Assembly: GCF_016734805.1 (NCBI RefSeq)
Contig: NZ_JAERQG010000001.1
Location: 1,178,001 to 1,242,000 of the forward strand
Reading direction: 5' to 3'
Origin: Marivirga atlantica
GTDB lineage: Bacteria; Bacteroidota; Bacteroidia; Cytophagales; Cyclobacteriaceae
Length of the DNA: 64,000 bases
Shown here: in pieces, positions 1 through 64,000 of the stretch
Position numbering within the stretch: the first letter of the stretch is position 1
Layout: each line of letters starts with the position of its first letter
Notes under the pieces: model-generated
What the model saw: the letters and a program-made list of their open reading frames with translations, nothing else
Told to the model about the DNA's origin: nothing
Databases searched by the model: none
Made by a program: the position numbers and the translations under genes

Positions 1-15
1 AATAAAAGGCTAATT

Positions 16-828
16 ATGAAAGTATTAGGGAAAGGATTGTTATTGGTTTTAATCTTTGTGGGTGGATGGCTCTTATTAAGTCAAATCAACTTTAGAGAAT
101 GGTGGGGCATCGATAAAGCAAGTGAAAAGTCAGAGGAGCGTATCAGCGAGTTTATTAAGGAAAATCTGGAGCGCACCGAAGATATTATTAAAGATAAGAA
201 GGTAACCCAAAAGCTGGATAGCCTGCTGGAGAGAATAACCGATAGGAATAATCTCAACAGAAACGAGATCAAGCTAATTATTCTCAACAAGCCGGAAGTT
301 AATGCTTTTGCTTTGCCAACAGATTATTTAGTAGTAAACAGTGGTTTGATTCAAGCGTGTGAATCTCCTGAGGCTTTGAGTGGTGTGTTGGCGCATGAAT
401 TAGGACATATTCAGCTGAATCACGTAAGAAAGAAGCTAATAAAGGAATTAGGTTTGGCAGTATTAATTTCTTCAACCTCTGGCGGAGGTGGAGAAGTTGT
501 AAGACAAGTGACTCAAACACTTTCCTCTACGGCCTATGACCGTTCTTTGGAGGAAGAAGCAGATGAAAAAGCTGTCTCATATCTCCTCGAAGCCAATATT
601 GATCCGGAACCGCTGGCAGAGTTCTTTTATCTATTATCGATGAAAGAACCTGATTTTATGTCTGATTTGGCTTGGTTGAGCACTCACCCGACCAGTGAAG
701 ATAGGGCTAAAGAAATAATGGGATTAATCAGCTCCGCTGATAAAGCTAGCTTTACAGAAGCTTTAAGTGAAAGCAGTTGGAAAGAATTGCAACAGTTGCT
801 TTCCGATAAGGAAACTGACAACTATTGA
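16..828 (+). CDS. M48 family metalloprotease, membrane-anchored
   Basis: A zinc metalloprotease of family M48 (Ste24/HtpX/BepA-like), 270 residues. An N-terminal hydrophobic segment (about residues 5-22) is a signal anchor or uncleaved signal, so the catalytic part should lie in the periplasm. The zinc motif HELGH is at residues 127-131, and the downstream EEEAD (about 179-183) supplies the third ligand. The C-terminus carries the STHPTSEDRAKEI motif usual in this family. Family members take part in envelope protein quality control; the substrate here is unknown. The window begins 15 bases before the start, so the upstream neighbour is not visible. Its 3' end overlaps the convergent porT gene by 7 bases. 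Family assignment is firm; no TPR domain is present, unlike full-length BepA. Confidence 0.9.
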   Translation: MKVLGKGLLLVLIFVGGWLLLSQINFREWWGIDKASEKSEERISEFIKENLERTEDIIKDKKVTQKLDSLLERITDRNNLNRNEIKLIILNKPEVNAFALPTDYLVVNSGLIQACESPEALSGVLAHELGHIQLNHVRKKLIKELGLAVLISSTSGGGGEVVRQVTQTLSSTAYDRSLEEEADEKAVSYLLEANIDPEPLAEFFYLLSMKEPDFMSDLAWLSTHPTSEDRAKEIMGLISSADKASFTEALSESSWKELQQLLSDKETDNY

Positions 829-1565
829 AATTGTAAATAGATCGAGACCGCATTAGTAGTTAACTGCTGTACAGGTCTGCTGTAAGAGTTTTCAGTACTA
901 AAAAGTGCGTTGGTAACTCCTCTAGAAAATCTGATTTCAGGTGAAAATTTGAAGAATTCGTAATAGATATCGAAACCTAATCCAAATTCTAACGCCAGGT
1001 TGAAGGTATTTAATAAAAGAATATCTTCATTTACCTCATCAGGTCTTTTTCCACTCACTTCATACGATGGCTTTACACCCCCAATAATATAGGCTCGAAA
1101 ATTACCTCTTCGCTGAGATTTATACTTCATCATAAGCGGTAATTCGGCATAGAAAGCCTCTTTTTTGCCCTGTACTAAAATAGTTTGGGCATTATCATAA
1201 ATATTGTAGTTCAGTGTGTATTGATAAAGTCCAACACCGGGTAAAACTCTAAAGTCCAGGTATTGAGCAGCTCTTAAGTTGAGTATAAACCCTACTGTAA
1301 AACCAGGAGAACTTTGTGGTACAATAGAATGTAAAGAATCGAATTCATTACTAAGATAAACATCATCATACTTTAGCTTCATACTGGCTGAGTGTCCACC
1401 AAGATAGAAACCATAATGTATTAACTCACTATCGTAATTTGGTAAATTCTCTTTCTCATATCTTCTTTGAGAAAGCGCCTGAAAAGGTAGGGTAAATAGT
1501 AAGCCTAAAAGGATTACTTTATACCCGTGTATATTGAGCTGATGCCTAAGGTTAATGGTTTGCAT
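822..1565 (-). CDS. porT: PorT-like outer-membrane protein of the type IX secretion system
   Basis: A predicted outer-membrane beta-barrel of 247 residues with a signal peptide ending near residue 33 (hydrophobic run, then ALSQ). The [11 protein letters not shown] stretch just after it and the alternating strands to a terminal aromatic-rich SIYLQFQ fit the PorT/SprT family, needed for type IX secretion of adhesins and enzymes. Location next to ubiE is, from memory, a recurrent Bacteroidota arrangement and supports the call. The start lies 52 bases inside the end of ubiE on the same strand; the next in-frame Met would remove the signal peptide, so the overlapping start is preferred. The two are probably cotranscribed. 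Confidence is high for an outer-membrane barrel and good for PorT. Confidence 0.82.
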
Positions 1566-2236
1566 TGCGTTTTATTAAAGCCAACCCTATCCAAAATATC
1601 AGTGAACATTTTGCCATCGGGGAATGACTTTACTGATTCAGGAAGATAGGTATAAGCAGCTTTATCTTTTGAAATAAGTTTACCTACAGTTGGTAAGATA
1701 TTTTTAAAATAGAAATTATACAATTGTTTGAAAGGAAAGCTTTTCGGTTTAGAAAATTCTAAAACTACTACTTTGCCTCCGGGTCTTAACACTCTGAACA
1801 TTTCAGTTAGCCCCTTTTCCAAATTTTCAAAATTTCTTACTCCAAAGGCAACGATGATAGCATCGAACATATTGTCATCAAAAGGTAGGTTCTCTGAATC
1901 CCCTGATTTTAATGTGATTCTATCATCAAGCTTTCTTTTCTTAAGTTTTTCTCTACCTACAGATAGCATTCCTTCAGATATGTCAACTCCTACTACCTGC
2001 TCAGGATTTAAGCTCAATGACTCAATTGCAAAGTCGCCTGTACCAGTAGCAATATCTAAGATGTTTTTGGGCTTAATTTCCTGTAGTTGTTTAATGGCTT
2101 TTTTTCGCCATCTTATATCTATACCTAAACTTAGAAAGTGATTAAGAAAGTCGTACTTAGGACTGATGCTGTCAAACATGTCAGCAACTTGTTGCTTCTT
2201 AGCTGTGTCTTTATCTTTATAAGGAAGTACCGTCAT
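1514..2236 (-). CDS. ubiE: Demethylmenaquinone/ubiquinone C-methyltransferase UbiE (MenG)
   Basis: SAM-dependent methyltransferase of 240 residues that performs the last C-methylation of menaquinone synthesis; Bacteroidota normally make menaquinone only. The N-terminal UbiE signature ([18 protein letters not shown], about 21-38) precedes motif [13 protein letters not shown] (59-70). The AFGVRNF signature and the HPLxLG-like C-terminus (here [13 protein letters not shown]) are also present. Length is normal for the family. The gene's last 52 bases overlap the start of porT, so translation coupling is likely. The upstream gap to queA contains the queA terminator, so ubiE should have its own promoter. 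Confidence 0.95.
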
Positions 2237-2310
2237 GTAAATATTTATAGATAGGTGAGTTTAACAAAGCTTTTGTGAAAATGATTTGTTTTAAAACTCA
2301 TAAAATTTAA

Positions 2311-2348
2311 AAAGGCTATTGAAAGCATTAAACCCTTCAATAGCCTTT
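2311..2348 (-). terminator. Intrinsic terminator of queA
   Basis: A 13-bp perfect stem (AAAGGCTATTGAA at 2311-2323, TTCAATAGCCTTT at 2336-2348) has a 12-base loop. On the minus strand it is followed by TTTTTAAATTTT. It begins 8 bases after the queA stop codon, so it terminates queA before ubiE. Confidence 0.85.
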
Positions 2349-2355
2349 CGGTATT

Positions 2356-3402
2356 TTATATGATTAACATGGCATCACCATAAGACAAGAAACGGTATTT
2401 CTCTTTTATGGCTACCTGATAAGCTTTCATTACGTTTTCATAACCACCAAAAGCGCAAGCCATCATCAACAAAGTTGACTCAGGCATATGGAAGTTAGTA
2501 ATCAAGGCATTACAGATTTTAAACTCGTAAGGAGGGAAGATAAATCTGTCCGTCCAACCATCATTTGCCTTCAATCTGTTGCTTGCATTTACTGATGATT
2601 CTAAAGACCTCATTGAAGTAGTACCTACGGCACAAACTCTTTTCTTAGAGTCAAGTGCATCATTAACAAGCTTTGCAGTTTCAGTTGGTACTTTAAAGTT
2701 TTCGGAATCCATCTTATGTTTAGTAAGATCTTCAACGTCAACTGGTCTGAAAGTACCAAGGCCAATATGTAAAGTAATAGGAGTTGTATCTACACCTTTA
2801 AGCTCCATTCTTTTCAGAATTTGCTTGGTAAAGTGCATACCTGCTGTAGGAGCAGCAACTGCACCAACTTCTTCGGCATAAATAGTTTGGAAACGCTCTC
2901 TATCACTTTCTTCAACCGGTCTTTTGATATATTTAGGTAATGGTGTTTCACCTAAACTATCAACCAGTTTATAAAAGTCTTCATCTTCTCCATCATAAAG
3001 GAAACGGATGGTTCTACCTCTTGAGGTAGTGTTATCAATTACTTCAGCAACCAATTCACCATCACCAAAATAAAGCTTATTTCCGACTCTGATTTTTCTG
3101 GCAGGATCAACCAAAACATCCCAAAGGTGCATTTCTTTGTTAAGCTCTCTTAGCAAGAAAACTTCAATTTGAGCACCCGTTTTCTCCTTATTCCCGTATA
3201 AACGAGCAGGGAAAACTTTGGTGTTATTGGTAACAAGCACATCGCCTTCATCAAAATAGTCCACAATATCTTTAAAAGTCTTGTGTTCTATTTCACCAGT
3301 GTCTTTGTGAAGCACCAATAATCTTGATTGGTCTCTGTCATCAGTAGGATTTTGTGCTACTAATTTTAGGGGTAAATCGAATTTAAATTCAGATAATTTC
3401 AT
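2356..3402 (-). CDS. queA: tRNA preQ1(34) S-adenosylmethionine ribosyltransferase-isomerase QueA
   Basis: QueA transfers and rearranges the ribosyl group of SAM onto preQ1 at the tRNA wobble position, giving epoxyqueuosine, the penultimate step of queuosine synthesis. The 348-residue length is normal. Seen are the N-terminal [12 protein letters not shown] element, [16 protein letters not shown] (about 55-70), PTAGMHFT (185-192), [10 protein letters not shown] and the C-terminal [12 protein letters not shown] motif. It stands alone: a strong terminator follows it and the next gene upstream is divergent. Queuosine partner genes are not in the window. Confidence 0.96.
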
Positions 3403-3446
3403 ACTTAATATTACGGTATTAAGATGTTACATTAAAAATTAAGAGG

Positions 3447-3455
3447 GCAAAGTTA
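3447..3455 (-). promoter_or_regulatory. Possible -7 element of the queA promoter
   Basis: Read on the minus strand this is TAACTTTGC, a match to the Bacteroidota -7 consensus TAnnTTTGY, about 45 bases upstream of the queA start. No clear -33 TTTG is seen at the expected 19-21 base spacing, so the call is tentative. Confidence 0.4.
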
Positions 3456-3502
3456 ACAATAGTTTTTGATAAACTCGTAGCTTTATATTTTAATATTATA
3501 GT

Positions 3503-4750
3503 ATGATATACATACATCTACTTCTTGAAAGCTTTCGTTTCGCACTCTCGGCATTACGAGCTAATTTAATGAGAACCATATTGTCCCTTTTGGGTGTAAC
3601 AGTAGGTATTTTCTCTATTATTTTGGTATTTACACTTGTAGATTCTCTTGAGAAAAATATTAAGAGCAGCTTTAATTTTTTGGGTGATGATGTAGTAAGG
3701 ATTGAGAAATTCCCATGGATTTTCGGTGAAAGCTACCCTTGGTGGAAATACATCAACAGGCCAAAGGCTGATTACAGCGAGTATAAGTTTCTTGCTGATA
3801 ATACAAATCAGGCTAAGAGTATTACCATTTTTGCTGAACGCTTCGGTACGCTAATTAAGCATGAAAATAATAGTTTAAACGGGGCAATAGTTTCCGGAGT
3901 AGCTTATTCTCACAAAGATGTATTTGAAATACCTGTTGATGACGGTAGATACTTTAGTCCTCAAGAGGTTGAGAAAGGTTCAAATGTAGCAATCATTGGT
4001 TATGAAGTGGCGCAAACTTTATTTCCTAATACTATAGCAATAGGTAAAGAGGTTAAACTCAGAGGACTAAAATTCAGAGTGATTGGTGTAATGGAGAAAA
4101 AAGGAGCAAGTGTTTTGGATGCTCCTAGTGCAGATGATTACGTTTATGTACCCTATAAAACTTTTTTTAAAATGTATTCAGGTAGAGGCGTTTTTGGTGT
4201 GGAATCAATAATTGCTGCCAAAGGCTTTGAGGATGATGAGGGATTGAAGGAATTGGAAGGCGAGTTAACTGGTCTCTTAAGACAAAAAAGAGGTTTACGC
4301 CCTAAAGAAGATAAAAATTTTGCTATAAATAGACCCGAAGCCTTAGGTGAAATTATTGGTGGTTTATTCGATGTGGTAACATTGGCTGGCTGGGTTATTG
4401 GCAGCTTCTCAATTTTGGTAGGAGGTTTCGGAATAGCAAATATTATGTTTGTTTCGGTGAAAGAGCGTACTAATATTATTGGTATCCAGAAATCGTTAGG
4501 TGCCAAAAGGTTTTTTATTCTTTTCCAGTTTTTATTCGAGGCGGTTTTCTTATCCTTATTAGGAGGCCTGTTCGGCTTGTTGTTGGTTTATTTAATAAGC
4601 TTTATTTCTTTGGGTAGTCTCGATTTAACACTTTCATTCGGAAATATATTCTTGGGGGTTTCGGTATCTGTTATTATTGGTACTTTATCAGGAATTTTAC
4701 CTGCTCTAGGCGCATCACGTTTAGACCCTGTAATAGCTATTAGAGCTTAA
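3503..4750 (+). CDS. MacB/FtsX-type ABC transporter permease
   Basis: Inner-membrane permease of 415 residues with the MacB layout: one N-terminal membrane helix (about 25-47), a long periplasmic MacB_PCD domain (about 50-270), then three C-terminal helices (about 290-410). The cytoplasmic coupling signature VKERTNIIGIQKSLGA follows the second helix and matches the family's ERT-EIGI-K-LGA motif. Family members move lipoproteins, peptides or drugs, or transmit conformational signals, using a separate ATPase. No ATPase gene is adjacent, so the partner must be encoded elsewhere. The next gene starts 15 bases downstream and may be cotranscribed. Substrate cannot be told from the sequence. Confidence 0.9.
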   Translation: MIYIHLLLESFRFALSALRANLMRTILSLLGVTVGIFSIILVFTLVDSLEKNIKSSFNFLGDDVVRIEKFPWIFGESYPWWKYINRPKADYSEYKFLADNTNQAKSITIFAERFGTLIKHENNSLNGAIVSGVAYSHKDVFEIPVDDGRYFSPQEVEKGSNVAIIGYEVAQTLFPNTIAIGKEVKLRGLKFRVIGVMEKKGASVLDAPSADDYVYVPYKTFFKMYSGRGVFGVESIIAAKGFEDDEGLKELEGELTGLLRQKRGLRPKEDKNFAINRPEALGEIIGGLFDVVTLAGWVIGSFSILVGGFGIANIMFVSVKERTNIIGIQKSLGAKRFFILFQFLFEAVFLSLLGGLFGLLLVYLISFISLGSLDLTLSFGNIFLGVSVSVIIGTLSGILPALGASRLDPVIAIRA

Positions 4751-4765
4751 TATTATTGAAACTTT

Positions 4766-5302
4766 ATGATTAGATCTGTACTTCTATTTCTACTTATTTT
4801 ATTTCCTTTTCAGGATAGCACACTTAAAAAGCAGAAACTTACTGAATACCTCACTATGGAGGTGTCGACATCATTGAGAGAAATGACCCAACAAGAGTTG
4901 TCAGCTAAATTTCTTGGTGCCAAAATTCCTGATGCGGCATTAACAGATGAAGCCAGCGCAATAGAATTGACCATCACAGGTTCCCCCACTTTTTGGCTGG
5001 AGAAAGATTTAAATCTTTTGAAGGATTTTTACGATTCTAGCATACCATCCTTATTTAGTGATATCGAATTTTCCAAAAAGAAGATAGTTAATATCAATGA
5101 AAGACAATTCGTGGCCTATGAATTTGAAGGGACACCGCAGGTAGATGATAACAATAGAACACCTGAAAAACGCTATACTTACCTGTTATACACCATTTTT
5201 AGAAATGGATTAGTCACAATTAGTTTTTCTTGTCCTCCTTACCTAAAAGATGAATGGAAACCTGTAGCACATCAAATGTTTGAATCCATCAAATTAAAGT
5301 AA
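4766..5302 (+). CDS. Secreted hypothetical protein, possible PsbP/Mog1-like fold
   Basis: I do not recognise a named family for this 178-residue protein. It has a short hydrophobic N-terminus (residues 1-16), so export is likely. It then shows an alternation of short strands and helices ending in a helix with the MFESIKLK pattern, reminiscent of small PsbP/Mog1/DUF1795-like domains (fold-level guess only). It sits 15 bases after the permease and 7 bases before tadA on the same strand, so it is probably in that operon. A distant analogue with a similar size and ending lies at 47628-48179, but identity between them is low by eye. Confidence 0.6.
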   Translation: MIRSVLLFLLILFPFQDSTLKKQKLTEYLTMEVSTSLREMTQQELSAKFLGAKIPDAALTDEASAIELTITGSPTFWLEKDLNLLKDFYDSSIPSLFSDIEFSKKKIVNINERQFVAYEFEGTPQVDDNNRTPEKRYTYLLYTIFRNGLVTISFSCPPYLKDEWKPVAHQMFESIKLK

Positions 5303-5309
5303 ACATAAG

Positions 5310-5759
5310 ATGTCACTCACCGTTTATTCTGATGAGCACTTTATGAAGGAAGCACTGAAGCAGGCGCAAATGGCGTTTGATGAAGGTGAAATTCCGGTAG
5401 GTGCTGTCGTTGTTTGTCAAAATAAAATTATAGCCAGAGCTTACAATCAAACAGAACGGTTGAATGACGTTACGGCTCACGCTGAAATGTTAGCAATTAC
5501 ATCCGCAGCAAATTTTCTGGGAGGTAAATACTTACAGGATTGTACGCTTTATGTGACGCTAGAACCGTGTGGAATGTGTGCCGGTGCACTGTACTGGTCG
5601 CAACTGACTAAACTAGTTTATGCACAGCATGATCCTAAAAGAGGGTTTAGTAGCATTAATCCCAACATGGTCCATCCGAAAACAGAGATTAATTCGGGTT
5701 TAATGGCAGAAAGTAGCAAAAAGCTTCTGGATGATTTTTTTGCCAAACTGCGAAAATAG
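5310..5759 (+). CDS. tadA: tRNA-specific adenosine deaminase TadA
   Basis: Deaminates adenosine 34 to inosine in tRNA-Arg(ACG), an essential step for decoding CGN codons. The cytidine-deaminase fold zinc site is complete: H57-A-E59 and P86-C87-x-x-C90, with E59 as the proton shuttle. Length (149) is typical of TadA. It follows the small secreted protein by 7 bases. The distinction from other small nucleoside deaminases (for example guanine deaminase) rests on overall similarity and the YVTLEPCGMCAGAL context, typical of TadA. Confidence 0.92.
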   Translation: MSLTVYSDEHFMKEALKQAQMAFDEGEIPVGAVVVCQNKIIARAYNQTERLNDVTAHAEMLAITSAANFLGGKYLQDCTLYVTLEPCGMCAGALYWSQLTKLVYAQHDPKRGFSSINPNMVHPKTEINSGLMAESSKKLLDDFFAKLRK

Positions 5760-5803
5760 ATTACAGTTTAATTTAATGTTTAACCTATAACTTTTTAACA
5801 ATT

Positions 5804-6409
5804 ATGGCTTTTGAATTACCAGCATTACCATATGCAAAAGATGCTTTAGAACCACATATTGATGCACAAACTATGGAGATACACCATGACAAGCATCATG
5901 CTGGTTATGTAAGCAAGTTAAATGCAGCAATTGAAGGAACTGACATGGATGGTAAGTCTTTAGAAGATTTACTAAAAAATAACTCTGATAATAATGGAGT
6001 AAGAAATAACGGTGGTGGTCACTACAATCACTCATTATTTTGGTCAGTTATGAGCCCTAATGGAGGTGGAACACCTTCTGGAGCTTTAGCGGAAGCTATC
6101 AACGAAGCTTACGGTTCATTTGATAAATTTAAAGAGGAATTTTCAAATGCTGCAGCTACAAGATTTGGTTCAGGATGGGCATGGTTATGCGTACATTCTG
6201 GTGGTAAGGTAGAAGTTTGTTCTTCACCAAATCAGGATAACCCAATTATGCCAAATGTAGGATGTGGAGGCACACCTATTTTAGGTCTTGATGTATGGGA
6301 ACATGCTTATTACTTAAAATATCAAAATAAAAGACCTGATTACATCTCAGCATTCTTTAATGTTATTAACTGGGATGAAGTATCAAAAAGATACGAAGCA
6401 GGTAAATAA
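5804..6409 (+). CDS. sodA: Superoxide dismutase, Fe/Mn family, Mn-type signature
   Basis: Converts superoxide to oxygen and peroxide, in the cytoplasm (no signal peptide). Metal ligands are H27, H76, D163 and H167, in the family motifs [18 protein letters not shown] and [10 protein letters not shown]. Metal preference is suggested by the pair of a Gly-Gly before the second histidine block and the Gln in SPNQDNP (about Q144), which is the MnSOD pattern; FeSOD instead places Gln near residue 69. The enzyme could be cambialistic. Length (201) is normal. A bidirectional hairpin terminator follows. Confidence 0.95.
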
Positions 6410-6431
6410 AAGATAAATAAATCAATTACCG

Positions 6432-6466
6432 AAAAGCCACTCTGATATCAAATTAGAGTGGCTTTT
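6432..6466. terminator. Bidirectional terminator between sodA and the porP-like operon
   Basis: A 12-bp perfect stem (AAAAGCCACTCT at 6432-6443, AGAGTGGCTTTT at 6455-6466) has an 11-base loop, with a T run on the plus side and an A run on the other. It ends 4 bases before the stop of the convergent gene, so it can serve both directions. Confidence 0.85.
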
Positions 6467-6470
6467 TTAG

Positions 6471-7376
6471 TTAAAACATTCTTCTACCAAGTGCCTGTCT
6501 GTTAAACAGTTCAAGATCTATTGAGGCCATAAGTGAGTGAGTACCGTAACCTATCAAGGCACTATTGTAAAGAGGTAATTCAAATGCATATCCAAATTTA
6601 AAGTTTTCTTTTACCTTCAGCTGCGTGTTTAACCCAATGGCACTAAAATTTCTGAAAGAAGCTCCAACCCAAAGTACCTCATTTAAGAGAAAAGAAGCAT
6701 TTAAGTCAAGTGCGTAATTATTGTTATCTACGTACATCAATAAAATGGAAGGCTTGAATTTCACAGCAAATAAATCATCAAAAACATAGCCACTGCTTAA
6801 ATAGAAATGCCGTCTGTACCTTACACTTTCTGAGTCTCCATCATTAACAGAAACATTAAATACCCTGGGGATGGATAAACCGATATAATAATTACTTCCC
6901 ATCAACCAGGCACCCATTCCAAAATTGGGTTTGGTTACTTTTTGTGCAGCATTTAAAAGAACTTCATCATCAAAATATTCAAGGTTTAGTTCTTGAAAAT
7001 TATAGTTGTAATTGATGATTCCACCTTGCAAACCAAAAGAAAAAACTCTGTTTTTGCTAAGGTCAATTTTGTAAGAATAGGCAAGGTTGAATTCTGTATT
7101 GTTATTAATTCCGTAGGTGTCATAAATTAGTTGTCCACCAATTCCAACTTTATTTTTGAAGGCAGATGTGCTTACTGACAAAGTGTTTGTGTTGGGCGAA
7201 CCTTCCACTCCAGCCCATTGGGTTCTGCTGATCGCTGTTGCATTAAACACATCATGCACACCAGTATATGCAGGGTTTATAATGGCTTGATTGAAGAAAT
7301 ACTGATTGTATAGCGGATCAAGCTGGGCATAGCTTAATAAAGGACTTAAAATGAATAGTATTAATAGCTTTCTCAT
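6471..7376 (-). CDS. PorP/SprF-family type IX secretion outer-membrane protein
   Basis: A 301-residue protein with a cleaved signal peptide (about 1-17, ending SYA-Q). It opens with the family hallmark DPLYNQYFFNQAIINPAYTG, then beta-barrel strands. PorP/SprF proteins act with the T9SS translocon and are often encoded beside the surface proteins they help export or anchor. It is third in a tightly spaced minus-strand operon (gaps of 6 bases) after a repeat protein and a type B sorting-domain protein, so it is probably the dedicated partner of the latter. Many genomes carry dozens of paralogues, so this is not necessarily the core PorP. Confidence 0.92.
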   Translation of the reverse strand: MRKLLILFILSPLLSYAQLDPLYNQYFFNQAIINPAYTGVHDVFNATAISRTQWAGVEGSPNTNTLSVSTSAFKNKVGIGGQLIYDTYGINNNTEFNLAYSYKIDLSKNRVFSFGLQGGIINYNYNFQELNLEYFDDEVLLNAAQKVTKPNFGMGAWLMGSNYYIGLSIPRVFNVSVNDGDSESVRYRRHFYLSSGYVFDDLFAVKFKPSILLMYVDNNNYALDLNASFLLNEVLWVGASFRNFSAIGLNTQLKVKENFKFGYAFELPLYNSALIGYGTHSLMASIDLELFNRQALGRRMF

Positions 7377-7382
7377 GTTGTG

Positions 7383-8525
7383 TTATCTTTGAATAAATAG
7401 AAATCCCTTTAGTGGTTTGTCTCCATTTCCTTTATCAATTACATAATGGTAATTGCCAGTAAGCAATTCATTACCATTGTCAGCAATGCCAATAAAGACC
7501 TTGTCTCGATTATTGTAAGCACTTATTTGCCAAAGTTTATTGCCCCATTTGTTATATATAGTCACTGTATTATTTGGGTACTCATTAATGTTTTCAATAT
7601 TGAGGAAGTCATGTTTTCCATCTCCATTAGGTGTAATCACATTAAATACATTTATGTCTGTGCCGGAGATTGCTTCTTCTGGTAATTGAGCAAGGGTGTA
7701 GTATTGTTGAAGTGCAAGTTGATCGCTTGCGACAAATCCATTATTAAGTGTGCCGGAGTTATCAAATTCTCCTAAATTTTCTATATCTCCATTGGCCTCA
7801 TCAGTAGCAATAACCACAAGCTTTTCAATATCTGTGAAGTTGTTATTGCCTAAGAGTGGAAGTTCTATATAGGCACCTTCATAATTCTGAAAACTCAATT
7901 GCCAATAGCGATTTTGATCAATTGTAGAAAACCTTTGGTCAGTGTTGAATATGCCTGAATCTGAAAAAGCAGTAGCTCTTATTGTTGGGTTATTACCTTC
8001 TATTTGTTCTAAACTTACTGGCAAATATTCGGTGTTGCTACCAATTGGAAAGAAGAGCTCCTCTGTGCCGCTTCTTGATAGCGTACCATTTATATATGAA
8101 GAGACAGAACCACCAAGAATCTCGGCATTTTGATTGACAATGAGTTTAGAACCATTTTGGGAAATTAAGATACCATCATCAAGAGTTAAACTTTCGGTAA
8201 TGGTTAAGTCAGCTAAAAAATACTTTGCTCCACCTCCAACTATTCTAAGATTTGTGAATGACTGAGCATTATGATTAACCACCTGATCATTAGTGCTACT
8301 TAGAACAAATGTTCCTGAGCCTTCTTCATAGGTATTATTATTTGTCCACGCACCAGAGATAAACATGGAGCCATTGTTTATCACTGTCCCATTATTGGTG
8401 AAGTCAGAATTTATAAATAGGGTAGTGCCATCCGTAATACTAATAGTACTATTATTATTGATTATTCCTTGAGCCCATATGGCATTAATCATAAATGAAA
8501 ACAATATTGTTAACAATGATTTCAT
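7383..8525 (-). CDS. Secreted protein with gliding-motility-type (type B) T9SS C-terminal domain
   Basis: A 380-residue secreted protein with a signal peptide (about 1-18). Residues 20-100 are Asn/Thr-rich with a beta-helix look (short TNNGTVINNGSM-like turns), followed by an Ig-like middle. The last 90 residues form the type B sorting domain (CHU_C, gliding-motility-associated): VITPNGDGKHDFLNIENI, then IYNKWGNKLWQ, then LTGNYHYVI and a terminal KGFLFIQR. Proteins of this class are exported by T9SS and usually need a cognate PorP/SprF protein, encoded immediately downstream here. Function is unknown; surface adhesin or matrix component is a reasonable inference. Confidence 0.88.
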   Translation of the reverse strand: MKSLLTILFSFMINAIWAQGIINNNSTISITDGTTLFINSDFTNNGTVINNGSMFISGAWTNNNTYEEGSGTFVLSSTNDQVVNHNAQSFTNLRIVGGGAKYFLADLTITESLTLDDGILISQNGSKLIVNQNAEILGGSVSSYINGTLSRSGTEELFFPIGSNTEYLPVSLEQIEGNNPTIRATAFSDSGIFNTDQRFSTIDQNRYWQLSFQNYEGAYIELPLLGNNNFTDIEKLVVIATDEANGDIENLGEFDNSGTLNNGFVASDQLALQQYYTLAQLPEEAISGTDINVFNVITPNGDGKHDFLNIENINEYPNNTVTIYNKWGNKLWQISAYNNRDKVFIGIADNGNELLTGNYHYVIDKGNGDKPLKGFLFIQR

Positions 8526-8531
8526 AGGTTT

Positions 8532-10487
8532 CTAGTTAAGTATCCAATCGTTAATAGACCTGCTGACTTCCACCCAGGCACCTACGTTAGTATCATATAT
8601 AAGGTGAAGTGTTGAATATTGGCTCAATGAGACAGTGAAGTTGTCTAAAATAACAGAATTTGGATTGATAACATTTGCAGCTCCGTTAACCCTAATAGTG
8701 ATTGCCCCAGCATTTAAGAGAATTACTTCCTGTCCATCATCACCTGGTGAAATCGTTGAAATTATCGCAGGAATACCAGCAGAACCTGTTAATCTAACAA
8801 TTCTTCTTGTTGGTTTTGCCAGATTGATAGTGCCGGTAACATTAGCAGCTGTGGCTGGGGTTGCAAATGTTCCATTTAGTTCAGTAGAGCCAACAACATC
8901 GAGTTTAGCTGAAGGTGAGGCAACACCAATACCCACATTAGCAGCATTGTCAATAGACATGGCTGTTCCTCCACTGTAAAATCTTAAAGCATTACTTTGG
9001 TCTTGAAAAATGTAACTTGAAAGTGTGCCATTTAACCAAAAACCGAGATAAGGGCGACCTGTCGCACTGGTTGAGTTTAGATTAAATCCTCCATATGCAG
9101 AACCAGAGATTGGCATATCAATGTCAACAAAGGAGGTTGGAGTTAGAAGGCTAGTTCTCCCTATTCCTAAATATGTACCATTATCAAATATTCTTGAAGC
9201 AACTTGTGTACTTCCATTTCCTTTTGGGATTACATTAGTTGTATTAAAAATGGAAGTAGTTATAGTTTGAGGTCCCCAGTTGCTACCATCCCAAACAAGT
9301 GCCTGCCCTGTTGTGGCTCCACCAGCATTAATTTTTGAAGGTGCCACATCATTTATTTTGGCATTGGTTACGGCACCATTGGCAATTCTTGCGGTTGTAA
9401 CTCCATTATTAGCTATAGATAGAGGTGAACCTGAAGTTCCATCACCAGTAAGGCTAGTATTAGTTGTTATGGTTGTTAAACCCACATCATCACCATCAAC
9501 CAAACCTGATGGTATTCCATTTAAGTCGGCAAAATTTCCTGAGAAAACATTGTTGTCAACATATAACTTTGTTGCTGCATCATTATTATTTGATGGCGAA
9601 GCCAGATTTGCTATGCTAGCACCACCGGCATCATTTCCGGAAGAAAGTACAGAGCTAAGGTTCTGTATCTCATTAGATGCATCATTATCATTATCGGCAA
9701 TGCTAAAGGTTACTCCGTCACCCCCTGTTATATTAATGGTTCTGTTTTCTCCGGAATTGGTGACAGACAAATTCTGGTTATCGGTATTAGAGCCAACAAA
9801 AGGTGATAGATCAATAGCAGTGGCATTTGGATTGTTAGTAATGGAAAGAGCATTTCCATCGAGTATTAAATCCTGTATCTCATTAATACGATCATTGTCA
9901 TTGTCTGCTACACTGAATGTAACGCCCGAACCGCCACTGATATCAATGGTTCTTTCATCGTTTATGCTTGTTAATGTTAAATTTTGATTATCTGTATTTG
10001 TACCACTAAATGGTGTTAAGTCTATTGAAGTAGCGCCCGGATTATTAGAAATAGATAGGTTGTTTCCGGTTAAAACAAGATCCTGGATTTCGTTAGTTGA
10101 GTCCAAATCTCCAAGATTAGAGATGGTGTTGCCTGAAATTGAAATGCCATTTCCTGCGTTAAATTGAGCTTGTGGTGACAAATTAACCCACTGTGTATCT
10201 TGCCAATAATAAAATTGTTTTTCAGTCAAATCAAAAACCAACAAACCATTATCACTTGTAGTGAGGTCATCGATAAATGTAGAACTCGTTCTTTGTGTTG
10301 TAGACATAGAAGGAATCAATAGCCCCTGATTGTTCCCTGTTGATACAAGATGCAGAACGGCATTCTCATTAGGTGTTTCAGTGCCTATACCTACTGTGTT
10401 CTGAGTCCAGCCGAATGATGGAAGCAATAAGGCAATTAGAACTGCAACTACCTTAATACATTTAGATAAGTTTAACTCAAAGTTCAT
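8532..10487 (-). CDS. Large exported repeat protein with tail-fibre-like modules
   Basis: A 651-residue protein with a signal peptide (about 1-29). It has no recognisable function. Two near-identical 70-residue repeats cover 132-201 and 202-271 (NEIQDL, ISNNPGATSIDL, TDNQNL, DISGG-GVTFS, ADNDND), with a third partial copy starting at 272. The C-terminal half carries phage-tail-fibre-like modules (YLGIGRTS, NVGIGVASPSAKLDV, VWDGSNWGPQ) found in many Bacteroidota surface proteins. No type A or B sorting domain is visible at its end (VSRSINDWILN), so how it stays at the surface is unclear. It is the first gene of the operon with the type B protein and the PorP-like protein. Confidence 0.8.
   Translation of the reverse strand: MNFELNLSKCIKVVAVLIALLLPSFGWTQNTVGIGTETPNENAVLHLVSTGNNQGLLIPSMSTTQRTSSTFIDDLTTSDNGLLVFDLTEKQFYYWQDTQWVNLSPQAQFNAGNGISISGNTISNLGDLDSTNEIQDLVLTGNNLSISNNPGATSIDLTPFSGTNTDNQNLTLTSINDERTIDISGGSGVTFSVADNDNDRINEIQDLILDGNALSITNNPNATAIDLSPFVGSNTDNQNLSVTNSGENRTINITGGDGVTFSIADNDNDASNEIQNLSSVLSSGNDAGGASIANLASPSNNNDAATKLYVDNNVFSGNFADLNGIPSGLVDGDDVGLTTITTNTSLTGDGTSGSPLSIANNGVTTARIANGAVTNAKINDVAPSKINAGGATTGQALVWDGSNWGPQTITTSIFNTTNVIPKGNGSTQVASRIFDNGTYLGIGRTSLLTPTSFVDIDMPISGSAYGGFNLNSTSATGRPYLGFWLNGTLSSYIFQDQSNALRFYSGGTAMSIDNAANVGIGVASPSAKLDVVGSTELNGTFATPATAANVTGTINLAKPTRRIVRLTGSAGIPAIISTISPGDDGQEVILLNAGAITIRVNGAANVINPNSVILDNFTVSLSQYSTLHLIYDTNVGAWVEVSRSINDWILN
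9675..10094 (-). repeat. Two tandem 210-bp coding repeats (70 residues each)
   Basis: In the exported repeat protein the 70-residue unit is repeated exactly in phase: residues 132-201 (9885-10094) and 202-271 (9675-9884). Each begins at NEIQDL and ends at ADNDND plus two residues. The length is conserved without indels while many positions differ, so this is an old duplication under structural constraint rather than a fresh slippage. Confidence 0.75.
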
Positions 10488-10670
10488 AACAATCAGATCA
10501 ATGTTAAGAATATAAATATTTGATCATTAAATATGAATAAATAAATATTTAATGTAAATATATAAATATACTTCTGTAATTAGAAATAAAACATGGATTA
10601 TAATTGACTGACTTATAAATATTTATGAGTACTGTTAGAGTTTACTGGCTTTATGTAGTAGGTACAAAAA

Positions 10671-10698
10671 AAGCCTTGAACTATTTAGTTCAAGGCTT
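10671..10698 (-). terminator. Intrinsic terminator of the outer-membrane barrel gene
   Basis: A perfect 12-bp stem (AAGCCTTGAACT at 10671-10682, AGTTCAAGGCTT at 10687-10698) has a 4-base loop, and a run of T follows on the minus strand. It lies 27 bases after the stop of the barrel gene. The remaining sequence to the next start (10499-10660) is very AT-rich with repeated TAAATATTT-like words, and I see no gene in it. Confidence 0.88.
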
Positions 10699-10724
10699 CA
10701 TTATTTATGATTAACTAATTACTA

Positions 10725-11348
10725 CTAGAAGAAGTAGTTAATTCCAATGCTTGGAGAGAAAGTGGATAATCCAAAATTGAAAGTATTAGTTTTATCCTCT
10801 ACATCATTATTCGGGTCAGTATCGTTTTCAGCTCTAAAATTGATCAAATTGAAACCAAAGTCGATGTTTATGTGCTCGCTAGGGAAAAATGCTACACCTA
10901 CTCCAGCTCCAAAGTTAAAAGTAGTAATATCACCAGTATCTGTTTCAGTAGCACCTACTACCTGCTTTGAATTACCTATACCAATACCAACTGAACCTTG
11001 TCCATAAAAATTGATTTGCTCATTGGCCGGCATGTAAACGCGTGCAAATGGAGAAAATGATATTGTTGAAGAAGCGGTATAATCATCATTAGGCTGAGTA
11101 GTTCGGCTACTTACATAACCTATACCAGCTCCCACAGCCAGTTTATCACTTACGAAATAACCAACTTTAGGTGTAAATCCTAAGCTGAAAGTGTTTGCTT
11201 TTTGTGTTGTAGTAGCTCCATTAGTTACTTCTCCTCCAGAAGTGGTAAATTGAAAACCGCCACCAACGAATAAATCGCCAGAACTTGTTTGTGCTTTAAG
11301 ACTAAATGCGGCAAGAAAGAATACGCCTGCAAAAATTAATTTCTTCAT
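10725..11348 (-). CDS. Outer-membrane beta-barrel protein (porin-like, OmpA/OmpX-type fold)
   Basis: A 207-residue outer-membrane barrel. The start at 11348 is chosen because it gives a clean signal peptide (MKKLIFAGVFFLAAFSLKAQ); an upstream in-frame ATG at 11387 would put 13 charged residues before it. Repeated patterns of alternating residues (FSLGFTPKVGYFVSDKLAVG, then FSPFARVYM, NFYGQGSVGIGIG) and a terminal aromatic residue (SIGINYFF) fit an eight-stranded barrel of the outer-membrane-beta-barrel family. No specific substrate is apparent. It follows the endonuclease gene on the same strand and has its own terminator. Confidence 0.82.
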   Translation of the reverse strand: MKKLIFAGVFFLAAFSLKAQTSSGDLFVGGGFQFTTSGGEVTNGATTTQKANTFSLGFTPKVGYFVSDKLAVGAGIGYVSSRTTQPNDDYTASSTISFSPFARVYMPANEQINFYGQGSVGIGIGNSKQVVGATETDTGDITTFNFGAGVGVAFFPSEHINIDFGFNLINFRAENDTDPNNDVEDKTNTFNFGLSTFSPSIGINYFF

Positions 11349-11408
11349 AATAAATTGTTTTTTGGTACGGGCAGTTTTACGACTCATCGACTCAAGGGTT
11401 CAGTTTAT

Positions 11409-14231
11409 CTAATTTTTCAAAAATTTAGAGATGTAAGTTTCACCGGTATTCTCTTCAAACAATTTTATTATGTATAAGCCATCTGGCAATGATTGAACCT
11501 CGATTTCATTTGAAGTATTGATACATCCACTCTTTACTTTTTTACCATTGTGGTTAAATATATCATACGTAAGCAGGTTAAAGTAGTGGTTGAAAGTAAG
11601 GTAGTTATGTACTGGGTTATTCTTTAATTCAATAGAACTAATTTTTGAATGCTTGTTTGAGGTAATAGTTTCCTGAAATGGCGCAATTTTAAAGTATAGT
11701 GATCCAATATCGCCAATTTCAAAGCTTTCAGCTGATGTGATATCTATGGTGAAAAACTTATTAGTGTTAGTTTTTAGTTTGGCTGTATCTAGCATAATAT
11801 TAAATGAAACTGCACTATCTCCTTCAGCAATGGCCAAAGGAAACCTCGTTCCAGTAACCTCTTCAGAAACTGTAAACTGAGCAGGAAAGAAAACATTAGT
11901 GAAGTTGTTTAATCGGATTTCAAAGGTTTGAGTTTTATCCAATTTCCTTTGACTGTATAATTTAACTTCATACTTGCTTTGATCAGTTGAGGCAAAAATT
12001 GAGTCTTGAACGAAGCTGATAACAACACTTGTGTCCTGATCAGTGATCGTTGCGTTAAGTGCTAAGCTGTTTACCGTATCACTTTCTGAAATGAAGTAGA
12101 GCATCCCCTCAAAAGTACCTTCACTATAGTTTTCAGGTAAATAGTTGACTAGTATTTCTTGTTGAAGAGCGCCTTCCTGATTCGGTACTAATTCTTGAGT
12201 AGCTACCATATTTGAGCTTGCAGTACCAGTTTGGAAATTATTTGTAGCGGCTATTTTTAAACGGTTTCTTATACCTGATGCCTGAATATTTAAAGTCTGA
12301 GCCTCAGTTTGTTCAGTGTAAAAGATATTTGTACTAAAAGTATTTAACGAGCCTGTAATATTTACTAATGGATTATAAACGGCTACTACCTCACCGCTGA
12401 GAGAAACACTGATATTCTCTACTTCGGCTTGAGCTATAGAAATAAAACTATTGATAGTTGCATCTATGTTTTGTGTGGCTTCAAATTTTACAAAAACGGT
12501 TGCCTGAACATCTCCGTTACTTTCAGGAGTTATTAGACCAGCGTTTGAGAAGCTATTCTGATCATTAATAGATATTGTATACTCATCAGCCATTGCGCTT
12601 AATGAAATATTTTGTGACAAGTCAGACCCTGTAACCTCAAAGCTTTGTATGTCTGTACCTTCTCCAAAATTGACAGCATTGAAATTTAGATTTGTTGTTG
12701 ATGTAGTGAGTTCAGGATTAAGCTGCTCTATCACAGTTGCATTTAAATCTATATTTATATCGGAAACTTCAGACTGTGTTATATTGAGTGTGCTGTTAAT
12801 AGTTTCAGCTATATTTTGTACAGGCTCAAATTTAATGAAAATGGTTTCTGAAACATCTCCTGTGTTTTCTGGAGTAATTGTTTTGTTAGACTCAAAATTT
12901 GTTTGGCTACCAATAGCAATAGTGAACTCAGCCTCACTTGAGGATAGGTTTACAGTCTCCGTAAGATTCGCACCCGTTAATGAAAAACTTAAGACCTCAT
13001 TTCCACTACCAAATTCAACATCACTAAAATCTAAAGTAGCAACTGTAGCTTCTAAGACTGGATTTGTCTGTTCAAGAACACCACCACTTAAATTAATGTT
13101 AATAATATCAACTTCACTTTGTGTGATTGAAAGCTGACCATTAATGGTTTCTGCGGTATTACTTAATGCAGCAAACTTTACATAGATAGTTGCGGATAGT
13201 TCTCCAGTATTATCAGGACTTAAAGTTTTGGAAGTACTAAAATTGGTTTCACTATCTATAGCTATGGTAAATTCAGCATCGCTCGAGCTTATAGTTATAT
13301 CTTCCGTAAGGTCTTCACCGGTTAATGTGAAGCTTAAGGTTTCACTGTTACTACCAAAAACCTGATCACTAAAACTTAAAGAATTAGCTGAGCTGGTAAG
13401 CGAAGGATTCGCACTATTTTCACAAACACCTTCCCAAATACAGCTTACCCATTCAGGATGATCAATAAAAGGATTTCTATTACCTTGAAAGTCATAGACA
13501 TCATTATTTCTGTCGACCTCTTTCTGACTAACAGGATCGCTGTCATGCCAACTTAAGAGCATTCTTAAAAACCAATCTTCATAAACCTGATCTTCTGAAC
13601 CATTCAAAACTATATCCGACTCTGTGGAGTTCGTTTCCCAGGCATCAATGTCTGATTCATATCTCGCTGCCATATAAAAATAGATTCTTGCAACATCTCC
13701 TTTATATTCATCAGCTGGTTCAAATACTGTCCCAGTATATCCAGAAATTGTATTACTTCCTTTACGAGCTCCATTGGAAGAGATTATACCCCCATCGGTT
13801 TCACCATAGGGTAGATTACCTCTTTCTGAATTAATTTTCTTATCGGTTGGAAGTACCATATGAGCATCTGCTCTAGGTGTGCTTGCGGAGTTAAACCAGC
13901 TTTGAGGAAATGTATGTTCCCTATTATATTTATCGCATTCAGTTGTTCCACCAGTACCATTGTCTTGATCTGTGCCAAAGGTCAAATTGCAGTTTGAATA
14001 GATATCCCAAACAAAACCATCTGATCGAACATCAGCTATTTGGTATAAATCCCACAGTGCGCTGTACCCTCTATCAGTATGTCCATCAATAATGAATGAT
14101 AATTCAGTTTTTAAAGCATAGCCGGTTTTACCTTCAGCACTTGTGTAATAGCCACTTGGGATTTGACCTAGGAGGATGCCTGATTGTATTAATAAAACGA
14201 ATAGAAAGAGTTTTGCAGCCAGATGCTTCAT
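11409..14231 (-). CDS. Secreted endonuclease I with Ig-like repeats and T9SS type A sorting domain
   Basis: A 940-residue secreted nuclease. After a signal peptide (about 1-22) comes an endonuclease I (EndA/NucM/Bsn) domain of roughly 240 residues with its catalytic block: REHTFPQSWF (H106), RADAHMVLPTD (H124) and NSERGNLPYG. A pair of cysteines brackets its end (IWEGVC). Then follow three related beta-sandwich repeats of about 116 residues, each with FG...LSF-LTG and FTIAI motifs and ending near ITQSEV. A Calx-beta-like stretch comes next, then a type A C-terminal sorting domain (NPVHNYLTF, LPDGLYIIKLF). It probably degrades extracellular nucleic acid for nutrients or biofilm remodelling; this is inferred from family. 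Confidence 0.9.
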   Translation of the reverse strand: MKHLAAKLFLFVLLIQSGILLGQIPSGYYTSAEGKTGYALKTELSFIIDGHTDRGYSALWDLYQIADVRSDGFVWDIYSNCNLTFGTDQDNGTGGTTECDKYNREHTFPQSWFNSASTPRADAHMVLPTDKKINSERGNLPYGETDGGIISSNGARKGSNTISGYTGTVFEPADEYKGDVARIYFYMAARYESDIDAWETNSTESDIVLNGSEDQVYEDWFLRMLLSWHDSDPVSQKEVDRNNDVYDFQGNRNPFIDHPEWVSCIWEGVCENSANPSLTSSANSLSFSDQVFGSNSETLSFTLTGEDLTEDITISSSDAEFTIAIDSETNFSTSKTLSPDNTGELSATIYVKFAALSNTAETINGQLSITQSEVDIININLSGGVLEQTNPVLEATVATLDFSDVEFGSGNEVLSFSLTGANLTETVNLSSSEAEFTIAIGSQTNFESNKTITPENTGDVSETIFIKFEPVQNIAETINSTLNITQSEVSDINIDLNATVIEQLNPELTTSTTNLNFNAVNFGEGTDIQSFEVTGSDLSQNISLSAMADEYTISINDQNSFSNAGLITPESNGDVQATVFVKFEATQNIDATINSFISIAQAEVENISVSLSGEVVAVYNPLVNITGSLNTFSTNIFYTEQTEAQTLNIQASGIRNRLKIAATNNFQTGTASSNMVATQELVPNQEGALQQEILVNYLPENYSEGTFEGMLYFISESDTVNSLALNATITDQDTSVVISFVQDSIFASTDQSKYEVKLYSQRKLDKTQTFEIRLNNFTNVFFPAQFTVSEEVTGTRFPLAIAEGDSAVSFNIMLDTAKLKTNTNKFFTIDITSAESFEIGDIGSLYFKIAPFQETITSNKHSKISSIELKNNPVHNYLTFNHYFNLLTYDIFNHNGKKVKSGCINTSNEIEVQSLPDGLYIIKLFEENTGETYISKFLKN

Positions 14232-14373
14232 ACAGTTTTAAAATTTTAGGCTGCAAATATCTTAAAAAAAATAAATGCTAAGTGATTAGCCTATAGAATA
14301 ATGGACAGCTTTCGCCAAAAAATGATGTATGCTTAACATTGTTTTGTATAATTGTTCTGCTAAAAAATTAAGA

Positions 14374-15006
14374 ATGCATCAGTTTGTTGATTTTTTAAAG
14401 AAGCGATTAAAGTCCGATTTGCCAGGGGGAGAAGCTCATCAACGCATGATGGCTCAGCGAATTGGTGGTGATTTCAGAATGAACCACACCAGGCCTCCCA
14501 GAAAGGGAGCGGTTATGATTGCCCTTTATGAGGAGGATGGCAAAGTATTTTTTCCGCTTACACAAAGGCCAGATTACGATGGTGTACATGGTGGTCAGGT
14601 GAGCTTGCCCGGTGGTAAAATGGAGGAGGAAGATGTTGATTTAGAAACTACCGCTATCCGCGAAACTTTTGAAGAAATAGGAATTCAAATTGAAAGACAA
14701 AATGTAATAGGTGCGTTGTCTGATTTGAATATTACGGCTAGTAATTTTATCGTAAAGCCTGTCATCAGTTTTTTGGCTGAAAAGCCGGAATTTAGAAGAG
14801 ACCCAAGAGAAGTGGCTCAGATATTTACTGCTGAGATAAATCACTTATCTGATGCAAGAACCTTGAAGGAAACAGAGCTAACTGTAGGACCAAATATCAG
14901 GCTGAGAGCACCTTATTTTGATATTGAAGAGAAAGTGGTGTGGGGAGCCACCTCTATGATATTGAGTGAATTTGTTAGTTTAATAAATGAGTATAAGAAT
15001 GGATAA
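14374..15006 (+). CDS. NUDIX hydrolase, CoA pyrophosphatase-like
   Basis: About 210 residues from the chosen start at 14374 (MHQFVDFLKK). An upstream in-frame ATG at 14329 would add 15 residues with no family support. The NUDIX box is complete: GGKMEEEDVD, then RETFEEIG. The LPGG context and the preceding PLTQRPDYDGVHGGQ segment resemble CoA-diphosphatases (YeaB/NudL type), which cleave CoA or oxidised CoA to phosphopantetheine and 3',5'-ADP. Its 3' end overlaps the next gene (by 8 or 20 bases depending on that start), so the two are probably translated together. Substrate class is inferred from motif context, not proven. Confidence 0.85.
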   Translation: MHQFVDFLKKRLKSDLPGGEAHQRMMAQRIGGDFRMNHTRPPRKGAVMIALYEEDGKVFFPLTQRPDYDGVHGGQVSLPGGKMEEEDVDLETTAIRETFEEIGIQIERQNVIGALSDLNITASNFIVKPVISFLAEKPEFRRDPREVAQIFTAEINHLSDARTLKETELTVGPNIRLRAPYFDIEEKVVWGATSMILSEFVSLINEYKNG

Positions 15007-16246
15007 AACACCTTTAATTACCAATGATGCAGTAGTTTTTGGCTTACTGATGCTAATTTTGGCAGCTGTGTTTGTTACTTCAACAAGCGAGAAAACAGGC
15101 TGGCAGAAATTTTATAAATACATTCCATCTGTACTTCTTTGTTATTTCATTCCCTCCATATTTAATACACTCGGAATTATTTCAGGAGATGAAAGTCAGT
15201 TGTATTTTGTTGCTTCCCGCTACCTACTACCTACGGCCTTGGTATTGCTTACCATTAGTATTGATTTAAAGGGAATAGCCAGTCTTGGTAAAAAGGCTGT
15301 TATCATGTTTTTAACCGGAACGGTTGGAATTGTAATTGGCGGACCGCTGGCAATTTTAATCACTTCTGCATTTGCTCCTGAAGTTGTGGGTGGAGTAGGC
15401 CCTGATGCTGTATGGAGAGGTATGGCTACAATTGCAGGTAGCTGGATAGGTGGAGGAGCTAATCAGGCCGCAATGTTTGAAACTTTTGGTGCTAGTGAAG
15501 ATTTATTTACAACCATGATTACGGTAGATGTAATCGTAGCCAATATTTGGATGGCCTTTTTATTATATGGTGCCGGAATTTCCAGTCAACTTGATAAAAG
15601 ACTAAAGGCAGATGCTTCAGCTATAGATAAGGTCAAACATCAAATAGAGGAATACCAGCTTTCAATCATGAAGATTCCCAAATTACCAGAAGTAATGACA
15701 GTATTGGCAATTGGGTTTGGAGCAACTGGTCTTGCTCATTTTGGAGCAGATTTAATTGCACCTTTTATTGCTGAAAAGGCGCCCGGACTTGAAAAGTTCA
15801 GTTTAACATCAGGTTTCTTTTGGTTGGTTGTTATTGCTACTACCATTGGTTTACTTTTATCATTCACAAAGGCAAGAAAATTGGAAGGGGTAGGTGCTTC
15901 ACGGCTGGGTTCTGTAATGATATATATATTGGTGGCTACAATCGGTATGAAAATGGACATAACAGCTATTTTTGATAACCCTGGCTTCTTTTTGGTTGGC
16001 TTAATATGGATGAGTATTCACGTAGTCCTGTTATTACTTATTGCAAAAATAATCAGAGCACCTTATTTCTTTGTGGCTGTTGGAAGTCAGGCAAATGTTG
16101 GAGGCGCAGCATCTGCACCCATTGTAGCAGGAGCTTTTCATCCTAGTTTGGCACCAGTAGGTGTACTATTAGCTGTGTTAGGTTACGCTTTAGGTACCTA
16201 TGCAGCTTATTTGTGCGGCATTTTGATGCAGTTTGCTGCTGGCTAA
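14999..16246 (+). CDS. DUF819 family membrane protein
   Basis: A polytopic inner-membrane protein of about 415 residues with roughly ten or more helices across its length, matching the DUF819 family. Typical family features are seen: AGSWIGGGANQAAM about one third along, and a related GSQANVGGAASAPIVAGAF near the end. This inverted-repeat layout resembles sodium:solute carriers, but the substrate is not known. Start may be 14999 (MDKTPLITND) or 14987, four codons upstream; both overlap the NUDIX gene. Probably cotranscribed with it. Confidence 0.88.
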   Translation: MDKTPLITNDAVVFGLLMLILAAVFVTSTSEKTGWQKFYKYIPSVLLCYFIPSIFNTLGIISGDESQLYFVASRYLLPTALVLLTISIDLKGIASLGKKAVIMFLTGTVGIVIGGPLAILITSAFAPEVVGGVGPDAVWRGMATIAGSWIGGGANQAAMFETFGASEDLFTTMITVDVIVANIWMAFLLYGAGISSQLDKRLKADASAIDKVKHQIEEYQLSIMKIPKLPEVMTVLAIGFGATGLAHFGADLIAPFIAEKAPGLEKFSLTSGFFWLVVIATTIGLLLSFTKARKLEGVGASRLGSVMIYILVATIGMKMDITAIFDNPGFFLVGLIWMSIHVVLLLLIAKIIRAPYFFVAVGSQANVGGAASAPIVAGAFHPSLAPVGVLLAVLGYALGTYAAYLCGILMQFAAG

Positions 16247-16309
16247 AATAGAGTGCAATTCCAACGTTTTTGTAGTTTACAGAGTCAATCTATGAAACGT
16301 AATTTCCAT

Positions 16310-16900
16310 ATGAAGAAAATACTTTTCGCTTGCGCTATTTTTTGTCTGCTCATGAGCTGTGATGATACTTATTACGATCTAAGTGATGGAGCTGAAAATT
16401 TCACCTTATATGATAAGGGTGATAAATTAAGTTTGATAATCGAACAGGATACATTGGAGATGGAAGTCGATGTGTATCAAAATGAATATGAGGTACCAAT
16501 GCCTAAGAGTTTTTATGAGTATATTTACTTAGAAGCTCATTTGAGTGATCGGAATGTTGCGGACGAGATTTTTAGTATTGACGTGAGGAATAATTTTAAC
16601 TCCAATTATACCGAAGAAGCTGAAGTTAGCTATAATTTTCTTTTGAGTAATATTAATGACAGTCTGCCTGATTTCAGCTTTTTAGGAATTGTGGAAGGAC
16701 AAAATCTATATCAAATTGAAAATGAAGGAAAATTACTCTTGTCTGAAAATGTATTAGATTTTAGTCAGGGAAAGTTTACTTTTAAACAACTGTATAACAG
16801 AAATAGAGATGTACAAGAAAGTTTGTTATTTAGCTTTGCCAATAGATTGGAACAACTAAAATATAGAGAGCTAGATACAATGTATTTTATCAATCATTAA
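16310..16900 (+). CDS. Hypothetical lipoprotein
   Basis: About 196 residues from the ATG at 16310, which begins a short lipoprotein signal (MKKILFACAIFCLLMSC) with the lipid-attachment cysteine near residue 17. Other in-frame ATGs at 16292 and 16253 would add a non-hydrophobic leader. The mature part is acidic, rich in Asp, Glu, Asn and Tyr, with no family I can name. It probably sits on the inner leaflet of the outer membrane. Its stop codon overlaps the stop of the convergent lipoprotein gene by 4 bases. Confidence 0.7.
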   Translation: MKKILFACAIFCLLMSCDDTYYDLSDGAENFTLYDKGDKLSLIIEQDTLEMEVDVYQNEYEVPMPKSFYEYIYLEAHLSDRNVADEIFSIDVRNNFNSNYTEEAEVSYNFLLSNINDSLPDFSFLGIVEGQNLYQIENEGKLLLSENVLDFSQGKFTFKQLYNRNRDVQESLLFSFANRLEQLKYRELDTMYFINH

Positions 16901-17820
16901 TTTAGCTCCAATACCTCTCTATAAGTCGAATCTGTTACCGAGTTGCGATTCCAATAGTCCAGCATAATTCTTTTTTTGAGCGTTCCTGTTGTGGTCATCA
17001 TTTCACCATTTTCAGGATAAGTTTCTTCCCACGAGTTGATTTTATAAGGGGAACTGTTCTGATAGTTGATTTTTACTTTACGCTTTAAATCTGGATACTT
17101 TATAATTAGACTGCTATTTTCTCCTTGAATGTCTTTCTCAATACTGGCTTTGTAGGCAGCGGTTTGTTTATGCTTTAGCCTTAAATACATAGTAGAAGGG
17201 ATCATCTTCATATTACCTGAAGGAATAGCAGAAGGATCCAACCGCAACAAATTCCAAAGCTCATCTTCACTCCATGCTTTAGGCAAGCTAAAGTTTTGAT
17301 CGCCTTCGCTTTCAAAATAGCTTCGTATCATGGCGTCATAATTATTCGTTCCTTTATTAAACTGCATGAATACGTGTCCGCACCATTCTTGTACAGAAGT
17401 GGTGATTTTTACAGCGTGTAAATCATTTTCAGGATACACAGGATTAAAAATGGAGCTCATCATTGAATAAGGATATATACCAGTTTTAAACTTTTTCGTA
17501 AAGTTGAGCTTCATCACTTTCTCAGCATCTTCAGGATTAGCCTGCGGATTATCTAACTTCACCTGCTTTTCTTTCGAGAAATCTTCGGTTACGAATACAA
17601 GTACCGCATGACCTTCTCTTTTTTGACCATAACGCACTTGCGTTAAATCATAAGAAGTAAGTTCGGCTTTCCCCTGGTACCAGTAATCACCAAATTGCTC
17701 ACTTAAATTAATCTTAGGTTCAGATTCAGATGCTTGTTGCTGACTGACAGCTTTCTTTTGATTACATGCTTGTAAAGAAATGGCAATTAATAAAAGGGAA
17801 GTGATTTTAATATTTTTCAT
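16897..17820 (-). CDS. Bacteroidota-type lipoprotein of unknown function
   Basis: A 307-residue lipoprotein (signal 1-18, lipobox LQAC at about 16-19). The mature protein has conserved-looking blocks FGDYWYQGKAEL, EGHAVLVFVTEDFS, KTGIYPYSMMSSIF and TSVQEWCGHVFMQF. I recall this family from Bacteroidota, where databases sometimes carry the misleading name septum formation inhibitor Maf; it shares nothing with true Maf, encoded at 19494-20072. Role unknown. It lies downstream of the accC-to-CrtA-like gene run on the same strand, after a 59-base gap. Confidence 0.75.
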   Translation of the reverse strand: MKNIKITSLLLIAISLQACNQKKAVSQQQASESEPKINLSEQFGDYWYQGKAELTSYDLTQVRYGQKREGHAVLVFVTEDFSKEKQVKLDNPQANPEDAEKVMKLNFTKKFKTGIYPYSMMSSIFNPVYPENDLHAVKITTSVQEWCGHVFMQFNKGTNNYDAMIRSYFESEGDQNFSLPKAWSEDELWNLLRLDPSAIPSGNMKMIPSTMYLRLKHKQTAAYKASIEKDIQGENSSLIIKYPDLKRKVKINYQNSSPYKINSWEETYPENGEMMTTTGTLKKRIMLDYWNRNSVTDSTYREVLELN

Positions 17821-17879
17821 GGTATGTGGTAAATCAAAAATCTATTTAGAAAACGCTGCCAACTAATTATTGTTAACCT

Positions 17880-18530
17880 TCAATGCTGAAAGCTTCCCTT
17901 TACATTGAAGCGGGCAAAAAGCTCTTCCTTATACCAGTTTTCCTGTTTAACTCTTTTGATAATTTCTTTGTGGGTATCTTGATAAGCGTAGTTTTTCATT
18001 GCTTCCATATTTTCCCAAATGCTGAAAGTGGCTTGTTCAATCAATGGCCATTCTCCAATACCTTTAGTAAAAACCAGACCTTTTGCTTCCTTTATAGCTT
18101 TGCTGGCTTTTGGTACATTACTCCAAAAACGGGGAAGTTTTAATACATTAATTCTGGCCCTGGTGATGATGGCTATTTGGTTTCCATCATATGCTGCATG
18201 CTCTTCAAAGGGATTTGCACCATACCAGCTTCCATGTGCACCTAACTCTTCAAGCAGATAGGTTTTAATAGTGTTGCTCTTCCCAACTAATTCTTGAAAG
18301 AGCTGATGACTATTAAAGAATTGGTCTTTTGTTGTTTCATCTTTCCATTTGATTAGTAAGGAATAAGTGCTGAAATCTGGTTTTAGACTAAAACCAAATC
18401 CGCTGCCGGTACCTAATAATTTAGAAAAGATTACTCCTTCAACTTGCTCAATTTCAGGTGGGAGTAAGCGCATTTGCTTAAAAGCCCACCATTTGTTTTC
18501 GGAATAATGAATAAATGAGATTGTGACCAT
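17880..18530 (-). CDS. Spheroidene monooxygenase (CrtA)-like protein
   Basis: A 216-residue protein made of two dimeric alpha/beta-barrel halves, resembling the CrtA family. The C-terminal half has the strongest CrtA pattern: ATFSIWENMEAMKNYAYQ, then H, then NWYKEELFARF, with an earlier TRARINVLKLPRFW block. In purple bacteria CrtA adds the 2-keto group to spheroidene. In a pigmented marine Bacteroidota a carotenoid-tailoring role is possible, but no other carotenoid gene is in the window, and many CrtA-like proteins have untested functions. It is the last gene of the apparent operon with accC, DUF1015, maf and the CPBP protease (37-base gap). Confidence 0.78.
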   Translation of the reverse strand: MVTISFIHYSENKWWAFKQMRLLPPEIEQVEGVIFSKLLGTGSGFGFSLKPDFSTYSLLIKWKDETTKDQFFNSHQLFQELVGKSNTIKTYLLEELGAHGSWYGANPFEEHAAYDGNQIAIITRARINVLKLPRFWSNVPKASKAIKEAKGLVFTKGIGEWPLIEQATFSIWENMEAMKNYAYQDTHKEIIKRVKQENWYKEELFARFNVKGSFQH

Positions 18531-18567
18531 AACTAGGGTCTTTCAACTACAAGCTATCGGATAAGTT

Positions 18568-19497
18568 TTAATCCCACATTTTCTGAAGCCATGCAAAAAG
18601 CTCCATGAGCCAGGCAATACCCACATGAGCCAGTATGCCTCCCCAGATGTTCTTACTCTGGTAAGCCAATACACCAAGGATGTAACCTCCGAAAAATGAG
18701 CCGATAGTTTCTCCTGCAGGCTTGCCATAGTGTAAGGCTACGTAAAGGCCTACCATTGGTAGAACAGCTCTTGGTCCTAAATAATAGGTAAAGCCAAGCA
18801 CCATAAAACCTCTGAACATAAACTCGGTAGTTATGAAATCTAAACCGTAAAAGATTTCGAATACTGTGGCTCTGGTTTGCACTGACCAGTCAAGGAAATG
18901 CTGATTTTCCTTAAAAATAGGATAGAAGTTGCTAAAGCTTTCATGAAAGGAAGCGGCAGCAATTAAAGGGATCATTAAAAGAACCAGTGGCACATACTGA
19001 CCAATCTTCCTAGCCGAAGCTTTAAAGCCATAGAGCGTTTGGTCATGCTTTTCCTTCCACCAGTAATAAATAAATAGAGGAAGAATAGCCGTTAAGGCAC
19101 TGGTCATTTGACCAACTACTTTATATAAATAAAATCGGTTCTTGAATTCAAAATTTGCCCTGATGAAGTCTTTATGGAAATGGAAGCAAACATCTAAGGT
19201 TAGTATGGTCAACATAAAGAAGCTTTTTAGTATAAAGCTTCTGTTTTTCAATACATTATCGATGACCTTAAACTGAACACACAGCCAAACAATCAACCAG
19301 TAGATCACCGAGAACATGATGAAATGGCCAACATATGGTAAATAATCAGGCTTTAACCTATCCAGCCATTTTTCCAGTTTATAGGTGTAGTTAAACCAGG
19401 TAAGTAAACCTAAAAAAAGGGTGATAATTAGGTAAAGCCAAATCGGATGCTTTAATGAGGTGTGATAATCCTTAAAATACTTCCAGATGGTTTTCAT
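18568..19497 (-). CDS. CPBP family intramembrane metalloprotease
   Basis: A 309-residue membrane protein with about eight hydrophobic helices. The CPBP/Abi motifs are present but slightly atypical: TTEFMFRG (the usual motif is EExxxR; one of the two glutamates is Thr here), then ALHYGKPAGE supplying a histidine, then GGILAHVGIAWLMEL with the last His. CPBP proteases cleave prenylated or membrane-anchored substrates; bacterial targets are mostly unknown. Its start overlaps the maf stop by 4 bases (ATGA), so the genes are coupled. Confidence 0.83.
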   Translation of the reverse strand: MKTIWKYFKDYHTSLKHPIWLYLIITLFLGLLTWFNYTYKLEKWLDRLKPDYLPYVGHFIMFSVIYWLIVWLCVQFKVIDNVLKNRSFILKSFFMLTILTLDVCFHFHKDFIRANFEFKNRFYLYKVVGQMTSALTAILPLFIYYWWKEKHDQTLYGFKASARKIGQYVPLVLLMIPLIAAASFHESFSNFYPIFKENQHFLDWSVQTRATVFEIFYGLDFITTEFMFRGFMVLGFTYYLGPRAVLPMVGLYVALHYGKPAGETIGSFFGGYILGVLAYQSKNIWGGILAHVGIAWLMELFAWLQKMWD

Positions 19498-20072
19498 TTC
19501 ATAAATGGCTTGAGTTGCTGATATACTTTATGAATGGGTAAGCCCATCACTGTAAAATAAGAACCTTTTAATTCTTGAATGTGTGTAAGACCTATTCCTT
19601 CCTGAATACCATATGATCCAGCCTTGTCAAAAGGTTTGTGCTCAATAATGTATTGCTCAATTACGGCATCTTCCAATTTTCCGAAAGTAACGTAGGTGCT
19701 ATCAGAAAAACTTTTGATCTCATTTTTATGCAAAATGGTGAAAGCAGAAACTACTTCATGAGTTCTACCACTTAAGGCTTTAAGCATTTCTTTTGATTCA
19801 TCTGCATCGGCTGGTTTCTCAAGCAATACATCATCTATAAGCACTGTGGTATCAGCTGTAAGAATCAATTTATCTTCATAACCTCCTTTTTCAAGAAATG
19901 CCTTGGCTTTGAGTTCAGCCAAATAAGCTGCTACCTTATTTTTTGGTAAATCTTCAGGATAGTTCTCAGCCGTATCTAAACTTTCTGCGGAGAACAGAAA
20001 ACCTGCTTTTTCTAGAATTTCTTTTCTTCTAGGCGATTTAGAGCCTAAAATAAGGGGGTAAGCTAAATTCAT
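19494..20072 (-). CDS. maf: Maf-type nucleoside triphosphate pyrophosphatase
   Basis: Hydrolyses dTTP, UTP and modified pyrimidine nucleotides to monophosphates, a house-cleaning role formerly linked to septum inhibition. The hallmark GSKSPRRKEIL (about 10-20) is present, followed by AADT-like LTADTTV and the QEGIGLTHIQELKGSYFTVMG-type C-terminal block. Length (192) is normal. The start lies 35 bases inside the 3' end of the DUF1015 gene, and the stop overlaps the CPBP start by 4 bases, so the three genes form one translationally coupled unit. Confidence 0.93.
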   Translation of the reverse strand: MNLAYPLILGSKSPRRKEILEKAGFLFSAESLDTAENYPEDLPKNKVAAYLAELKAKAFLEKGGYEDKLILTADTTVLIDDVLLEKPADADESKEMLKALSGRTHEVVSAFTILHKNEIKSFSDSTYVTFGKLEDAVIEQYIIEHKPFDKAGSYGIQEGIGLTHIQELKGSYFTVMGLPIHKVYQQLKPFMK

Positions 20073-21339
20073 CTTCTTTTATTGAGCTAAATAAAAATCC
20101 GCAAATTGTTTTCGGATAAAAGTAAGTAGACTTTTGAGGCATGGTGTAGCCACTGAAACATACTTCTCTTACCTGTTCCATGCTTATTTCTTTTGTGATG
20201 AGTGCCATATTGGCTTCGCCACTTTGAACTTGTGTTAAGCAATTGAAGAAGTTACGTTCAAAAGCAATATTTTCAGATCGTCTTTGTTCTTTGCCTGCTA
20301 TTCCTAATATTTTTTCTATAAAGAAATAATGCATCACAGTTAGGTCAAGCTGTTTAACCACATCAGGAAAAGGCCACTCGAGCTTATCAATACTTTCTGG
20401 TTTTAGCCTGATTTTATAGGTTTTATCCTTAAAGAGAAGGCCGAAAGCCCATTTCTTTCCCAATATAACTTCATGGATGTCAGAAGCATTTTCAACAGCC
20501 TTGATATGAAAATCTTCTTCCAGTTTTTGCATGATCTCAGCTTCATTAAAATCAGGCAAGTTTTGGATTAACCTATGTGTGGGTAGTATGCGTAAATCAT
20601 CAGCAGCAGAGTTGGTGAAATACATCATATGAAAGTTGTAACCTTCCTCTCCGGTATGGTTAGGGTTTTCTTTAATCATTTGTTGCCTATAGAGCATAGA
20701 ACCTTCATACCTATGATGGCCATCAGCCAAAATAATCTTCTGATCTGCTATTTTCTCGATAAACTTTTTAATGATTTTCGCATCATGAATCACGCTTAGG
20801 ACTTCTCTTACACCCTGGTAATCCTCTGATTCAGATAGAGGCATTTTCATGGCTTCATCCATATATTCCTCAAGCTCAAAATCGTGATCCGTATATAAAC
20901 CATGAGTTGCGCTTACATTCATCTGTGTTTTTTCCAGAATATCTATTCTGTCATTTACAGATTTAGGAATAGTATTTTCATGCCTTAATAGCTCGCCATC
21001 TTCCCAGTCATAGGCTCGAAGGAAAGCAATAAATCCTTTTCGAATGTACTCTTTGTTGCTACCAGGTAAGGTGAAATATTGATAATAGACATAAATGCCG
21101 GGAAGCGGATCCTGCTCAATTATACCTTGCTCTTTCCATTTTTGTAGCCTTTCTTTAGCTTTTTCAGCTGCATCAGGGCCTTGAGGAACAGAAAGATGTA
21201 TGCTATTTAATTCATTTTTATAAAGAGCTTCGCGCTGCTTTGCAGAAACAACATCAAAAAGAGGGCTGGTTAAATCCTCTATTTCCTTTTGCAGTTCTTT
21301 ATTGTAGCGCCAGCCTTTTATAGGCTTAATTTCTGCCAT
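20038..21339 (-). CDS. DUF1015 domain-containing protein
   Basis: A cytoplasmic protein of 433 residues belonging to DUF1015. Family features seen: IKPIKGWRYN at the N-terminus, FDVVSAKQREALY, a central IADGHHRYE block (about 220-230) and a C-terminal FNCLTQ...MPQKSTYFYPKT stretch ending GFLF. The DGHHRYE motif suggests a catalytic or metal-binding centre but I know of no settled function. It begins 3 bases after the accC stop and runs into maf, so it is part of that operon. It could contribute to amino-acid or one-carbon metabolism; that is a guess from family distribution. Confidence 0.9.
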   Translation of the reverse strand: MAEIKPIKGWRYNKELQKEIEDLTSPLFDVVSAKQREALYKNELNSIHLSVPQGPDAAEKAKERLQKWKEQGIIEQDPLPGIYVYYQYFTLPGSNKEYIRKGFIAFLRAYDWEDGELLRHENTIPKSVNDRIDILEKTQMNVSATHGLYTDHDFELEEYMDEAMKMPLSESEDYQGVREVLSVIHDAKIIKKFIEKIADQKIILADGHHRYEGSMLYRQQMIKENPNHTGEEGYNFHMMYFTNSAADDLRILPTHRLIQNLPDFNEAEIMQKLEEDFHIKAVENASDIHEVILGKKWAFGLLFKDKTYKIRLKPESIDKLEWPFPDVVKQLDLTVMHYFFIEKILGIAGKEQRRSENIAFERNFFNCLTQVQSGEANMALITKEISMEQVREVCFSGYTMPQKSTYFYPKTICGFLFSSIKEDEFSLPPYFRL

Positions 21340-21342
21340 ACT

Positions 21343-22836
21343 TTACATGCGGTTCTTTTTCCAAAGAGATTCTTTTCTGTGTGGCTCCAGAGCAGGTTGC
21401 GATTTAGTATCCTTCTCTCGCCATAATTTAGTCGTTAAGGCTGCGGCAATCTCTGCCTCGTCAGCCGTTAACTGCTGATCTAAATTTTCAGGTTTATAGT
21501 GTTTTTCAATAAATTTAGTATCGAAATTACCTGAAGTGAAAGCCTCATGACCCAATACAAATTTACAAAAACCGAGGGTAGTTTCGATACCAACAATTTC
21601 ATATTCATCAATGGCTCGGATCATTCTTGAAATGGCTTCCTCTCTATTGTCAGCGTAAGTAACAAGTTTAGCAATCATCGGGTCATAATGGATAGGGATA
21701 TCCATGCCCTGCTCAAAACCATCGTCTACTCTTATGCCAGTACCTTGTGGTCTCTTATAAACTTTAAGGTTACCAATATCAGGTAAGAAATTATTTTGAG
21801 GATCTTCTGCATAAACACGAACTTCAATAGAATGACCAATAATTTTGAGGTCATCTTGGTTAATAGATAGTTTTTCGCCTTCTGCAATTCTAATTTGCTC
21901 TTTTACTAAATCTACTCCCGTAATTTGTTCAGTTACCGGATGTTCTACCTGAAGCCTCGTATTCATTTCAAGAAAATAGAAATTTAGTTTGTCATCAACA
22001 ATAAACTCTACTGTTCCTGCACCATAATAATTACATGCTTTGGCTACCTCAATAGCTGCTTGGCCCATTTTCTCTCTTTTTTCAGGAGTTAATACGCTAG
22101 ATGGAGCCTCTTCAATTACCTTCTGATGTCTTCTTTGAATAGAGCATTCTCTTTCGAAAAGATGAACTACATTTCCATGCGTATCACCTACTACCTGAAT
22201 TTCGATATGTCTGGGTGAGCTTACAAATTTTTCAATAAACACAGAGCCATCACCAAATGAGCTTTTGGCTTCACTAACTGCCCTGTCCATTTGCTCTTCA
22301 AAATCTTTTGGGTCTTCTACTATGCGCATACCCTTGCCACCACCACCGGCACTAGCTTTTATCAAAATAGGATAGCCAATTTCATCAGCTTTCTTTTTAG
22401 CGAAGTCGATGTCGGTAATTGCCTTATCTAAACCGGGAACCAAAGGGACATCATTTTTTTGAACGGCCGCTTTTGCCGCTAATTTATCCCCCATAACTTC
22501 AATGGCTTCGGGTGAAGGACCTATGAATATTATCCCTGCTTTTGTTACTTCTCTGGCAAAATCTGCATTTTCAGATAAGAAGCCATAACCAGGGTGAATG
22601 GCGTCTACCTTTAAGTTTTTGCAGGCCTCTATTATTTTATCCACTCTCAAATAACTTTCAGATGAAGCTGGAGGTCCTACACAAACAGCTTCATCAGCAT
22701 ATCTCACATGTAAAGCGTTTCTATCCGCTTCACTGAAAATGGCAACAGTTTGTATACCTAACTCACGAGCTGAGCGCATTACTCTTAGGGCTATTTCCCC
22801 GCGGTTGGCAACTAGAATTTTTTTAATTTTTGGCAT
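21343..22836 (-). CDS. accC: Biotin carboxylase subunit of acyl-CoA carboxylase
   Basis: ATP-grasp biotin carboxylase of 497 residues, which carboxylates biotin on a carrier protein for acetyl-CoA (or another acyl-CoA) carboxylase. Seen: KKILVANRGEIALRV at the N-terminus, HPGYGFLSENADFA, the Gly-rich ASAGGGGKGMR loop, RDCSIQRRHQK-type ECSIQRRHQKVIEE, and the RLQVEHPVTE active-site motif. It is longer than typical AccC (about 450) because of a C-terminal tail of about 45 residues ending KESLWKKNRM, without a biotin lysine motif (MKM) visible. No carrier or transferase subunit is adjacent, so acetyl-CoA versus propionyl-CoA use cannot be settled here. Confidence 0.93.
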   Translation of the reverse strand: MPKIKKILVANRGEIALRVMRSARELGIQTVAIFSEADRNALHVRYADEAVCVGPPASSESYLRVDKIIEACKNLKVDAIHPGYGFLSENADFAREVTKAGIIFIGPSPEAIEVMGDKLAAKAAVQKNDVPLVPGLDKAITDIDFAKKKADEIGYPILIKASAGGGGKGMRIVEDPKDFEEQMDRAVSEAKSSFGDGSVFIEKFVSSPRHIEIQVVGDTHGNVVHLFERECSIQRRHQKVIEEAPSSVLTPEKREKMGQAAIEVAKACNYYGAGTVEFIVDDKLNFYFLEMNTRLQVEHPVTEQITGVDLVKEQIRIAEGEKLSINQDDLKIIGHSIEVRVYAEDPQNNFLPDIGNLKVYKRPQGTGIRVDDGFEQGMDIPIHYDPMIAKLVTYADNREEAISRMIRAIDEYEIVGIETTLGFCKFVLGHEAFTSGNFDTKFIEKHYKPENLDQQLTADEAEIAAALTTKLWREKDTKSQPALEPHRKESLWKKNRM

Positions 22837-22957
22837 ACGTTAAGGCTTTGTATGTTATTAAATAATGAGCTTACAATGCTACACAATTATTGGCTCTTTT
22901 GCTAAATAATAAGCTTTTTAAGCCGATTGATCATTTTTTCATGTTTGCTTTTTTGTT

Positions 22958-22966
22958 TACATTTGT
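22958..22966 (+). promoter_or_regulatory. -7 promoter element for the alpha-oxoamine synthase gene
   Basis: TACATTTGT matches TAnnTTTGY exactly, 36 bases before the start codon at 23002. A T-rich tract (ATTTTTTC) stands at about the -33 position. The 165-base gap to accC is divergent, so separate promoters are expected; the accC side shows only a one-mismatch match. Confidence 0.5.
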
Positions 22967-23001
22967 GGCTGGTTTATAGAATTTAAATAATATTTAGATA
23001 G

Positions 23002-24258
23002 ATGGCAGTAGATTTATTTGAGAAATTGAAGGTGGACATGGGGCCACTAGGCAAGCACTCTGATGTATCAGAAGGCTATTTCATGTTTCCTAAGCTGGAA
23101 GGAGAGATTTCTCCCCACATGAAATTTAGAGGGAAGGATGTTTTAACCTGGAGTTTAAATAACTATTTGGGCTTAGCCAATCACCCTGAAATTAGAAAGG
23201 CAGATGCTGATTCAGCTGCGAAATGGGGTCTTGCTTACCCAATGGGAGCAAGAATGATGTCAGGTAATACTTCTCAACATGAGTTGCTTGAACAGCAGTT
23301 GGCTGATTTCATTAAGAAGCCAGATGTAATGCTGTTAAACTACGGCTATCAAGGCGTACTTTCTGTAATTGATGCTGTTGTTGGTAGAAAGGATGCTATT
23401 GTGTATGATGCCGAATCTCATGCATGTATTGTTGATGGTGTAAGGCTACATATGGGGAAACGTTTTGTTTATCCTCACAATGATGTTGAAAACCTTGAGA
23501 AACAATTACAGCGAGCTACTAAGCTTACTGACGAAACAGGTGGAGGTATATTAGTGATTACCGAAGGTGTATTTGGTATGACTGGTACTATGGGTAAGCT
23601 AAAGGAGATATTAGCGCTTAAAGAAAAATATAATTTCCGTTTATTAGTTGATGATGCTCATGGCTTTGGTACAATGGGACCAACAGGAGCGGGTACTGGT
23701 GAAGAGCAGGGAGTAATGGATGAAATTGATCTTTACTTCAGCACATTTGCTAAATCAATGGCGCTAATCGGAGCTTTTATTTCAGGAGATAAGGAAATAG
23801 TGAATTTCTTACGCTATAATATGCGTTCACAAATCTTTGCCAAGTCATTACCAATGCCAATGGTAGAAGGTGCATTAAAGCGTTTGGAAATGTTGAGAGA
23901 TCAACCAGAGCATAAAGAAAATCTTTGGAAGGTTGTGAATGCTTTACAGAATGGATTAAAAGAAAATGGCTTTAGTATTGGTGATACACAATCGCCTGTT
24001 ACTCCGGTAGTTCTGAATGGAACAGTTGGCGAGGCAGCTGCTTTAGCACACGATTTAAGAGAGAATCACAGCATTTTCTGTTCTGTTGTAATCTATCCGG
24101 TTATACCTAAAGGGATGATTATCTTGAGACTGATTCCTACGGCTTCACATAGCCTGGAAGATGTGGATAGAACGATCAAAGCATTTTCTGCTATTCAACA
24201 CAGACTAACAAGTGGAGAGTACAGAGAAAACGAATTAGCGAAATCGTTTAAAGAGTAA
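23002..24258 (+). CDS. Alpha-oxoamine synthase: serine palmitoyltransferase or cysteate acyltransferase-like
   Basis: PLP-dependent enzyme of 418 residues that condenses an acyl-CoA or acyl-ACP with an amino acid. The fold-type I landmarks are DDAHGFG (217-223) and the PLP lysine K251 in FSTFAKSMA; MSGNTSQHELLEQQLA (86-101) is also typical. The family includes serine palmitoyltransferase, KBL, BioF and HemA. In gliding Bacteroidota a close relative makes the capnine (sulfonolipid) backbone from cysteate. The call here is first step of sphingolipid or sulfonolipid synthesis. The standard GSG-R-L-G motif region reads MGARMMSGN. Neighbours give no further hint. Probably monocistronic, with a good -7 element upstream. 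Confidence 0.8.
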   Translation: MAVDLFEKLKVDMGPLGKHSDVSEGYFMFPKLEGEISPHMKFRGKDVLTWSLNNYLGLANHPEIRKADADSAAKWGLAYPMGARMMSGNTSQHELLEQQLADFIKKPDVMLLNYGYQGVLSVIDAVVGRKDAIVYDAESHACIVDGVRLHMGKRFVYPHNDVENLEKQLQRATKLTDETGGGILVITEGVFGMTGTMGKLKEILALKEKYNFRLLVDDAHGFGTMGPTGAGTGEEQGVMDEIDLYFSTFAKSMALIGAFISGDKEIVNFLRYNMRSQIFAKSLPMPMVEGALKRLEMLRDQPEHKENLWKVVNALQNGLKENGFSIGDTQSPVTPVVLNGTVGEAAALAHDLRENHSIFCSVVIYPVIPKGMIILRLIPTASHSLEDVDRTIKAFSAIQHRLTSGEYRENELAKSFKE

Positions 24259-24361
24259 AAAAATAGTCAAAAAAAGGGCGCTCATTGTTGTTTTTTAATG
24301 ATTTTGCCTATATTGCTTCAAATTAATTTAATTATTTAGTCAACCGTAAACTAAAATAAGA

Positions 24362-24538
24362 ATGAAAAGATTCGAACAAGTAAGAGATTTAGTAATGGGC
24401 CTAGAGGCTGATTTCGAAAAGTTTTATGACAAAGAAAACCAGGCTGCTGGTACTAGAGTAAGAAAAGGAATGCAGGAGTTGAAAAACTTAGCTCAAGAAA
24501 TCAGAATTGAGGTTCAAGATATTAAGAACAAAGGTTAA
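24362..24538 (+). CDS. Histone H1-like small basic-helical protein
   Basis: A 58-residue protein starting MKRFEQVRDLVMGLEADFEK and ending EVQDIKNKG. It has a conserved GTRVRKGMQELKNLAQEIR core. It matches the small histone H1/Hc1-like family that many Bacteroidota encode, thought to bind DNA or to act as a nucleoid-associated protein; direct evidence in this group is slim. It is mixed-charge (Lys, Arg and Glu) and all-helical by eye. The gene is free-standing: 103 bases after the synthase, with a terminator just downstream. Confidence 0.8.
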   Translation: MKRFEQVRDLVMGLEADFEKFYDKENQAAGTRVRKGMQELKNLAQEIRIEVQDIKNKG

Positions 24539-24560
24539 TTAACCCTTACTTCTTCAAGAG

Positions 24561-24592
24561 GGCCATCTGTCTAGTGACTGATGGCCTTTTTT
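24561..24592 (+). terminator. Intrinsic terminator after the histone H1-like gene
   Basis: Stem GGCCATC (24561-24567) with GATGGCC (24580-24586), extended by GT/AC across one mismatch, followed by a run of six T residues. Any start for the next gene inside this hairpin is unlikely, which favours 24615. Confidence 0.85.
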
Positions 24593-24614
24593 GTTTCCAA
24601 TAAAATTTGAGAGA

Positions 24615-25760
24615 ATGAATATAGCATCTAAGTTACCATCTGTAGGAACAACCATTTTTACCGTCATGTCCCAAATGGCTGCAGAGCATAATGCCATCAA
24701 CTTATCACAAGGCTTTCCTGAGTTTCCTATTTCGGAAGAACTCATTGAGTTGGTATACAGAAATATGCAAATGGGCCATAACCAATATGCGCCAATGCCA
24801 GGCTTACCAGCACTAAGAGAGGAGATAGCACAGAAGATTGCCAAACTTTATCAAACAGAAGTTAATCCTGATGAGGAAATCACTGTGACTGCAGGGGCCA
24901 CGGAAGCTATATTTTCTACCATAATGGCTTTAGTGAATGAGGGAGAAGAAGTGGTGGTTCTGGAACCTGCTTACGATTGTTATATTCCGGCAATAGAATT
25001 GGCCGGTGGAGTCCCAAAAACAGTTGCTCTAAACCCAAAGGATTTCACACCGGATTGGGAAAAGATTCGGGACACTATTACTGAAAAAACTAGAATGCTG
25101 GTCATTAATACTCCTCATAATCCCTCCGGAGCAGTTTTCTCACCTGAAGATATTAAAGAACTTAAAGCGCTACTTGAGCAGAATCCGAACTTGTTAATTT
25201 TAAGCGATGAGGTATACGAGCATATTATTTTTGATGATAAACCCCATTTGGGTGTTCTGGCAGATCAAGAATTGGCTAAAAGGAGTATTGCGGTTTATTC
25301 ATTCGGTAAAACTTTTCATGCAACTGGCTGGAAAATCGGATACTTGGTAGCTCCTACAAGTCTTACAAAAGAAATCAGAAAGGTTCATCAGTACAATTGC
25401 TTTTCAGTAAATACTCCAGCTCAATTTGCATTGGCTGAGTTCTTAAAAGATGAGTCAAACTATCAGGGTATAGGGGAGATGTACCAAAAGAAAAGAGATT
25501 ATTTTGTGGAGAGATTAGCAGCTTCAAAGTTCAAAGTGATCCCTTCATATGGTACTTATTTCCAAATACTTAATTACGATAATGTATCTCAGGAAAGTGA
25601 TGTTCAGTTTGCTGAAAGACTAACTAAAGAATACGGATTGGCCTCCATTCCCGTATCAGCTTTTTATCAACAGAAAACAGATAATAAGATGCTTCGTTTT
25701 TGTTTTGCCAAAGGTGAAGAAACATTAGAAAAAGCAGCAGATATTTTATGCAAGATTTAA
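24615..25760 (+). CDS. PLP-dependent methionine/glutamine aminotransferase (YbdL-type)
   Basis: Class I/II aminotransferase of 381 residues from the start at 24615; an earlier in-frame ATG at 24591 lies within the terminator T run. Seen: NLSQGFPEFP near the N-terminus (typical of the kynurenine/methionine aminotransferase group), the PNNPSG-like NTPHNPSGAVF motif, and the PLP lysine in SFGKTFHATGWKIGY. YbdL/KAT-type enzymes transaminate methylthio-oxobutyrate to methionine with glutamine as donor. Its last 13 bases overlap the start of the omega-amidase gene, the classic partner that disposes of the alpha-ketoglutaramate made. Function rests on family plus this pairing. Confidence 0.88.
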   Translation: MNIASKLPSVGTTIFTVMSQMAAEHNAINLSQGFPEFPISEELIELVYRNMQMGHNQYAPMPGLPALREEIAQKIAKLYQTEVNPDEEITVTAGATEAIFSTIMALVNEGEEVVVLEPAYDCYIPAIELAGGVPKTVALNPKDFTPDWEKIRDTITEKTRMLVINTPHNPSGAVFSPEDIKELKALLEQNPNLLILSDEVYEHIIFDDKPHLGVLADQELAKRSIAVYSFGKTFHATGWKIGYLVAPTSLTKEIRKVHQYNCFSVNTPAQFALAEFLKDESNYQGIGEMYQKKRDYFVERLAASKFKVIPSYGTYFQILNYDNVSQESDVQFAERLTKEYGLASIPVSAFYQQKTDNKMLRFCFAKGEETLEKAADILCKI

Positions 25761-26536
25761 AAGTAACACTTGTACAAACTCCTTTATACTGGGAAGATAA
25801 ATCGGCTAATCTAGCCATGCTGGAAGAGCAACTTTTCAACTATGAGGAGGAAACAGACTTAATTGTTTTACCTGAAATGTTTAACACAGGTTTTAGTATG
25901 TCGGCTGAAAAGTTAGCTGAGCCTATGAACCTGCATACTTTCAAATGGATGAAACAGATGGCCACTCAGAAGAAGGTGGTAGTTACAGGGTCCTATATTG
26001 TAAAGGAAGATGGAAAGTATTTCAACAGATTAATTTGGATGCAGCCTGATGGCAATTATACCACTTATGATAAACGTCATCTTTTCAGAATGGCCGATGA
26101 GCACCATCATTTCAATATGGGACAAGAGTCTCCTATAGTTGAGTTAAAAGGTTGGAAGATTAAGCCTCTTATTTGTTACGATCTGCGCTTTCCGGTATGG
26201 AGTAGAAATACCAGCAAGAATGATACAATGGCATATGATCTTCTTCTCTACGTAGCCAATTGGCCAGCCGCAAGAGTGAATGCCTGGGATGCGCTGTTGA
26301 AAGCCAGAGCTATTGAGAATTTGAGCTATTGCTTAGGAGTTAATAGAATTGGAGATGATGGTAATGGTGTTCCTTTTAATGGTCATTCCGGTGCTTATAA
26401 TTTTAAAGGGGAGACAATTTGCTTTCTAGATCAGGCAGAAATGATAAAAACTATAACTCTTTCTTATGAGGACTTGAAGAGAGGAAGAGAGAAATTCCCT
26501 GCCTATTTAGATGCCGATGATTTTAATGTTTTATAA
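25748..26536 (+). CDS. Omega-amidase YafV-type (nitrilase superfamily)
   Basis: A 262-residue nitrilase-fold amidase with the Glu-Lys-Cys triad: E43 (LPEMFNTGFS), K109 (YDKRHLFRM) and C143 (LICYDLRFPVW). YafV/Nit2 enzymes hydrolyse alpha-ketoglutaramate to alpha-ketoglutarate and ammonia. The start overlaps the end of the upstream aminotransferase by 13 bases, so the two are translated together as a glutamine-transaminase/omega-amidase module for methionine salvage. The 3' end overlaps the convergent FG-GAP gene by 14 bases. Cytoplasmic; no signal peptide. Confidence 0.92.
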   Translation: MQDLKVTLVQTPLYWEDKSANLAMLEEQLFNYEEETDLIVLPEMFNTGFSMSAEKLAEPMNLHTFKWMKQMATQKKVVVTGSYIVKEDGKYFNRLIWMQPDGNYTTYDKRHLFRMADEHHHFNMGQESPIVELKGWKIKPLICYDLRFPVWSRNTSKNDTMAYDLLLYVANWPAARVNAWDALLKARAIENLSYCLGVNRIGDDGNGVPFNGHSGAYNFKGETICFLDQAEMIKTITLSYEDLKRGREKFPAYLDADDFNVL

Positions 26537-28724
26537 GTAGCTTTCTGCTTTCAAAAGTGTTCTTGTCAAAGGATGCTGAAATAATATATAAGCCTTCCTT
26601 CAAGCTTTCTAAAGTAACTGAACTGGAGCCAGCTTGTAATTTCAAATCATTAATCACAACTTCTCCACTTAATGTAATAATACTGATGGTAGCCGCCTCT
26701 TTTAATTCAATCGTTAAATTGCTGCCATTGTTTGGGTTAGGATAAAAACTGAATTTAGTTTCTAAAGCAGATTCCTCTACTGGGTATTCCGAAACATTTC
26801 TTAAAACACTTAATCCGCCTGATATGCTTCCTGTAATCAGTGTAGGGTATTTTGAATCGTATAGGAAGCCAGCCGCCAGCGTGTTTTTTGATCCTAGGTC
26901 TGTTTTAGAAAAACTCTTTTGAATTTGGTTATAGGCGTAAAGTGTATCGAACTCTTCCGTTTCAGATTTAAAATCAGAATACACTTTGATTAAGCCAGAT
27001 TGATCAGCAACTATTAAATCAGTACTGCCATCAGCATCAATATCAGATGATGTTAACTTTAATGATGACCGAAAAAAGTCATCACTAATTGATAGGTAAG
27101 TATTATTGGCCTGTTCGAAAGAAGGATTATCAAGTGTCCCAATGTTTTCATAATGAATGAGTCCTCCTGATGATTTACCAATTAATAGATCGCACTTATT
27201 TGCATCCGACACTTCTACAAAATGAAAGGAATAGCCGAAACCAATAAAAACATTATCAATTACATTTCTATTGTTAATATCTATCTGCCCATTTTGTGAA
27301 ATACAGGTGTAAAGTGCATTTTGTCCATTCTCTGTTGCCTGAAAGGCTAAATCGATCTCACCATCTTTGTTCAAATCAGTAAATTGAATCAATAGGTTGG
27401 AGAAGTCCGTACCGTTGAAATTAAGATAGTCTTCATTAATCAAACTGAATGAAGGTGAGCTAGCATCACCAATGTTTTCAAAAAGGGCAACGCCACTATA
27501 AATAGTGTTGTTTTCATCAGTATTGGTATAGGCTACAAATAGATCGAGGTCATTGTCGTTATCATAATCAAATAAGGAAGGACCGGCTTGAATACCCAAA
27601 TCGATCATATCTTCTTGAAGAAATGCTTTAGTTTTAAGTGTATAGTCACCATTTTCATCCTTTGTGTAAAGCCAATTAGAAGATTTGTAGTTGATGGCAA
27701 TACTTAGTTGAGCTTCCAAATTAGGGCTAATGATCAAATCTTTCTGATCGTTATTGTTTGAAATAGCCATAGTGTTTGGGTAATAGTTAAATGCTGCTGG
27801 GTTTGCACTATTAGGGAATGAAGTGCTCACATCTGAATACTTCGGATTGATTCCTGCAGATGCACCACTATAGCTATAAAGCTCTGAGCACTCTTGATGG
27901 CTGGTAATTAAATCAATTATGTTATCATCATCTAAATATTCAGCAAATATACTTTTACCGCCAGCATGCAAAGCACCTCTTTCTTGCTGACCGATGTTAC
28001 AGTCTTCTGTATCAAAAGCAAAGCTACCGCAGTTACACTCTTCAAAATTTCCCCAACGAGTTTCTTCTTCTATTAATATGTCCATATTTGGCGACTGCCC
28101 TTGCTCAATACTCAGGTTTTTGTAAAAAACAATGGTACTTTCAAGTCCAGAGGTGTTAAAAGCTAGAATGTCGATATCTCCATCATTATCAATGTCAGAA
28201 ATATTAGGGTAATCATTATTTATTAATTGTAGGTTTACCTCGTTCCCACTTTTGCTTTCATATGTTAAGAAGTTACTCTGCTTTTCCCACTGAGGTATAT
28301 TGTTAGTGCCTACATTCTTATAGGCGATCATGCCTAAATTGCCTGCGGTAAATAAATCTTTTTTTCCATCAGCATTGAAATCAGCTAAAATTAGAAAGTT
28401 GAAAATTTCTTCAGGAAAGAAATCATTGTAGGCAGGTGCATATTGATATTGCCCCTCTTTTAATAAGAAGCAATGAATCAATTTCGAAGAACGATCATAA
28501 GCTATTAAATCTTCAACACTATCACCGTTTAAATCCATTTGACTGTATTGAACACCATTTAATCCACCTACCCAGGGTGATTTGAGTTTCTGAGAGCCAA
28601 CCCCAACAGGTGTGCCCTGGTAAAGCTGAAACTGATATTGACTAAAGCTCAGGCTGCTTTGCAATAGAAATGATGTTATAAGAAGGATGGATTTAAAATA
28701 TTTGAACATAAATTGATATAGCAA
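26523..28724 (-). CDS. Secreted FG-GAP/VCBS-repeat protein with T9SS type A sorting domain
   Basis: A 733-residue secreted protein. A signal peptide (about 1-29, ending SFSQ) is followed by repeated calcium-binding-like FG-GAP/VCBS motifs: DLNGDSVEDLIAYD, DFNADGKKDLF, DIDNDGDIDILAF, DYDNDNDLDLFVAY, DLNKDGEIDLAF and DIDADGSTDLIVAD. These should form a seven-bladed beta-propeller. The last 80 residues are a type A sorting domain: FYPNPNNGSNLTIEL, then LKEGLYIISA, then RKLLIKH. It is exported by T9SS to the cell surface or medium; ligand unknown. Confidence 0.9.
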   Translation of the reverse strand: MLYQFMFKYFKSILLITSFLLQSSLSFSQYQFQLYQGTPVGVGSQKLKSPWVGGLNGVQYSQMDLNGDSVEDLIAYDRSSKLIHCFLLKEGQYQYAPAYNDFFPEEIFNFLILADFNADGKKDLFTAGNLGMIAYKNVGTNNIPQWEKQSNFLTYESKSGNEVNLQLINNDYPNISDIDNDGDIDILAFNTSGLESTIVFYKNLSIEQGQSPNMDILIEEETRWGNFEECNCGSFAFDTEDCNIGQQERGALHAGGKSIFAEYLDDDNIIDLITSHQECSELYSYSGASAGINPKYSDVSTSFPNSANPAAFNYYPNTMAISNNNDQKDLIISPNLEAQLSIAINYKSSNWLYTKDENGDYTLKTKAFLQEDMIDLGIQAGPSLFDYDNDNDLDLFVAYTNTDENNTIYSGVALFENIGDASSPSFSLINEDYLNFNGTDFSNLLIQFTDLNKDGEIDLAFQATENGQNALYTCISQNGQIDINNRNVIDNVFIGFGYSFHFVEVSDANKCDLLIGKSSGGLIHYENIGTLDNPSFEQANNTYLSISDDFFRSSLKLTSSDIDADGSTDLIVADQSGLIKVYSDFKSETEEFDTLYAYNQIQKSFSKTDLGSKNTLAAGFLYDSKYPTLITGSISGGLSVLRNVSEYPVEESALETKFSFYPNPNNGSNLTIELKEAATISIITLSGEVVINDLKLQAGSSSVTLESLKEGLYIISASFDKNTFESRKLLIKH

Positions 28725-28846
28725 CTTATTATGAGGTTCTTGTTTAAACTACTTTTACAGTGATCAAAATTACACTATTTAGTAAGGATGACATGATAAA
28801 CCAGAACGCATTTATTAATTTAGCTATTGTAAAATCAGCCTTGTAG

Positions 28847-30145
28847 ATGGAAAAAATTGATCAGCTCTATACTTTATTTAGCAAAAGTACTGGTGTGTGT
28901 ACTGATACCAGAAAAATTGAGAGTGGGAATTTATTCTTTGCTTTAAAGGGACCGAACTTTAACGGGAATAAGTTTGCTAAAAGTGCCCTAGATGCCGGGG
29001 CTTTGGCAGTAGTGCTTGATGAACAAATAGAAGGTGTTGCATCTGATAAATCATTTGTTGTTGATGATGCATTAGAAGCGTTACAAGAATTGGCGCTGTA
29101 TCATAGAAATCAACTTGATATTCCAATTATAGGCATAACCGGATCTAACGGAAAAACTACTACTAAGGAATTGATGCAAGCTGCATTGTCAGCCAAATAT
29201 AAAACATTTGCTACCAAAGGTAATCTAAACAATCATATTGGTGTACCATTAAGTTTGCTGGAGATTGATGAGCGCTATGAAATGGCCATTATTGAAATGG
29301 GGGCTAACCATATTGGTGAAATAGCCTCTTACTGTAAAATCGCTCGTCCTGGTTACGGTTTAATTACCAATATAGGCAAGGCACATATAGGAGAGTTCGG
29401 TGGTTTTGAAAATATAATCATTGGGAAAAGTGAGCTGTTCGACTTCGTGAAGAAAAATAATGGCGTTGCTTTTATTAATACTAATGATGCTGTTTTAAAA
29501 AACATGAAAAAACGGTTTGATAATGCTGCAACTTATCCTAATGAAGGCGATTACTTAACTGCTGTAGTGAGCACTAAGAAAATGTTTTTGACTGTTGAGG
29601 CTGAGAACAGTTTAGTAATTAACACTCATTTGGTAGGACAATATAATTTCAATAATGTAGCAGCTGCCTTATGTGTTGCTAAATATTTTGAAGTTGACAT
29701 GAATAAAGCAGCAGAAGCCATATCTAATTATCATCCTGCCAATATGCGTTCTCAGCTGATAAGCACTGAAAAGTATAATATTATTTTGGATGCATATAAT
29801 GCTAATCCTAACTCTATGGAATTGGCCATAGAAAGCCTTAGCGCCTCAGCTGAAGGAGAATCAATCACTATCTTAGGCGATATGCTTGAACTGGGAGATA
29901 TGAGTACGCTTGAACATGAGAAGCTAGGTGAATTGGCTGTTGATTTAGGGGTTAGCCGAAGAATTTATTTAGGAGAGCAAATACAAAAGGCAAAGAAAAC
30001 AGATCCTTTTGGAACATTTTTCGAGCGTAAGGAAGACCTAATTGAGCATTTAAAAGAGAATCCTCCTAAACAGGGAAGTACCATATTAATAAAAGGTTCA
30101 AGAAAGAATGCGTTGGAAGATTTGGTTGAAATCTTATCGGACTAA
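28847..30145 (+). CDS. murF: UDP-N-acetylmuramoyl-tripeptide--D-alanyl-D-alanine ligase
   Basis: Cytoplasmic Mur ligase of 432 residues that adds D-Ala-D-Ala to the peptidoglycan precursor. The ATP loop GITGSNGKTTTKEL is at about 96-109. Further Mur landmarks are FATKGNLNNHIGVPLSLL, the MGANHIGEI block and DAYNANPNSM. It is isolated from other cell-wall genes, as is common in Bacteroidota where murF is scattered. The final four bases overlap the stop of the convergent BNR-protein gene. Confidence 0.95.
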   Translation: MEKIDQLYTLFSKSTGVCTDTRKIESGNLFFALKGPNFNGNKFAKSALDAGALAVVLDEQIEGVASDKSFVVDDALEALQELALYHRNQLDIPIIGITGSNGKTTTKELMQAALSAKYKTFATKGNLNNHIGVPLSLLEIDERYEMAIIEMGANHIGEIASYCKIARPGYGLITNIGKAHIGEFGGFENIIIGKSELFDFVKKNNGVAFINTNDAVLKNMKKRFDNAATYPNEGDYLTAVVSTKKMFLTVEAENSLVINTHLVGQYNFNNVAAALCVAKYFEVDMNKAAEAISNYHPANMRSQLISTEKYNIILDAYNANPNSMELAIESLSASAEGESITILGDMLELGDMSTLEHEKLGELAVDLGVSRRIYLGEQIQKAKKTDPFGTFFERKEDLIEHLKENPPKQGSTILIKGSRKNALEDLVEILSD

Positions 30146-31182
30146 TCTAAAAACTCAATTTTTATCATTTTTCCTTCTCTACCGGCCAGAATAGCTGTGC
30201 TTTTATTTATGAACTCAGCAGTCCATAGATTTAATTGGCTGAATTGAATCCACTTTCCTTTTTCTGACGCTAAAAAGTCAGCCCCATTTGGTCCGCAAAC
30301 TAAGTATATATTGGTATTATCTATGTTAGAAATTGCGCTTCCATAAAACGCTCCCTTCGTAATGGGTTGATTAAGAGGTAGCCAGCTTTTACCGTTGTCG
30401 GAAGAGATAAAAAGATTATCAGTATAAACGTCAGATTTAGCCAGATCACCACCTGTAATGAAGAGTAAGTCATCTCCCTGTCTGATTGAAGTAATTCCTG
30501 CGGCTTCTCCTTTAATCATAGGGCTAATAAACTTTTGCCAATCTTTCCCTTTGTTTTTACTGTAAAGTACATTGGCTGATCCGCCAGCACCTGTGCCAAT
30601 CCAGATATCACCTTTTTTGTTAATTGTAATGTTACTTCCACTTGATGCAAATCCACCTTCACCCTTGCTTGCAGTAACCGATGTTTCAACTCTTCCCCAG
30701 TTTTCTAAATTTTCATCAGACATTAATATAAAAGGTTGTTCATCAATGGCGTCTCCATAGGCAATGCCTAAACCATTGGGAAGTATTTCAATAGCATCAA
30801 GAAAACCTTCGCTGTGAGGCATTATATAAAGAGACTTCCATCCTGATATTTTTGAAAATTTAAATATTTGAGATGCCGGACCTTCGCCAGCACTCATAAC
30901 GAGCGCCTCATTTGAGGAGATTGCCTTAATAGCTCGGAATTGCAAGCTATCAGCTTGCTCAAAGTGAAATGTCTCCCAGGTATTTCCTGCATTTGAGCTA
31001 AATAAAATTGTGGCGTTTGTTCCACTTGCCCATAAGTTATTTTCATCAAGGGCATCTAAACCAATAATAAGGGCAGAGGTACCGGAGCTTAAAGTATCAA
31101 GCTTATAATTCTTTTGCGCTTTAGCAATCGTAATATTTATGAGCAATATTACCAGCCATATTCTACCAGTCAAAATAGTCAT
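30142..31182 (-). CDS. Exported beta-propeller protein (BNR/Ycf48-like)
   Basis: A 346-residue protein with a signal peptide (about 1-22). It contains several BNR/sialidase-type Asp-box-like turns: SSNAGNTWETF, SKNKGKDWQKF and SSDNGKSWLPL, so a propeller like the photosystem-assembly factor Ycf48 group is likely. In heterotrophs such proteins are often annotated as oxidoreductases without evidence; no catalytic residues are visible. Its start overlaps the end of the upstream AsmA-like gene by 20 bases, suggesting cotranscription. Confidence 0.82.
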   Translation of the reverse strand: MTILTGRIWLVILLINITIAKAQKNYKLDTLSSGTSALIIGLDALDENNLWASGTNATILFSSNAGNTWETFHFEQADSLQFRAIKAISSNEALVMSAGEGPASQIFKFSKISGWKSLYIMPHSEGFLDAIEILPNGLGIAYGDAIDEQPFILMSDENLENWGRVETSVTASKGEGGFASSGSNITINKKGDIWIGTGAGGSANVLYSKNKGKDWQKFISPMIKGEAAGITSIRQGDDLLFITGGDLAKSDVYTDNLFISSDNGKSWLPLNQPITKGAFYGSAISNIDNTNIYLVCGPNGADFLASEKGKWIQFSQLNLWTAEFINKSTAILAGREGKMIKIEFLD

Positions 31183-33664
31183 CTTCAGTTACCTCAATTT
31201 CTTTCTTTTTTTCCTTTTTAACCTCTTTTCCGGTGATAATATTCACCAGATTTTTGCCCTCTTCTTTAACTTTTTCCGCAACCGATTTTAACGATTGCTT
31301 AGCATCCCAGCTTACATCAAAGTCATCTGTTGTACCTATTATTTTTAGATGCAATTTGGTGTAGTCAGTGGTTTCCTCTATGGCCCCAAAAGCCTCATCT
31401 TTATCAGGTTTTTTGTAATTCTTTAGTGGAACAAGAAGTCTGTAATTAATACGTTGATCAAACGTATGAGTTCCCTGAATTAGTATTTCCGAAATATTGG
31501 ACTTTATGAGCATTTCGGGTAGATAAATGGTTTGGTCTTTTATTTGGATACTGTTGCTCAATTCTCCAAAGCTTAAATTAGCTAGCTGATCTTCATTTAC
31601 ATATTCAGATAAACTTTGCATAGGTTCGAAATCATTGAGCTCACCATTTTTTATTGAGGCAGCTATAGAAGCAGTGAAGTCTTCAGGTTTAAAATTCAAT
31701 GATTTGTCGAGAACTATGTGCGCCATTACATCGGCATCAATCTTTCCTTTTAGGTGTTTTTGCGTAAGAAAGTCTTGCTTAAAGTCATTAAAGGTATAGA
31801 AAATGGAGTCAATATTAAGCTGATTGAAATTAGCTGTAGTGTGAATGTCAACCAAATTATCAGGTTGCGTATTGATGGAGCCGGAAAGCTTAATTTTGCC
31901 TCCCATACTGTTTACATTAAGATTTTCAGCTCGTAAAACCTGATTATTAACATTTAAACTACCGGCAATTCTTCTGCCCTCAAAGTTTTGGAAAATGAGT
32001 TTATCTATTTTGCTTTTTAGCTCTAGTTTTAGATAAGGACTAATTGAAAATTTATAAGATTCCTGCTGCTTTTCAGTAGTATTTTTTTCATTAGAAAGAC
32101 CACTTAACAACTCATTTAAATCGATGTAGCTGCTGTTTGTTTCTGATTCAATAAGTAGAGATTGGTCATCTTCCAGCAGGTAGGGGAAAATGTTTAAAAA
32201 GAAACCAGTCATATTGATATCTGACTCTCCAATTCTTCCGCTTAATCGATTGATGGCAATATCATTTTTGTTAAATAATAGGCGTCCGTTTATCGCAGTC
32301 ATAGGTAGCGGATATTCTTTATAGATTCCACCAACTTCTGTTAAAACTATTTCACCCGTGTTATTAATACGGCTTGCTGTAGATGCTTTTTTAAAATCAT
32401 CAGCAGCTCCCGCCAGGCTAAAGTTGAATTTTATATTCCCTGCTAAACCCGAAAATTGATCTCTCTGAGGTAGAAAGGAGAACAGATCATAGGTGCTAAT
32501 CTTTCCTTCTGCCGAAAGTTTTATAAAGTTGCGTTCAAGGTTGTCGACTGTTAGCTCAGCCTGAATTTTTTCCTCTTTTAAGCGCGCATTAATATTTCTT
32601 AGGCTTAGTTTTGATGTTGCCAGAGAATGTCTGGAACCGTTAGTGAAATTTCCTTGTAGATTAATTGAGTCTAAGCTGGTTTTATAGGTAGCTTCATAAA
32701 GTGAACCATTAGATACACTAAAATCCATTTCTACGAGCGGGTTATTTTTGCTATCCAAAACACCAATGATTTTACTACTGAAATTAGCATCACCCTTTGG
32801 TTGATAGTCGGCAAAATAATTAGCGTATTCTTTAGGGAGGAGTGTACTTATTGTTTGAAAATCCGTGTTAGTGCCATCAATTTTAAGGTTGATGTAGTTT
32901 GACTGTATTTTATATTGGCCAGTTACGCTAAAATTATTTTGGTTAACTACTATCTCCGAAGGTTTGAAATCAATGACTTCTCTGCTTTCATTGTAGACTA
33001 AATGAGCATTCAGGCTAAGAGCCTTATCTTCAAAATAGTTTAACTCGCCTATTTTAATTGATTTGCTATTAAGCTTACCTTTAACATCAATAAAATAATC
33101 ATTTTCTACTTTGTTTAATGCTGCATTCAATGATTCGGCAAATGTTATATACGACTGATCAATTGATTCATCCACATAATTAATCTTGACCTTATCTATA
33201 TGAATCCGCGATAAGTTAAAATTTACTTCTTTGTTATCTATTGGTTTATCTTGCCGCTTTACTATCAGAAAATTTCTTTCACCCGATTCAGAAATTCTGA
33301 TGGTTACCTCGCCATTTGTTAGGCTAACTTTCTCGAATACATAATCTCCTTTTATTAATGAAAGTAGGTTGAAGGAGAGTGCAAGTTGTTCCAATTTAGC
33401 TAAAGGATAGGTGCTACCTTCAATAGCTTCCTGGATGTTAACATCCGTACAAACAACCGCTATATGAGGAAAATCGGTATACCAGTTTATGCTGATATTG
33501 CTTACTTCAACAGGAACATTGAGTTGCTTATTGATAGCACCTATAAGTTGTTGAACTACTTTATCCTGATTGAAATATAAGTAGGCAGAAACAGCTCCAA
33601 ATAATACTACGAAGCTGATAATAAGCAGGAAGAAAAATTTGCGCAGTTTTTTCAAAAAAATCAA
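31163..33664 (-). CDS. AsmA family protein
   Basis: An 833-residue envelope protein with one N-terminal membrane helix (about 8-30). A long beta-rich periplasmic region follows, ending with the AsmA C-terminal domain (GEIVLTEVGGIYKEYPL, GKIKLSGSINTQP, then a Lys/Glu-rich tail). AsmA-like proteins are bridge-type lipid-transport proteins related to VPS13/chorein, proposed to move phospholipids between membranes. The family is inferred from topology and repeated beta-groove motifs. The C-terminus is very charged (KKEKKKEIEVTEDD). It is followed on the same strand by the BNR protein with a 20-base overlap. Confidence 0.85.
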   Translation of the reverse strand: MIFLKKLRKFFFLLIISFVVLFGAVSAYLYFNQDKVVQQLIGAINKQLNVPVEVSNISINWYTDFPHIAVVCTDVNIQEAIEGSTYPLAKLEQLALSFNLLSLIKGDYVFEKVSLTNGEVTIRISESGERNFLIVKRQDKPIDNKEVNFNLSRIHIDKVKINYVDESIDQSYITFAESLNAALNKVENDYFIDVKGKLNSKSIKIGELNYFEDKALSLNAHLVYNESREVIDFKPSEIVVNQNNFSVTGQYKIQSNYINLKIDGTNTDFQTISTLLPKEYANYFADYQPKGDANFSSKIIGVLDSKNNPLVEMDFSVSNGSLYEATYKTSLDSINLQGNFTNGSRHSLATSKLSLRNINARLKEEKIQAELTVDNLERNFIKLSAEGKISTYDLFSFLPQRDQFSGLAGNIKFNFSLAGAADDFKKASTASRINNTGEIVLTEVGGIYKEYPLPMTAINGRLLFNKNDIAINRLSGRIGESDINMTGFFLNIFPYLLEDDQSLLIESETNSSYIDLNELLSGLSNEKNTTEKQQESYKFSISPYLKLELKSKIDKLIFQNFEGRRIAGSLNVNNQVLRAENLNVNSMGGKIKLSGSINTQPDNLVDIHTTANFNQLNIDSIFYTFNDFKQDFLTQKHLKGKIDADVMAHIVLDKSLNFKPEDFTASIAASIKNGELNDFEPMQSLSEYVNEDQLANLSFGELSNSIQIKDQTIYLPEMLIKSNISEILIQGTHTFDQRINYRLLVPLKNYKKPDKDEAFGAIEETTDYTKLHLKIIGTTDDFDVSWDAKQSLKSVAEKVKEEGKNLVNIITGKEVKKEKKKEIEVTEDDYFDW

Positions 33665-33840
33665 GATGTTTACTTGAAAACGAAAGTTGCAAAATAGCGG
33701 TATAAAAGCAAAGCAAAAGTTAAAGCTTAGTTAGCAGAGTTTGTTTTTAATTGTCAGAAAAAAAATAAAAGTCTTTAGGTCTGATTTTCAACTGGTTATT
33801 TTAAAGGGTGAAAAAATATTTTCTATTTTTTGAAAAATGG

Positions 33841-33872
33841 TTTGCCAATATAATTTTCTGTACTACATTTGC
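33841..33872 (+). promoter_or_regulatory. Consensus promoter of the tRNA-Val gene
   Basis: TTTG at 33841-33844, 19 bases of spacing, then TACATTTGC at 33864-33872: an exact match to the Bacteroidota housekeeping promoter (TTTG, N19-21, TAnnTTTGY). Transcription should begin about 7 bases downstream, giving a leader of roughly 30 bases before the tRNA at 33908. This is the best promoter match in the window. Confidence 0.8.
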
Positions 33873-33907
33873 ATTCCCATTCGCACGGAACGGGTTGAAA
33901 AATAAAG

Positions 33908-33982
33908 GGGATTATAGCTCAGTTGGTTTAGAGCACCTGCCTTACAAGCAGGGGGTCGTAGGTTCGAATCCTACTAATCCCA
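33908..33982 (+). tRNA. trnV: tRNA-Val (anticodon TAC)
   Basis: A complete cloverleaf of 75 bases without encoded CCA. Acceptor stem GGGATTA pairs with TAATCCC (33975-33981), discriminator A at 33982. D arm is GCTC/GAGC. Anticodon stem CCTGC/GCAGG encloses the loop CTTACAA, with anticodon TAC at 33943-33945, so it reads GUA and wobble valine codons. T arm is GTAGG/CCTAC around TTCGAAT. The gene has its own promoter and a terminator hairpin starting 8 bases downstream. Confidence 0.97.
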
Positions 33983-33990
33983 CTAAAAGA

Positions 33991-34018
33991 AAAAGGTCAG
34001 AAGCAATTCTGACCTTTT
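33991..34018 (+). terminator. tRNA-Val terminator
   Basis: A 12-bp stem (AAAAGGTCAGAA and TTCTGACCTTTT) with a GCAA tetraloop, followed by further T residues. It starts 8 bases after the tRNA. The same 28 bases recur exactly at 34383-34410, after the broken tRNA copy. Confidence 0.9.
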
Positions 34019-34036
34019 TTTGTTTACTCAAATGTT

Positions 34037-34375
<339 letters not shown>

Positions 34376-34382
34376 CAAGAAG

Positions 34383-34410
34383 AAAAGGTCAGAAGCAATT
34401 CTGACCTTTT
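34383..34410. terminator. Duplicate of the tRNA-Val terminator hairpin
   Basis: Identical over 28 bases to 33991-34018: 12-bp stem, GCAA loop. Unlike the tRNA copy before it, it has not decayed. It lies 33 bases beyond the stop of the convergent PAS-domain gene, so it may now serve as that gene's terminator on the minus strand. Confidence 0.75.
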
Positions 34411-34443
34411 TCTTTTTAGGTATAATTGTTTTTAAGAATTTAG

Positions 34444-36192
34444 TTACTCATTTTCTACAGTAGCCAATTTAACAACTTTTTGAACAGACCCTGTGTCGTC
34501 TAAAATTGGTGTATAGACTGCATTTAGCTTCACCAGATCTCCAGTTGAAGAAAATCTTTCAAAAACTCCTTTTTTAGAATGTCCATTCCCAAGCTCTTTC
34601 CAAAATGATTTGTATTCATCGGATTTTGCATACTCATCAGATGCAAATATTCTGTGATGCTTACCTTGAATATCTTCTAAAGAATAATTCATGGCATTTA
34701 AAAAATTATCATTTGCCTCAATAATAGTACCGTTAGGTTCAAACTCAATTATTGCCATAAGACTTTGCAAACCATTTAATAAAGACCTGCTTTCAGCACT
34801 TTGCTTCTCAATTTCTTTATTTTTTCTACTGATTTCTTCCTGTGTAGCTTCCATTTCTTCCATATTCTGCCTCATTTCTTCCTCTTGGGCCTTCATTTCC
34901 TCAGTTTGCTGCAGAGACTGCTGATATAGCGAATTTGTACGTTCATTTACCTTTGTTGTATTGATGGCTACGGCTATACTTTCACCAGCTTCTTTAAGGA
35001 ATTCAATTTGATAATCTTCTAGCTCCTGGAATCCTGCGAGTTCCATAACACCTTCCACCATAGCATCACGCTTAATAGGTACTATAATGAGCACTCTTGG
35101 GTTGGCATCGCCCAGCCCGGATTTTATTCTGATGTAGTCTACAGGGATTTCGGTTAAGTATAGCGTATCTTTTTCCAGATAGCACTGCCCTACAAGTCCT
35201 TCACCAACGCCCACTTTTTGATTAATGCGTTTTCTTCTCTCGAATGCATAACAACCTTGAAGCTCAAGATATGTCTCTTCATTCTCTCCTTTATCATTGT
35301 GAGCAATGAAAATACCACCTTGATTAAGTTCCATGTATTTCACAAGGAAAGTGATGGTTTGGTAGGTAAGTTCTTCCATGCTTCCGTTATGGTCTCTTAT
35401 AATATCTGATAGCTTAGCAAGACCTGCATTCATAAATTTTTCCTGTTTTTCACGCCTAGCACTCACCTTAAGACTGTCGCGCATATCTACAAGGGCTTTC
35501 CCTAATTGGTCGTCAGTTGAAAGTTCATACTGGTAATCGTAATTGCTGTTAGCAATTTCTTTGGCAAACTCTATGTTTACTTCTGTTTGCATGGCTCTTA
35601 TATCTGCCAAATGCATTCTATCAAAAATCACCATTGATCTGGTTTTCATATAAATAGATGTAGCTCCTGCAATTACAACTGCCACGGCTACCAGACCTAC
35701 ATGGAAAAGGAATGTCTGCAAATCCATGTAATCTAACTGAGTGAAGTAAATTTGTTGATAGGCCTCATTTCCTTCTGTTACACCCAGATATTGGATATAT
35801 GCGAAAGAGGCATGATGGATTACGATAAAAATAGTGGCTGGAAGCATTACTTTCCAATCTTGGTAGCCAATAAGAACAATGATGGCTATAAAGGCGGTAA
35901 AATGCATTTCAAATAGGCCATGCATTTGATAAATAAATTGGGCCATGAAAATGGCCATCACCAGGCTACCAATGTAGTGGTGAGCTTTTTGTTTAGGTAA
36001 TAGAAGTTTAGTGCCGAAGTAAAGTGCCAGGTTTAAGAAGCCAACACACAGCCCGACCAACCAGGTGTCGTAAAAAAAGGCTAAGAAAATGCCGAATAGG
36101 AAGTATCCGGCTATGGTAAAACTTAGTACTCTGTCTGCTCTTTTGTTAATTTCTCCTTTGTATTCTTCTAGTTTTTGTTGTTTATCTGTCAT
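34444..36192 (-). CDS. Membrane GAF-PAS sensor protein without a visible output domain
   Basis: A 582-residue membrane protein. About six hydrophobic helices (20-185) are followed by a HAMP-like stretch and a GAF domain (about 255-410). A coiled coil rich in Glu and Gln (EEMRQNMEEMEATQEEISRK, about 425-465) precedes a C-terminal PAS domain of the FWKELGNG type seen in chemotaxis-like sensors. No histidine kinase, GGDEF or HTH follows, so its output must come through a partner. It starts 2 bases after the thioredoxin-like gene's stop, so the two form an operon. Confidence 0.85.
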   Translation of the reverse strand: MTDKQQKLEEYKGEINKRADRVLSFTIAGYFLFGIFLAFFYDTWLVGLCVGFLNLALYFGTKLLLPKQKAHHYIGSLVMAIFMAQFIYQMHGLFEMHFTAFIAIIVLIGYQDWKVMLPATIFIVIHHASFAYIQYLGVTEGNEAYQQIYFTQLDYMDLQTFLFHVGLVAVAVVIAGATSIYMKTRSMVIFDRMHLADIRAMQTEVNIEFAKEIANSNYDYQYELSTDDQLGKALVDMRDSLKVSARREKQEKFMNAGLAKLSDIIRDHNGSMEELTYQTITFLVKYMELNQGGIFIAHNDKGENEETYLELQGCYAFERRKRINQKVGVGEGLVGQCYLEKDTLYLTEIPVDYIRIKSGLGDANPRVLIIVPIKRDAMVEGVMELAGFQELEDYQIEFLKEAGESIAVAINTTKVNERTNSLYQQSLQQTEEMKAQEEEMRQNMEEMEATQEEISRKNKEIEKQSAESRSLLNGLQSLMAIIEFEPNGTIIEANDNFLNAMNYSLEDIQGKHHRIFASDEYAKSDEYKSFWKELGNGHSKKGVFERFSSTGDLVKLNAVYTPILDDTGSVQKVVKLATVENE

Positions 36193-36194
36193 TG

Positions 36195-36827
36195 TTAAAA
36201 GTTAAAGATGCTCCCCAATCTTGTACTTGTATTGCCATTTGAAGGTAACTCACAGCCATAAGGTATTTCTGCCAAAAGAGGCATTTCAGGCGGTTGTTTA
36301 CCGTTTATCATGGCTTCAAGTGCCATTTCTGCAAAGCGCGTGTTACGCGAAGTACAGAATCTTGCTTTATTATAATTTCCTTTATAAAATATTTTACTGT
36401 TTTTAATGATGACGGCTTGTGGCGTGCTGTATATGCCTAAGGCATCGGCAATTAACCCGTCTTTATCGTTAATTGTTTCAACTCCCAAGTTATACTTTTC
36501 TTTGAATAATTTTTCTGCATTCTCAGATTTATCACCCGCTTGAACAACTGCTATGAAATCGATACTGTCAGAAAAATCGCGAACCATTGCCTTAAACTCC
36601 TTAATATTAAATCTGGAGCAGGGGCAGTCATAATTGTAAAAATGAATGAATAACGGTTTTGAAGCTTTATTTACAAAATCCAAATGGATGCTATCGTTAA
36701 CCTCAACCAGTTTTAAATCACTTGGTTTTTTGGTGGGTTTAGTAAAGCGCAATTCTTGACGCCAGAAGATATAGCCAATCCCGGAAAGGCATATCAATAC
36801 CAGTAAGATAACAAAGAATACTCTCAA
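36195..36827 (-). CDS. Membrane-anchored thioredoxin-like protein with CPC motif
   Basis: A 210-residue protein with an N-terminal membrane helix (about 1-22) and a periplasmic thioredoxin-like domain. The active-site-like segment is NYDCPCSRFN, with C68-P-C70 in place of the usual CxxC. A cis-Pro-like STPQAVII and later C (RFCTSRNT, about 163) follow. CPC spacing is unusual for a thiol oxidoreductase. Bacteroidota relatives are often labelled DUF6436. It is upstream of the GAF-PAS protein with a 2-base gap, so a redox-linked signal is possible but unproven. Confidence 0.75.
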   Translation of the reverse strand: MRVFFVILLVLICLSGIGYIFWRQELRFTKPTKKPSDLKLVEVNDSIHLDFVNKASKPLFIHFYNYDCPCSRFNIKEFKAMVRDFSDSIDFIAVVQAGDKSENAEKLFKEKYNLGVETINDKDGLIADALGIYSTPQAVIIKNSKIFYKGNYNKARFCTSRNTRFAEMALEAMINGKQPPEMPLLAEIPYGCELPSNGNTSTRLGSIFNF

Positions 36828-36889
36828 TTGATGTTTCTTATTTGTTAAAAATGAAAACTGTTATGGCAAACTAATATTTGTCCATTATG

Positions 36890-37540
36890 TTATTTCCAGC
36901 CACTTTCTCCTTTTAAAGGAACAAAGCTGAAGTCAGTAAATACTTCTTTCTCAATCTTTTTATTACTAATTTTTGTAAGGCGTAACATTTTTTGCACCTC
37001 ATTATCTCCAACAGGAATGACCAATATGCCACCTTCCACTAGCTGACTAAGTAAAGCAGTAGGGACAGTTGGTGCTCCTGCTGTAACAATAATTTTATCA
37101 TAAGGAGCATGAGCCGCTAAACCCTTAGAACCATCACCATAAAAAAAGAATGGTGAGTAGCCTAGCTCTGGTAAAAACTCTTTCGTTTTTAAATAGAGCG
37201 GTTTTTGGTACTCAATGGTATAAACCTTAGCTCCTAAACTAACTAATACTGCCGCCTGATATCCGGAACCTGTTCCTATTTCCAAAATCTTATCTCCTGC
37301 TTTTACTTTTAAAAGCTCGGTCTGAAAAGCTACGGTAAAAGGTTGTGAAATGGTTTGCCCATGGCCGATGGGAAAGGCTTTATCTTGGTAGGCGTGTTCT
37401 AGAAATGCTTTTTCAAAGAATACATGACGAGGAATTTGTTCCATTACCTGCAATACAGATTGGTCCATTATGCCTTTTTCGCGCAGTTTCTGAATTAGTC
37501 TTCTGCGCATGCCCTTATGCTTATAGCTATCCTCCATCAT
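36890..37540 (-). CDS. pcm: Protein-L-isoaspartate O-methyltransferase
   Basis: Repairs isoaspartyl residues in aged proteins by SAM-dependent methylation. The 216-residue length is normal. Seen: the FPIGHGQTISQPF signature (about 56-68), SAM motif ILEIGTGSGYQAAVL, the VYTIEY motif with post-motif acidic residues, and DKIIVTAGAPTVPTALLSQL. The gene stands alone between divergent and same-strand neighbours, with a 62-base gap to the thioredoxin-like gene. Confidence 0.94.
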   Translation of the reverse strand: MMEDSYKHKGMRRRLIQKLREKGIMDQSVLQVMEQIPRHVFFEKAFLEHAYQDKAFPIGHGQTISQPFTVAFQTELLKVKAGDKILEIGTGSGYQAAVLVSLGAKVYTIEYQKPLYLKTKEFLPELGYSPFFFYGDGSKGLAAHAPYDKIIVTAGAPTVPTALLSQLVEGGILVIPVGDNEVQKMLRLTKISNKKIEKEVFTDFSFVPLKGESGWK

Positions 37541-37696
37541 AACTCAAACTTAATCAAATTATGCCTTTAGAAAAGAGAAAAAAAGAGTGGTTCGTGATTT
37601 TATACTTTTGCCAAAACTATTATGCCTTAAAGTTGTAGTTATGCTTCTTAAGGCAATTGTTAATCATTAAATTTACTTTTCTTCGTTGCGCTTTTT

Positions 37697-40258
37697 ATGA
37701 GATCATTTTTTTTCACTTTTCTTTTACTTTTCACCCTTTTGGAATCATCGAAAGCTCAGGATGCACTAAAGGCTTTAAAATATTTTGATGAAGGTGATAT
37801 TACAAAGGGCATTGAGAAACTAGAGAAAGGAATAGAAAAGGATACCGGGGCACCAGCGAATTATTTTGTTTTAGCACATCTATATAGTCTTCCTAGCTTT
37901 TATGCTGAATCAGTAGACTCTGCTCATTATTACATTCAAGTGGCCGACACGAGTTGGAATAATCTTAAGGTAAAGCTTAAGAAAAAATATGATCGGAAGG
38001 GGATGGATTCTCTTAAAATAGAACAGTTGTCCTTGAAAATTGATAGCCTAGCCTTTTCTCTGGCTGAAAGTAAAAATAGTGCGGCAGCCTTTAATCATTT
38101 TATTAAGGTTTATCCTGATTCAAGGCAATATAAAGATGCTATTCTTTTAAGAAATGAGTTGGCTTATAAAGAAGCCTTAAGCGTTAATACACCAGAGGCA
38201 CTTGCAGATTTTTTTAGGAATTACCCTGATGCTCCTCAGGCTAAAAAAGCCAGGGATGTGTTTGAGAATTTATATTATGAAGAGTTTACTGCCTCAAAAA
38301 GTAAGGAAGCCTATGAACAGTATATTTTACAAAGGCCAAATACCATTTTTGCGGAGGAAGCTGCACTAAACTTATTAAAGCTGGCAAGTACAAACATTAA
38401 TTTAAAGAAGTTAGCTGAATTCACACAGCAATTTAGTGATTACAAGGCGGCTCAATTAGCCTCAGACTATTACAATTTTGTAAAAAGTGAACAGTCGGGT
38501 AACCCGCTCTTAACCCACTATGAAGATTCTATTTATTATTTTTTTGATGTTAATCAGCAGGAGTTTCTGGACCTAAAGCTCAAAAATGTGATTCCTGACA
38601 GTTGCAAATGGATTACAAATGGATACATCGAAGTTCAGGCGGAAGATCAGCGTAGGTTATTGAATAAGAAAGGAGAGTTAATTCTGGATAAATCTTCCAA
38701 TTCTGAGAAATTAAGTTTCGGATGGATTAAATATCCAGAATCAAATTCATACCTCTTTAACATCAAGCATATCATCAATCATGAACTTTTAAATGACCAG
38801 GGATTGGAATTTAACATGCTGAATCCTTTTTATTATGCAAAGCAAGAAGCTAAGGGTTGGCAACTGTGTACTTTTACGGGAGAACCATTACTAAAAAGTT
38901 ATGTCGATTCCATCTGGTTTGAAAATGATATATTCTTTCTAAAAAAGGGTGAAAAGATAGCTATAACAAGGCAACAAAGCTTTGAAAAGAATTCACTAAC
39001 AGATTTACAGTCATTGGCCTTTCTTTATACAGACTATGCCTTTCTGGATGATTATATATGGTTAGCCTCAGACAATTTTGAGACTGTTTTAAACAAATCA
39101 GACCTTCAGATAATGCTTCCGTTGCAGTTTGCAACCATTACCAATAAAGGATCTTATTGGTTGGTTAGAGAAGAAGGTAATACTACTCTTTATAATAAAG
39201 AATTTACTAAGCTGATCGATGATAGGTTCCAACAAGTAGTGGTAAAGGATGAAACGGTTGCACTTGAAAAGGACAATAAGTGGGCCTTAGTCAATTGGAG
39301 TAAAAATCAATTTCCTTCCTTTGTTTACGACTCTGTTCGACTTTTTACGGATTGGTTGGCTTATGCTGAGAATGAGAAAGGAAGGCAGCTAATATTTGAA
39401 GACAGTATTACTGTTCAAATTGATGATGAGAGTAAATTTCAGCTATTGAATACCTATAATGAGGTCGTACTTCAAATGGATAAAGAAGTCCGGTTTTTAC
39501 AGGTGACTAATGAAAAGGGTTATTCCAGAATTTTTGATGGTGGTGGTAAACAGGTGTGGGAAGGAGAATACGTGGAGCTTAAAATTTTGACACCAGATTT
39601 AATTTATATAAAAAAGAAGAGAGAAGATTTACTGGTTGATTTAAACAAAGGTATTACCAAACTAGAAGGTGTTACAGCTGTGGGGAGCTATAATGAAGGA
39701 CTTATTCCTTTGTTAAAAGAAGGATTGTTTGGTGCATATTCCGTAAATCTTAAGCAAATAATTTCACCAGAGTCAGATGCCAGACTTCAAGTCTTTAATA
39801 AAGATTCGGTTTACATTTTTAAAGAAAGTGGAAAGCTTGGCTTATGTTCAAATTCAGACATAATAGTTGATGCTCAATTCAATAAGATCTTAAAATTGAA
39901 TGATAGAATGGCCTTCGTTGAAAATTCCAATAAATGGCAATTGATTAATATACTAACTCAAGATAGCTTGTCGGACAACCTTCAAACAGTTGAGGTTTTG
40001 AAAGTTAAGAATGAAAACTATTTTAAAATAAGAGAAGATAAAGGTTTTGGTATATTAAATAACAAGGCAGATTTGATCGTACCGGCTATTTTTAATTCAC
40101 TTACATTATATAATCACAAAGATCAGCTACTGTGGATAGCAGAAAGAAATCTTGAAGAACTCGACTATAAAGTGTTGGCCTACATTAATAAGGATGGGGA
40201 AATATTATTTAAACAAGGCTTTAGCTCTGAAGAGTTTCTTGTTAACAGCTGTGATTAA
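37697..40258 (+). CDS. Exported protein with TPR-like N-terminus and WG repeats
   Basis: An 853-residue secreted protein. A signal peptide (about 1-20) is followed by helical TPR-like segments to about 260: ALKALKYFDEGDITKGIEKLEKG, and later FIKVYPDSRQYKDA and FFRNYPDAPQAKKA, which repeat. The rest consists of WG-repeat-like strands (WALVNWSKNQF, GLFGAYSVN, KLGLCSNSDIIVDAQF, GFGILNNKADLIVPAIF) of about 40-50 residues each. Function unknown; WG-repeat proteins in this phylum are often surface or periplasmic scaffolds. No sorting domain is seen at the C-terminus. An 8-bp stem with a 17-base loop lies in its leader (37623-37655), with no assigned role. Confidence 0.75.
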   Translation: MRSFFFTFLLLFTLLESSKAQDALKALKYFDEGDITKGIEKLEKGIEKDTGAPANYFVLAHLYSLPSFYAESVDSAHYYIQVADTSWNNLKVKLKKKYDRKGMDSLKIEQLSLKIDSLAFSLAESKNSAAAFNHFIKVYPDSRQYKDAILLRNELAYKEALSVNTPEALADFFRNYPDAPQAKKARDVFENLYYEEFTASKSKEAYEQYILQRPNTIFAEEAALNLLKLASTNINLKKLAEFTQQFSDYKAAQLASDYYNFVKSEQSGNPLLTHYEDSIYYFFDVNQQEFLDLKLKNVIPDSCKWITNGYIEVQAEDQRRLLNKKGELILDKSSNSEKLSFGWIKYPESNSYLFNIKHIINHELLNDQGLEFNMLNPFYYAKQEAKGWQLCTFTGEPLLKSYVDSIWFENDIFFLKKGEKIAITRQQSFEKNSLTDLQSLAFLYTDYAFLDDYIWLASDNFETVLNKSDLQIMLPLQFATITNKGSYWLVREEGNTTLYNKEFTKLIDDRFQQVVVKDETVALEKDNKWALVNWSKNQFPSFVYDSVRLFTDWLAYAENEKGRQLIFEDSITVQIDDESKFQLLNTYNEVVLQMDKEVRFLQVTNEKGYSRIFDGGGKQVWEGEYVELKILTPDLIYIKKKREDLLVDLNKGITKLEGVTAVGSYNEGLIPLLKEGLFGAYSVNLKQIISPESDARLQVFNKDSVYIFKESGKLGLCSNSDIIVDAQFNKILKLNDRMAFVENSNKWQLINILTQDSLSDNLQTVEVLKVKNENYFKIREDKGFGILNNKADLIVPAIFNSLTLYNHKDQLLWIAERNLEELDYKVLAYINKDGEILFKQGFSSEEFLVNSCD

Positions 40259-40314
40259 TTCTTCAGATTTAACAATTAGAAAACATACCGAATTTTCATT
40301 TTTCTTTAAAAGCT

Positions 40315-40323
40315 TATCTTTGT
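40315..40323 (+). promoter_or_regulatory. -7 promoter element of the alkaline phosphatase-family gene
   Basis: TATCTTTGT matches TAnnTTTGY, 29 bases before the start at 40352. Only a weak T-rich -33 (TTTTC, 40293-40297) is visible. The position decides against an upstream GTG start at 40322, which falls in this element. Confidence 0.5.
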
Positions 40324-40351
40324 GGGCTGGAAAACCAAACCATCAAATTCT

Positions 40352-42016
40352 ATGCTTAGCTACCAATCATTTTTTAGACTGTCAGCTTTTTTAAGTGTTA
40401 TTTTAGTGTATTCATGTGTCCCTAAAAAAAAGGCAGATCACAAAGTGAAGCCTAAACTGGTAGTGGGTATAGTGGTAGATCAAATGCGACCAGATTACAT
40501 CAGCAGGTTTTCTGAGCATTTTACTGATGGCGGATTTAAAAGATTAGTAAAAGAAGGTTTTTATAATAGAAATACACATTACAATTATATCCCTACTTAT
40601 ACTGGCCCCGGTCATGCGTCCATTTATACGGGTACAACCCCGGCTACTCATGGTATTATAGCGAATGATTGGTATGATAGAGGCCTTGGCAGATATGTTT
40701 ACTGTGCTGAAGATACTTCTGTTAATTCAGTTGGTACTGATTCAGATGATGGAAAAATGTCACCACATAGATTGTTAAGCACAACTATTACTGATGAACT
40801 CATGCTAGCCACTAATTTTAAATCTAAGGTGGTTGGTATTTCTATTAAGGATAGAGGCTCAATACTTCCGGCAGGTCATACACCAACAGCTTCTTATTGG
40901 TTTGATGGTAAAAGCGGAAATTTTATTACCAGCACCTATTATACCAACGAGCTGCCTAACTGGGTAAGGGATTTTAATAACAGAAAACTAGCGGAGCAAT
41001 ATTTAAAAGGAAGTTGGGAATTAAGTATGTCAATGGAAAAATACACGGCTTCAACTGCTGATAATATGCCATATGAGCATGTGATTGATACGGTGAAAGG
41101 AGCTGTGTTTCCGTACGAGCTGAGCAAGTTATGGAATCCTGAGAGAGGATATAGCCTGATTAAAAGTACACCTTACGGGAACACCATCTTGACAGAATTA
41201 GCTAAATCAACTATCTCTTCAGAAGAAATGGGAAAAGATGAGATTACTGATTTCCTTGCCATGAGTTATTCATCATCGGACTATATAGGTCATGCTTTTG
41301 GTCCTCGTTCAATTGAGTTGGAAGATATGTATATTAAGCTTGATCAGGAGATTGAAGGCTTATTAAATTTTTTAGATAAAAACGTTGGTAAAGGAGCTTA
41401 TACCGTATTTCTTACTGCAGATCATGCTGCCGCAGAAGTGCCTCAATATTTAATGGATAAGGATATTCCTGCTGGTTACTTTGATAATAGAGCGTTAAGA
41501 AGCAAAGTTGAAGAAGTGTTAACTAAAAGGTTTGGGAAAGGTGAATGGATTGAAAGCTTCTCAAACGGTCAATTCTTTATTAATCATCAAACTGTTTTAG
41601 ATAGAAAGGTAGCACTTGAAGAGGTAATAGAAGCAACTATTCAAGAAGTACTTCAATTTAAGGGAGTGGCAGAAGCCTACAGTGCACTTGAAATTAGAGA
41701 AAATGAATTCACTCAGGGCATGAAGATGCGCTTACAGAATGGTTATAATTTTCAACGATCGGGAGATGTATTACTTACTTTAGAGCCTGGCTGGTTTGGA
41801 AAGGGAGGTAGTGCCACAACTCATGGTTCTGGTTACACATACGACACGCATGTTCCTCTTCTATGGTATGGAGCCGGCATTTCTTCAGGTGAATCTTTTG
41901 AGAGACAAAACATAACTGATATTGCTCCCACCTTGTCATTTATGCTTGATGTTAAGCTACCAAATGGAGCTATAGGTGAGCCAATCAAGGAAGTTCTTGG
42001 GGTGCATGATAATTAA
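40352..42016 (+). CDS. Alkaline phosphatase-superfamily lipoprotein (PafA-like)
   Basis: About 554 residues from the ATG at 40352, which gives a lipoprotein signal (SVILVYSC, Cys near residue 22); a GTG start ten codons earlier would lie in the promoter. The fold belongs to the nucleotide pyrophosphatase/PafA group: VGIVVDQMRPDYI (first metal Asp), then TGPGHASIYTGTTPATHGI with the Thr nucleophile, then SSSDYIGHAFGP and FLTADHAAAEVP with metal Asp and His residues. PafA-type enzymes are phosphate-irrepressible periplasmic phosphomonoesterases. Its stop overlaps the LysR gene's stop by 4 bases. Confidence 0.9.
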   Translation: MLSYQSFFRLSAFLSVILVYSCVPKKKADHKVKPKLVVGIVVDQMRPDYISRFSEHFTDGGFKRLVKEGFYNRNTHYNYIPTYTGPGHASIYTGTTPATHGIIANDWYDRGLGRYVYCAEDTSVNSVGTDSDDGKMSPHRLLSTTITDELMLATNFKSKVVGISIKDRGSILPAGHTPTASYWFDGKSGNFITSTYYTNELPNWVRDFNNRKLAEQYLKGSWELSMSMEKYTASTADNMPYEHVIDTVKGAVFPYELSKLWNPERGYSLIKSTPYGNTILTELAKSTISSEEMGKDEITDFLAMSYSSSDYIGHAFGPRSIELEDMYIKLDQEIEGLLNFLDKNVGKGAYTVFLTADHAAAEVPQYLMDKDIPAGYFDNRALRSKVEEVLTKRFGKGEWIESFSNGQFFINHQTVLDRKVALEEVIEATIQEVLQFKGVAEAYSALEIRENEFTQGMKMRLQNGYNFQRSGDVLLTLEPGWFGKGGSATTHGSGYTYDTHVPLLWYGAGISSGESFERQNITDIAPTLSFMLDVKLPNGAIGEPIKEVLGVHDN

Positions 42017-42906
42017 AATTTCATATACCATTTGAATTGCTCATCCAGTATTCTGGTTTTTTCTTTTCTTACGTAATCGAGAAAAGCCTGGGCTACTGGT
42101 GATAGTTTTTTCCCTTTAAGCCAAATCAAACGCCATTCTGTGCTAATGGGTAAGCCTTCTGATTCAATTATATAGAGCTGTTTGTTCAATAACTCATTTT
42201 TAATGCCTATTACAGGCATTATAGAATTGCCAAGTCCGGCAATTACGGCTTGCTTAACTGCTTCATTGGAAGTTAGCTCCAGCCGTTTGCGCTTACTGCC
42301 TTCGTGCGTAAGAAAATAGTTTTCCATAGCTGCTCGGGTGGCAGAGCCTTTTTCTCTATAAATTAAAGGTATATTGGCTGATCTGTTAGGTTGACTGCCT
42401 ATAAGAAAAAGTTTATTGGCAATGATAATTTCCTCTTCCACCTGCACGTTTTCGGGAACCACTGAAACAAGGGCGAGTTCTGTCTGATTATTTTTTAAAC
42501 TTTCCATCACCATAGTTTTATTGGTTACATCCAAAACAAGATCAACGGCAGTGTTCTGTTCAATAAATCCTGATAAAAAAAATGGAATAACATACTTTCC
42601 GGTTGAGGCTGAGAAGATTTTTAGTTTACCGGTAAGTAAACCTTTATAAGCCTGTGTTTTGTAATTAATATTTGCAATTTCCTGGATTATCTTTTCTGCA
42701 ATTAGAGCTATTTCCTCCCCAAACTCTGTAACATACAGTTGCCTTCCAATTACTTCGGTTAAGGGAATATCGAACTGATCTTGAAAGTTTTTAAGCTGAA
42801 TAGAAACCGCAGGCTGAGTCATAAAAAGCTCTTCTGCAGCCTTAGTTATGCTTTTTTTCTGGGTGACTTTTAGAAATATCTGAAGTTGGTTAATGGTATA
42901 ATTCAT
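42013..42906 (-). CDS. LysR family transcriptional regulator (probable DAB operon regulator)
   Basis: A 297-residue LysR regulator: an N-terminal winged HTH (residues 1-60, TQPAVSIQLKNFQDQF), then a periplasmic-binding-type effector domain. It is divergent from the 101-residue gene and dabB-dabA, sharing an 86-base intergenic region, the classic LysR layout. CbbR/CmpR-type LysR regulators commonly control inorganic-carbon genes; this protein's N-terminus resembles them. The likely effector is a carbon-limitation metabolite, but that is inference. Confidence 0.9.
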   Translation of the reverse strand: MNYTINQLQIFLKVTQKKSITKAAEELFMTQPAVSIQLKNFQDQFDIPLTEVIGRQLYVTEFGEEIALIAEKIIQEIANINYKTQAYKGLLTGKLKIFSASTGKYVIPFFLSGFIEQNTAVDLVLDVTNKTMVMESLKNNQTELALVSVVPENVQVEEEIIIANKLFLIGSQPNRSANIPLIYREKGSATRAAMENYFLTHEGSKRKRLELTSNEAVKQAVIAGLGNSIMPVIGIKNELLNKQLYIIESEGLPISTEWRLIWLKGKKLSPVAQAFLDYVRKEKTRILDEQFKWYMKF

Positions 42907-42915
42907 AAAATATAT

Positions 42916-42930
42916 TTATGATTCACATAA
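42916..42930. promoter_or_regulatory. Candidate LysR-binding site between the regulator and the DAB operon
   Basis: TTATG-ATTCA-CATAA is an interrupted palindrome containing a T-N11-A core, as expected of a LysR operator, 10 bases upstream of the lysR start. A second interrupted repeat, ATGAA (42950-42954) with TTCAT (42963-42967), lies between it and the operon start. Both sit in an AT-rich gap, so chance is not excluded. Confidence 0.45.
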
Positions 42931-42992
42931 TAAATATAAATAAAAATTTATGAACAGTATTATTCATTTTTGCCTTTATAAAATAAAATATA

Positions 42993-43298
42993 ATGGAAAC
43001 AGCATTTAATAGCGAATTAGAAAAGAACATCGAACAGAAGGTAAATCTTATCAAAGGAGAGTTCTCACCTTCAGAGGCGGAAGAAATTTTGTGTCATTTA
43101 ATTGATAAGAAAATCAACTTCCACAAAGTAAGAGACTTTAGCAGAGAAATAAGGTTCGGTATTAATGAGAATAGCTCATCGAATCGAATTGAAGAACTAC
43201 AAGAGGTAAGAGAACGAGTTTCCGACATCGTAAAAGAAGCTGAGCTAAGAGGTAAGTCAATGAAGATTAAGGCTAATATTGAAATAGAGCTTGTTTAG
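42993..43298 (+). CDS. Small hypothetical protein, first gene of the DAB operon
   Basis: A 101-residue cytoplasmic protein without a family I recognise. It is predicted all-alpha with a short beta end: EFSPSEAEEILCHLIDKKINFHK, then RVSDIVKEAELRGKSMKIKANIEIELV. Mixed charge with many Glu and Lys. It lies 86 bases from the divergent LysR regulator and 40 bases before dabB, so it is the leading gene of the DAB operon. Its position argues for a role linked to DAB, such as an assembly or regulatory factor, but no motif supports a specific one. Confidence 0.75.
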   Translation: METAFNSELEKNIEQKVNLIKGEFSPSEAEEILCHLIDKKINFHKVRDFSREIRFGINENSSSNRIEELQEVRERVSDIVKEAELRGKSMKIKANIEIELV

Positions 43299-43338
43299 GC
43301 AAACTTCATATCCTGATTTTCAACAAAAAACATAGCTC

Positions 43339-45006
43339 ATGACAAGTTCGAACCTACTTTATTTCATTTTACTATCACCACTATTCTTTTTAATAGTGGC
43401 TATGCTCTCTCGTTATCAAGTTGGCTTAAGGCCTCGTTTGGTTATTAAAGCAGCTAATCTGGCAACCATCTTTGGTATAATAGCAGCTGTTTTTGGTTCA
43501 GTACTGATGCTCAATTATGGCTCTTTACAAACAACTGATGCGGACAAATTCCTCCAGGTCGCCAATATAAGACTTGATGCTGTCAGCCTAATTATGTTTG
43601 GGATGATTGCTTTATTGAGCTTTGTTATTATTCGATATAGCAAAAACTATTTAGATGGTGACAAAAGACAAGGAGTATTTCTAGGTAGGTTGTCTGCGAC
43701 AATAGCATCTGTTCAACTTTTGGTGCTAGCAGGAAACTTGGCCATGCTTTTTGTTGCCTGGGTTTTCACCAGTATATGCTTAAGTAGTTTATTAACATTT
43801 TATGCTGACAGGCCAGTTGCACTAATAGCTGCTAAAAAGAAATTTATAATGGCGAGGTTGGCTGACGCTTCACTGCTGGTTGCTTGTATTCTTCTGTTTA
43901 TGGAATTTGATACGATCAATCTTGAGGCAATTTTTGTTGGAATTGGTGAGTTAACACCGGCCTTTTTAACAAATGGAAATTTAGGTTTGGTAGCTACCTT
44001 TTTGGTTATGGCTGCTATGCTGAAATCGGCTCAATTTCCTACTCATGCATGGTTAATTGAAGTAATGGAAACACCAACTCCTGTTTCGGCTATGTTACAT
44101 GCCGGTTTACTAAATGCCGGTCCTTTCCTTATTATTAGAATGGCTTATGTGATGGAAGCTACTCATGCGGCAAGTTCCTTACTGATTTTGGTAGGAGGGT
44201 TTACAGCTATTTTCGGCTCTGTAGTATTTATGACTCAAAGCTCTGTAAAAACAGCATTAAGTTATTCAAGTATTGCACATATGGGGTTCAGCTTAATGGT
44301 ATGTGGCATGGGTGCCTATGGTGCTGCTATGCTTCATCTTGTAGCTCATTCATTTTATAAATCGCACGCTTTCCTTTCTTCAGGAAGTGTTATAGATGCT
44401 TTAAAATCTTCTAAGGGCTTTAAACTTAATCCAAAGAAAAACATTCTTTCTGTAATTCTTAGTATTGTGTTAGCCTCTGGTATATATGCTGGTTTCGCTT
44501 ACATAAAGGATATAGACTTAGTAAATGAAATACCATTACTGGCTATTGGTCTTGTTATCCTATTAGGGATGACACGGATTTTCTCTTTAGCCTTTAATGG
44601 AAGCAATCTCCTCAGTTTTACTTCAAAGGCCGCTTTATTTGGTCTTCTAGTGGTGACCTCTTTCTTTGTTCTTGAAAGTGCTATGGCGGTGTTATTAACA
44701 GATGCTGTTCCTGAATTAGCTGCTTTAGCTACTTCTCAATATGTAATGATTGGTGGATTGACCACTGCTTTCGCCATAATTGTTTTCATACAGGTTTGCG
44801 ATCCTTTTATAAGCTCACGTCCTGCTTTTAAGGTGCTTTCAATACATTTAAAAAATGGTCTTTATATCAATGCACTATTTGATAGAATGATTGGTGCTTT
44901 CTATGTAAGACCAGAATCTATTGATTATAATGAAGCAATAAATTCGAAAATCACTTATCCTGAACTAACTAAAGCTACTCAAGAGGAAGCTACTTTAAAT
45001 CATTAA
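43339..45006 (+). CDS. dabB: DabB: cation antiporter-like subunit of the DAB inorganic-carbon transporter
   Basis: A 555-residue membrane protein of the NuoL/MrpA proton-conducting family with about 14 helices. The key transmembrane-acid and lysine pattern of the family is seen in KSAQFPTHAWLIEVMETPTPVSAMLHAGLLNAGPF and SYSSIAHMGFSLM, followed by HLVAHSFYKSHAFLSSG. In DAB systems DabB supplies the proton-driven motor for the cytoplasmic DabA. It begins 40 bases after the 101-residue gene and ends 9 bases before dabA. A lone NuoL paralogue would otherwise be hard to explain; the adjacent dabA settles the assignment. Confidence 0.92.
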   Translation: MTSSNLLYFILLSPLFFLIVAMLSRYQVGLRPRLVIKAANLATIFGIIAAVFGSVLMLNYGSLQTTDADKFLQVANIRLDAVSLIMFGMIALLSFVIIRYSKNYLDGDKRQGVFLGRLSATIASVQLLVLAGNLAMLFVAWVFTSICLSSLLTFYADRPVALIAAKKKFIMARLADASLLVACILLFMEFDTINLEAIFVGIGELTPAFLTNGNLGLVATFLVMAAMLKSAQFPTHAWLIEVMETPTPVSAMLHAGLLNAGPFLIIRMAYVMEATHAASSLLILVGGFTAIFGSVVFMTQSSVKTALSYSSIAHMGFSLMVCGMGAYGAAMLHLVAHSFYKSHAFLSSGSVIDALKSSKGFKLNPKKNILSVILSIVLASGIYAGFAYIKDIDLVNEIPLLAIGLVILLGMTRIFSLAFNGSNLLSFTSKAALFGLLVVTSFFVLESAMAVLLTDAVPELAALATSQYVMIGGLTTAFAIIVFIQVCDPFISSRPAFKVLSIHLKNGLYINALFDRMIGAFYVRPESIDYNEAINSKITYPELTKATQEEATLNH

Positions 45007-45015
45007 ACCAATCTC

Positions 45016-47502
45016 ATGGAAAATAAAGTAATGAATGATATGGATAATAAGACTTCAATAAATAAGAAGCATCTTTTTGAGATAGTAAACGATGCTGCCA
45101 AGAAAGTAGCACCTCTATGGCCACTTGAGAACTTTGTTGCAGTCAATCCTTTTATGGGTATGAGTGATAAAAGCTTTAACAGAGTAGCTCATGAATTATC
45201 TATTACTGCTGATATTCAGATGACTCTGCCAACTGCTTTTTACCTTCAGAAGATTGATGAAGGTACCATTAAAGAAACTGATTTGGCTGCGATTTTAGAT
45301 AGAAAACAGCATCATAATTATTCGGATGTCGATGATTTCATACACGCCTTAAAAAACTACAAATATGAAGATGCCCGATCTTTTCAGCTTGTGGTTGATT
45401 TAGCTTCAGAATTAACAGGTAAAGATTGGGATAGATACGTTAAACATAGAATTACAACTTGGGCTACTTCTTACTTTGATAAAGGTCAGGCTAGCTGGCA
45501 GGCCTCATTTACTGGAGAGAAGCTTTTCCATGCCTGGAAGAAAGAAGCCGAAATAGACAGAACATCGGATATATCAGGAATAAGAGGTTTCAGGAGGTTA
45601 TTAAAGGCGATGCCTGATGATCATTTGCTGGCTATTGAATATGCTTGTGAAACTTTAGGCATAAACCAGAAAGTATTACCTATTTACTTACAAAGCTTAT
45701 TGTTGCGCAATGGTGGCTGGGCAGCTTTTATCGCTAAAATAGATTGGGATGCTAAACTCAAAGGCGAAGAGTCAAACGTGCTCACACAATTTGTAGCAAT
45801 TCTACTCACTATGGAGTTAGGTCTGTTTTCTTGTATAAAGAATCATGAGTTAATGAATCGCTGGGATTCAAACATGCGGAACTTATCAGATATTGAGTTT
45901 GATAATATGACAAATGGACAACTCGTAAATAACTTGATTTTACAAGAGGCCTTTGATCATGCCAAGCAACGTGAGTTGATAGAGAAACTTAATATGGCTA
46001 GTCCTACAAAAGAAAACAAAGTTAAGGTTAAAGCGCAGGCGATCTTCTGTATTGACGTTCGCTCGGAGGTGTTTAGAAGGAATTTAGAACATGTAGATAA
46101 CGCAATTGAAACATTAGGTTTTGCAGGCTTCTTCGGCTTTCCAGTTAAACATGTGCCTATTGGTCAAAAAGAAGGTGATGATCATTGTCCAGCCTTAATT
46201 ACAACTTCTCACACTATTGAAGAGTATATTCCTGACAGTGACTTAAACAAAAGAGCTTTCAACTCAAGCAAGCTGTTCACACAGTTTCAACAATTGGTAA
46301 AAACTTTTAAGTCTGGAGCCATTACTTGCTTCAGTTTTGTAAGTCCATTAGGACTGTCATTTCTTCCAAAACTATTTACTGATTCCTTTGGACTGACAAG
46401 TCCGGTAAAAAAGCCATCCAGTCAATTTGGTGATAAGATTGAAAGTAAGAAGGCAGTCAATCTATCAACCATAAGTGGGGCAGAAATTACTACTGGTATA
46501 CCGCTGGAAGACAGAGTTAAGCTGGCAAAAAATGCATTGAAAGCTATGAGCTTAACTTCCGGATTTGGAGAGTTTGTTTTAATCGTTGGCCATGCGGCAG
46601 ATATGGTGAACAACCCACATGCATCAGGATATGATTGTGGGGCCTGTGGTGGTAGAAGCGGGGCACCAAATGCAAAGGTTGCTGCCAAAGTGCTTAATGA
46701 TGTTAAAGTACGTGAAGCACTAAATGTTGATGGTATAAATACCCCGAAAGAAACCGTTTTCATGGCTTGCCTGCATAATACTACAACTGACGAAATCAAA
46801 GTTTATCATGAAGACGAACTAGATGCAGACAAGTTAAATGCTTTTCAATCAGTGAAAGAATCATTAGCAATGGCAGGCCATTTAACCAGAGCAGAAAGAT
46901 TGCTCAGGTTTCAGTCAGAAGGTGATGATGTTAATAAGGAGATATTCAAAAGAACGAAAGACTGGTCGCAAGTGAGGCCTGAATGGGGTTTGGCGGGATG
47001 CTCTTCTTTTGTGGTAGCTTCAAGGGAACGTACAAAAGCTGTCAACCTTGATGGCAAAACATTTTTGCACTCTTACAATTGGCAGCAAGATGAAAATTTC
47101 GCTGTACTTGAATCGATCATGACAGCACCTATGGTGGTTACAAATTGGATTAATTTACAATACTTTGCTTCTACTGTGGATAACCTACATTTCGGTTCAG
47201 GTAACAAAACGCTACATAATGTATCTGCAGGAGTAGGAGTTTTAGAAGGCTATTCAGGAGACTTAAGAGTAGGCTTACCATGGCAGGCCGTTCATGATGG
47301 AGAAAAATATCAGCACGAGCCAGTTAGATTAAAAGTAGTTATTGAAGCACCAATTGAAGCTATGAATAAAGTGCTCGCTAAACATGATAATGTAAAGCAA
47401 CTATGTGATAATGGCTGGTTGCAATTACTAGCGATGAACGAGGAAGGCAGGGTTGATCAGCGCTATAATGGCAATTTACAATGGAACCCAATTGAACAGT
47501 AG
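45016..47502 (+). CDS. dabA: DabA: zinc-dependent carbonic anhydrase-like subunit (DUF2309)
   Basis: An 828-residue DUF2309 protein, the catalytic half of the DAB carbon-accumulation complex, which converts CO2 to bicarbonate unidirectionally at the inner face of the membrane. The beta-carbonic-anhydrase-like site is intact: C345 and D347 in FCIDVRSEVFRR (with R349), H526 in VGHAADMVNNPHASGYD, and C541 in YDCGACGG. The His-to-Cys spacing of 15 equals that in the characterised Halothiobacillus enzyme (H524, C539). It starts 9 bases after dabB and is followed by a strong terminator, so the operon ends here. Confidence 0.95.
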   Translation: MENKVMNDMDNKTSINKKHLFEIVNDAAKKVAPLWPLENFVAVNPFMGMSDKSFNRVAHELSITADIQMTLPTAFYLQKIDEGTIKETDLAAILDRKQHHNYSDVDDFIHALKNYKYEDARSFQLVVDLASELTGKDWDRYVKHRITTWATSYFDKGQASWQASFTGEKLFHAWKKEAEIDRTSDISGIRGFRRLLKAMPDDHLLAIEYACETLGINQKVLPIYLQSLLLRNGGWAAFIAKIDWDAKLKGEESNVLTQFVAILLTMELGLFSCIKNHELMNRWDSNMRNLSDIEFDNMTNGQLVNNLILQEAFDHAKQRELIEKLNMASPTKENKVKVKAQAIFCIDVRSEVFRRNLEHVDNAIETLGFAGFFGFPVKHVPIGQKEGDDHCPALITTSHTIEEYIPDSDLNKRAFNSSKLFTQFQQLVKTFKSGAITCFSFVSPLGLSFLPKLFTDSFGLTSPVKKPSSQFGDKIESKKAVNLSTISGAEITTGIPLEDRVKLAKNALKAMSLTSGFGEFVLIVGHAADMVNNPHASGYDCGACGGRSGAPNAKVAAKVLNDVKVREALNVDGINTPKETVFMACLHNTTTDEIKVYHEDELDADKLNAFQSVKESLAMAGHLTRAERLLRFQSEGDDVNKEIFKRTKDWSQVRPEWGLAGCSSFVVASRERTKAVNLDGKTFLHSYNWQQDENFAVLESIMTAPMVVTNWINLQYFASTVDNLHFGSGNKTLHNVSAGVGVLEGYSGDLRVGLPWQAVHDGEKYQHEPVRLKVVIEAPIEAMNKVLAKHDNVKQLCDNGWLQLLAMNEEGRVDQRYNGNLQWNPIEQ

Positions 47503-47524
47503 GTTAATATTTTTACTCAACTCT

Positions 47525-47555
47525 AAAGCTAATCCAGAAATGGATTAGCTTTTTT
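47525..47555 (+). terminator. Terminator of the DAB operon
   Basis: An 11-bp perfect stem (AAAGCTAATCC at 47525-47535, GGATTAGCTTT at 47542-47552) with a 6-base loop and a run of T, starting 22 bases after the dabA stop. Confidence 0.9.
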
Positions 47556-47627
47556 AATTTCCATATAAATGAATTATACATTCTCTAAATTTTATATAGT
47601 TTTATAGTCTACTATCAACCTGATTGA

Positions 47628-48179
47628 ATGACTATGACCAAACTATTTAGCCTCAGTTTATTCTTTTTGAGTCAAATGCTTTTTGCTCAGCCAGAAAGTA
47701 ATTTAGAAAAGGAGTGGGTAAAATATGTAAATACTGAGTTCGAACTCAGTATGCCTGTGTCAAAAACAAATTACAGACCGGTTGCAGTTCCTTTTGAAAA
47801 GAGTGTGGTAAAGCGAATTCTTAATTCTGTTAATGCACATGATTTCTTAGAATATAGAGGGTCTAATGACGAATTCTTTTGTACAGTGCAGATTACAGCC
47901 TTTGAGGAGGAAATGAGCACAGAAGGAGTTTCAACTAAATTAATGCAGGCTTTAAAAGATGAACTTGACAAGCTGGATAATAAGGATTTGGTTTACGAAA
48001 ATCTTGAGCCTATCCAGAATGAAAAGAGAATATACCTGGAATATAAAGGCATAAAAGAAACCATGACTATGGTTATGTGGATTAGCCGAAAGCGTGTTAT
48101 CACAGTTTACCTTACTGATGTTAATACCAATAAAAAGTGGACCAGGAAGTTCTTGGAGAACTTTAAAGTCTATGAATAA
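47628..48179 (+). CDS. Exported hypothetical protein
   Basis: A 183-residue protein with a signal peptide (about 1-20, LFAQ). No named family is recognised. It has a two-layer alpha/beta pattern: EFELSMPV, then FEEEMSTEGVSTKLMQALKDEL, then TMVMWISRKRVITVYL, ending KFLENFKVYE. Length and ending recall the small PsbP/DUF1795-like protein at 4766-5302, though sequence identity is low by eye. It lies between the DAB terminator and the hydrolase gene; upstream spacing suggests its own promoter. Confidence 0.65.
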   Translation: MTMTKLFSLSLFFLSQMLFAQPESNLEKEWVKYVNTEFELSMPVSKTNYRPVAVPFEKSVVKRILNSVNAHDFLEYRGSNDEFFCTVQITAFEEEMSTEGVSTKLMQALKDELDKLDNKDLVYENLEPIQNEKRIYLEYKGIKETMTMVMWISRKRVITVYLTDVNTNKKWTRKFLENFKVYE

Positions 48180-48323
48180 ACAGAGATTAGAAAAATTGTT
48201 AAAAAACTTTTCGAAATAGTGTAATAAAAAGTAGAGCATGCGGACTAAAGTGCTGAACGTTCGAAAAAATCTACTTTATGCATAAAGGTGAAAATTGAAT
48301 TGAAACCTTTAATCACTATTAAA

Positions 48324-49202
48324 ATGAAAAGATTAGTATTTGCAATCGCTTTATTATTTACAATAAGTTTTACGCTTAACGCTCAAATTAATAAGAGCTA
48401 TTCTGAATTTGAGGTAGAAGTTACAGGCTCGGGACCGAATTTATTATTAATCCCGGGTGCAACATGCAGTGGGGCAGTATGGTATGAAACTGTAAAAGAA
48501 TTATCGAATCAGTACACCTGCCATGTTTTTACGCTTGCTGGCTATGCAGGAGCTAAGCCATTGGAAGAAGCACCAATTTTACCACAGATCGAAAAGGCAT
48601 TAGCAAACTACATCCTAAAAGAAGCACCCAAACCAGTTGTAATGGGGCACAGCATTGGCGGTTTTATTACGCTTGAGTTGGCTATCCAAAATAAGGACTT
48701 AATCCAAAAAGCCATTGTGGTTGATGCGCTTCCATTTTTGGTAGCGGCCAACAATCCAGCCATGACGGAAGAAATGGCAAAGCAGTATCCTGTTGAGCCT
48801 ATGCTGAAACAATATAAGGAGATGGGTGAAGAGCAATTCCGCAATATGCAAAGCCAAGTGGTAACGAGTATGTTGGCTAATGAAGCTTATCATGATAAAG
48901 TTTTGGATTGGTCCATGAAGTCTGACAGAGCCACCATGGCTTACACTATGAATGAAATGATGACTACAGACTTAAGAGATGATATTGCGGCTATTGAAAT
49001 TCCTGTTATGGTTTTGGGTGCATGGTATCCTCAGTCGCCTTATCCGAAGGAGCAAACAGAAGCACTTTATGCCTCACAATACGAGAAGCTTGATAAGCTG
49101 CAGTTAAAGATGGCTGATAATGCCAGGCACTTCATTATGTATGATTCGCCAGAATGGTTTATGAGTCAGGTAAAGGGTTTTCTTTCAGCTAAATCTCTTT
49201 AA
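48324..49202 (+). CDS. Exported alpha/beta hydrolase
   Basis: A 292-residue alpha/beta hydrolase from the start at 48324; an upstream GTG at 48288 would add 12 residues before the signal peptide (about 1-20, ending LNAQ). The oxyanion stretch LLIPGATCSGAVW is followed by the nucleophile elbow VMGHSIGGFI (Ser), an acid near VMVLGAWYP and the catalytic His in NARHFIMYDSPE. This is an esterase- or peroxidase-type fold; substrate unknown. It precedes the sigma factor gene by 25 bases, so may belong to the same operon. Confidence 0.85.
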   Translation: MKRLVFAIALLFTISFTLNAQINKSYSEFEVEVTGSGPNLLLIPGATCSGAVWYETVKELSNQYTCHVFTLAGYAGAKPLEEAPILPQIEKALANYILKEAPKPVVMGHSIGGFITLELAIQNKDLIQKAIVVDALPFLVAANNPAMTEEMAKQYPVEPMLKQYKEMGEEQFRNMQSQVVTSMLANEAYHDKVLDWSMKSDRATMAYTMNEMMTTDLRDDIAAIEIPVMVLGAWYPQSPYPKEQTEALYASQYEKLDKLQLKMADNARHFIMYDSPEWFMSQVKGFLSAKSL

Positions 49203-49227
49203 TTTTAGCACTACATTAGCCTATAGC

Positions 49228-49725
49228 ATGCACAATCAGAAGCAAAAATTTGAATCCTTTCTTTTAAATCATAAGGATAAAATATACCGGATTTGCCGGG
49301 CTTATGTGTACTATCCTGAACTTACGGATGATCTTATGCAGGAGGTTCTGATAAACCTTTGGTCTAGTCTGGCCTCCTTCAAAGGTCAATCGCAGCTCAC
49401 TACCTGGGCTTACCGGGTAACGGTTAATACAGCTATCTCTTTTAATAAAAAGGAGAAGACTTATCAGGGGAAAAATGCTGGTGAGTATAAAGGTGAATTG
49501 ACAGATGATACTTCACACCGATCCGCCCAGCTGGAAAAAGAAGCACAGTTAGAAAGGCTTCATTTAGCCATAGCGGATTTACCCAAAGCTGAAAGACTGC
49601 TGATTGGTATGTACCTGGAAGATATTTCCTACAAAGAAATTGCGACTATTCTGGGTACAACAACAAACCATGTTGGTGTAAAGCTGAATAGAATTAAGAA
49701 ACAGTTATCAAAAAAATTAAGCTAA
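49228..49725 (+). CDS. ECF-type RNA polymerase sigma factor
   Basis: A 165-residue sigma-70 family ECF factor. Region 2 is at about 12-75 (YPELTDDLMQEVLINLW, then FKGQSQLTTWAYRVTVNTA) and region 4 at about 110-160 (IADLPKAERLLIGMYLED, then SYKEIATILGTTTNHVGVKLNRIKKQL). There is no long spacer or extra domain. The gene directly upstream is a hydrolase. A small membrane protein follows after 6 bases, the usual position of an anti-sigma partner, but no zinc-binding anti-sigma motif is visible in it. Confidence 0.92.
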   Translation: MHNQKQKFESFLLNHKDKIYRICRAYVYYPELTDDLMQEVLINLWSSLASFKGQSQLTTWAYRVTVNTAISFNKKEKTYQGKNAGEYKGELTDDTSHRSAQLEKEAQLERLHLAIADLPKAERLLIGMYLEDISYKEIATILGTTTNHVGVKLNRIKKQLSKKLS

Positions 49726-49731
49726 TCAATT

Positions 49732-50331
49732 ATGGATATAGATGATTTAAAAAACGATTGGCAACAAGAAACCAGTTCCTCTGCACATATAGAAATTGCA
49801 GCTGATAGCTTGCAACAAAAGCTGGAACGACTAAGGAAGAAAATACTGAAAACGAATATCTTCCAAACAGTGGTGATGAGTATCACCATGATATTCATAG
49901 CCTGCATATGGTATGTTTTCAGAGAGGGCAGGAGCTGGGCTTTTCATGCCAGTATCGTGAGCATTGAGTTATTAATAATTGCCATGGTAAGTTTCTTTTG
50001 GTCGAGAACCATTTTGAAGAGAGAGCTTAGCCTGGAGCAAGAAACAGGTGTCTTTATCAGGAATAGCCTTAAAAGACTAAGAAGAACTATTTTTCTCACG
50101 AAAGTAGCCACACCGGTTTATGTGATTTTACTATGGATAAGTCTTATGCTGTATATGTATGAGCTGATGCATTCAGATATGAAAATGTTTTGGATAGCAT
50201 CAGGTATAACCACAGCTTATATGTTAGTGGTTTTAATTTTTGGTTATAGAAAGCATCGGAAGAAGCAAAGAAAAAATGTTGAACCAATAATTAAGGAGTT
50301 GGAAGAAATGTTGGAGACTCTGGAAGGATAA
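49732..50331 (+). CDS. Membrane protein, probable partner or anti-sigma of the ECF factor
   Basis: A 199-residue protein with a short N-terminal helix (DIDDLKNDWQQET) and four hydrophobic segments (about 42-62, 70-90, 120-140, 150-172). The C-terminal tail is very basic then acidic (RKHRKKQRKN, then EELEEMLETLE). Bacteroidota ECF genes are often followed by such LKNxWQ-starting membrane proteins. The anti-sigma role is inferred from position and this N-terminus; it is not a classic ZAS or FecR protein. It starts 6 bases after the sigma gene and a strong terminator follows. Confidence 0.75.
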   Translation: MDIDDLKNDWQQETSSSAHIEIAADSLQQKLERLRKKILKTNIFQTVVMSITMIFIACIWYVFREGRSWAFHASIVSIELLIIAMVSFFWSRTILKRELSLEQETGVFIRNSLKRLRRTIFLTKVATPVYVILLWISLMLYMYELMHSDMKMFWIASGITTAYMLVVLIFGYRKHRKKQRKNVEPIIKELEEMLETLEG

Positions 50332-50337
50332 AAAGAT

Positions 50338-50362
50338 AAGCAGCTGATTAGCTGCTTTTTTT
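50338..50362 (+). terminator. Terminator of the sigma-factor operon
   Basis: AAGCAGCT (50338-50345) pairs with AGCTGCTT (50350-50357) around a GATT loop, followed by a run of T. It separates the sigma operon from the Kiwa-like pair. Confidence 0.88.
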
Positions 50363-50381
50363 ATGCCTTTCGATGAACGGC

Positions 50382-50412
50382 TTGGTCTATGGGATTTAAT
50401 TATATAGATTGG
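50382..50412 (+). promoter_or_regulatory. Possible promoter of the Kiwa-like pair
   Basis: TTGG (50382-50385), 19 bases, then TAGATTGG (50405-50412): close to the Bacteroidota consensus with one mismatch in each box. It lies 80 bases before the kwaA start, and a weak hairpin sits in the leader. Confidence 0.35.
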
Positions 50413-50492
50413 AAGTTGTATTTTACAAATAAAATCAATCAAAACCTAAACAGAGGTGGTTTCCATAAAACCGCTCTCATTGATTTTTAATA

Positions 50493-51113
50493 ATGAAAAA
50501 TAAGAGGAAAATAAACGCACTGCATAATTCAGCGAGCTTCTCACTTTTTGTAACCTCTTATGCTCCATTATTCTTTTTAATAATTTTTAAGCAAGTTTAT
50601 GAAAATATACAATTTCTTAGTTGGGGTGGACTTAATTCAGCTTCAATCACAATTTTTATAGAAAGGTTTGGGTTGTCAACTATCCTTTTGATGATTGGAG
50701 TTGTTGGTATTTACGGAACATACAAAACTCTATCCAATATACATGAAAGAGCTAAAAACGGATTTCAGGTTGAAATAACTGACCTAAAGAATAGAAATAG
50801 CGAAGCTATTAATTACATCGCAACGTATATCATTCCATTTGCTTTTCAATCATTTGATAGTTGGCTAGACCTAATATCCATATTAACTATAATTTTTATC
50901 GTTTATCGCATATATATAAGCTCATCATTAATATTAGTAAATCCAATGTTAAGCTTTAAATATGGACTTTTTGAAATTGAATACGAGGAAAATGGAAAGA
51001 TCAGAAGTGCCTTTCTAATATCTAGGGATAAATATATTTCTGAAAATCAAAAAGTTTTGTTGTATGAAGTTGGACATAAGATGTATTATTCAATTAAACC
51101 AAAATCGAAGTGA
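50493..51113 (+). CDS. kwaA: KwaA-like membrane protein of a Kiwa antiphage system
   Basis: A 206-residue membrane protein with four hydrophobic segments (about 18-35, 60-80, 108-125, 130-150). The NYIATYIIPF segment (about 110-119) and a polar end with NPMLSFKYGLFEIEYEE fit KwaA, the membrane sensor of Kiwa, which detects phage at the envelope and partners with KwaB. The stop codon overlaps the start of the next gene as GTGA, and that gene is DUF4868, so the two-gene architecture matches Kiwa. On its own this protein would be hard to name; confidence comes from the pair. Confidence 0.78.
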   Translation: MKNKRKINALHNSASFSLFVTSYAPLFFLIIFKQVYENIQFLSWGGLNSASITIFIERFGLSTILLMIGVVGIYGTYKTLSNIHERAKNGFQVEITDLKNRNSEAINYIATYIIPFAFQSFDSWLDLISILTIIFIVYRIYISSSLILVNPMLSFKYGLFEIEYEENGKIRSAFLISRDKYISENQKVLLYEVGHKMYYSIKPKSK

Positions 51114-52129
51114 TAAAAGACTTACTAAGAAAAATAAAAGAAAGTGATTCAGATAATCTCAATTTATATTTTGTAACAAGAAAACTAAAGAAAGGGATAA
51201 AGGCTAGAGCCAAAGTATTGGAGAAGTACGAGTTTACTGTATACAGTGTTGATATTGATGATGAGATACGTGAACATTTATATGATTTGACAATTAAACA
51301 GTTCGACAACGTTGTAGAAAAAGAGCTTGAGACGACCCCCTTTGAAGTCATTTCTGATGATATTAAAAAGATTTTCACTTATGACATGACTAATAGAGCT
51401 ATGTCTTTTGCAGATGTAGTAAATAATCAATTAGCCAATAAATCTTTATTGAATAAAATTAATGATCTTTCTGATTTATTAAAGGAAGAGGAATTGTGGG
51501 CTTATTCTGTAGGCTTTTATGACGAATCTGATGATGACTGGTTTTATACTTTCCGTAAAATACTTCGTGGAAAAGTGGTTGTTGATGAAGAAAATAGAAA
51601 AAGTAAAAAGCAGAAAGTTAATTTTTTCAGAGCAAAATTTGATGTTGATAATAGTAAGCTAGAGATGCTTCATGGAGAAACAGTCAATTTAGATGAAAAA
51701 GTTGATTGCATATTTTATAATGAAGTCTTTTATATTCTTCAAAGAACGCAATTTGAACAGATTACTGGAATGGCGGAAGAATTTAAAGTGGAGGCGCAGA
51801 ATGTTGTTGAAGAACTGAAAAAGACTAATCTGTTTGAAGGACTTGAGCTATTAGAGCAACATGTAGAAGACAAACCACCTCTTCATAAAAAGTTGGTAAG
51901 ACTAAAAAAGGTTAATACCTATCAAAACCTTAAAATTAAAGATATCAATAGAATGCTTAAAATTGCTAAAAAATATGGAGGCATACTAAGAAAGGACAAG
52001 TCTGGTAAACTTTTAATAGAAAGTAAGGAAGATATTGATTTAACTATTAAGGTTCTGGTTGACTACTTTAAAAAAGGAGAATTTTCTGGTAATTCATATG
52101 GAACTTATAGTGGTAAGCAAATATCTTAA
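51110..52129 (+). CDS. kwaB: KwaB-like DUF4868 protein of a Kiwa antiphage system
   Basis: A 339-residue cytoplasmic protein that I assign to DUF4868, the KwaB family. Supporting blocks: LWAYSVGFYDES (about 126-137), FFRAKFDVDNSKLEML, DCIFYNEVFYIL, then QFEQITGMAEEF. KwaB binds DNA and suppresses late phage transcription or DNA replication; KwaA senses phage at the membrane. Start is a GTG overlapping the kwaA stop, so translation is coupled. It is followed after 27 bases by a DUF4442 gene that is probably unrelated. Family membership is from memory of its motifs and the paired layout. Confidence 0.8.
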   Translation: MIKDLLRKIKESDSDNLNLYFVTRKLKKGIKARAKVLEKYEFTVYSVDIDDEIREHLYDLTIKQFDNVVEKELETTPFEVISDDIKKIFTYDMTNRAMSFADVVNNQLANKSLLNKINDLSDLLKEEELWAYSVGFYDESDDDWFYTFRKILRGKVVVDEENRKSKKQKVNFFRAKFDVDNSKLEMLHGETVNLDEKVDCIFYNEVFYILQRTQFEQITGMAEEFKVEAQNVVEELKKTNLFEGLELLEQHVEDKPPLHKKLVRLKKVNTYQNLKIKDINRMLKIAKKYGGILRKDKSGKLLIESKEDIDLTIKVLVDYFKKGEFSGNSYGTYSGKQIS

Positions 52130-52156
52130 TATCTAGGTTAAGCATATAGTAATTAA

Positions 52157-52681
52157 ATGTCCCTCTACCAAAAAATAGCTGCCATTGGCACCAAATACTT
52201 AGGTAAATCAAGAACCTTTAAATACGGTTTCAACTGGTCGCCTATGTACAGAAGAAGTACGGGGAGAATCATTTCTGTTTCTGATGATTTACTATATATA
52301 AAAATCAAGTTGCCCATCAACTATAAAAACCGGAATTATGTGAATTCCATATTTGGTGGCAGTATGTTTTCTGCTGTTGATCCCATCCCTATGGTACAAC
52401 TCATGAATTTGTTAGGTAACGATTATGTGGTGTGGGACAAGACTGCTGAAATTCGCTTTAAGCGCCCAGCCAGAGAAGACCTCTTCGCGGAGTTTATATA
52501 TTCAATATCTGAATTGAATGACATTAAAAGTAGGGTGGAGGCTCAGGATGAAATCGAAATTGTGAAAACTACTTTACTCACCAATAAAGCCGGAGACAAA
52601 ACCTTCTGCGAAGTACATAAAACCATTTATATCGCTGATAAGGAGTTCTTTAAGGAGAAGAAGCGGTCTAAAGAAAGCTAA
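52157..52681 (+). CDS. DUF4442 (hotdog thioesterase-like) protein
   Basis: A 174-residue protein of the DUF4442/PaaI-like hotdog group. It has IFGGSMFSAVDPIPMVQLMN (about 70-90), in which the FGG motif and following Asp suggest a thioesterase-like pocket, and an AEIRFKRPA strand. Its last residues KES and the TAA stop fall in the first 9 bases of a dispersed repeat (52673-52687), so the repeat inserted at, or created, the gene's end. The annotated C-terminus may be shorter or different from relatives'. Confidence 0.8.
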   Translation: MSLYQKIAAIGTKYLGKSRTFKYGFNWSPMYRRSTGRIISVSDDLLYIKIKLPINYKNRNYVNSIFGGSMFSAVDPIPMVQLMNLLGNDYVVWDKTAEIRFKRPAREDLFAEFIYSISELNDIKSRVEAQDEIEIVKTTLLTNKAGDKTFCEVHKTIYIADKEFFKEKKRSKES

Positions 52682-52804
52682 GCTTTCTAGTTAAAGATCC
52701 CTACCGATAGCTATCGGTAGGAATGACGTTCAACTAAAAAGTGCTAGAAAAAGCCGTCATTCCCTCGAAAGAGGGAATCCATTAATTCAACCATAGGTTG
52801 GATC
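52673..52804. repeat. Palindromic repeat unit 1 (132 bp)
   Basis: Order within the unit: GAAAGCTAAGCTTTC (52673-52687); GATCC, then a 22-bp perfect palindrome (52700-52721) ending AATGACG; a CTAGAA element; CGTC, then a hairpin (ATTCCCTC-GAAA-GAGGGAAT at 52759-52778); and a final TTCAACC-ATA-GGTTG hairpin. The two central hairpins face each other as inverted repeats (AATGACG against CGTCATT). It is one of four related units at 52673-53594. Confidence 0.82.
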
Positions 52805-52840
52805 TTGATGAATGTAGTAAAAAGGATACTTAAACTTATT

Positions 52841-52966
52841 GAAAGTCAAGCTTTCTAATACAAGATCCCCTTTTTCAAGGGGATGACGCTAGAATAATTA
52901 GGTGAGTTTCTATAAACCGTCATTCCCCTGAAAAGGTGAATCTGTTCTGTTCAGATAAAGTCTGAA
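52841..52966. repeat. Palindromic repeat unit 2 (126 bp)
   Basis: Same order as unit 1: GAAAGTCAAGCTTTC, then GATCCCCTTTTTCAAGGGGATGACG, CTAGAAT, CGTCATTCCCC-TGAA-AAGGTGAATC, then TTCAGA and TCTGAA arms. The hairpins differ in loop sequence while the stems are kept by compensating changes. The GIY-YIG gene starts 17 bases later. Confidence 0.82.
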
Positions 52967-52983
52967 AAATACTAAATTGAATT

Positions 52984-53286
52984 ATGCGCGCTAAAGGAGG
53001 ATATGTTTATATAGTCAGTAATGTTATAAGAAGTGTGCTTTACATTGGTGTAACCTCTAACTTATCTGCACGAAGTTCTGAGCATAAACATGGAGAAGGT
53101 TCTCAATTCACTAAAAAATATAAATGCACAGATTTAATTTATTATGAAGTTTTTGAATCAATAGAGGAGGCTATAGCAAGAGAAAAAGTTTTAAAGAAAT
53201 GGAATCGAAAATGGAAGTTGGAACTGATCCGTAAAATGAATCCTAATTTGAAGGACTTATACGATGAGGTAGAAGATTTTAAATAA
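52984..53286 (+). CDS. GIY-YIG nuclease family protein, embedded in palindromic repeats
   Basis: A 100-residue protein with a complete GIY-YIG domain: YVYIVSN (7-13), LYIGVTSN (18-25) with an Arg (residue 30) and EHKHGEGSQFTKKY, then the Glu of AIAREKVLKKW and a terminal NPNLKDLYDE motif. This subfamily is very common in bacterial genomes as isolated genes of unsettled role (repair, defence or mobile-element homing). The gene is exactly between repeat units 2 and 3 (17 bases from unit 2, 12 from unit 3), with no neighbour in its transcription unit. No transposase is present. Confidence 0.88.
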   Translation: MRAKGGYVYIVSNVIRSVLYIGVTSNLSARSSEHKHGEGSQFTKKYKCTDLIYYEVFESIEEAIAREKVLKKWNRKWKLELIRKMNPNLKDLYDEVEDFK

Positions 53287-53298
53287 TATTATTTTGTA

Positions 53299-53430
53299 GA
53301 AAGTCAACTTTCTAACACAAGATCCCTCCCGATAGCTATCGGGAGGAATGAGGCTAGAATAAGGATTTCCGCTTAATAAGATCGTCATTCCCTCGAAAGA
53401 GAGAATCTATTAATTCAACCATAGGTTGAA
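53299..53430. repeat. Palindromic repeat unit 3 (132 bp)
   Basis: GAAAGTCAACTTTC, then GATCC, then a 22-bp perfect palindrome at 53325-53346 (CCTCCCGATAGC and its complement), AATGAGG, CTAGAAT, a 28-base spacer, CGTCATTCCCTC-GAAA-GAGAGAATC, and TTCAACC-ATA-GGTTGAA. Homologous to unit 1 in order and size, with the same GATAGCTATC core. Confidence 0.82.
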
Positions 53431-53469
53431 TCTTTCTAAGAATAGGTGAATTTCAAGTATTAATTTATA

Positions 53470-53594
53470 GAAAGCTTAGCTTTCTAAGAACAGATTCCCG
53501 ATTGCTCGGGAATGACGCTAGAATTTTCTGATTAGCGTATGAAAACGTCATTCCCCTGAAAAGGGGAATCTGCTCTTTTCAACCGAAGGTTGAA
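53470..53594. repeat. Palindromic repeat unit 4 (125 bp)
   Basis: GAAAGCTTAGCTTTC (53470-53484), then GATTCCC-GATTGCTC-GGGAATGACG, CTAGAAT, spacer, CGTCATTCCCC-TGAA-AAGGGGAATC, then TTCAACC-GAA-GGTTGAA. The last 40 bases before the clpB terminator are unremarkable. Confidence 0.82.
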
Positions 53595-53642
53595 AATGCT
53601 TTTTGTTAACTTCTAAGATTTTAAGGGATGACGATTTGAAAC

Positions 53643-53671
53643 AAAAAAAGCAGGCCGCTTCCGCAACCTGC
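53643..53671 (-). terminator. clpB terminator
   Basis: On the minus strand GCAGG pairs with CCTGC (53667-53671 with 53650-53654) around a 12-base loop, followed by seven T residues. The stem is short (5 bp, plus weak internal pairing), so it is a moderate terminator. It is 63 bases beyond the clpB stop. Confidence 0.7.
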
Positions 53672-53733
53672 CATTAACCAAACCCATCATTTACAAACTT
53701 CATAGCTCTAACGAGCCTATTGTATATTAATTG

Positions 53734-56355
53734 TTAGCTAATCTCAACTTCATCAACATTCTTGAAGCTAATTTCATCACCTTCCATTTCAACAAGCACC
53801 GTGGCATCATTGCTAATTTCATTTGAAAGAATCTTTTTAGACAATTCATTCAAAATCAGCTTTTGCATTTTACGTTTTAGCGGCCTTGCTCCATACTGAG
53901 AGTCATAACCTACTCTTCCCAGGTAATCCAGCACCTCTTTAGTCGCATCAATATTAACCCCATTTTGTTTAAGCGTTTTCTGAATTTGCTTCCACTGAAT
54001 GTTTACAATAGCCCTTAAAATATCCTTGCTTAATGGCTCAAACATGATGGTTTCATCAATTCGGTTTAAGAACTCAGGCTTCATGTGTTGCTTGAGCAGC
54101 TCAAAAACTTCATTTCTGGTCTGCTCCAGTACTTCTGCCTTTTTCCATTCATCACCTTCCATATTCTCCGGTTTCAATCTTTCTTGTATCAATTGAGAAC
54201 CTAAATTGGTTGTCATGATGATGATGGTATTCTTAAAGTTGGCAATTCTACCTTTATTGTCGGTTAATCTACCATCATCCAACACCTGCAATAAAATATT
54301 GAAAGTATCAGGATGTGCCTTTTCTATCTCATCAAGTAGGATTACAGAATATGGTTTTCTTCGCACTGCCTCTGTCAGCTGGCCACCTTCATCATAACCC
54401 ACATAGCCCGGAGGTGCTCCAACGAGTCTGCTCACACTATGCCTTTCCTGGTACTCGCTCATGTCAATACGAACCATCGCATTCTCATCATTAAAGAGAT
54501 ATTCAGCCAATGCTTTAGCCAGCTCAGTTTTACCAACACCAGTAGTACCCATAAAAATGAAACTACCAATTGGTCTGTTAGGATCCTGCAAACCTGCTCT
54601 ACTTCTCCTCACTGCATCTGATAAGGCTTCAATAGCCTGACGCTGTCCTGCTACTCTTCTGCCTAACTCTTCTTCCAGATGAAGCAGTTTTTCGCGCTCG
54701 CTTTGTAACATCTTGCTAACAGGAATACCAGTCCAGCGAGCCACCACATCTGCAATTTCTTCTGCACCAACTTCCTCTTTTAACAGCGTATGGCTTGAGG
54801 CTTGCATCTCCTTCATTTTGGACTGATACTCATTCAGTTTCTCTTCCTCCTGGGCTAGCTTACCATAGCGGATTTCAGCCACTTTGCCATATTCACCTGC
54901 ACGTTCGGCCTGCTCTGCTTCAAGTTTCAGTTTATCGAGTAATTCCTTCTGATGTTGAATACCCTGAATCACTTCTTTCTCACCCTGCCATTTAGCTTTG
55001 AGTGATTTTCGCTTGTCTTCCAAGTCAGCGAGTTCTTTATTGATTACAGACTCCTTATCCTTATTTTTCTCACGTCTCATGGCCTCTCTTTCAATCTCGA
55101 GCTGCATGATACGCCTGTTCAACTCGTCTAATTCTTCCGGTAAAGAGTCTATTTCTATACGCATTTTTGACGCGGCTTCATCCATTAGGTCAATGGCCTT
55201 ATCTGGTAAAAACCTGTCAGAAATATACCTGGTAGATAACTCCACAGCAGCAATTACTGCATCATCTTTTATGCGTACACCATGGTGTACCTCATATTTA
55301 TCTTTAATACCTCTGAGAATGGAAATAGCATCTTCTTGTGATGGCTCATCAACCATTACAGATTGGAACCTACGCTCTAAAGCCTTGTCCTTTTCAACAT
55401 ATTTCTGATACTCCTTCAATGTTGTAGCGCCAATGGCATGTAACTCACCTCTTGCTAGTGCTGGTTTTAATAAGTTGGCTGCATCCATTGCGCCTTCACC
55501 TCCACCTGCTCCAATCAGGGTATGAATCTCATCTATAAACAGGATGATCTGTCCATCAGAGTCAGTTACCTCTTTAATAACAGCCTTCAAGCGCTCTTCG
55601 AACTCACCTTTATATTTGGCTCCTGCTACTAGCAAGCCCATATCCAGGGAAATCAGAATTTTGTCACGCAAATTTTCAGGCACATCCCCATCCACTATGC
55701 GTTGAGCCATGCCTTCTACTATGGCAGTTTTACCAACTCCAGGTTCACCAAGAAGAATTGGGTTGTTCTTAGTTCTTCGGGAAAGAATTTGTAACACCCT
55801 TCTTATTTCCTCATCACGCCCTATTACAGGATCAATTTTGCCATTCTTGGCCTGCTCATTTAAGTTGATGGAATAACGCTCCAATGACCTGTATTTTGAT
55901 TCAGCATTCTGATCTTTCACAGATTCACCACCACGCAATTCTTTAATAGCAGCAATAAGTTCTTTTTCTGATAAACCGGCATCTTTCAAAATTGTGCTTA
56001 GTTTATCACCAGTTTTTAGTAGCCCTAAAACCAGATGTTCAATAGCTACATATTCATCTTTAAATGTTTTTAAGAATGATTTTGCATTGGTTAAAGCTTT
56101 GTGTGCATCATTTGATAAATAGGGTTGTCCGCTCACCTTAGGATAAGAACCAATTAACTCATCCACCTTTTTGGTTAAAAGCTGGCTATTGGCATTCAAT
56201 TTTTTAAATACAAATGAAAGCACATTTTCATCAACTTGCTGAATGGCTTTCATTAAATGGCCTGTTTCTATCGCCTGATGCCCTTCAGCCTGAGCAAGCT
56301 CAGTGGCCTTCTGAAGTGCCTCTTGTGATTTTATAGTATATTCGTTGAAGTTCAT
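53734..56355 (-). CDS. clpB: ATP-dependent chaperone ClpB
   Basis: The Hsp104/ClpB disaggregase, 873 residues. Domains in order: Clp N-domain (1-150), AAA+ domain 1 (Walker [10 protein letters not shown], Walker B-type [14 protein letters not shown]), the ClpB-specific coiled middle domain (about 410-530, including [20 protein letters not shown]), and AAA+ domain 2 (Walker [21 protein letters not shown]). The middle domain separates it from ClpA/ClpC. Extracts proteins from aggregates with DnaK. Likely heat-induced; no clear heat-shock operator is visible in the 217-base divergent region to 56573. Confidence 0.97.
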
Positions 56356-56590
56356 TTCGTATTATTTTATTCAGTCAGCATATATCAAAAGCTCGTCCAA
56401 ATTACCTAAAATGACATTATGTCTTATTTTGATAATTTATTGAATTATTAAAAGACAGAATGACTGATTTTAAACAGAATTTCACATGAAAAACAAGTTC
56501 TGAACTGACATGTTTACTTAAATATTAGGCGCTACTGAAAGAAACTAAGCACAAATTATTGTAGCTTAGTGCGTGCACACAAATGCAACA

Positions 56591-59368
56591 ATGAGAAAAT
56601 TATTTTTGGCCATAACCTTATTTTTTTACTGGTCTGCTCAAGCACAGGACGGATATCTTTCTCTAAAGCACTACAAAGTTCCTCTCCCTGAACAAGATCA
56701 CGTTTTTAATGATCTAACAGTAGACGTACACAACAGAGTACTTTTGGCGCACAGAAAAGGAATCCTTCAATTTGATGGCCGCATTTGGGATAAAGTAAAA
56801 ACAGAAAGCACTCCTTATAAATTTCTGACTATTGATTCTTCAAGTTATGTACTCACCAGAAACGGAATAGGGCTTCTTAAAGAAGATATATATTACCAAA
56901 ATGTGCTTGAGAATATTTACAGAAATGAGAATGGCTATACAGGTAAGGACCTTCTCAAGTATAATGGCGCTTTTTATTATTTGATTAACAAGAGTATCAA
57001 AAAATTATCGATAGCAGACTTTTCAGAGGATACTACCTATAAAAGTAATTTAGGCTATGAAGATATTTTTGTGCTTCAGAATAGATTATTCGCATTTGAG
57101 GGCAACTTTCTACTTGAGCTGATTGATGGTACATGGGTAGATTTGAACAAATATGCAGCCGAGAATAGTGAGTTTGTCTTTTCTTGTCAAACTAAAAATC
57201 AGGTGTTTTTTGCTTACGATAATGGAGATTTCTTTTCTTTCAATGGAGATGAACTTAAGAAGTATTCAAATGAGCTGAATCAATATTTAGAAGAGAATTA
57301 TCCTGTTTCCGGTAAAGTAATAAAAGATAAGTTGTTGATTGCTACAATTAGCGGTGGTGCTGTTGTAGTAGATATTGCTTCTTCAGAAATCGATTACACC
57401 ATTCAATATTATAATGGATTACCTGCAGATGAGGTGAAAGCAATCACCTTGGATAAGCAGGGTGGTATTTGGTTGGCGCACGAAGCTGGTTTGTCCAGGG
57501 CTATTCCTGATTTACCTTTAAAGGAATTTCAGCATTACCCTGGTTTGGAAGGTCTTCCTGAAGTAGTGTATAAACGAAATGACACACTCGTAGTGGGAAC
57601 AAATGAAGGTTTATTTTATCTGGCGGAAGTGCGGGATTATGAAACGCTTCAGAAAGTTTTTAAGCAGCGTGTTAAAGTGAAATCACCTGAAACCACTAAA
57701 GAGGAAGAAAGTACTGAGGGTTTTTTTGATAATCTTTTTGATTTTGGTGGAGAAGATTCTGAAAAGGAAGAATACATAGATGCGCAGATGCAGAAGTATA
57801 AATCTATATACCGAAAGCAGGGATATAGATTTAAAAGTCTCAGAGAAAAGCTTGATGCCAAAGAGAATGCCTTAAGAGATTCTATTGCTTCAGTTAGTGA
57901 TGTGAAAAAGGGAAAAAGTAAAGGTGCCAGCTATACTTACAGAACGGTCAATAAAGTCGTTAATGTATCTAAACTGAAATCAGTTAAATATCAGTTTAAG
58001 CGATATAGTGGTATTGATAAGAAAGTTGTTGCTGTTAAAGCAACGTCCAAAGGATTGGTTGTTTTAGCTTCTGAAGGTCTGTATTTGATTAAGGGAACTG
58101 AAGCCGTGAAATTAGTCAACAAGCTATTCCTTGACAACTTTATGTATGACGAACCCAGGGAATTACTTTGGCTTTATGGTGTAGATGGCCTTTATACTTT
58201 TGATCTGGGTGAGGATAATCCAAAGCTTAGGCAGAAACTGAATTTTGAAGTAAGAGATTTAAGCATTCAGGGTGATGAAGTTGCTATAGCCAATAGTAGT
58301 AAAATTGCCTCATACAACTATTCAGCTGATGGAAATTTGAGCTTGATAAATGAGTCTGCCCTAGATAATGCATATGCTGCAGAAGTATTAATATACCATC
58401 AAAAAGGGCAGCTACATGTCTTAAATGCAGATGGTATGTTTACCTATAATAGTGATCAAGACAGCTTAATACTTAATAAATCACTTACAAGTAAAAATTC
58501 ACTTTATCTGAAAGACGACAGGAATCAGGTTTGGCTATCTTCTGATCAAAACTGGCAAATTCTCAATAACGATAATTTAGGCAAAGAGCTCACCTGGCTT
58601 AAAATTGTACCCAATATGAATGGTATACATTATATCTCTGATGACATGATTTATTTTGTATCCCAGGGAAAGATTATCAGGTTGAATAATCAACAGGAAT
58701 ATGATTACACGGAAAATGAGAGCTTTATAAGAGGTGCGTATCAATCTAGTTCAGAGCTTTTAGATGATGAGGAAATAGAGCTTACTCATGATAATAATAC
58801 CTTAAAAATCAGTTTAAGCACACCGGAATATCTTTATCCTGAAGGAGTGAAATATCAATATTACATCAAGGGCCTAATGGATGATTGGTCGGCATGGTCA
58901 GGTGCAAGTGAAATAGAATTTCCTTTTATCCCAACAGGGGACTACACCTTGAAAATTAAGTCTAAAACGGGGATTTATGCTAATGTTAATGAGTTTGACT
59001 TTAAGTTTGAGGTGCTACCACCTTACTGGCAAACCTGGTGGTTTTATATGCTGGAAATAGGTTTCTTTAGTAGCTTGATTCTTCTTTCTCAACGTTTAAA
59101 TAGAAGTAGCAAAAACACCTACTTAACTAATGTAATCACCTTCTTAACGTTAATACTCTTCATAGAATTTTTAGCTACAGTGTTGGAAAATAACCTTGAA
59201 GGCTATTTAGATGAGTCTCCCGTTTATGGCTTTCTACTAAATGTAGTCCTTGCGCTTTCCATTACTCCGCTTGAACGAGGAATGAACAAGATGCTGGTAG
59301 TTATGAACAGCAAGAAGGTAAAAAACATAGTCTCCAAAATGAGAGATGAAGATCAAAATAATAACTGA
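56591..59368 (+). CDS. Sensor-like propeller protein with Y_Y_Y domain and no kinase
   Basis: About 925 residues from the ATG at 56591 (clean signal peptide, MRKLFLAITLFFYWSAQAQ); an upstream GTG would add six residues. The extracytoplasmic part resembles the two-bladed-propeller region of hybrid two-component sensors (GIWLAHEAGLSRA, LLWLYGVDGLYTF), ending with a Y_Y_Y domain (YQYYIKGLMDDWSAW). After the transmembrane helix at about 825 the protein ends with three more helices and a short basic tail. The histidine kinase, receiver and AraC output of the family are absent. It may relay via another protein. The charged region around 385-470 (EEESTEGFFDNLFDFGGEDSEK) is unusual. Confidence 0.82.
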   Translation: MRKLFLAITLFFYWSAQAQDGYLSLKHYKVPLPEQDHVFNDLTVDVHNRVLLAHRKGILQFDGRIWDKVKTESTPYKFLTIDSSSYVLTRNGIGLLKEDIYYQNVLENIYRNENGYTGKDLLKYNGAFYYLINKSIKKLSIADFSEDTTYKSNLGYEDIFVLQNRLFAFEGNFLLELIDGTWVDLNKYAAENSEFVFSCQTKNQVFFAYDNGDFFSFNGDELKKYSNELNQYLEENYPVSGKVIKDKLLIATISGGAVVVDIASSEIDYTIQYYNGLPADEVKAITLDKQGGIWLAHEAGLSRAIPDLPLKEFQHYPGLEGLPEVVYKRNDTLVVGTNEGLFYLAEVRDYETLQKVFKQRVKVKSPETTKEEESTEGFFDNLFDFGGEDSEKEEYIDAQMQKYKSIYRKQGYRFKSLREKLDAKENALRDSIASVSDVKKGKSKGASYTYRTVNKVVNVSKLKSVKYQFKRYSGIDKKVVAVKATSKGLVVLASEGLYLIKGTEAVKLVNKLFLDNFMYDEPRELLWLYGVDGLYTFDLGEDNPKLRQKLNFEVRDLSIQGDEVAIANSSKIASYNYSADGNLSLINESALDNAYAAEVLIYHQKGQLHVLNADGMFTYNSDQDSLILNKSLTSKNSLYLKDDRNQVWLSSDQNWQILNNDNLGKELTWLKIVPNMNGIHYISDDMIYFVSQGKIIRLNNQQEYDYTENESFIRGAYQSSSELLDDEEIELTHDNNTLKISLSTPEYLYPEGVKYQYYIKGLMDDWSAWSGASEIEFPFIPTGDYTLKIKSKTGIYANVNEFDFKFEVLPPYWQTWWFYMLEIGFFSSLILLSQRLNRSSKNTYLTNVITFLTLILFIEFLATVLENNLEGYLDESPVYGFLLNVVLALSITPLERGMNKMLVVMNSKKVKNIVSKMRDEDQNNN

Positions 59369-59369
59369 A

Positions 59370-59801
59370 ATGGCAAGAGTTAAAATTCAGGAACCACTTA
59401 AATATTTGTTTACAGCACAAATACATACAAGAATAACCGATTTGAACTATGGAGGCCACGTAGGTAATGATAGAATTTTTGCTTTCATGCATGATGCGCG
59501 GGTGCAATTCTTTAAATATTTAGGCTTTAAAGACGAAATAAGCTTTGATGGTTTGGGAATCATCCAAACAGATGCCGCCATTAGTTATAAAGCTGAAATT
59601 TTCGAGCATGAAGTAGTTGAAATAGCAGTAGGTGTTTTAGAGCCTAACAAATATGGATGTGATTTGGTATACCGCTTCACCAAAAAAGATCAGAAGCTTG
59701 CCGCATTAGGAAAAACAGGAATAGTATTCTTTGATTATAAGGCAAGAAAAATAGCAGAAATGCCAGCAGTGTTTAAGGATAAGGTATTTCCTAAAAGTTA
59801 A
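59370..59801 (+). CDS. Acyl-CoA thioesterase (4HBT hotdog)
   Basis: A 143-residue hotdog-fold thioesterase from the ATG at 59370, the first after the upstream stop (59366-59368). An ATG at 59346 would overlap the upstream gene. Seen: TRITDLNYGGHVGNDRIFAFMHDARVQFF with the 4HBT Asp/Asn active-site motif, then AISYKAEIFEHEVVEI. It hydrolyses acyl-CoA or 4-hydroxybenzoyl-CoA-like thioesters; substrate unknown. Cotranscription with the upstream sensor gene is possible (1-base gap). Confidence 0.85.
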   Translation: MARVKIQEPLKYLFTAQIHTRITDLNYGGHVGNDRIFAFMHDARVQFFKYLGFKDEISFDGLGIIQTDAAISYKAEIFEHEVVEIAVGVLEPNKYGCDLVYRFTKKDQKLAALGKTGIVFFDYKARKIAEMPAVFKDKVFPKS

Positions 59802-59877
59802 TTATCACTCACAATTATTTGAAAGTGCTCACATATTTTAATGTAGTGCTCATGCCTTGGTAAATAGCCTTTGAGGC

Positions 59878-59909
59878 TTGTTTATAATAATTATCTGACC
59901 TAATTTTGG
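59878..59909 (+). promoter_or_regulatory. Promoter of the glyA operon
   Basis: TTG at 59878-59880, 20 bases, then TAATTTTGG at 59901-59909, matching TTG-N19-21-TAnnTTTG. The start codon is 18 bases downstream of the -7 box, so the leader is short. Confidence 0.65.
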
Positions 59910-59927
59910 CAGCAAATTCATAACGTT

Positions 59928-61199
59928 ATGCAGAGAGACACCGCAGTATTTGACTTAATTCAGCAAGAAAGAAAAAGACAAGAAGAAGGAATAGAATTAA
60001 TTGCTTCAGAGAATTTTACCTCCCCTGAAGTGATGGAGGCTATGGGCAGTGTTTTAACTAATAAATACGCTGAGGGTCTTCCAGGAAAAAGATACTATGG
60101 TGGTTGCGAAGTGGTTGATCAGGTTGAGAATTTAGCTATTGAAAGAGTTAAAGAACTTTTTGGTGCTACCTGGGCTAACGTTCAGCCACATTCTGGTGCT
60201 CAGGCTAATGCAGCTGTGATGTTGGCTTGTTTAAACCCTGGTGATAAAATTTTGGGGTTTGATTTATCTCATGGTGGTCACCTTACACACGGTTCTCCTG
60301 TTAATTTTTCGGGTAAGCTTTATCAGCCAAGTTTTTATGGGGTTGAAAAAGAAACTGGATTAATAAACTGGGATAAGGTTGAAGAAACCGCTAAAAAGGA
60401 ACAACCAAAAATGATTATTTGTGGAGCGTCTGCTTATAGCCGAGACTGGGATTATTCCCGACTAAGAGATATCGCTGATGAGGTGGGTGCCGTGCTACTT
60501 GCTGATATTTCTCACCCTTCAGGTTTAATAGCGCGTGGCTTATTGAATGATCCACTTGAGTATTGTGACATTGTAACTACAACTACACATAAAACGCTGA
60601 GAGGTCCTCGTGGAGGTTTGATCATGATGCGTGAAGATTTTGAGAATCCTTTTGGTATTAAAAACCCAAAGGGTGAATTGAGAATGATGACTCAGCTGCT
60701 TGATTCTGGAGTTTTTCCTGGTACGCAGGGTGGCCCATTAGAGCATGTAATTGCTGCTAAAGCTGTTTCGTTTGGTCAAGCGTTAACTGATGATTATTTC
60801 AATTACATACTGCAAGTGAAGAAGAATGCTGCAGCAATGGCAAAAGCATTTAATGATAAAGATTACGATATCATTTCTGGTGGTACTGATAACCATATGA
60901 TGTTGATTGATCTTCGCTCGAAGAATATTACAGGTAAAATAGCTGAGGCTGTTTTAGGGCAGGCAGAAATTACCATAAATAAAAACATGGTGCCTTTTGA
61001 TGATAAATCACCATTTGTTACTTCAGGTATGAGAATAGGTACTGCAGCTATTACAACTAGAGGCTTGGTTGAAAGTGATATGGAAAAAGTAGTAGGTTAT
61101 ATTGATGCTGCATTAACCAATCATGAAAACGAGCAAAAGCTAAAAGATATCAAGCTAGAGATCAATTCATGGATGTCTGGTTTTCCTTTATTTAAATAA
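59928..61199 (+). CDS. glyA: Serine hydroxymethyltransferase
   Basis: Interconverts serine and glycine with tetrahydrofolate, the main source of one-carbon units. The 423-residue length is normal. Seen: [16 protein letters not shown] near the N-terminus, [28 protein letters not shown], and the PLP lysine in [14 protein letters not shown]. Starts after a clear promoter and is followed after 5 bases by tatC. Confidence 0.97.
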
Positions 61200-61204
61200 T
61201 ATTT

Positions 61205-62032
61205 ATGCCAGCAGATCAGCCGCAGGATGAAATGAGCTTTCTGGAGCATCTGGAAGCTCTGAGGTGGCACATTGTGCGCTCAGTAGTGGCTATAATTGTT
61301 TTATCAGTAGCCGCATTTGCTGCCAAAGAATTTGTTTTTGGTACCTTAATACTTGGGCCGTCAAGACCCGACTTTTGGTTTTACCAGATGGCCTGTAAGT
61401 TCGGCCAGCAAGTAGCTGGTTCAACAGCTTTTTGTATTGAGCAGCTTCCTTTCATTATTCAAAGTAGAAAAATGACAGGCCAGTTTTCTATGCACATAAC
61501 TGTATCGCTGGTTCTTGGCTTTGTTGTGGCTTTCCCATATGTATTCTGGGAGATATGGAGATTCATAAGCCCTGCTTTGTATGACACTGAAAAAAGAAAC
61601 AGTAGGGGAGCAACATTCTTTGTGAGTCTGCTATTCTCCCTGGGAGTATTGTTTGGATACTTCATCGTTTCACCTATTTCAATCAACTTCCTGGCCAATT
61701 ACCAGGTTGATCCTAGTGTATTAAATGAGTTTGATATAACCTCATATGTATCTACTATTACAATGTTAGTACTGGCATGTGGTTTAATGTTTCAATTGCC
61801 AATGGTAGTCTTTTTTATGAGTAAGGCAGGCATAGTTACACCTTCCGTATTAAGAAATTATAGAAGGCACGCCATTGTGGTTATTTTGATATTAGGGGCT
61901 ATTATAACCCCACCTGATCCTATTAGTCAGGTGTTAATAGCATTGCCTATTCTAATTTTATATGAAATTAGTATTTCAGTATCCGGAGCAGTGCTCAAAA
62001 GAAAACTGAAGAAACAGAAACTAAATCCATAA
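61205..62032 (+). CDS. tatC: Sec-independent protein translocase TatC
   Basis: The 275-residue TatC subunit of the twin-arginine translocase, which binds RR signal peptides of folded proteins. N-terminal SFLEHLEALRWHIVRSV is the classic TatC start; six transmembrane helices follow, with VAFPYVFWEIWRFISPALYDTEKR and VVFFMSKAGIVTP. The RSVVAII start helix and the P-rich IITPPDPISQ region are typical. It is not beside tatA. It lies 5 bases after glyA and 1 base before holB, so the three form an operon. Confidence 0.96.
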   Translation: MPADQPQDEMSFLEHLEALRWHIVRSVVAIIVLSVAAFAAKEFVFGTLILGPSRPDFWFYQMACKFGQQVAGSTAFCIEQLPFIIQSRKMTGQFSMHITVSLVLGFVVAFPYVFWEIWRFISPALYDTEKRNSRGATFFVSLLFSLGVLFGYFIVSPISINFLANYQVDPSVLNEFDITSYVSTITMLVLACGLMFQLPMVVFFMSKAGIVTPSVLRNYRRHAIVVILILGAIITPPDPISQVLIALPILILYEISISVSGAVLKRKLKKQKLNP

Positions 62033-62033
62033 T

Positions 62034-63164
62034 ATGCTTTTTGCAGATATACCAGGATTACATGATTTAAAGAAACAACTGATTAAGGGTGTTAAGCAAA
62101 ACCATATTGCTCACGCACAATTGTTTCTCGGTAAGGCCGGTACTGCAAATCTACCAATGGCTTTGGCCTATGCTAATTATTTAAATTGCCAGAATAAGGG
62201 TGATGAAGATGCCTGTGGAAACTGCGATTCGTGCAGTAAAAATGCCAAGTTTATTCATCCTGATTTCCATTTTTCCTTCCCAGTAGCGGCAAATGATTCC
62301 ATAAAAGCTGACCAGGCAAAAGTTAGTAGTAGTTTTTTAAAATACTGGAGAACTTTTTTAAGTAACAATCCTTTTGGTTCTGCAGCAGATTGGATTGAAA
62401 CCTTGGGTGTAGGGAATAAACAACTGAATATTTCAAGAGAAGAGAGCCGACAGATCATTAAAAACTTATCCTTAAAGGCATTTGTAGGTGAATATAAGGT
62501 AATGCTTATATGGTTGCCTGAATATTTACATCCTTCAGCAGCTAATGCACTTCTTAAGATTATTGAAGAACCATCTGATAAAACAGTGTTTCTTTTGGTT
62601 AGTAACAATCAAGGTAAGCTTTTAGGAACTATTACATCCAGAACGCAAAGTGTATTTGTACCTGCTTATTCTGATGAAGAGATCAAAGATATTTTAGTGA
62701 GTTGGTATGAACTTACAGCTCAGAAGGCCGAACAATTAGCCCATTTGGCTCAAGGTGATTTACATAAGGCAGTCTCTTTAATTGATGATGTTTCTGATGA
62801 TACACAGCAGGAATTTGAACAATGGATGCGTGAATGCTATACTGGCGACTTTACCAAGTTAGTAAAACGTTCGGAGGACTTTCATAAATGGAGTAAACTG
62901 AATCAACAACAATGGCTGATTCATGCTGAAAATGTAATCAGAGAAGCACTGATGGCAGGTATACAATCAAAGGAATTATTGAGAATTCCCGAGGCCCATC
63001 TGAAGTTCATTGAAAATTTTAGCAAGACTATTACCCTTGAAAGAGGATCTGCAATGGCTACTTTATTGAATGATACTGCTTATCATCTAGAACGTAATGC
63101 CAGTGCTAAAATGGCCTTTATGAATCTTTCTATAAACTTCATGAAGTTATTTCGTGAGAGCTGA
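62034..63164 (+). CDS. holB: DNA polymerase III subunit delta prime
   Basis: A 376-residue AAA+ clamp-loader subunit. The N-terminal AAA domain has a degenerate P-loop region (GKAGTANLPMA) and a zinc module with C52, C61, C64, C67 (CQNK...CGNCDSC), as in delta prime. The SRE-type motif (ISREESRQI) and EEPSDKTVFLLVSNN (sensor 1 region, TSRTQSV) are present. The lack of a proper Walker A shows it does not hydrolyse ATP. The C-terminal domain pairs with the delta and tau subunits. The gene starts 1 base after tatC and ends flush against the convergent gene. Confidence 0.92.
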   Translation: MLFADIPGLHDLKKQLIKGVKQNHIAHAQLFLGKAGTANLPMALAYANYLNCQNKGDEDACGNCDSCSKNAKFIHPDFHFSFPVAANDSIKADQAKVSSSFLKYWRTFLSNNPFGSAADWIETLGVGNKQLNISREESRQIIKNLSLKAFVGEYKVMLIWLPEYLHPSAANALLKIIEEPSDKTVFLLVSNNQGKLLGTITSRTQSVFVPAYSDEEIKDILVSWYELTAQKAEQLAHLAQGDLHKAVSLIDDVSDDTQQEFEQWMRECYTGDFTKLVKRSEDFHKWSKLNQQQWLIHAENVIREALMAGIQSKELLRIPEAHLKFIENFSKTITLERGSAMATLLNDTAYHLERNASAKMAFMNLSINFMKLFRES

Positions 63165-63926
63165 TTAATCTGAAAGGCTTTCAGAAATAGCCATGATGGC
63201 TTTTACTCTTCTTGAGGGATAGATATTTCTGGCAATCTTCAATTCTTCAACCGCTTTTTGATAAGCCTTATTATTTAATGCCAAAATTCCCTGATTGTAA
63301 TATTGCAGTGCGTATAGCTGCATAAAATTTACTTCATTATAAATGGTGTTGCCTTCAGATGAAGTAAAGTAAGCTCTTCCTATTTCATCTGCTGAATTTA
63401 ATCCTAATGAATTTTTATCAGGAAAATACTTAATCTTGAATTTTAGCACTTCTTTTTTATCCGTAATAAAGCCTCCAAGAGGATCGGTTACTTCAAAAAT
63501 AAATTCCTTACCCTCTGGTTTAACAATAAGAAAAGCATGAAAATCAGTCTCTATTATTTTATATGGAATATTGAAATGATCGAGAATAAAGGCATAAAGC
63601 AGTGAACCTGTTACACAATCGTAGTTACCGTTTGCTAAAACTTCATCTAAACTACTATTATACTTAGTGTAATGCTTCAGAATTTTCCTATGCGTTTTGT
63701 AGAATAAATGCTCAAGAAAGTAATCAATGGAGTTGCCTTTTTTCTTTGCCAACTTATTTAATAGAGGTTCAAGTTGAGCGAAATACTGCGTTTTAATGCT
63801 GTCAGGGATTTGTTTTTGCACTGCATTATCAACTGGAAAAGTATGTGTTGCCCTAAGCTCGCTTTGTATCCCAGCTAGAGAAAATAGTATTATAGAAATA
63901 AAAAATATATAATTTTTATAATTCAT
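63165..63926 (-). CDS. Exported transglutaminase-like protein with a TPR-like tail
   Basis: A 253-residue protein with a signal peptide (about 1-27). A transglutaminase-like papain-fold domain is suggested by NYDCVTGSLLYAFIL (catalytic Cys), ETDFHAFLIV (His) and EVTDPLGGF (Asp). A C-terminal helical pair, QYYNQGILALNNKAYQKAVEELKIA, resembles a TPR. This bacterial group includes periplasmic peptidases and unknowns; no substrate can be named. Its stop abuts the stop of holB with no gap. Its promoter is presumably in the last 74 bases of the window. Confidence 0.78.
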   Translation of the reverse strand: MNYKNYIFFISIILFSLAGIQSELRATHTFPVDNAVQKQIPDSIKTQYFAQLEPLLNKLAKKKGNSIDYFLEHLFYKTHRKILKHYTKYNSSLDEVLANGNYDCVTGSLLYAFILDHFNIPYKIIETDFHAFLIVKPEGKEFIFEVTDPLGGFITDKKEVLKFKIKYFPDKNSLGLNSADEIGRAYFTSSEGNTIYNEVNFMQLYALQYYNQGILALNNKAYQKAVEELKIARNIYPSRRVKAIMAISESLSD

Positions 63927-64000
63927 ATAGTCAATGTTAACTAATTGTTAACAAATATCTAAAGAAATTGATTCAAAAATTAATATTTAGGTAACATTAC

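Follow-up and report, generated by a model that had tools for sequence, protein, structure and literature searches.

We propose that the GIY-YIG nuclease encoded within a repeat array of Marivirga atlantica is the missing dedicated enzyme of the CGTC REPs, and that the REP-bounded cassettes of this array are minimal mobile elements. The array spans approximately positions 52673-53597 of the window, by which we mean the whole 64-kb stretch of DNA analyzed. What was observed comprises the association of enzyme and repeats, its specificity for one GIY-YIG subfamily, the geometry of the cassettes, the co-variation of protein and repeat, presence or absence at related sites, and gene-less relatives having the same ends. 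This suggests that the enzyme and the repeats form one small mobile unit.

Sequence inspection and repeat searches delineate eight hairpins with an unpaired tag, arranged in four head-to-head pairs with 27-30 bp between the paired hairpins. The tag reads CGTC in seven hairpins and CCTC in one (53353), and all eight stems start with AT. Six stems are 8 bp long with a 4-nt loop (two of these with one mismatch), and the remaining two have 12 bp, one mismatch and a loop of 4. The tail is CCA in one REP and CTT, CTG or CTA elsewhere. The first pair is composed of REP 1- (52694-52728, minus strand, head at 52728, 12-bp stem) and REP 1+ (52755-52779, plus strand, 8-bp stem, 4-nt loop), the second of REP 2- (52864-52888, minus strand, a GTCATCCCC variant) and REP 2+ (52918-52942, plus strand), the third of the CGTC-type REP 3- (53319-53353, minus strand, head CCTC, 12-bp stem) and REP 3+ (53383-53407, plus strand), and the fourth of REP 4- (53493-53517, minus strand) and REP 4+ (53546-53570, plus strand). 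The same eight hairpins can be grouped differently, into three cassettes with inverted ends and outward heads, which leaves half a cassette over at either end. Indeed, the array is best read as three such inverted-end cassettes. Gene-less cassette A (52755-52888, 134 bp head to head) is bounded by REPs 1+ and 2-, the gene-bearing cassette (52918-53353, plus strand, 436 bp head to head) by REPs 2+ and 3-, and gene-less cassette B (53383-53517, 135 bp head to head) by REPs 3+ and 4-. Two subterminal hairpins are located further inside, the left one being TTCAACC/GGTTGAA and the right one GAAAG/CTTTC. The left one is seen, as TTCAACC/GGTTGGA, at 52786-52802, with more copies at 53414-53430 and 53578-53594, and the right one at 52841-52855, with more copies at 52673-52687 (overlapping the end of the preceding gene at 52681), 53299-53312 and 53470-53484. 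The gene-bearing cassette thus runs from the plus-strand REP through a hairpin, the GIY-YIG gene and a second hairpin to the minus-strand REP; its left inner hairpin differs, being TTCAGA/TCTGAA.

The first-pass annotation, made from the letters alone, had placed four repeat units around the GIY-YIG gene, and units 1 and 2 do precede, and units 3 and 4 follow, the gene at 52984-53286. The compensating stem changes that it described are also there (ACCGATAG/CTATCGGT vs. CCCGATAG/CTATCGGG, and CCCTC/GAGGG vs. CCCGA/TCGGG). Its picture of the unit as a single ordered set of hairpins needs modification, in that every unit consists of two CGTC-tagged hairpins placed head to head. Likewise, TTCAACC/GGTTGAA was said to occur in every unit, which is true of all but unit 2 with its TTCAGA/TCTGAA, and every CCC/GGG hairpin was said to end in AATGACG, to which the CCTC head at 53353 is the exception. 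CTAGAA is present in all units (52744, 52889, 53354, and 53518) and directly follows the left head in units 2-4, but not in unit 1. Allowing at most one mismatch, CGTCATTCCC has nine matches in the window, seven of them inside the array, as compared to a mean of 1.18 and a maximum of 4 in shuffled sequences. A strict hairpin detector found 10 hairpins in the window, eight of which lie inside the array, and 0-3 in each of ten first-order random sequences of equal length. Folded as single-stranded DNA, units 1-4 have z values of -4.7, -3.9, -3.1, and -7.6, and 0, 1, 0, and 0 of 200 shuffles, respectively, folded as well.

Judged by their sequences, the array repeats fit the CGTC REP superfamily, most of the marks of which they display (Di Nocera et al., 2013; PMC3733652). 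In this superfamily the tag may also read TGTC or CCTC, stems have 8-9 bp with loops of 4-5, and a short tail fits CCA, the sequence seen in one of the eight array REPs. The likeness extends to the unpaired CGTC tag, the AT start of the stem, the paired copies, the intergenic location and the mostly 8-bp stem with a 4-nt loop; repetition through the genome is also found, at a low copy number (19 places). The first-pass annotation knew of no described system of this form, which is not supported as regards the repeats, since they fit a published superfamily. CGTC REPs are listed for Bacteroidetes among other phyla, and for Neisseria as dRS3, and were reported without association with transposase genes; they "apparently lack a dedicated transposase" (Di Nocera et al., 2013; PMC3733652). 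The difference here is that a GIY-YIG subfamily is tied to the REPs.

The nuclease gene (52984-53286, plus strand) encodes 100 amino acids and was recognized from its open reading frame, a 63.9-bit match to PF01541, alignments and an AlphaFold model. PF01541 (GIY-YIG) is the sole Pfam family found in the protein, with no match to an HUH transposase, and searches of the gene against NCBIfam and PADLOC models were negative. The analogy to RAYT transposases drawn in the first-pass annotation therefore concerns the layout and not the enzyme. In alignments Y9, Y20, R30, H34, and N86 are invariant, and E67 is invariant or nearly so; the roles of Tyr9, Tyr20, Arg30, His34, Glu67, and Asn86 are assigned after GIY-YIG enzymes in general. 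In the AlphaFold model (pLDDT 92.9) a helix comprising residues 60-72 and carrying Glu67 is followed by a turn (73-74) and the next helix (75-85), and residues 71-78 read KKWNRKWK. Among solved structures, those of UPF0213 proteins are the closest by sequence (PDB 1zg2, 1ywl), and 1zg2 was first in a fold search (E 1.4e-3), followed by a weaker match to Slx1. We know of no repeat partnership for either UPF0213 proteins or Slx1.

Upstream of the array, KwaA and KwaB of the Kiwa anti-phage system are located at 50493-52129 of the window (PADLOC 233.6 and 343.6 bits, below the NCBIfam cut-offs), with only a DUF4442 gene between them and the array.

The association with REPs is general for this GIY-YIG subfamily. 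It was assessed with a generic detector (GTCAT plus three bases, then their complement plus ATC within 110 nt), which replaced a strict hairpin regular expression that overlooked bulged stems such as ATTGCGAGG. In the window the generic detector catches four of the eight array REPs and seven other, mostly long-loop, chance matches, and it overlooks GTCAC and CTCAT heads (loci L202, L203, and L205). Three sets of loci were analyzed. A search of 194 genomes of the order gave 84 places, and the regions of the 40 best places, taken in list order with one skipped, contained 43 genes by tblastn (set 1). A REP lies within 300 bp of 32 of these 43 genes, as opposed to 32 of 323 control ORFs. The number of REPs per kb falls with distance from the gene, from 5.09 (<150 bp) through 3.38, 1.50, 0.56, 0.36, and 0.33 to 0.087 (4-10 kb), and intergenic DNA adjoining the gene has 5.0 REPs per kb vs. 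0.57 in other intergenic DNA of the same regions, which yielded 266 detector matches as they stand and 32 when reversed. The second set consists of the best 80 of 574 confirmed loci from a protein-alignment scan of genome contigs; judged by record titles, these 80 belong to Bacteroidota, several classes of Pseudomonadota, Campylobacterota, Patescibacteria, and others. REPs were found within 300 bp of 69 of these best 80 (control ORFs, 35/266), and 148 were counted within 150 bp vs. one in reversed sequences. In the third set, 90 further Bacteroidota loci with 95 genes or fragments (five of them at least 90% identical to earlier ones), 80 of the 95 genes have a REP within 300 bp. In a sister GIY-YIG subfamily (query L003) only one gene of 14 has a REP, a long-loop match. 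The resemblance of the repeats to REPs that was noted in the first-pass annotation is supported, and their specific tie to this subfamily is borne out by the control ORFs of sets 1 and 2 and by the control subfamily. It had also been reasoned there that copies spread evenly through genomes would speak against a link with the gene; given the enrichment beside GIY-YIG genes in all three sets and the control comparisons, that objection does not apply.

At the level of whole genomes, the GTCATTGCGAGG repeat type occurs in 21 of the 194 genomes of the order, and a GIY-YIG gene of the family (E 1e-15) was found in 15 of these 21 vs. 34 of the 173 others (Fisher 2.9e-6). The six GTCATTGCGAGG genomes without such a gene at this threshold include one with 68 copies. 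Among the more distant loci, a relative in Neisseria gonorrhoeae is 45% identical to the window protein, has the segment KKWNR, and is surrounded by 15 detected REPs within 750 bp. These CGTCATTCCCGCG REPs around the gonococcal GIY-YIG gene are presumably dRS3. Two chromosome-sized N. gonorrhoeae records are filed as plasmids in PLSDB (L200), and the GIY-YIG gene is absent from their gene table.

The neighborhood of other GIY-YIG genes is different. The gene used as query for the sister subfamily (L003), the distant L004 and L005, and loci L309-L321 adjoin tRNA genes instead of REPs. A tRNA gene of one of many isotypes is present at 14 of 16 such loci, in 13 cases no more than 90 bp from the GIY-YIG match and in one case approximately 280 bp away, and at none of 29 loci of the REP-linked family. 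In the window this arrangement is represented at 33908-34365, where tRNA-Val (33908-33983) is followed by a GIY-YIG frame of this kind that contains one stop (34046-34282) and, from 34286, by a degenerate tRNA-like copy. These genes look like a tRNA-targeting counterpart. No hairpin of the generic detector was found within 300 bp of L003-L005, all three in the M. atlantica genome; a looser detector gave three overlapping weak matches beside L004.

Copies of the first REP pattern with at most one mismatch were found at 19 places in the 4.19-Mb M. atlantica genome, five of which are inside the array; three array copies, two with 12-bp stems and one with two mismatches, do not enter this count. 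Most matches with three mismatches are likely due to chance, because a control pattern also yields 23 within that limit. Gene-less cassettes are present at three other places of the genome (L165, L167, and L169) and align with the array cassettes through both inner hairpins, the left one being imperfect in L165. In addition, there is another GIY-YIG gene in the genome (46% identical) and, likewise, another REP family, CGTCATTTCGTAGCGCAGCGAAGAAATC, found at seven places (at most three mismatches), five of them within 0.82 kb of this second gene. The two enzyme and REP pairs of the genome combine KKWNRKWK with ATTCCC, and KDWNRKKK with ATTTCG. Further CGTC-type clusters (ATTGCGAGG and short ATTCCGTAGGAAT forms) are located at L173 and L174 on contig C8, on which no GIY-YIG place was found.

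The geometry of the cassettes was followed in 218 genes over the three sets, a few of them occurring twice. REPs lie within 200 bp on both sides of 121 genes; both heads point outward in 67 of these, where 25% would be expected, and inward in 25, and the two tandem orders account for 12 and 17. Consequently, 54 of the 121 genes are without the heads-outward layout. The heads-outward unit has a median length of 395 bp. The spacing of neighboring tail-to-tail REPs is bimodal (60-140 and 340-440 bp), which is what gene-less and gene-bearing cassettes would give. At L046 two gene copies, whose products share 59 and 57% identity with the window protein, lie 2 kb apart, and their common DNA runs from the GTCAT of the left REP to the ATGACA of the right REP and stops there, while in the G117 copies the similarity extends a few bases past the heads. 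At L302 (992-2117) three GIY-YIG cassettes are arranged in tandem with a period of approximately 419 bp and joined by head-to-head REP pairs. Over 78 more distant gene pairs, flank identity drops only weakly, from 0.48/0.44 in the linkers to 0.38/0.43 outside the heads (baseline 0.32).

Related sites differ in the presence of the unit. On Sphingobium plasmids, the stretch from fnrL to a response-regulator gene was compared in 11 records with matches to both of its flanks. It contains the REP-gene-REP unit in seven of them and lacks it in four; a single double-headed REP palindrome occupies the same stretch in TYG64 and TYG74, and TYG72 and TYG65 have neither. The flanks of occupied and unoccupied fnrL sites are otherwise changed as well. 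MM7A and MM15 contain a gene-less cassette that TYG46 lacks, and here too the flanks are changed; a Sinorhizobium site resembles the Sphingobium pattern. Neither a clean target-site duplication nor a near-identical empty site was seen in the L046, Sphingobium, or Sinorhizobium comparisons. The first-pass annotation had suggested looking for target-site duplications and empty sites; the Sphingobium plasmids provide a polymorphic site, with no clean duplication or perfect empty site. For the window array itself, the neighboring DUF4442 gene was matched (E 1e-20) in only three of 29 genomes, one being the window genome itself, and in none of nine other genomes of the genus, so that no empty site could be aligned. 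DNA similarity between Fulvivirga sediminis (L080, 80% identical protein) and the last 24 kb of the window is confined to the gene.

Recognition of the REP by the nuclease is supported, at the level of sequence, by the co-variation of the two. At 108 REP-bearing loci, of which 86 remained once thinned at 75% identity, the four strongest ties of a protein column to a REP stem position link residue 73 to stem base 4, residue 72 to base 6, and residue 74 to bases 6 and 5. After thinning, K at residue 72 goes with C6 in 20/24 loci, N with G6 in 14/15, and A with A6 in 7/9; at residue 73, W goes with C4 in 58/67 and G with G4 in 15/15, and at residue 74, H with T5 in 6/6. A relative having the segment KGGSRxKK, for example, has the REP ATTGCGAG. 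A table of one residue to one base, learned from these loci, was then applied to 75 new loci with REPs, where it gave all three bases correctly in 25, as compared to a mean of 12.6 and a maximum of 23 in 5000 shuffles and to 26 when CTG was always guessed. Residue 74 alone was right in 57/75 (majority guess 45, shuffle maximum 53), residue 73 in 57/75 (majority guess 56), and residue 72 in 43/75, below the majority guess of 61. A simple residue-to-base code is accordingly no better than guessing the commonest triplet. Since the table held only partly on the new loci, the claim was reduced to one that the segment carries the specificity.

In a nearest-neighbor test on 183 loci, the REP of a locus was predicted by that of its closest match among the others. 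When only donors below 60% overall identity were admitted, residues 71-78 gave stem bases 4-6 fully right in 0.56 of cases, whereas the median of other 8-column windows was 0.15, with 0.48 for the overlapping window from residue 69; the other 88 columns reached 0.11, a handicapped figure, because the limit on donor identity caps it. With all donors allowed, the segment (0.65) and the other 88 columns (0.60) are almost equal. Co-variation is also seen within genomes. In 17 genomes with at least two genes having different REPs (55 loci), the own REP fits better than a swapped one in 93 of 128 ordered pairs, worse in 28, and equally in seven, and the sum of matches is 192.9, as opposed to a mean of 161.7 and a highest value of 183.7 in 2000 within-genome shuffles.

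In our opinion the locus is probably an array of minimal mobile CGTC-REP cassettes, in which the nuclease recognizes its own REP through residues 71-78 and cutting promotes copying. Each cassette would be bounded by two inverted REPs with their CGTC heads outward, one cassette carrying the gene of the single-domain GIY-YIG nuclease and the two others being gene-less and MITE-like. The nuclease would be specific for REPs of its own class, reading them from the GTCAT head as far as the first bases of the stem, by way of the segment around the turn that follows the helix with the presumed catalytic Glu67. The REP would most likely be cut while single-stranded or extruded as a hairpin, and the cut would prompt host repair or recombination to copy the cassette; in this way both gene-bearing and gene-less cassettes could spread and accumulate as arrays. 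Cleavage, its strand specificity, the movement of the cassettes and the repair route are the parts of this scheme that we infer. To our knowledge, no strand-transfer activity is known for a GIY-YIG nuclease alone.

Other explanations of the same locus have to be weighed. That REPs are merely common in the intergenic DNA where small genes lie, so that the two meet by chance or composition, agrees with the mostly intergenic position of REPs, but the 5.0 vs. 0.57 REPs per kb within intergenic DNA and the within-genome co-variation contradict it, and its probability is close to negligible. The repeats could also act as RNA hairpins only, as terminators or autoregulatory targets in the nuclease mRNA, and strong stems do flank the gene on both sides. 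We consider this very improbable, as REPs occur in both orientations and also far from the GIY-YIG places found, the unpaired tag and the class are kept, and other ORFs and the other GIY-YIG subfamily are mostly without REPs.

A free-standing homing endonuclease is a more serious, though still unlikely, candidate. Similarly to the window gene, free-standing GIY-YIG homing endonucleases are generally known as lone nuclease genes at a presumed target, and REPs would then be independent repeats that serve as the landing and cutting site; the gene would move by inserting between them, whereas the REPs would not depend on the gene. REPs do occur without the gene, the protein has the active-site residues and no domain besides GIY-YIG, in Azospirillum the gene lies with its REPs around it between sufB and sufC, and the co-variation of protein and repeat would hold equally. 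What differs is that the targeted repeats here supply the unit with its ends as well: the heads-outward layout, the 395-bp unit and the gene-less cassettes with the same inner hairpins argue for REPs as unit ends, and the second REP family clusters near its own gene. It is likewise improbable, in our estimate, that the system serves the host in the manner reported for Ssn, the nuclease cutting incoming single-stranded DNA at the repeats and thereby tuning uptake or recombination, with the repeats beside the gene being only a dense part of a genome-wide target set. The gonococcal relative among its 15 detected REPs speaks for such a role, but REPs of the patterns searched are few in the window genome (19, of which five in the array, and seven of the second family, of which five near the gene), and a selfish array fits better.

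The mobile-cassette reading can be placed beside known systems. RAYT/REP systems (REPtrons, REPINs) are alike in that a small enzyme gene has REPs of its own class on either side and gene-less copies are dispersed, and they differ in combining a GTAG tag with an HUH tyrosine transposase, where the array combines a CGTC tag with a GIY-YIG hydrolase. A study in Nature Communications from 2025 reportedly found that a GIY-YIG family, Ssn, cuts single-stranded DNA at Neisseria repeats, the target sequence being present in hundreds of Neisseria copies and the homologs each having their own sequence. We take the window enzyme to be a member of this family. Ssn is similarly described as a single GIY-YIG domain with the active-site residues, whose own repeated sequence occurs both beside the gene and at other places; the cassette ends, the gene-less cassettes, the spread over phyla and the specificity segment come from the present analysis. 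Given that Ssn is said to act at Neisseria repeats, the pairing of enzyme and repeat is probably partly known already, and the cassette anatomy, the specificity segment and the CGTC-REP identity may be new. No literature linking GIY-YIG nucleases to REP elements, REPINs, or dRS3 was found, as judged by titles. Because the repeats carry most of the marks of CGTC REPs, and the enzyme is no RAYT but presumably an Ssn, the locus is described here as a REP system run by a GIY-YIG nuclease.

More tentatively, and with rather less confidence than even, GIY-YIG/CGTC-REP cassettes might constitute a separate and very widespread class of minimal mobile elements, of approximately 400 bp with one 100-aa hydrolase and no strand transferase, which would be the missing source of CGTC REPs and have its targets set by a swappable segment of approximately eight residues reading the first REP stem bases. 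CGTC REPs of several phyla have been published without an enzyme, and a specific partner would explain their origin. A GIY-YIG partner would give a second, chemically different solution to the spread of REPs in addition to that of the HUH transposases. The short segment that co-varies with the repeat would offer a direct handle on how small nucleases choose their sequences.
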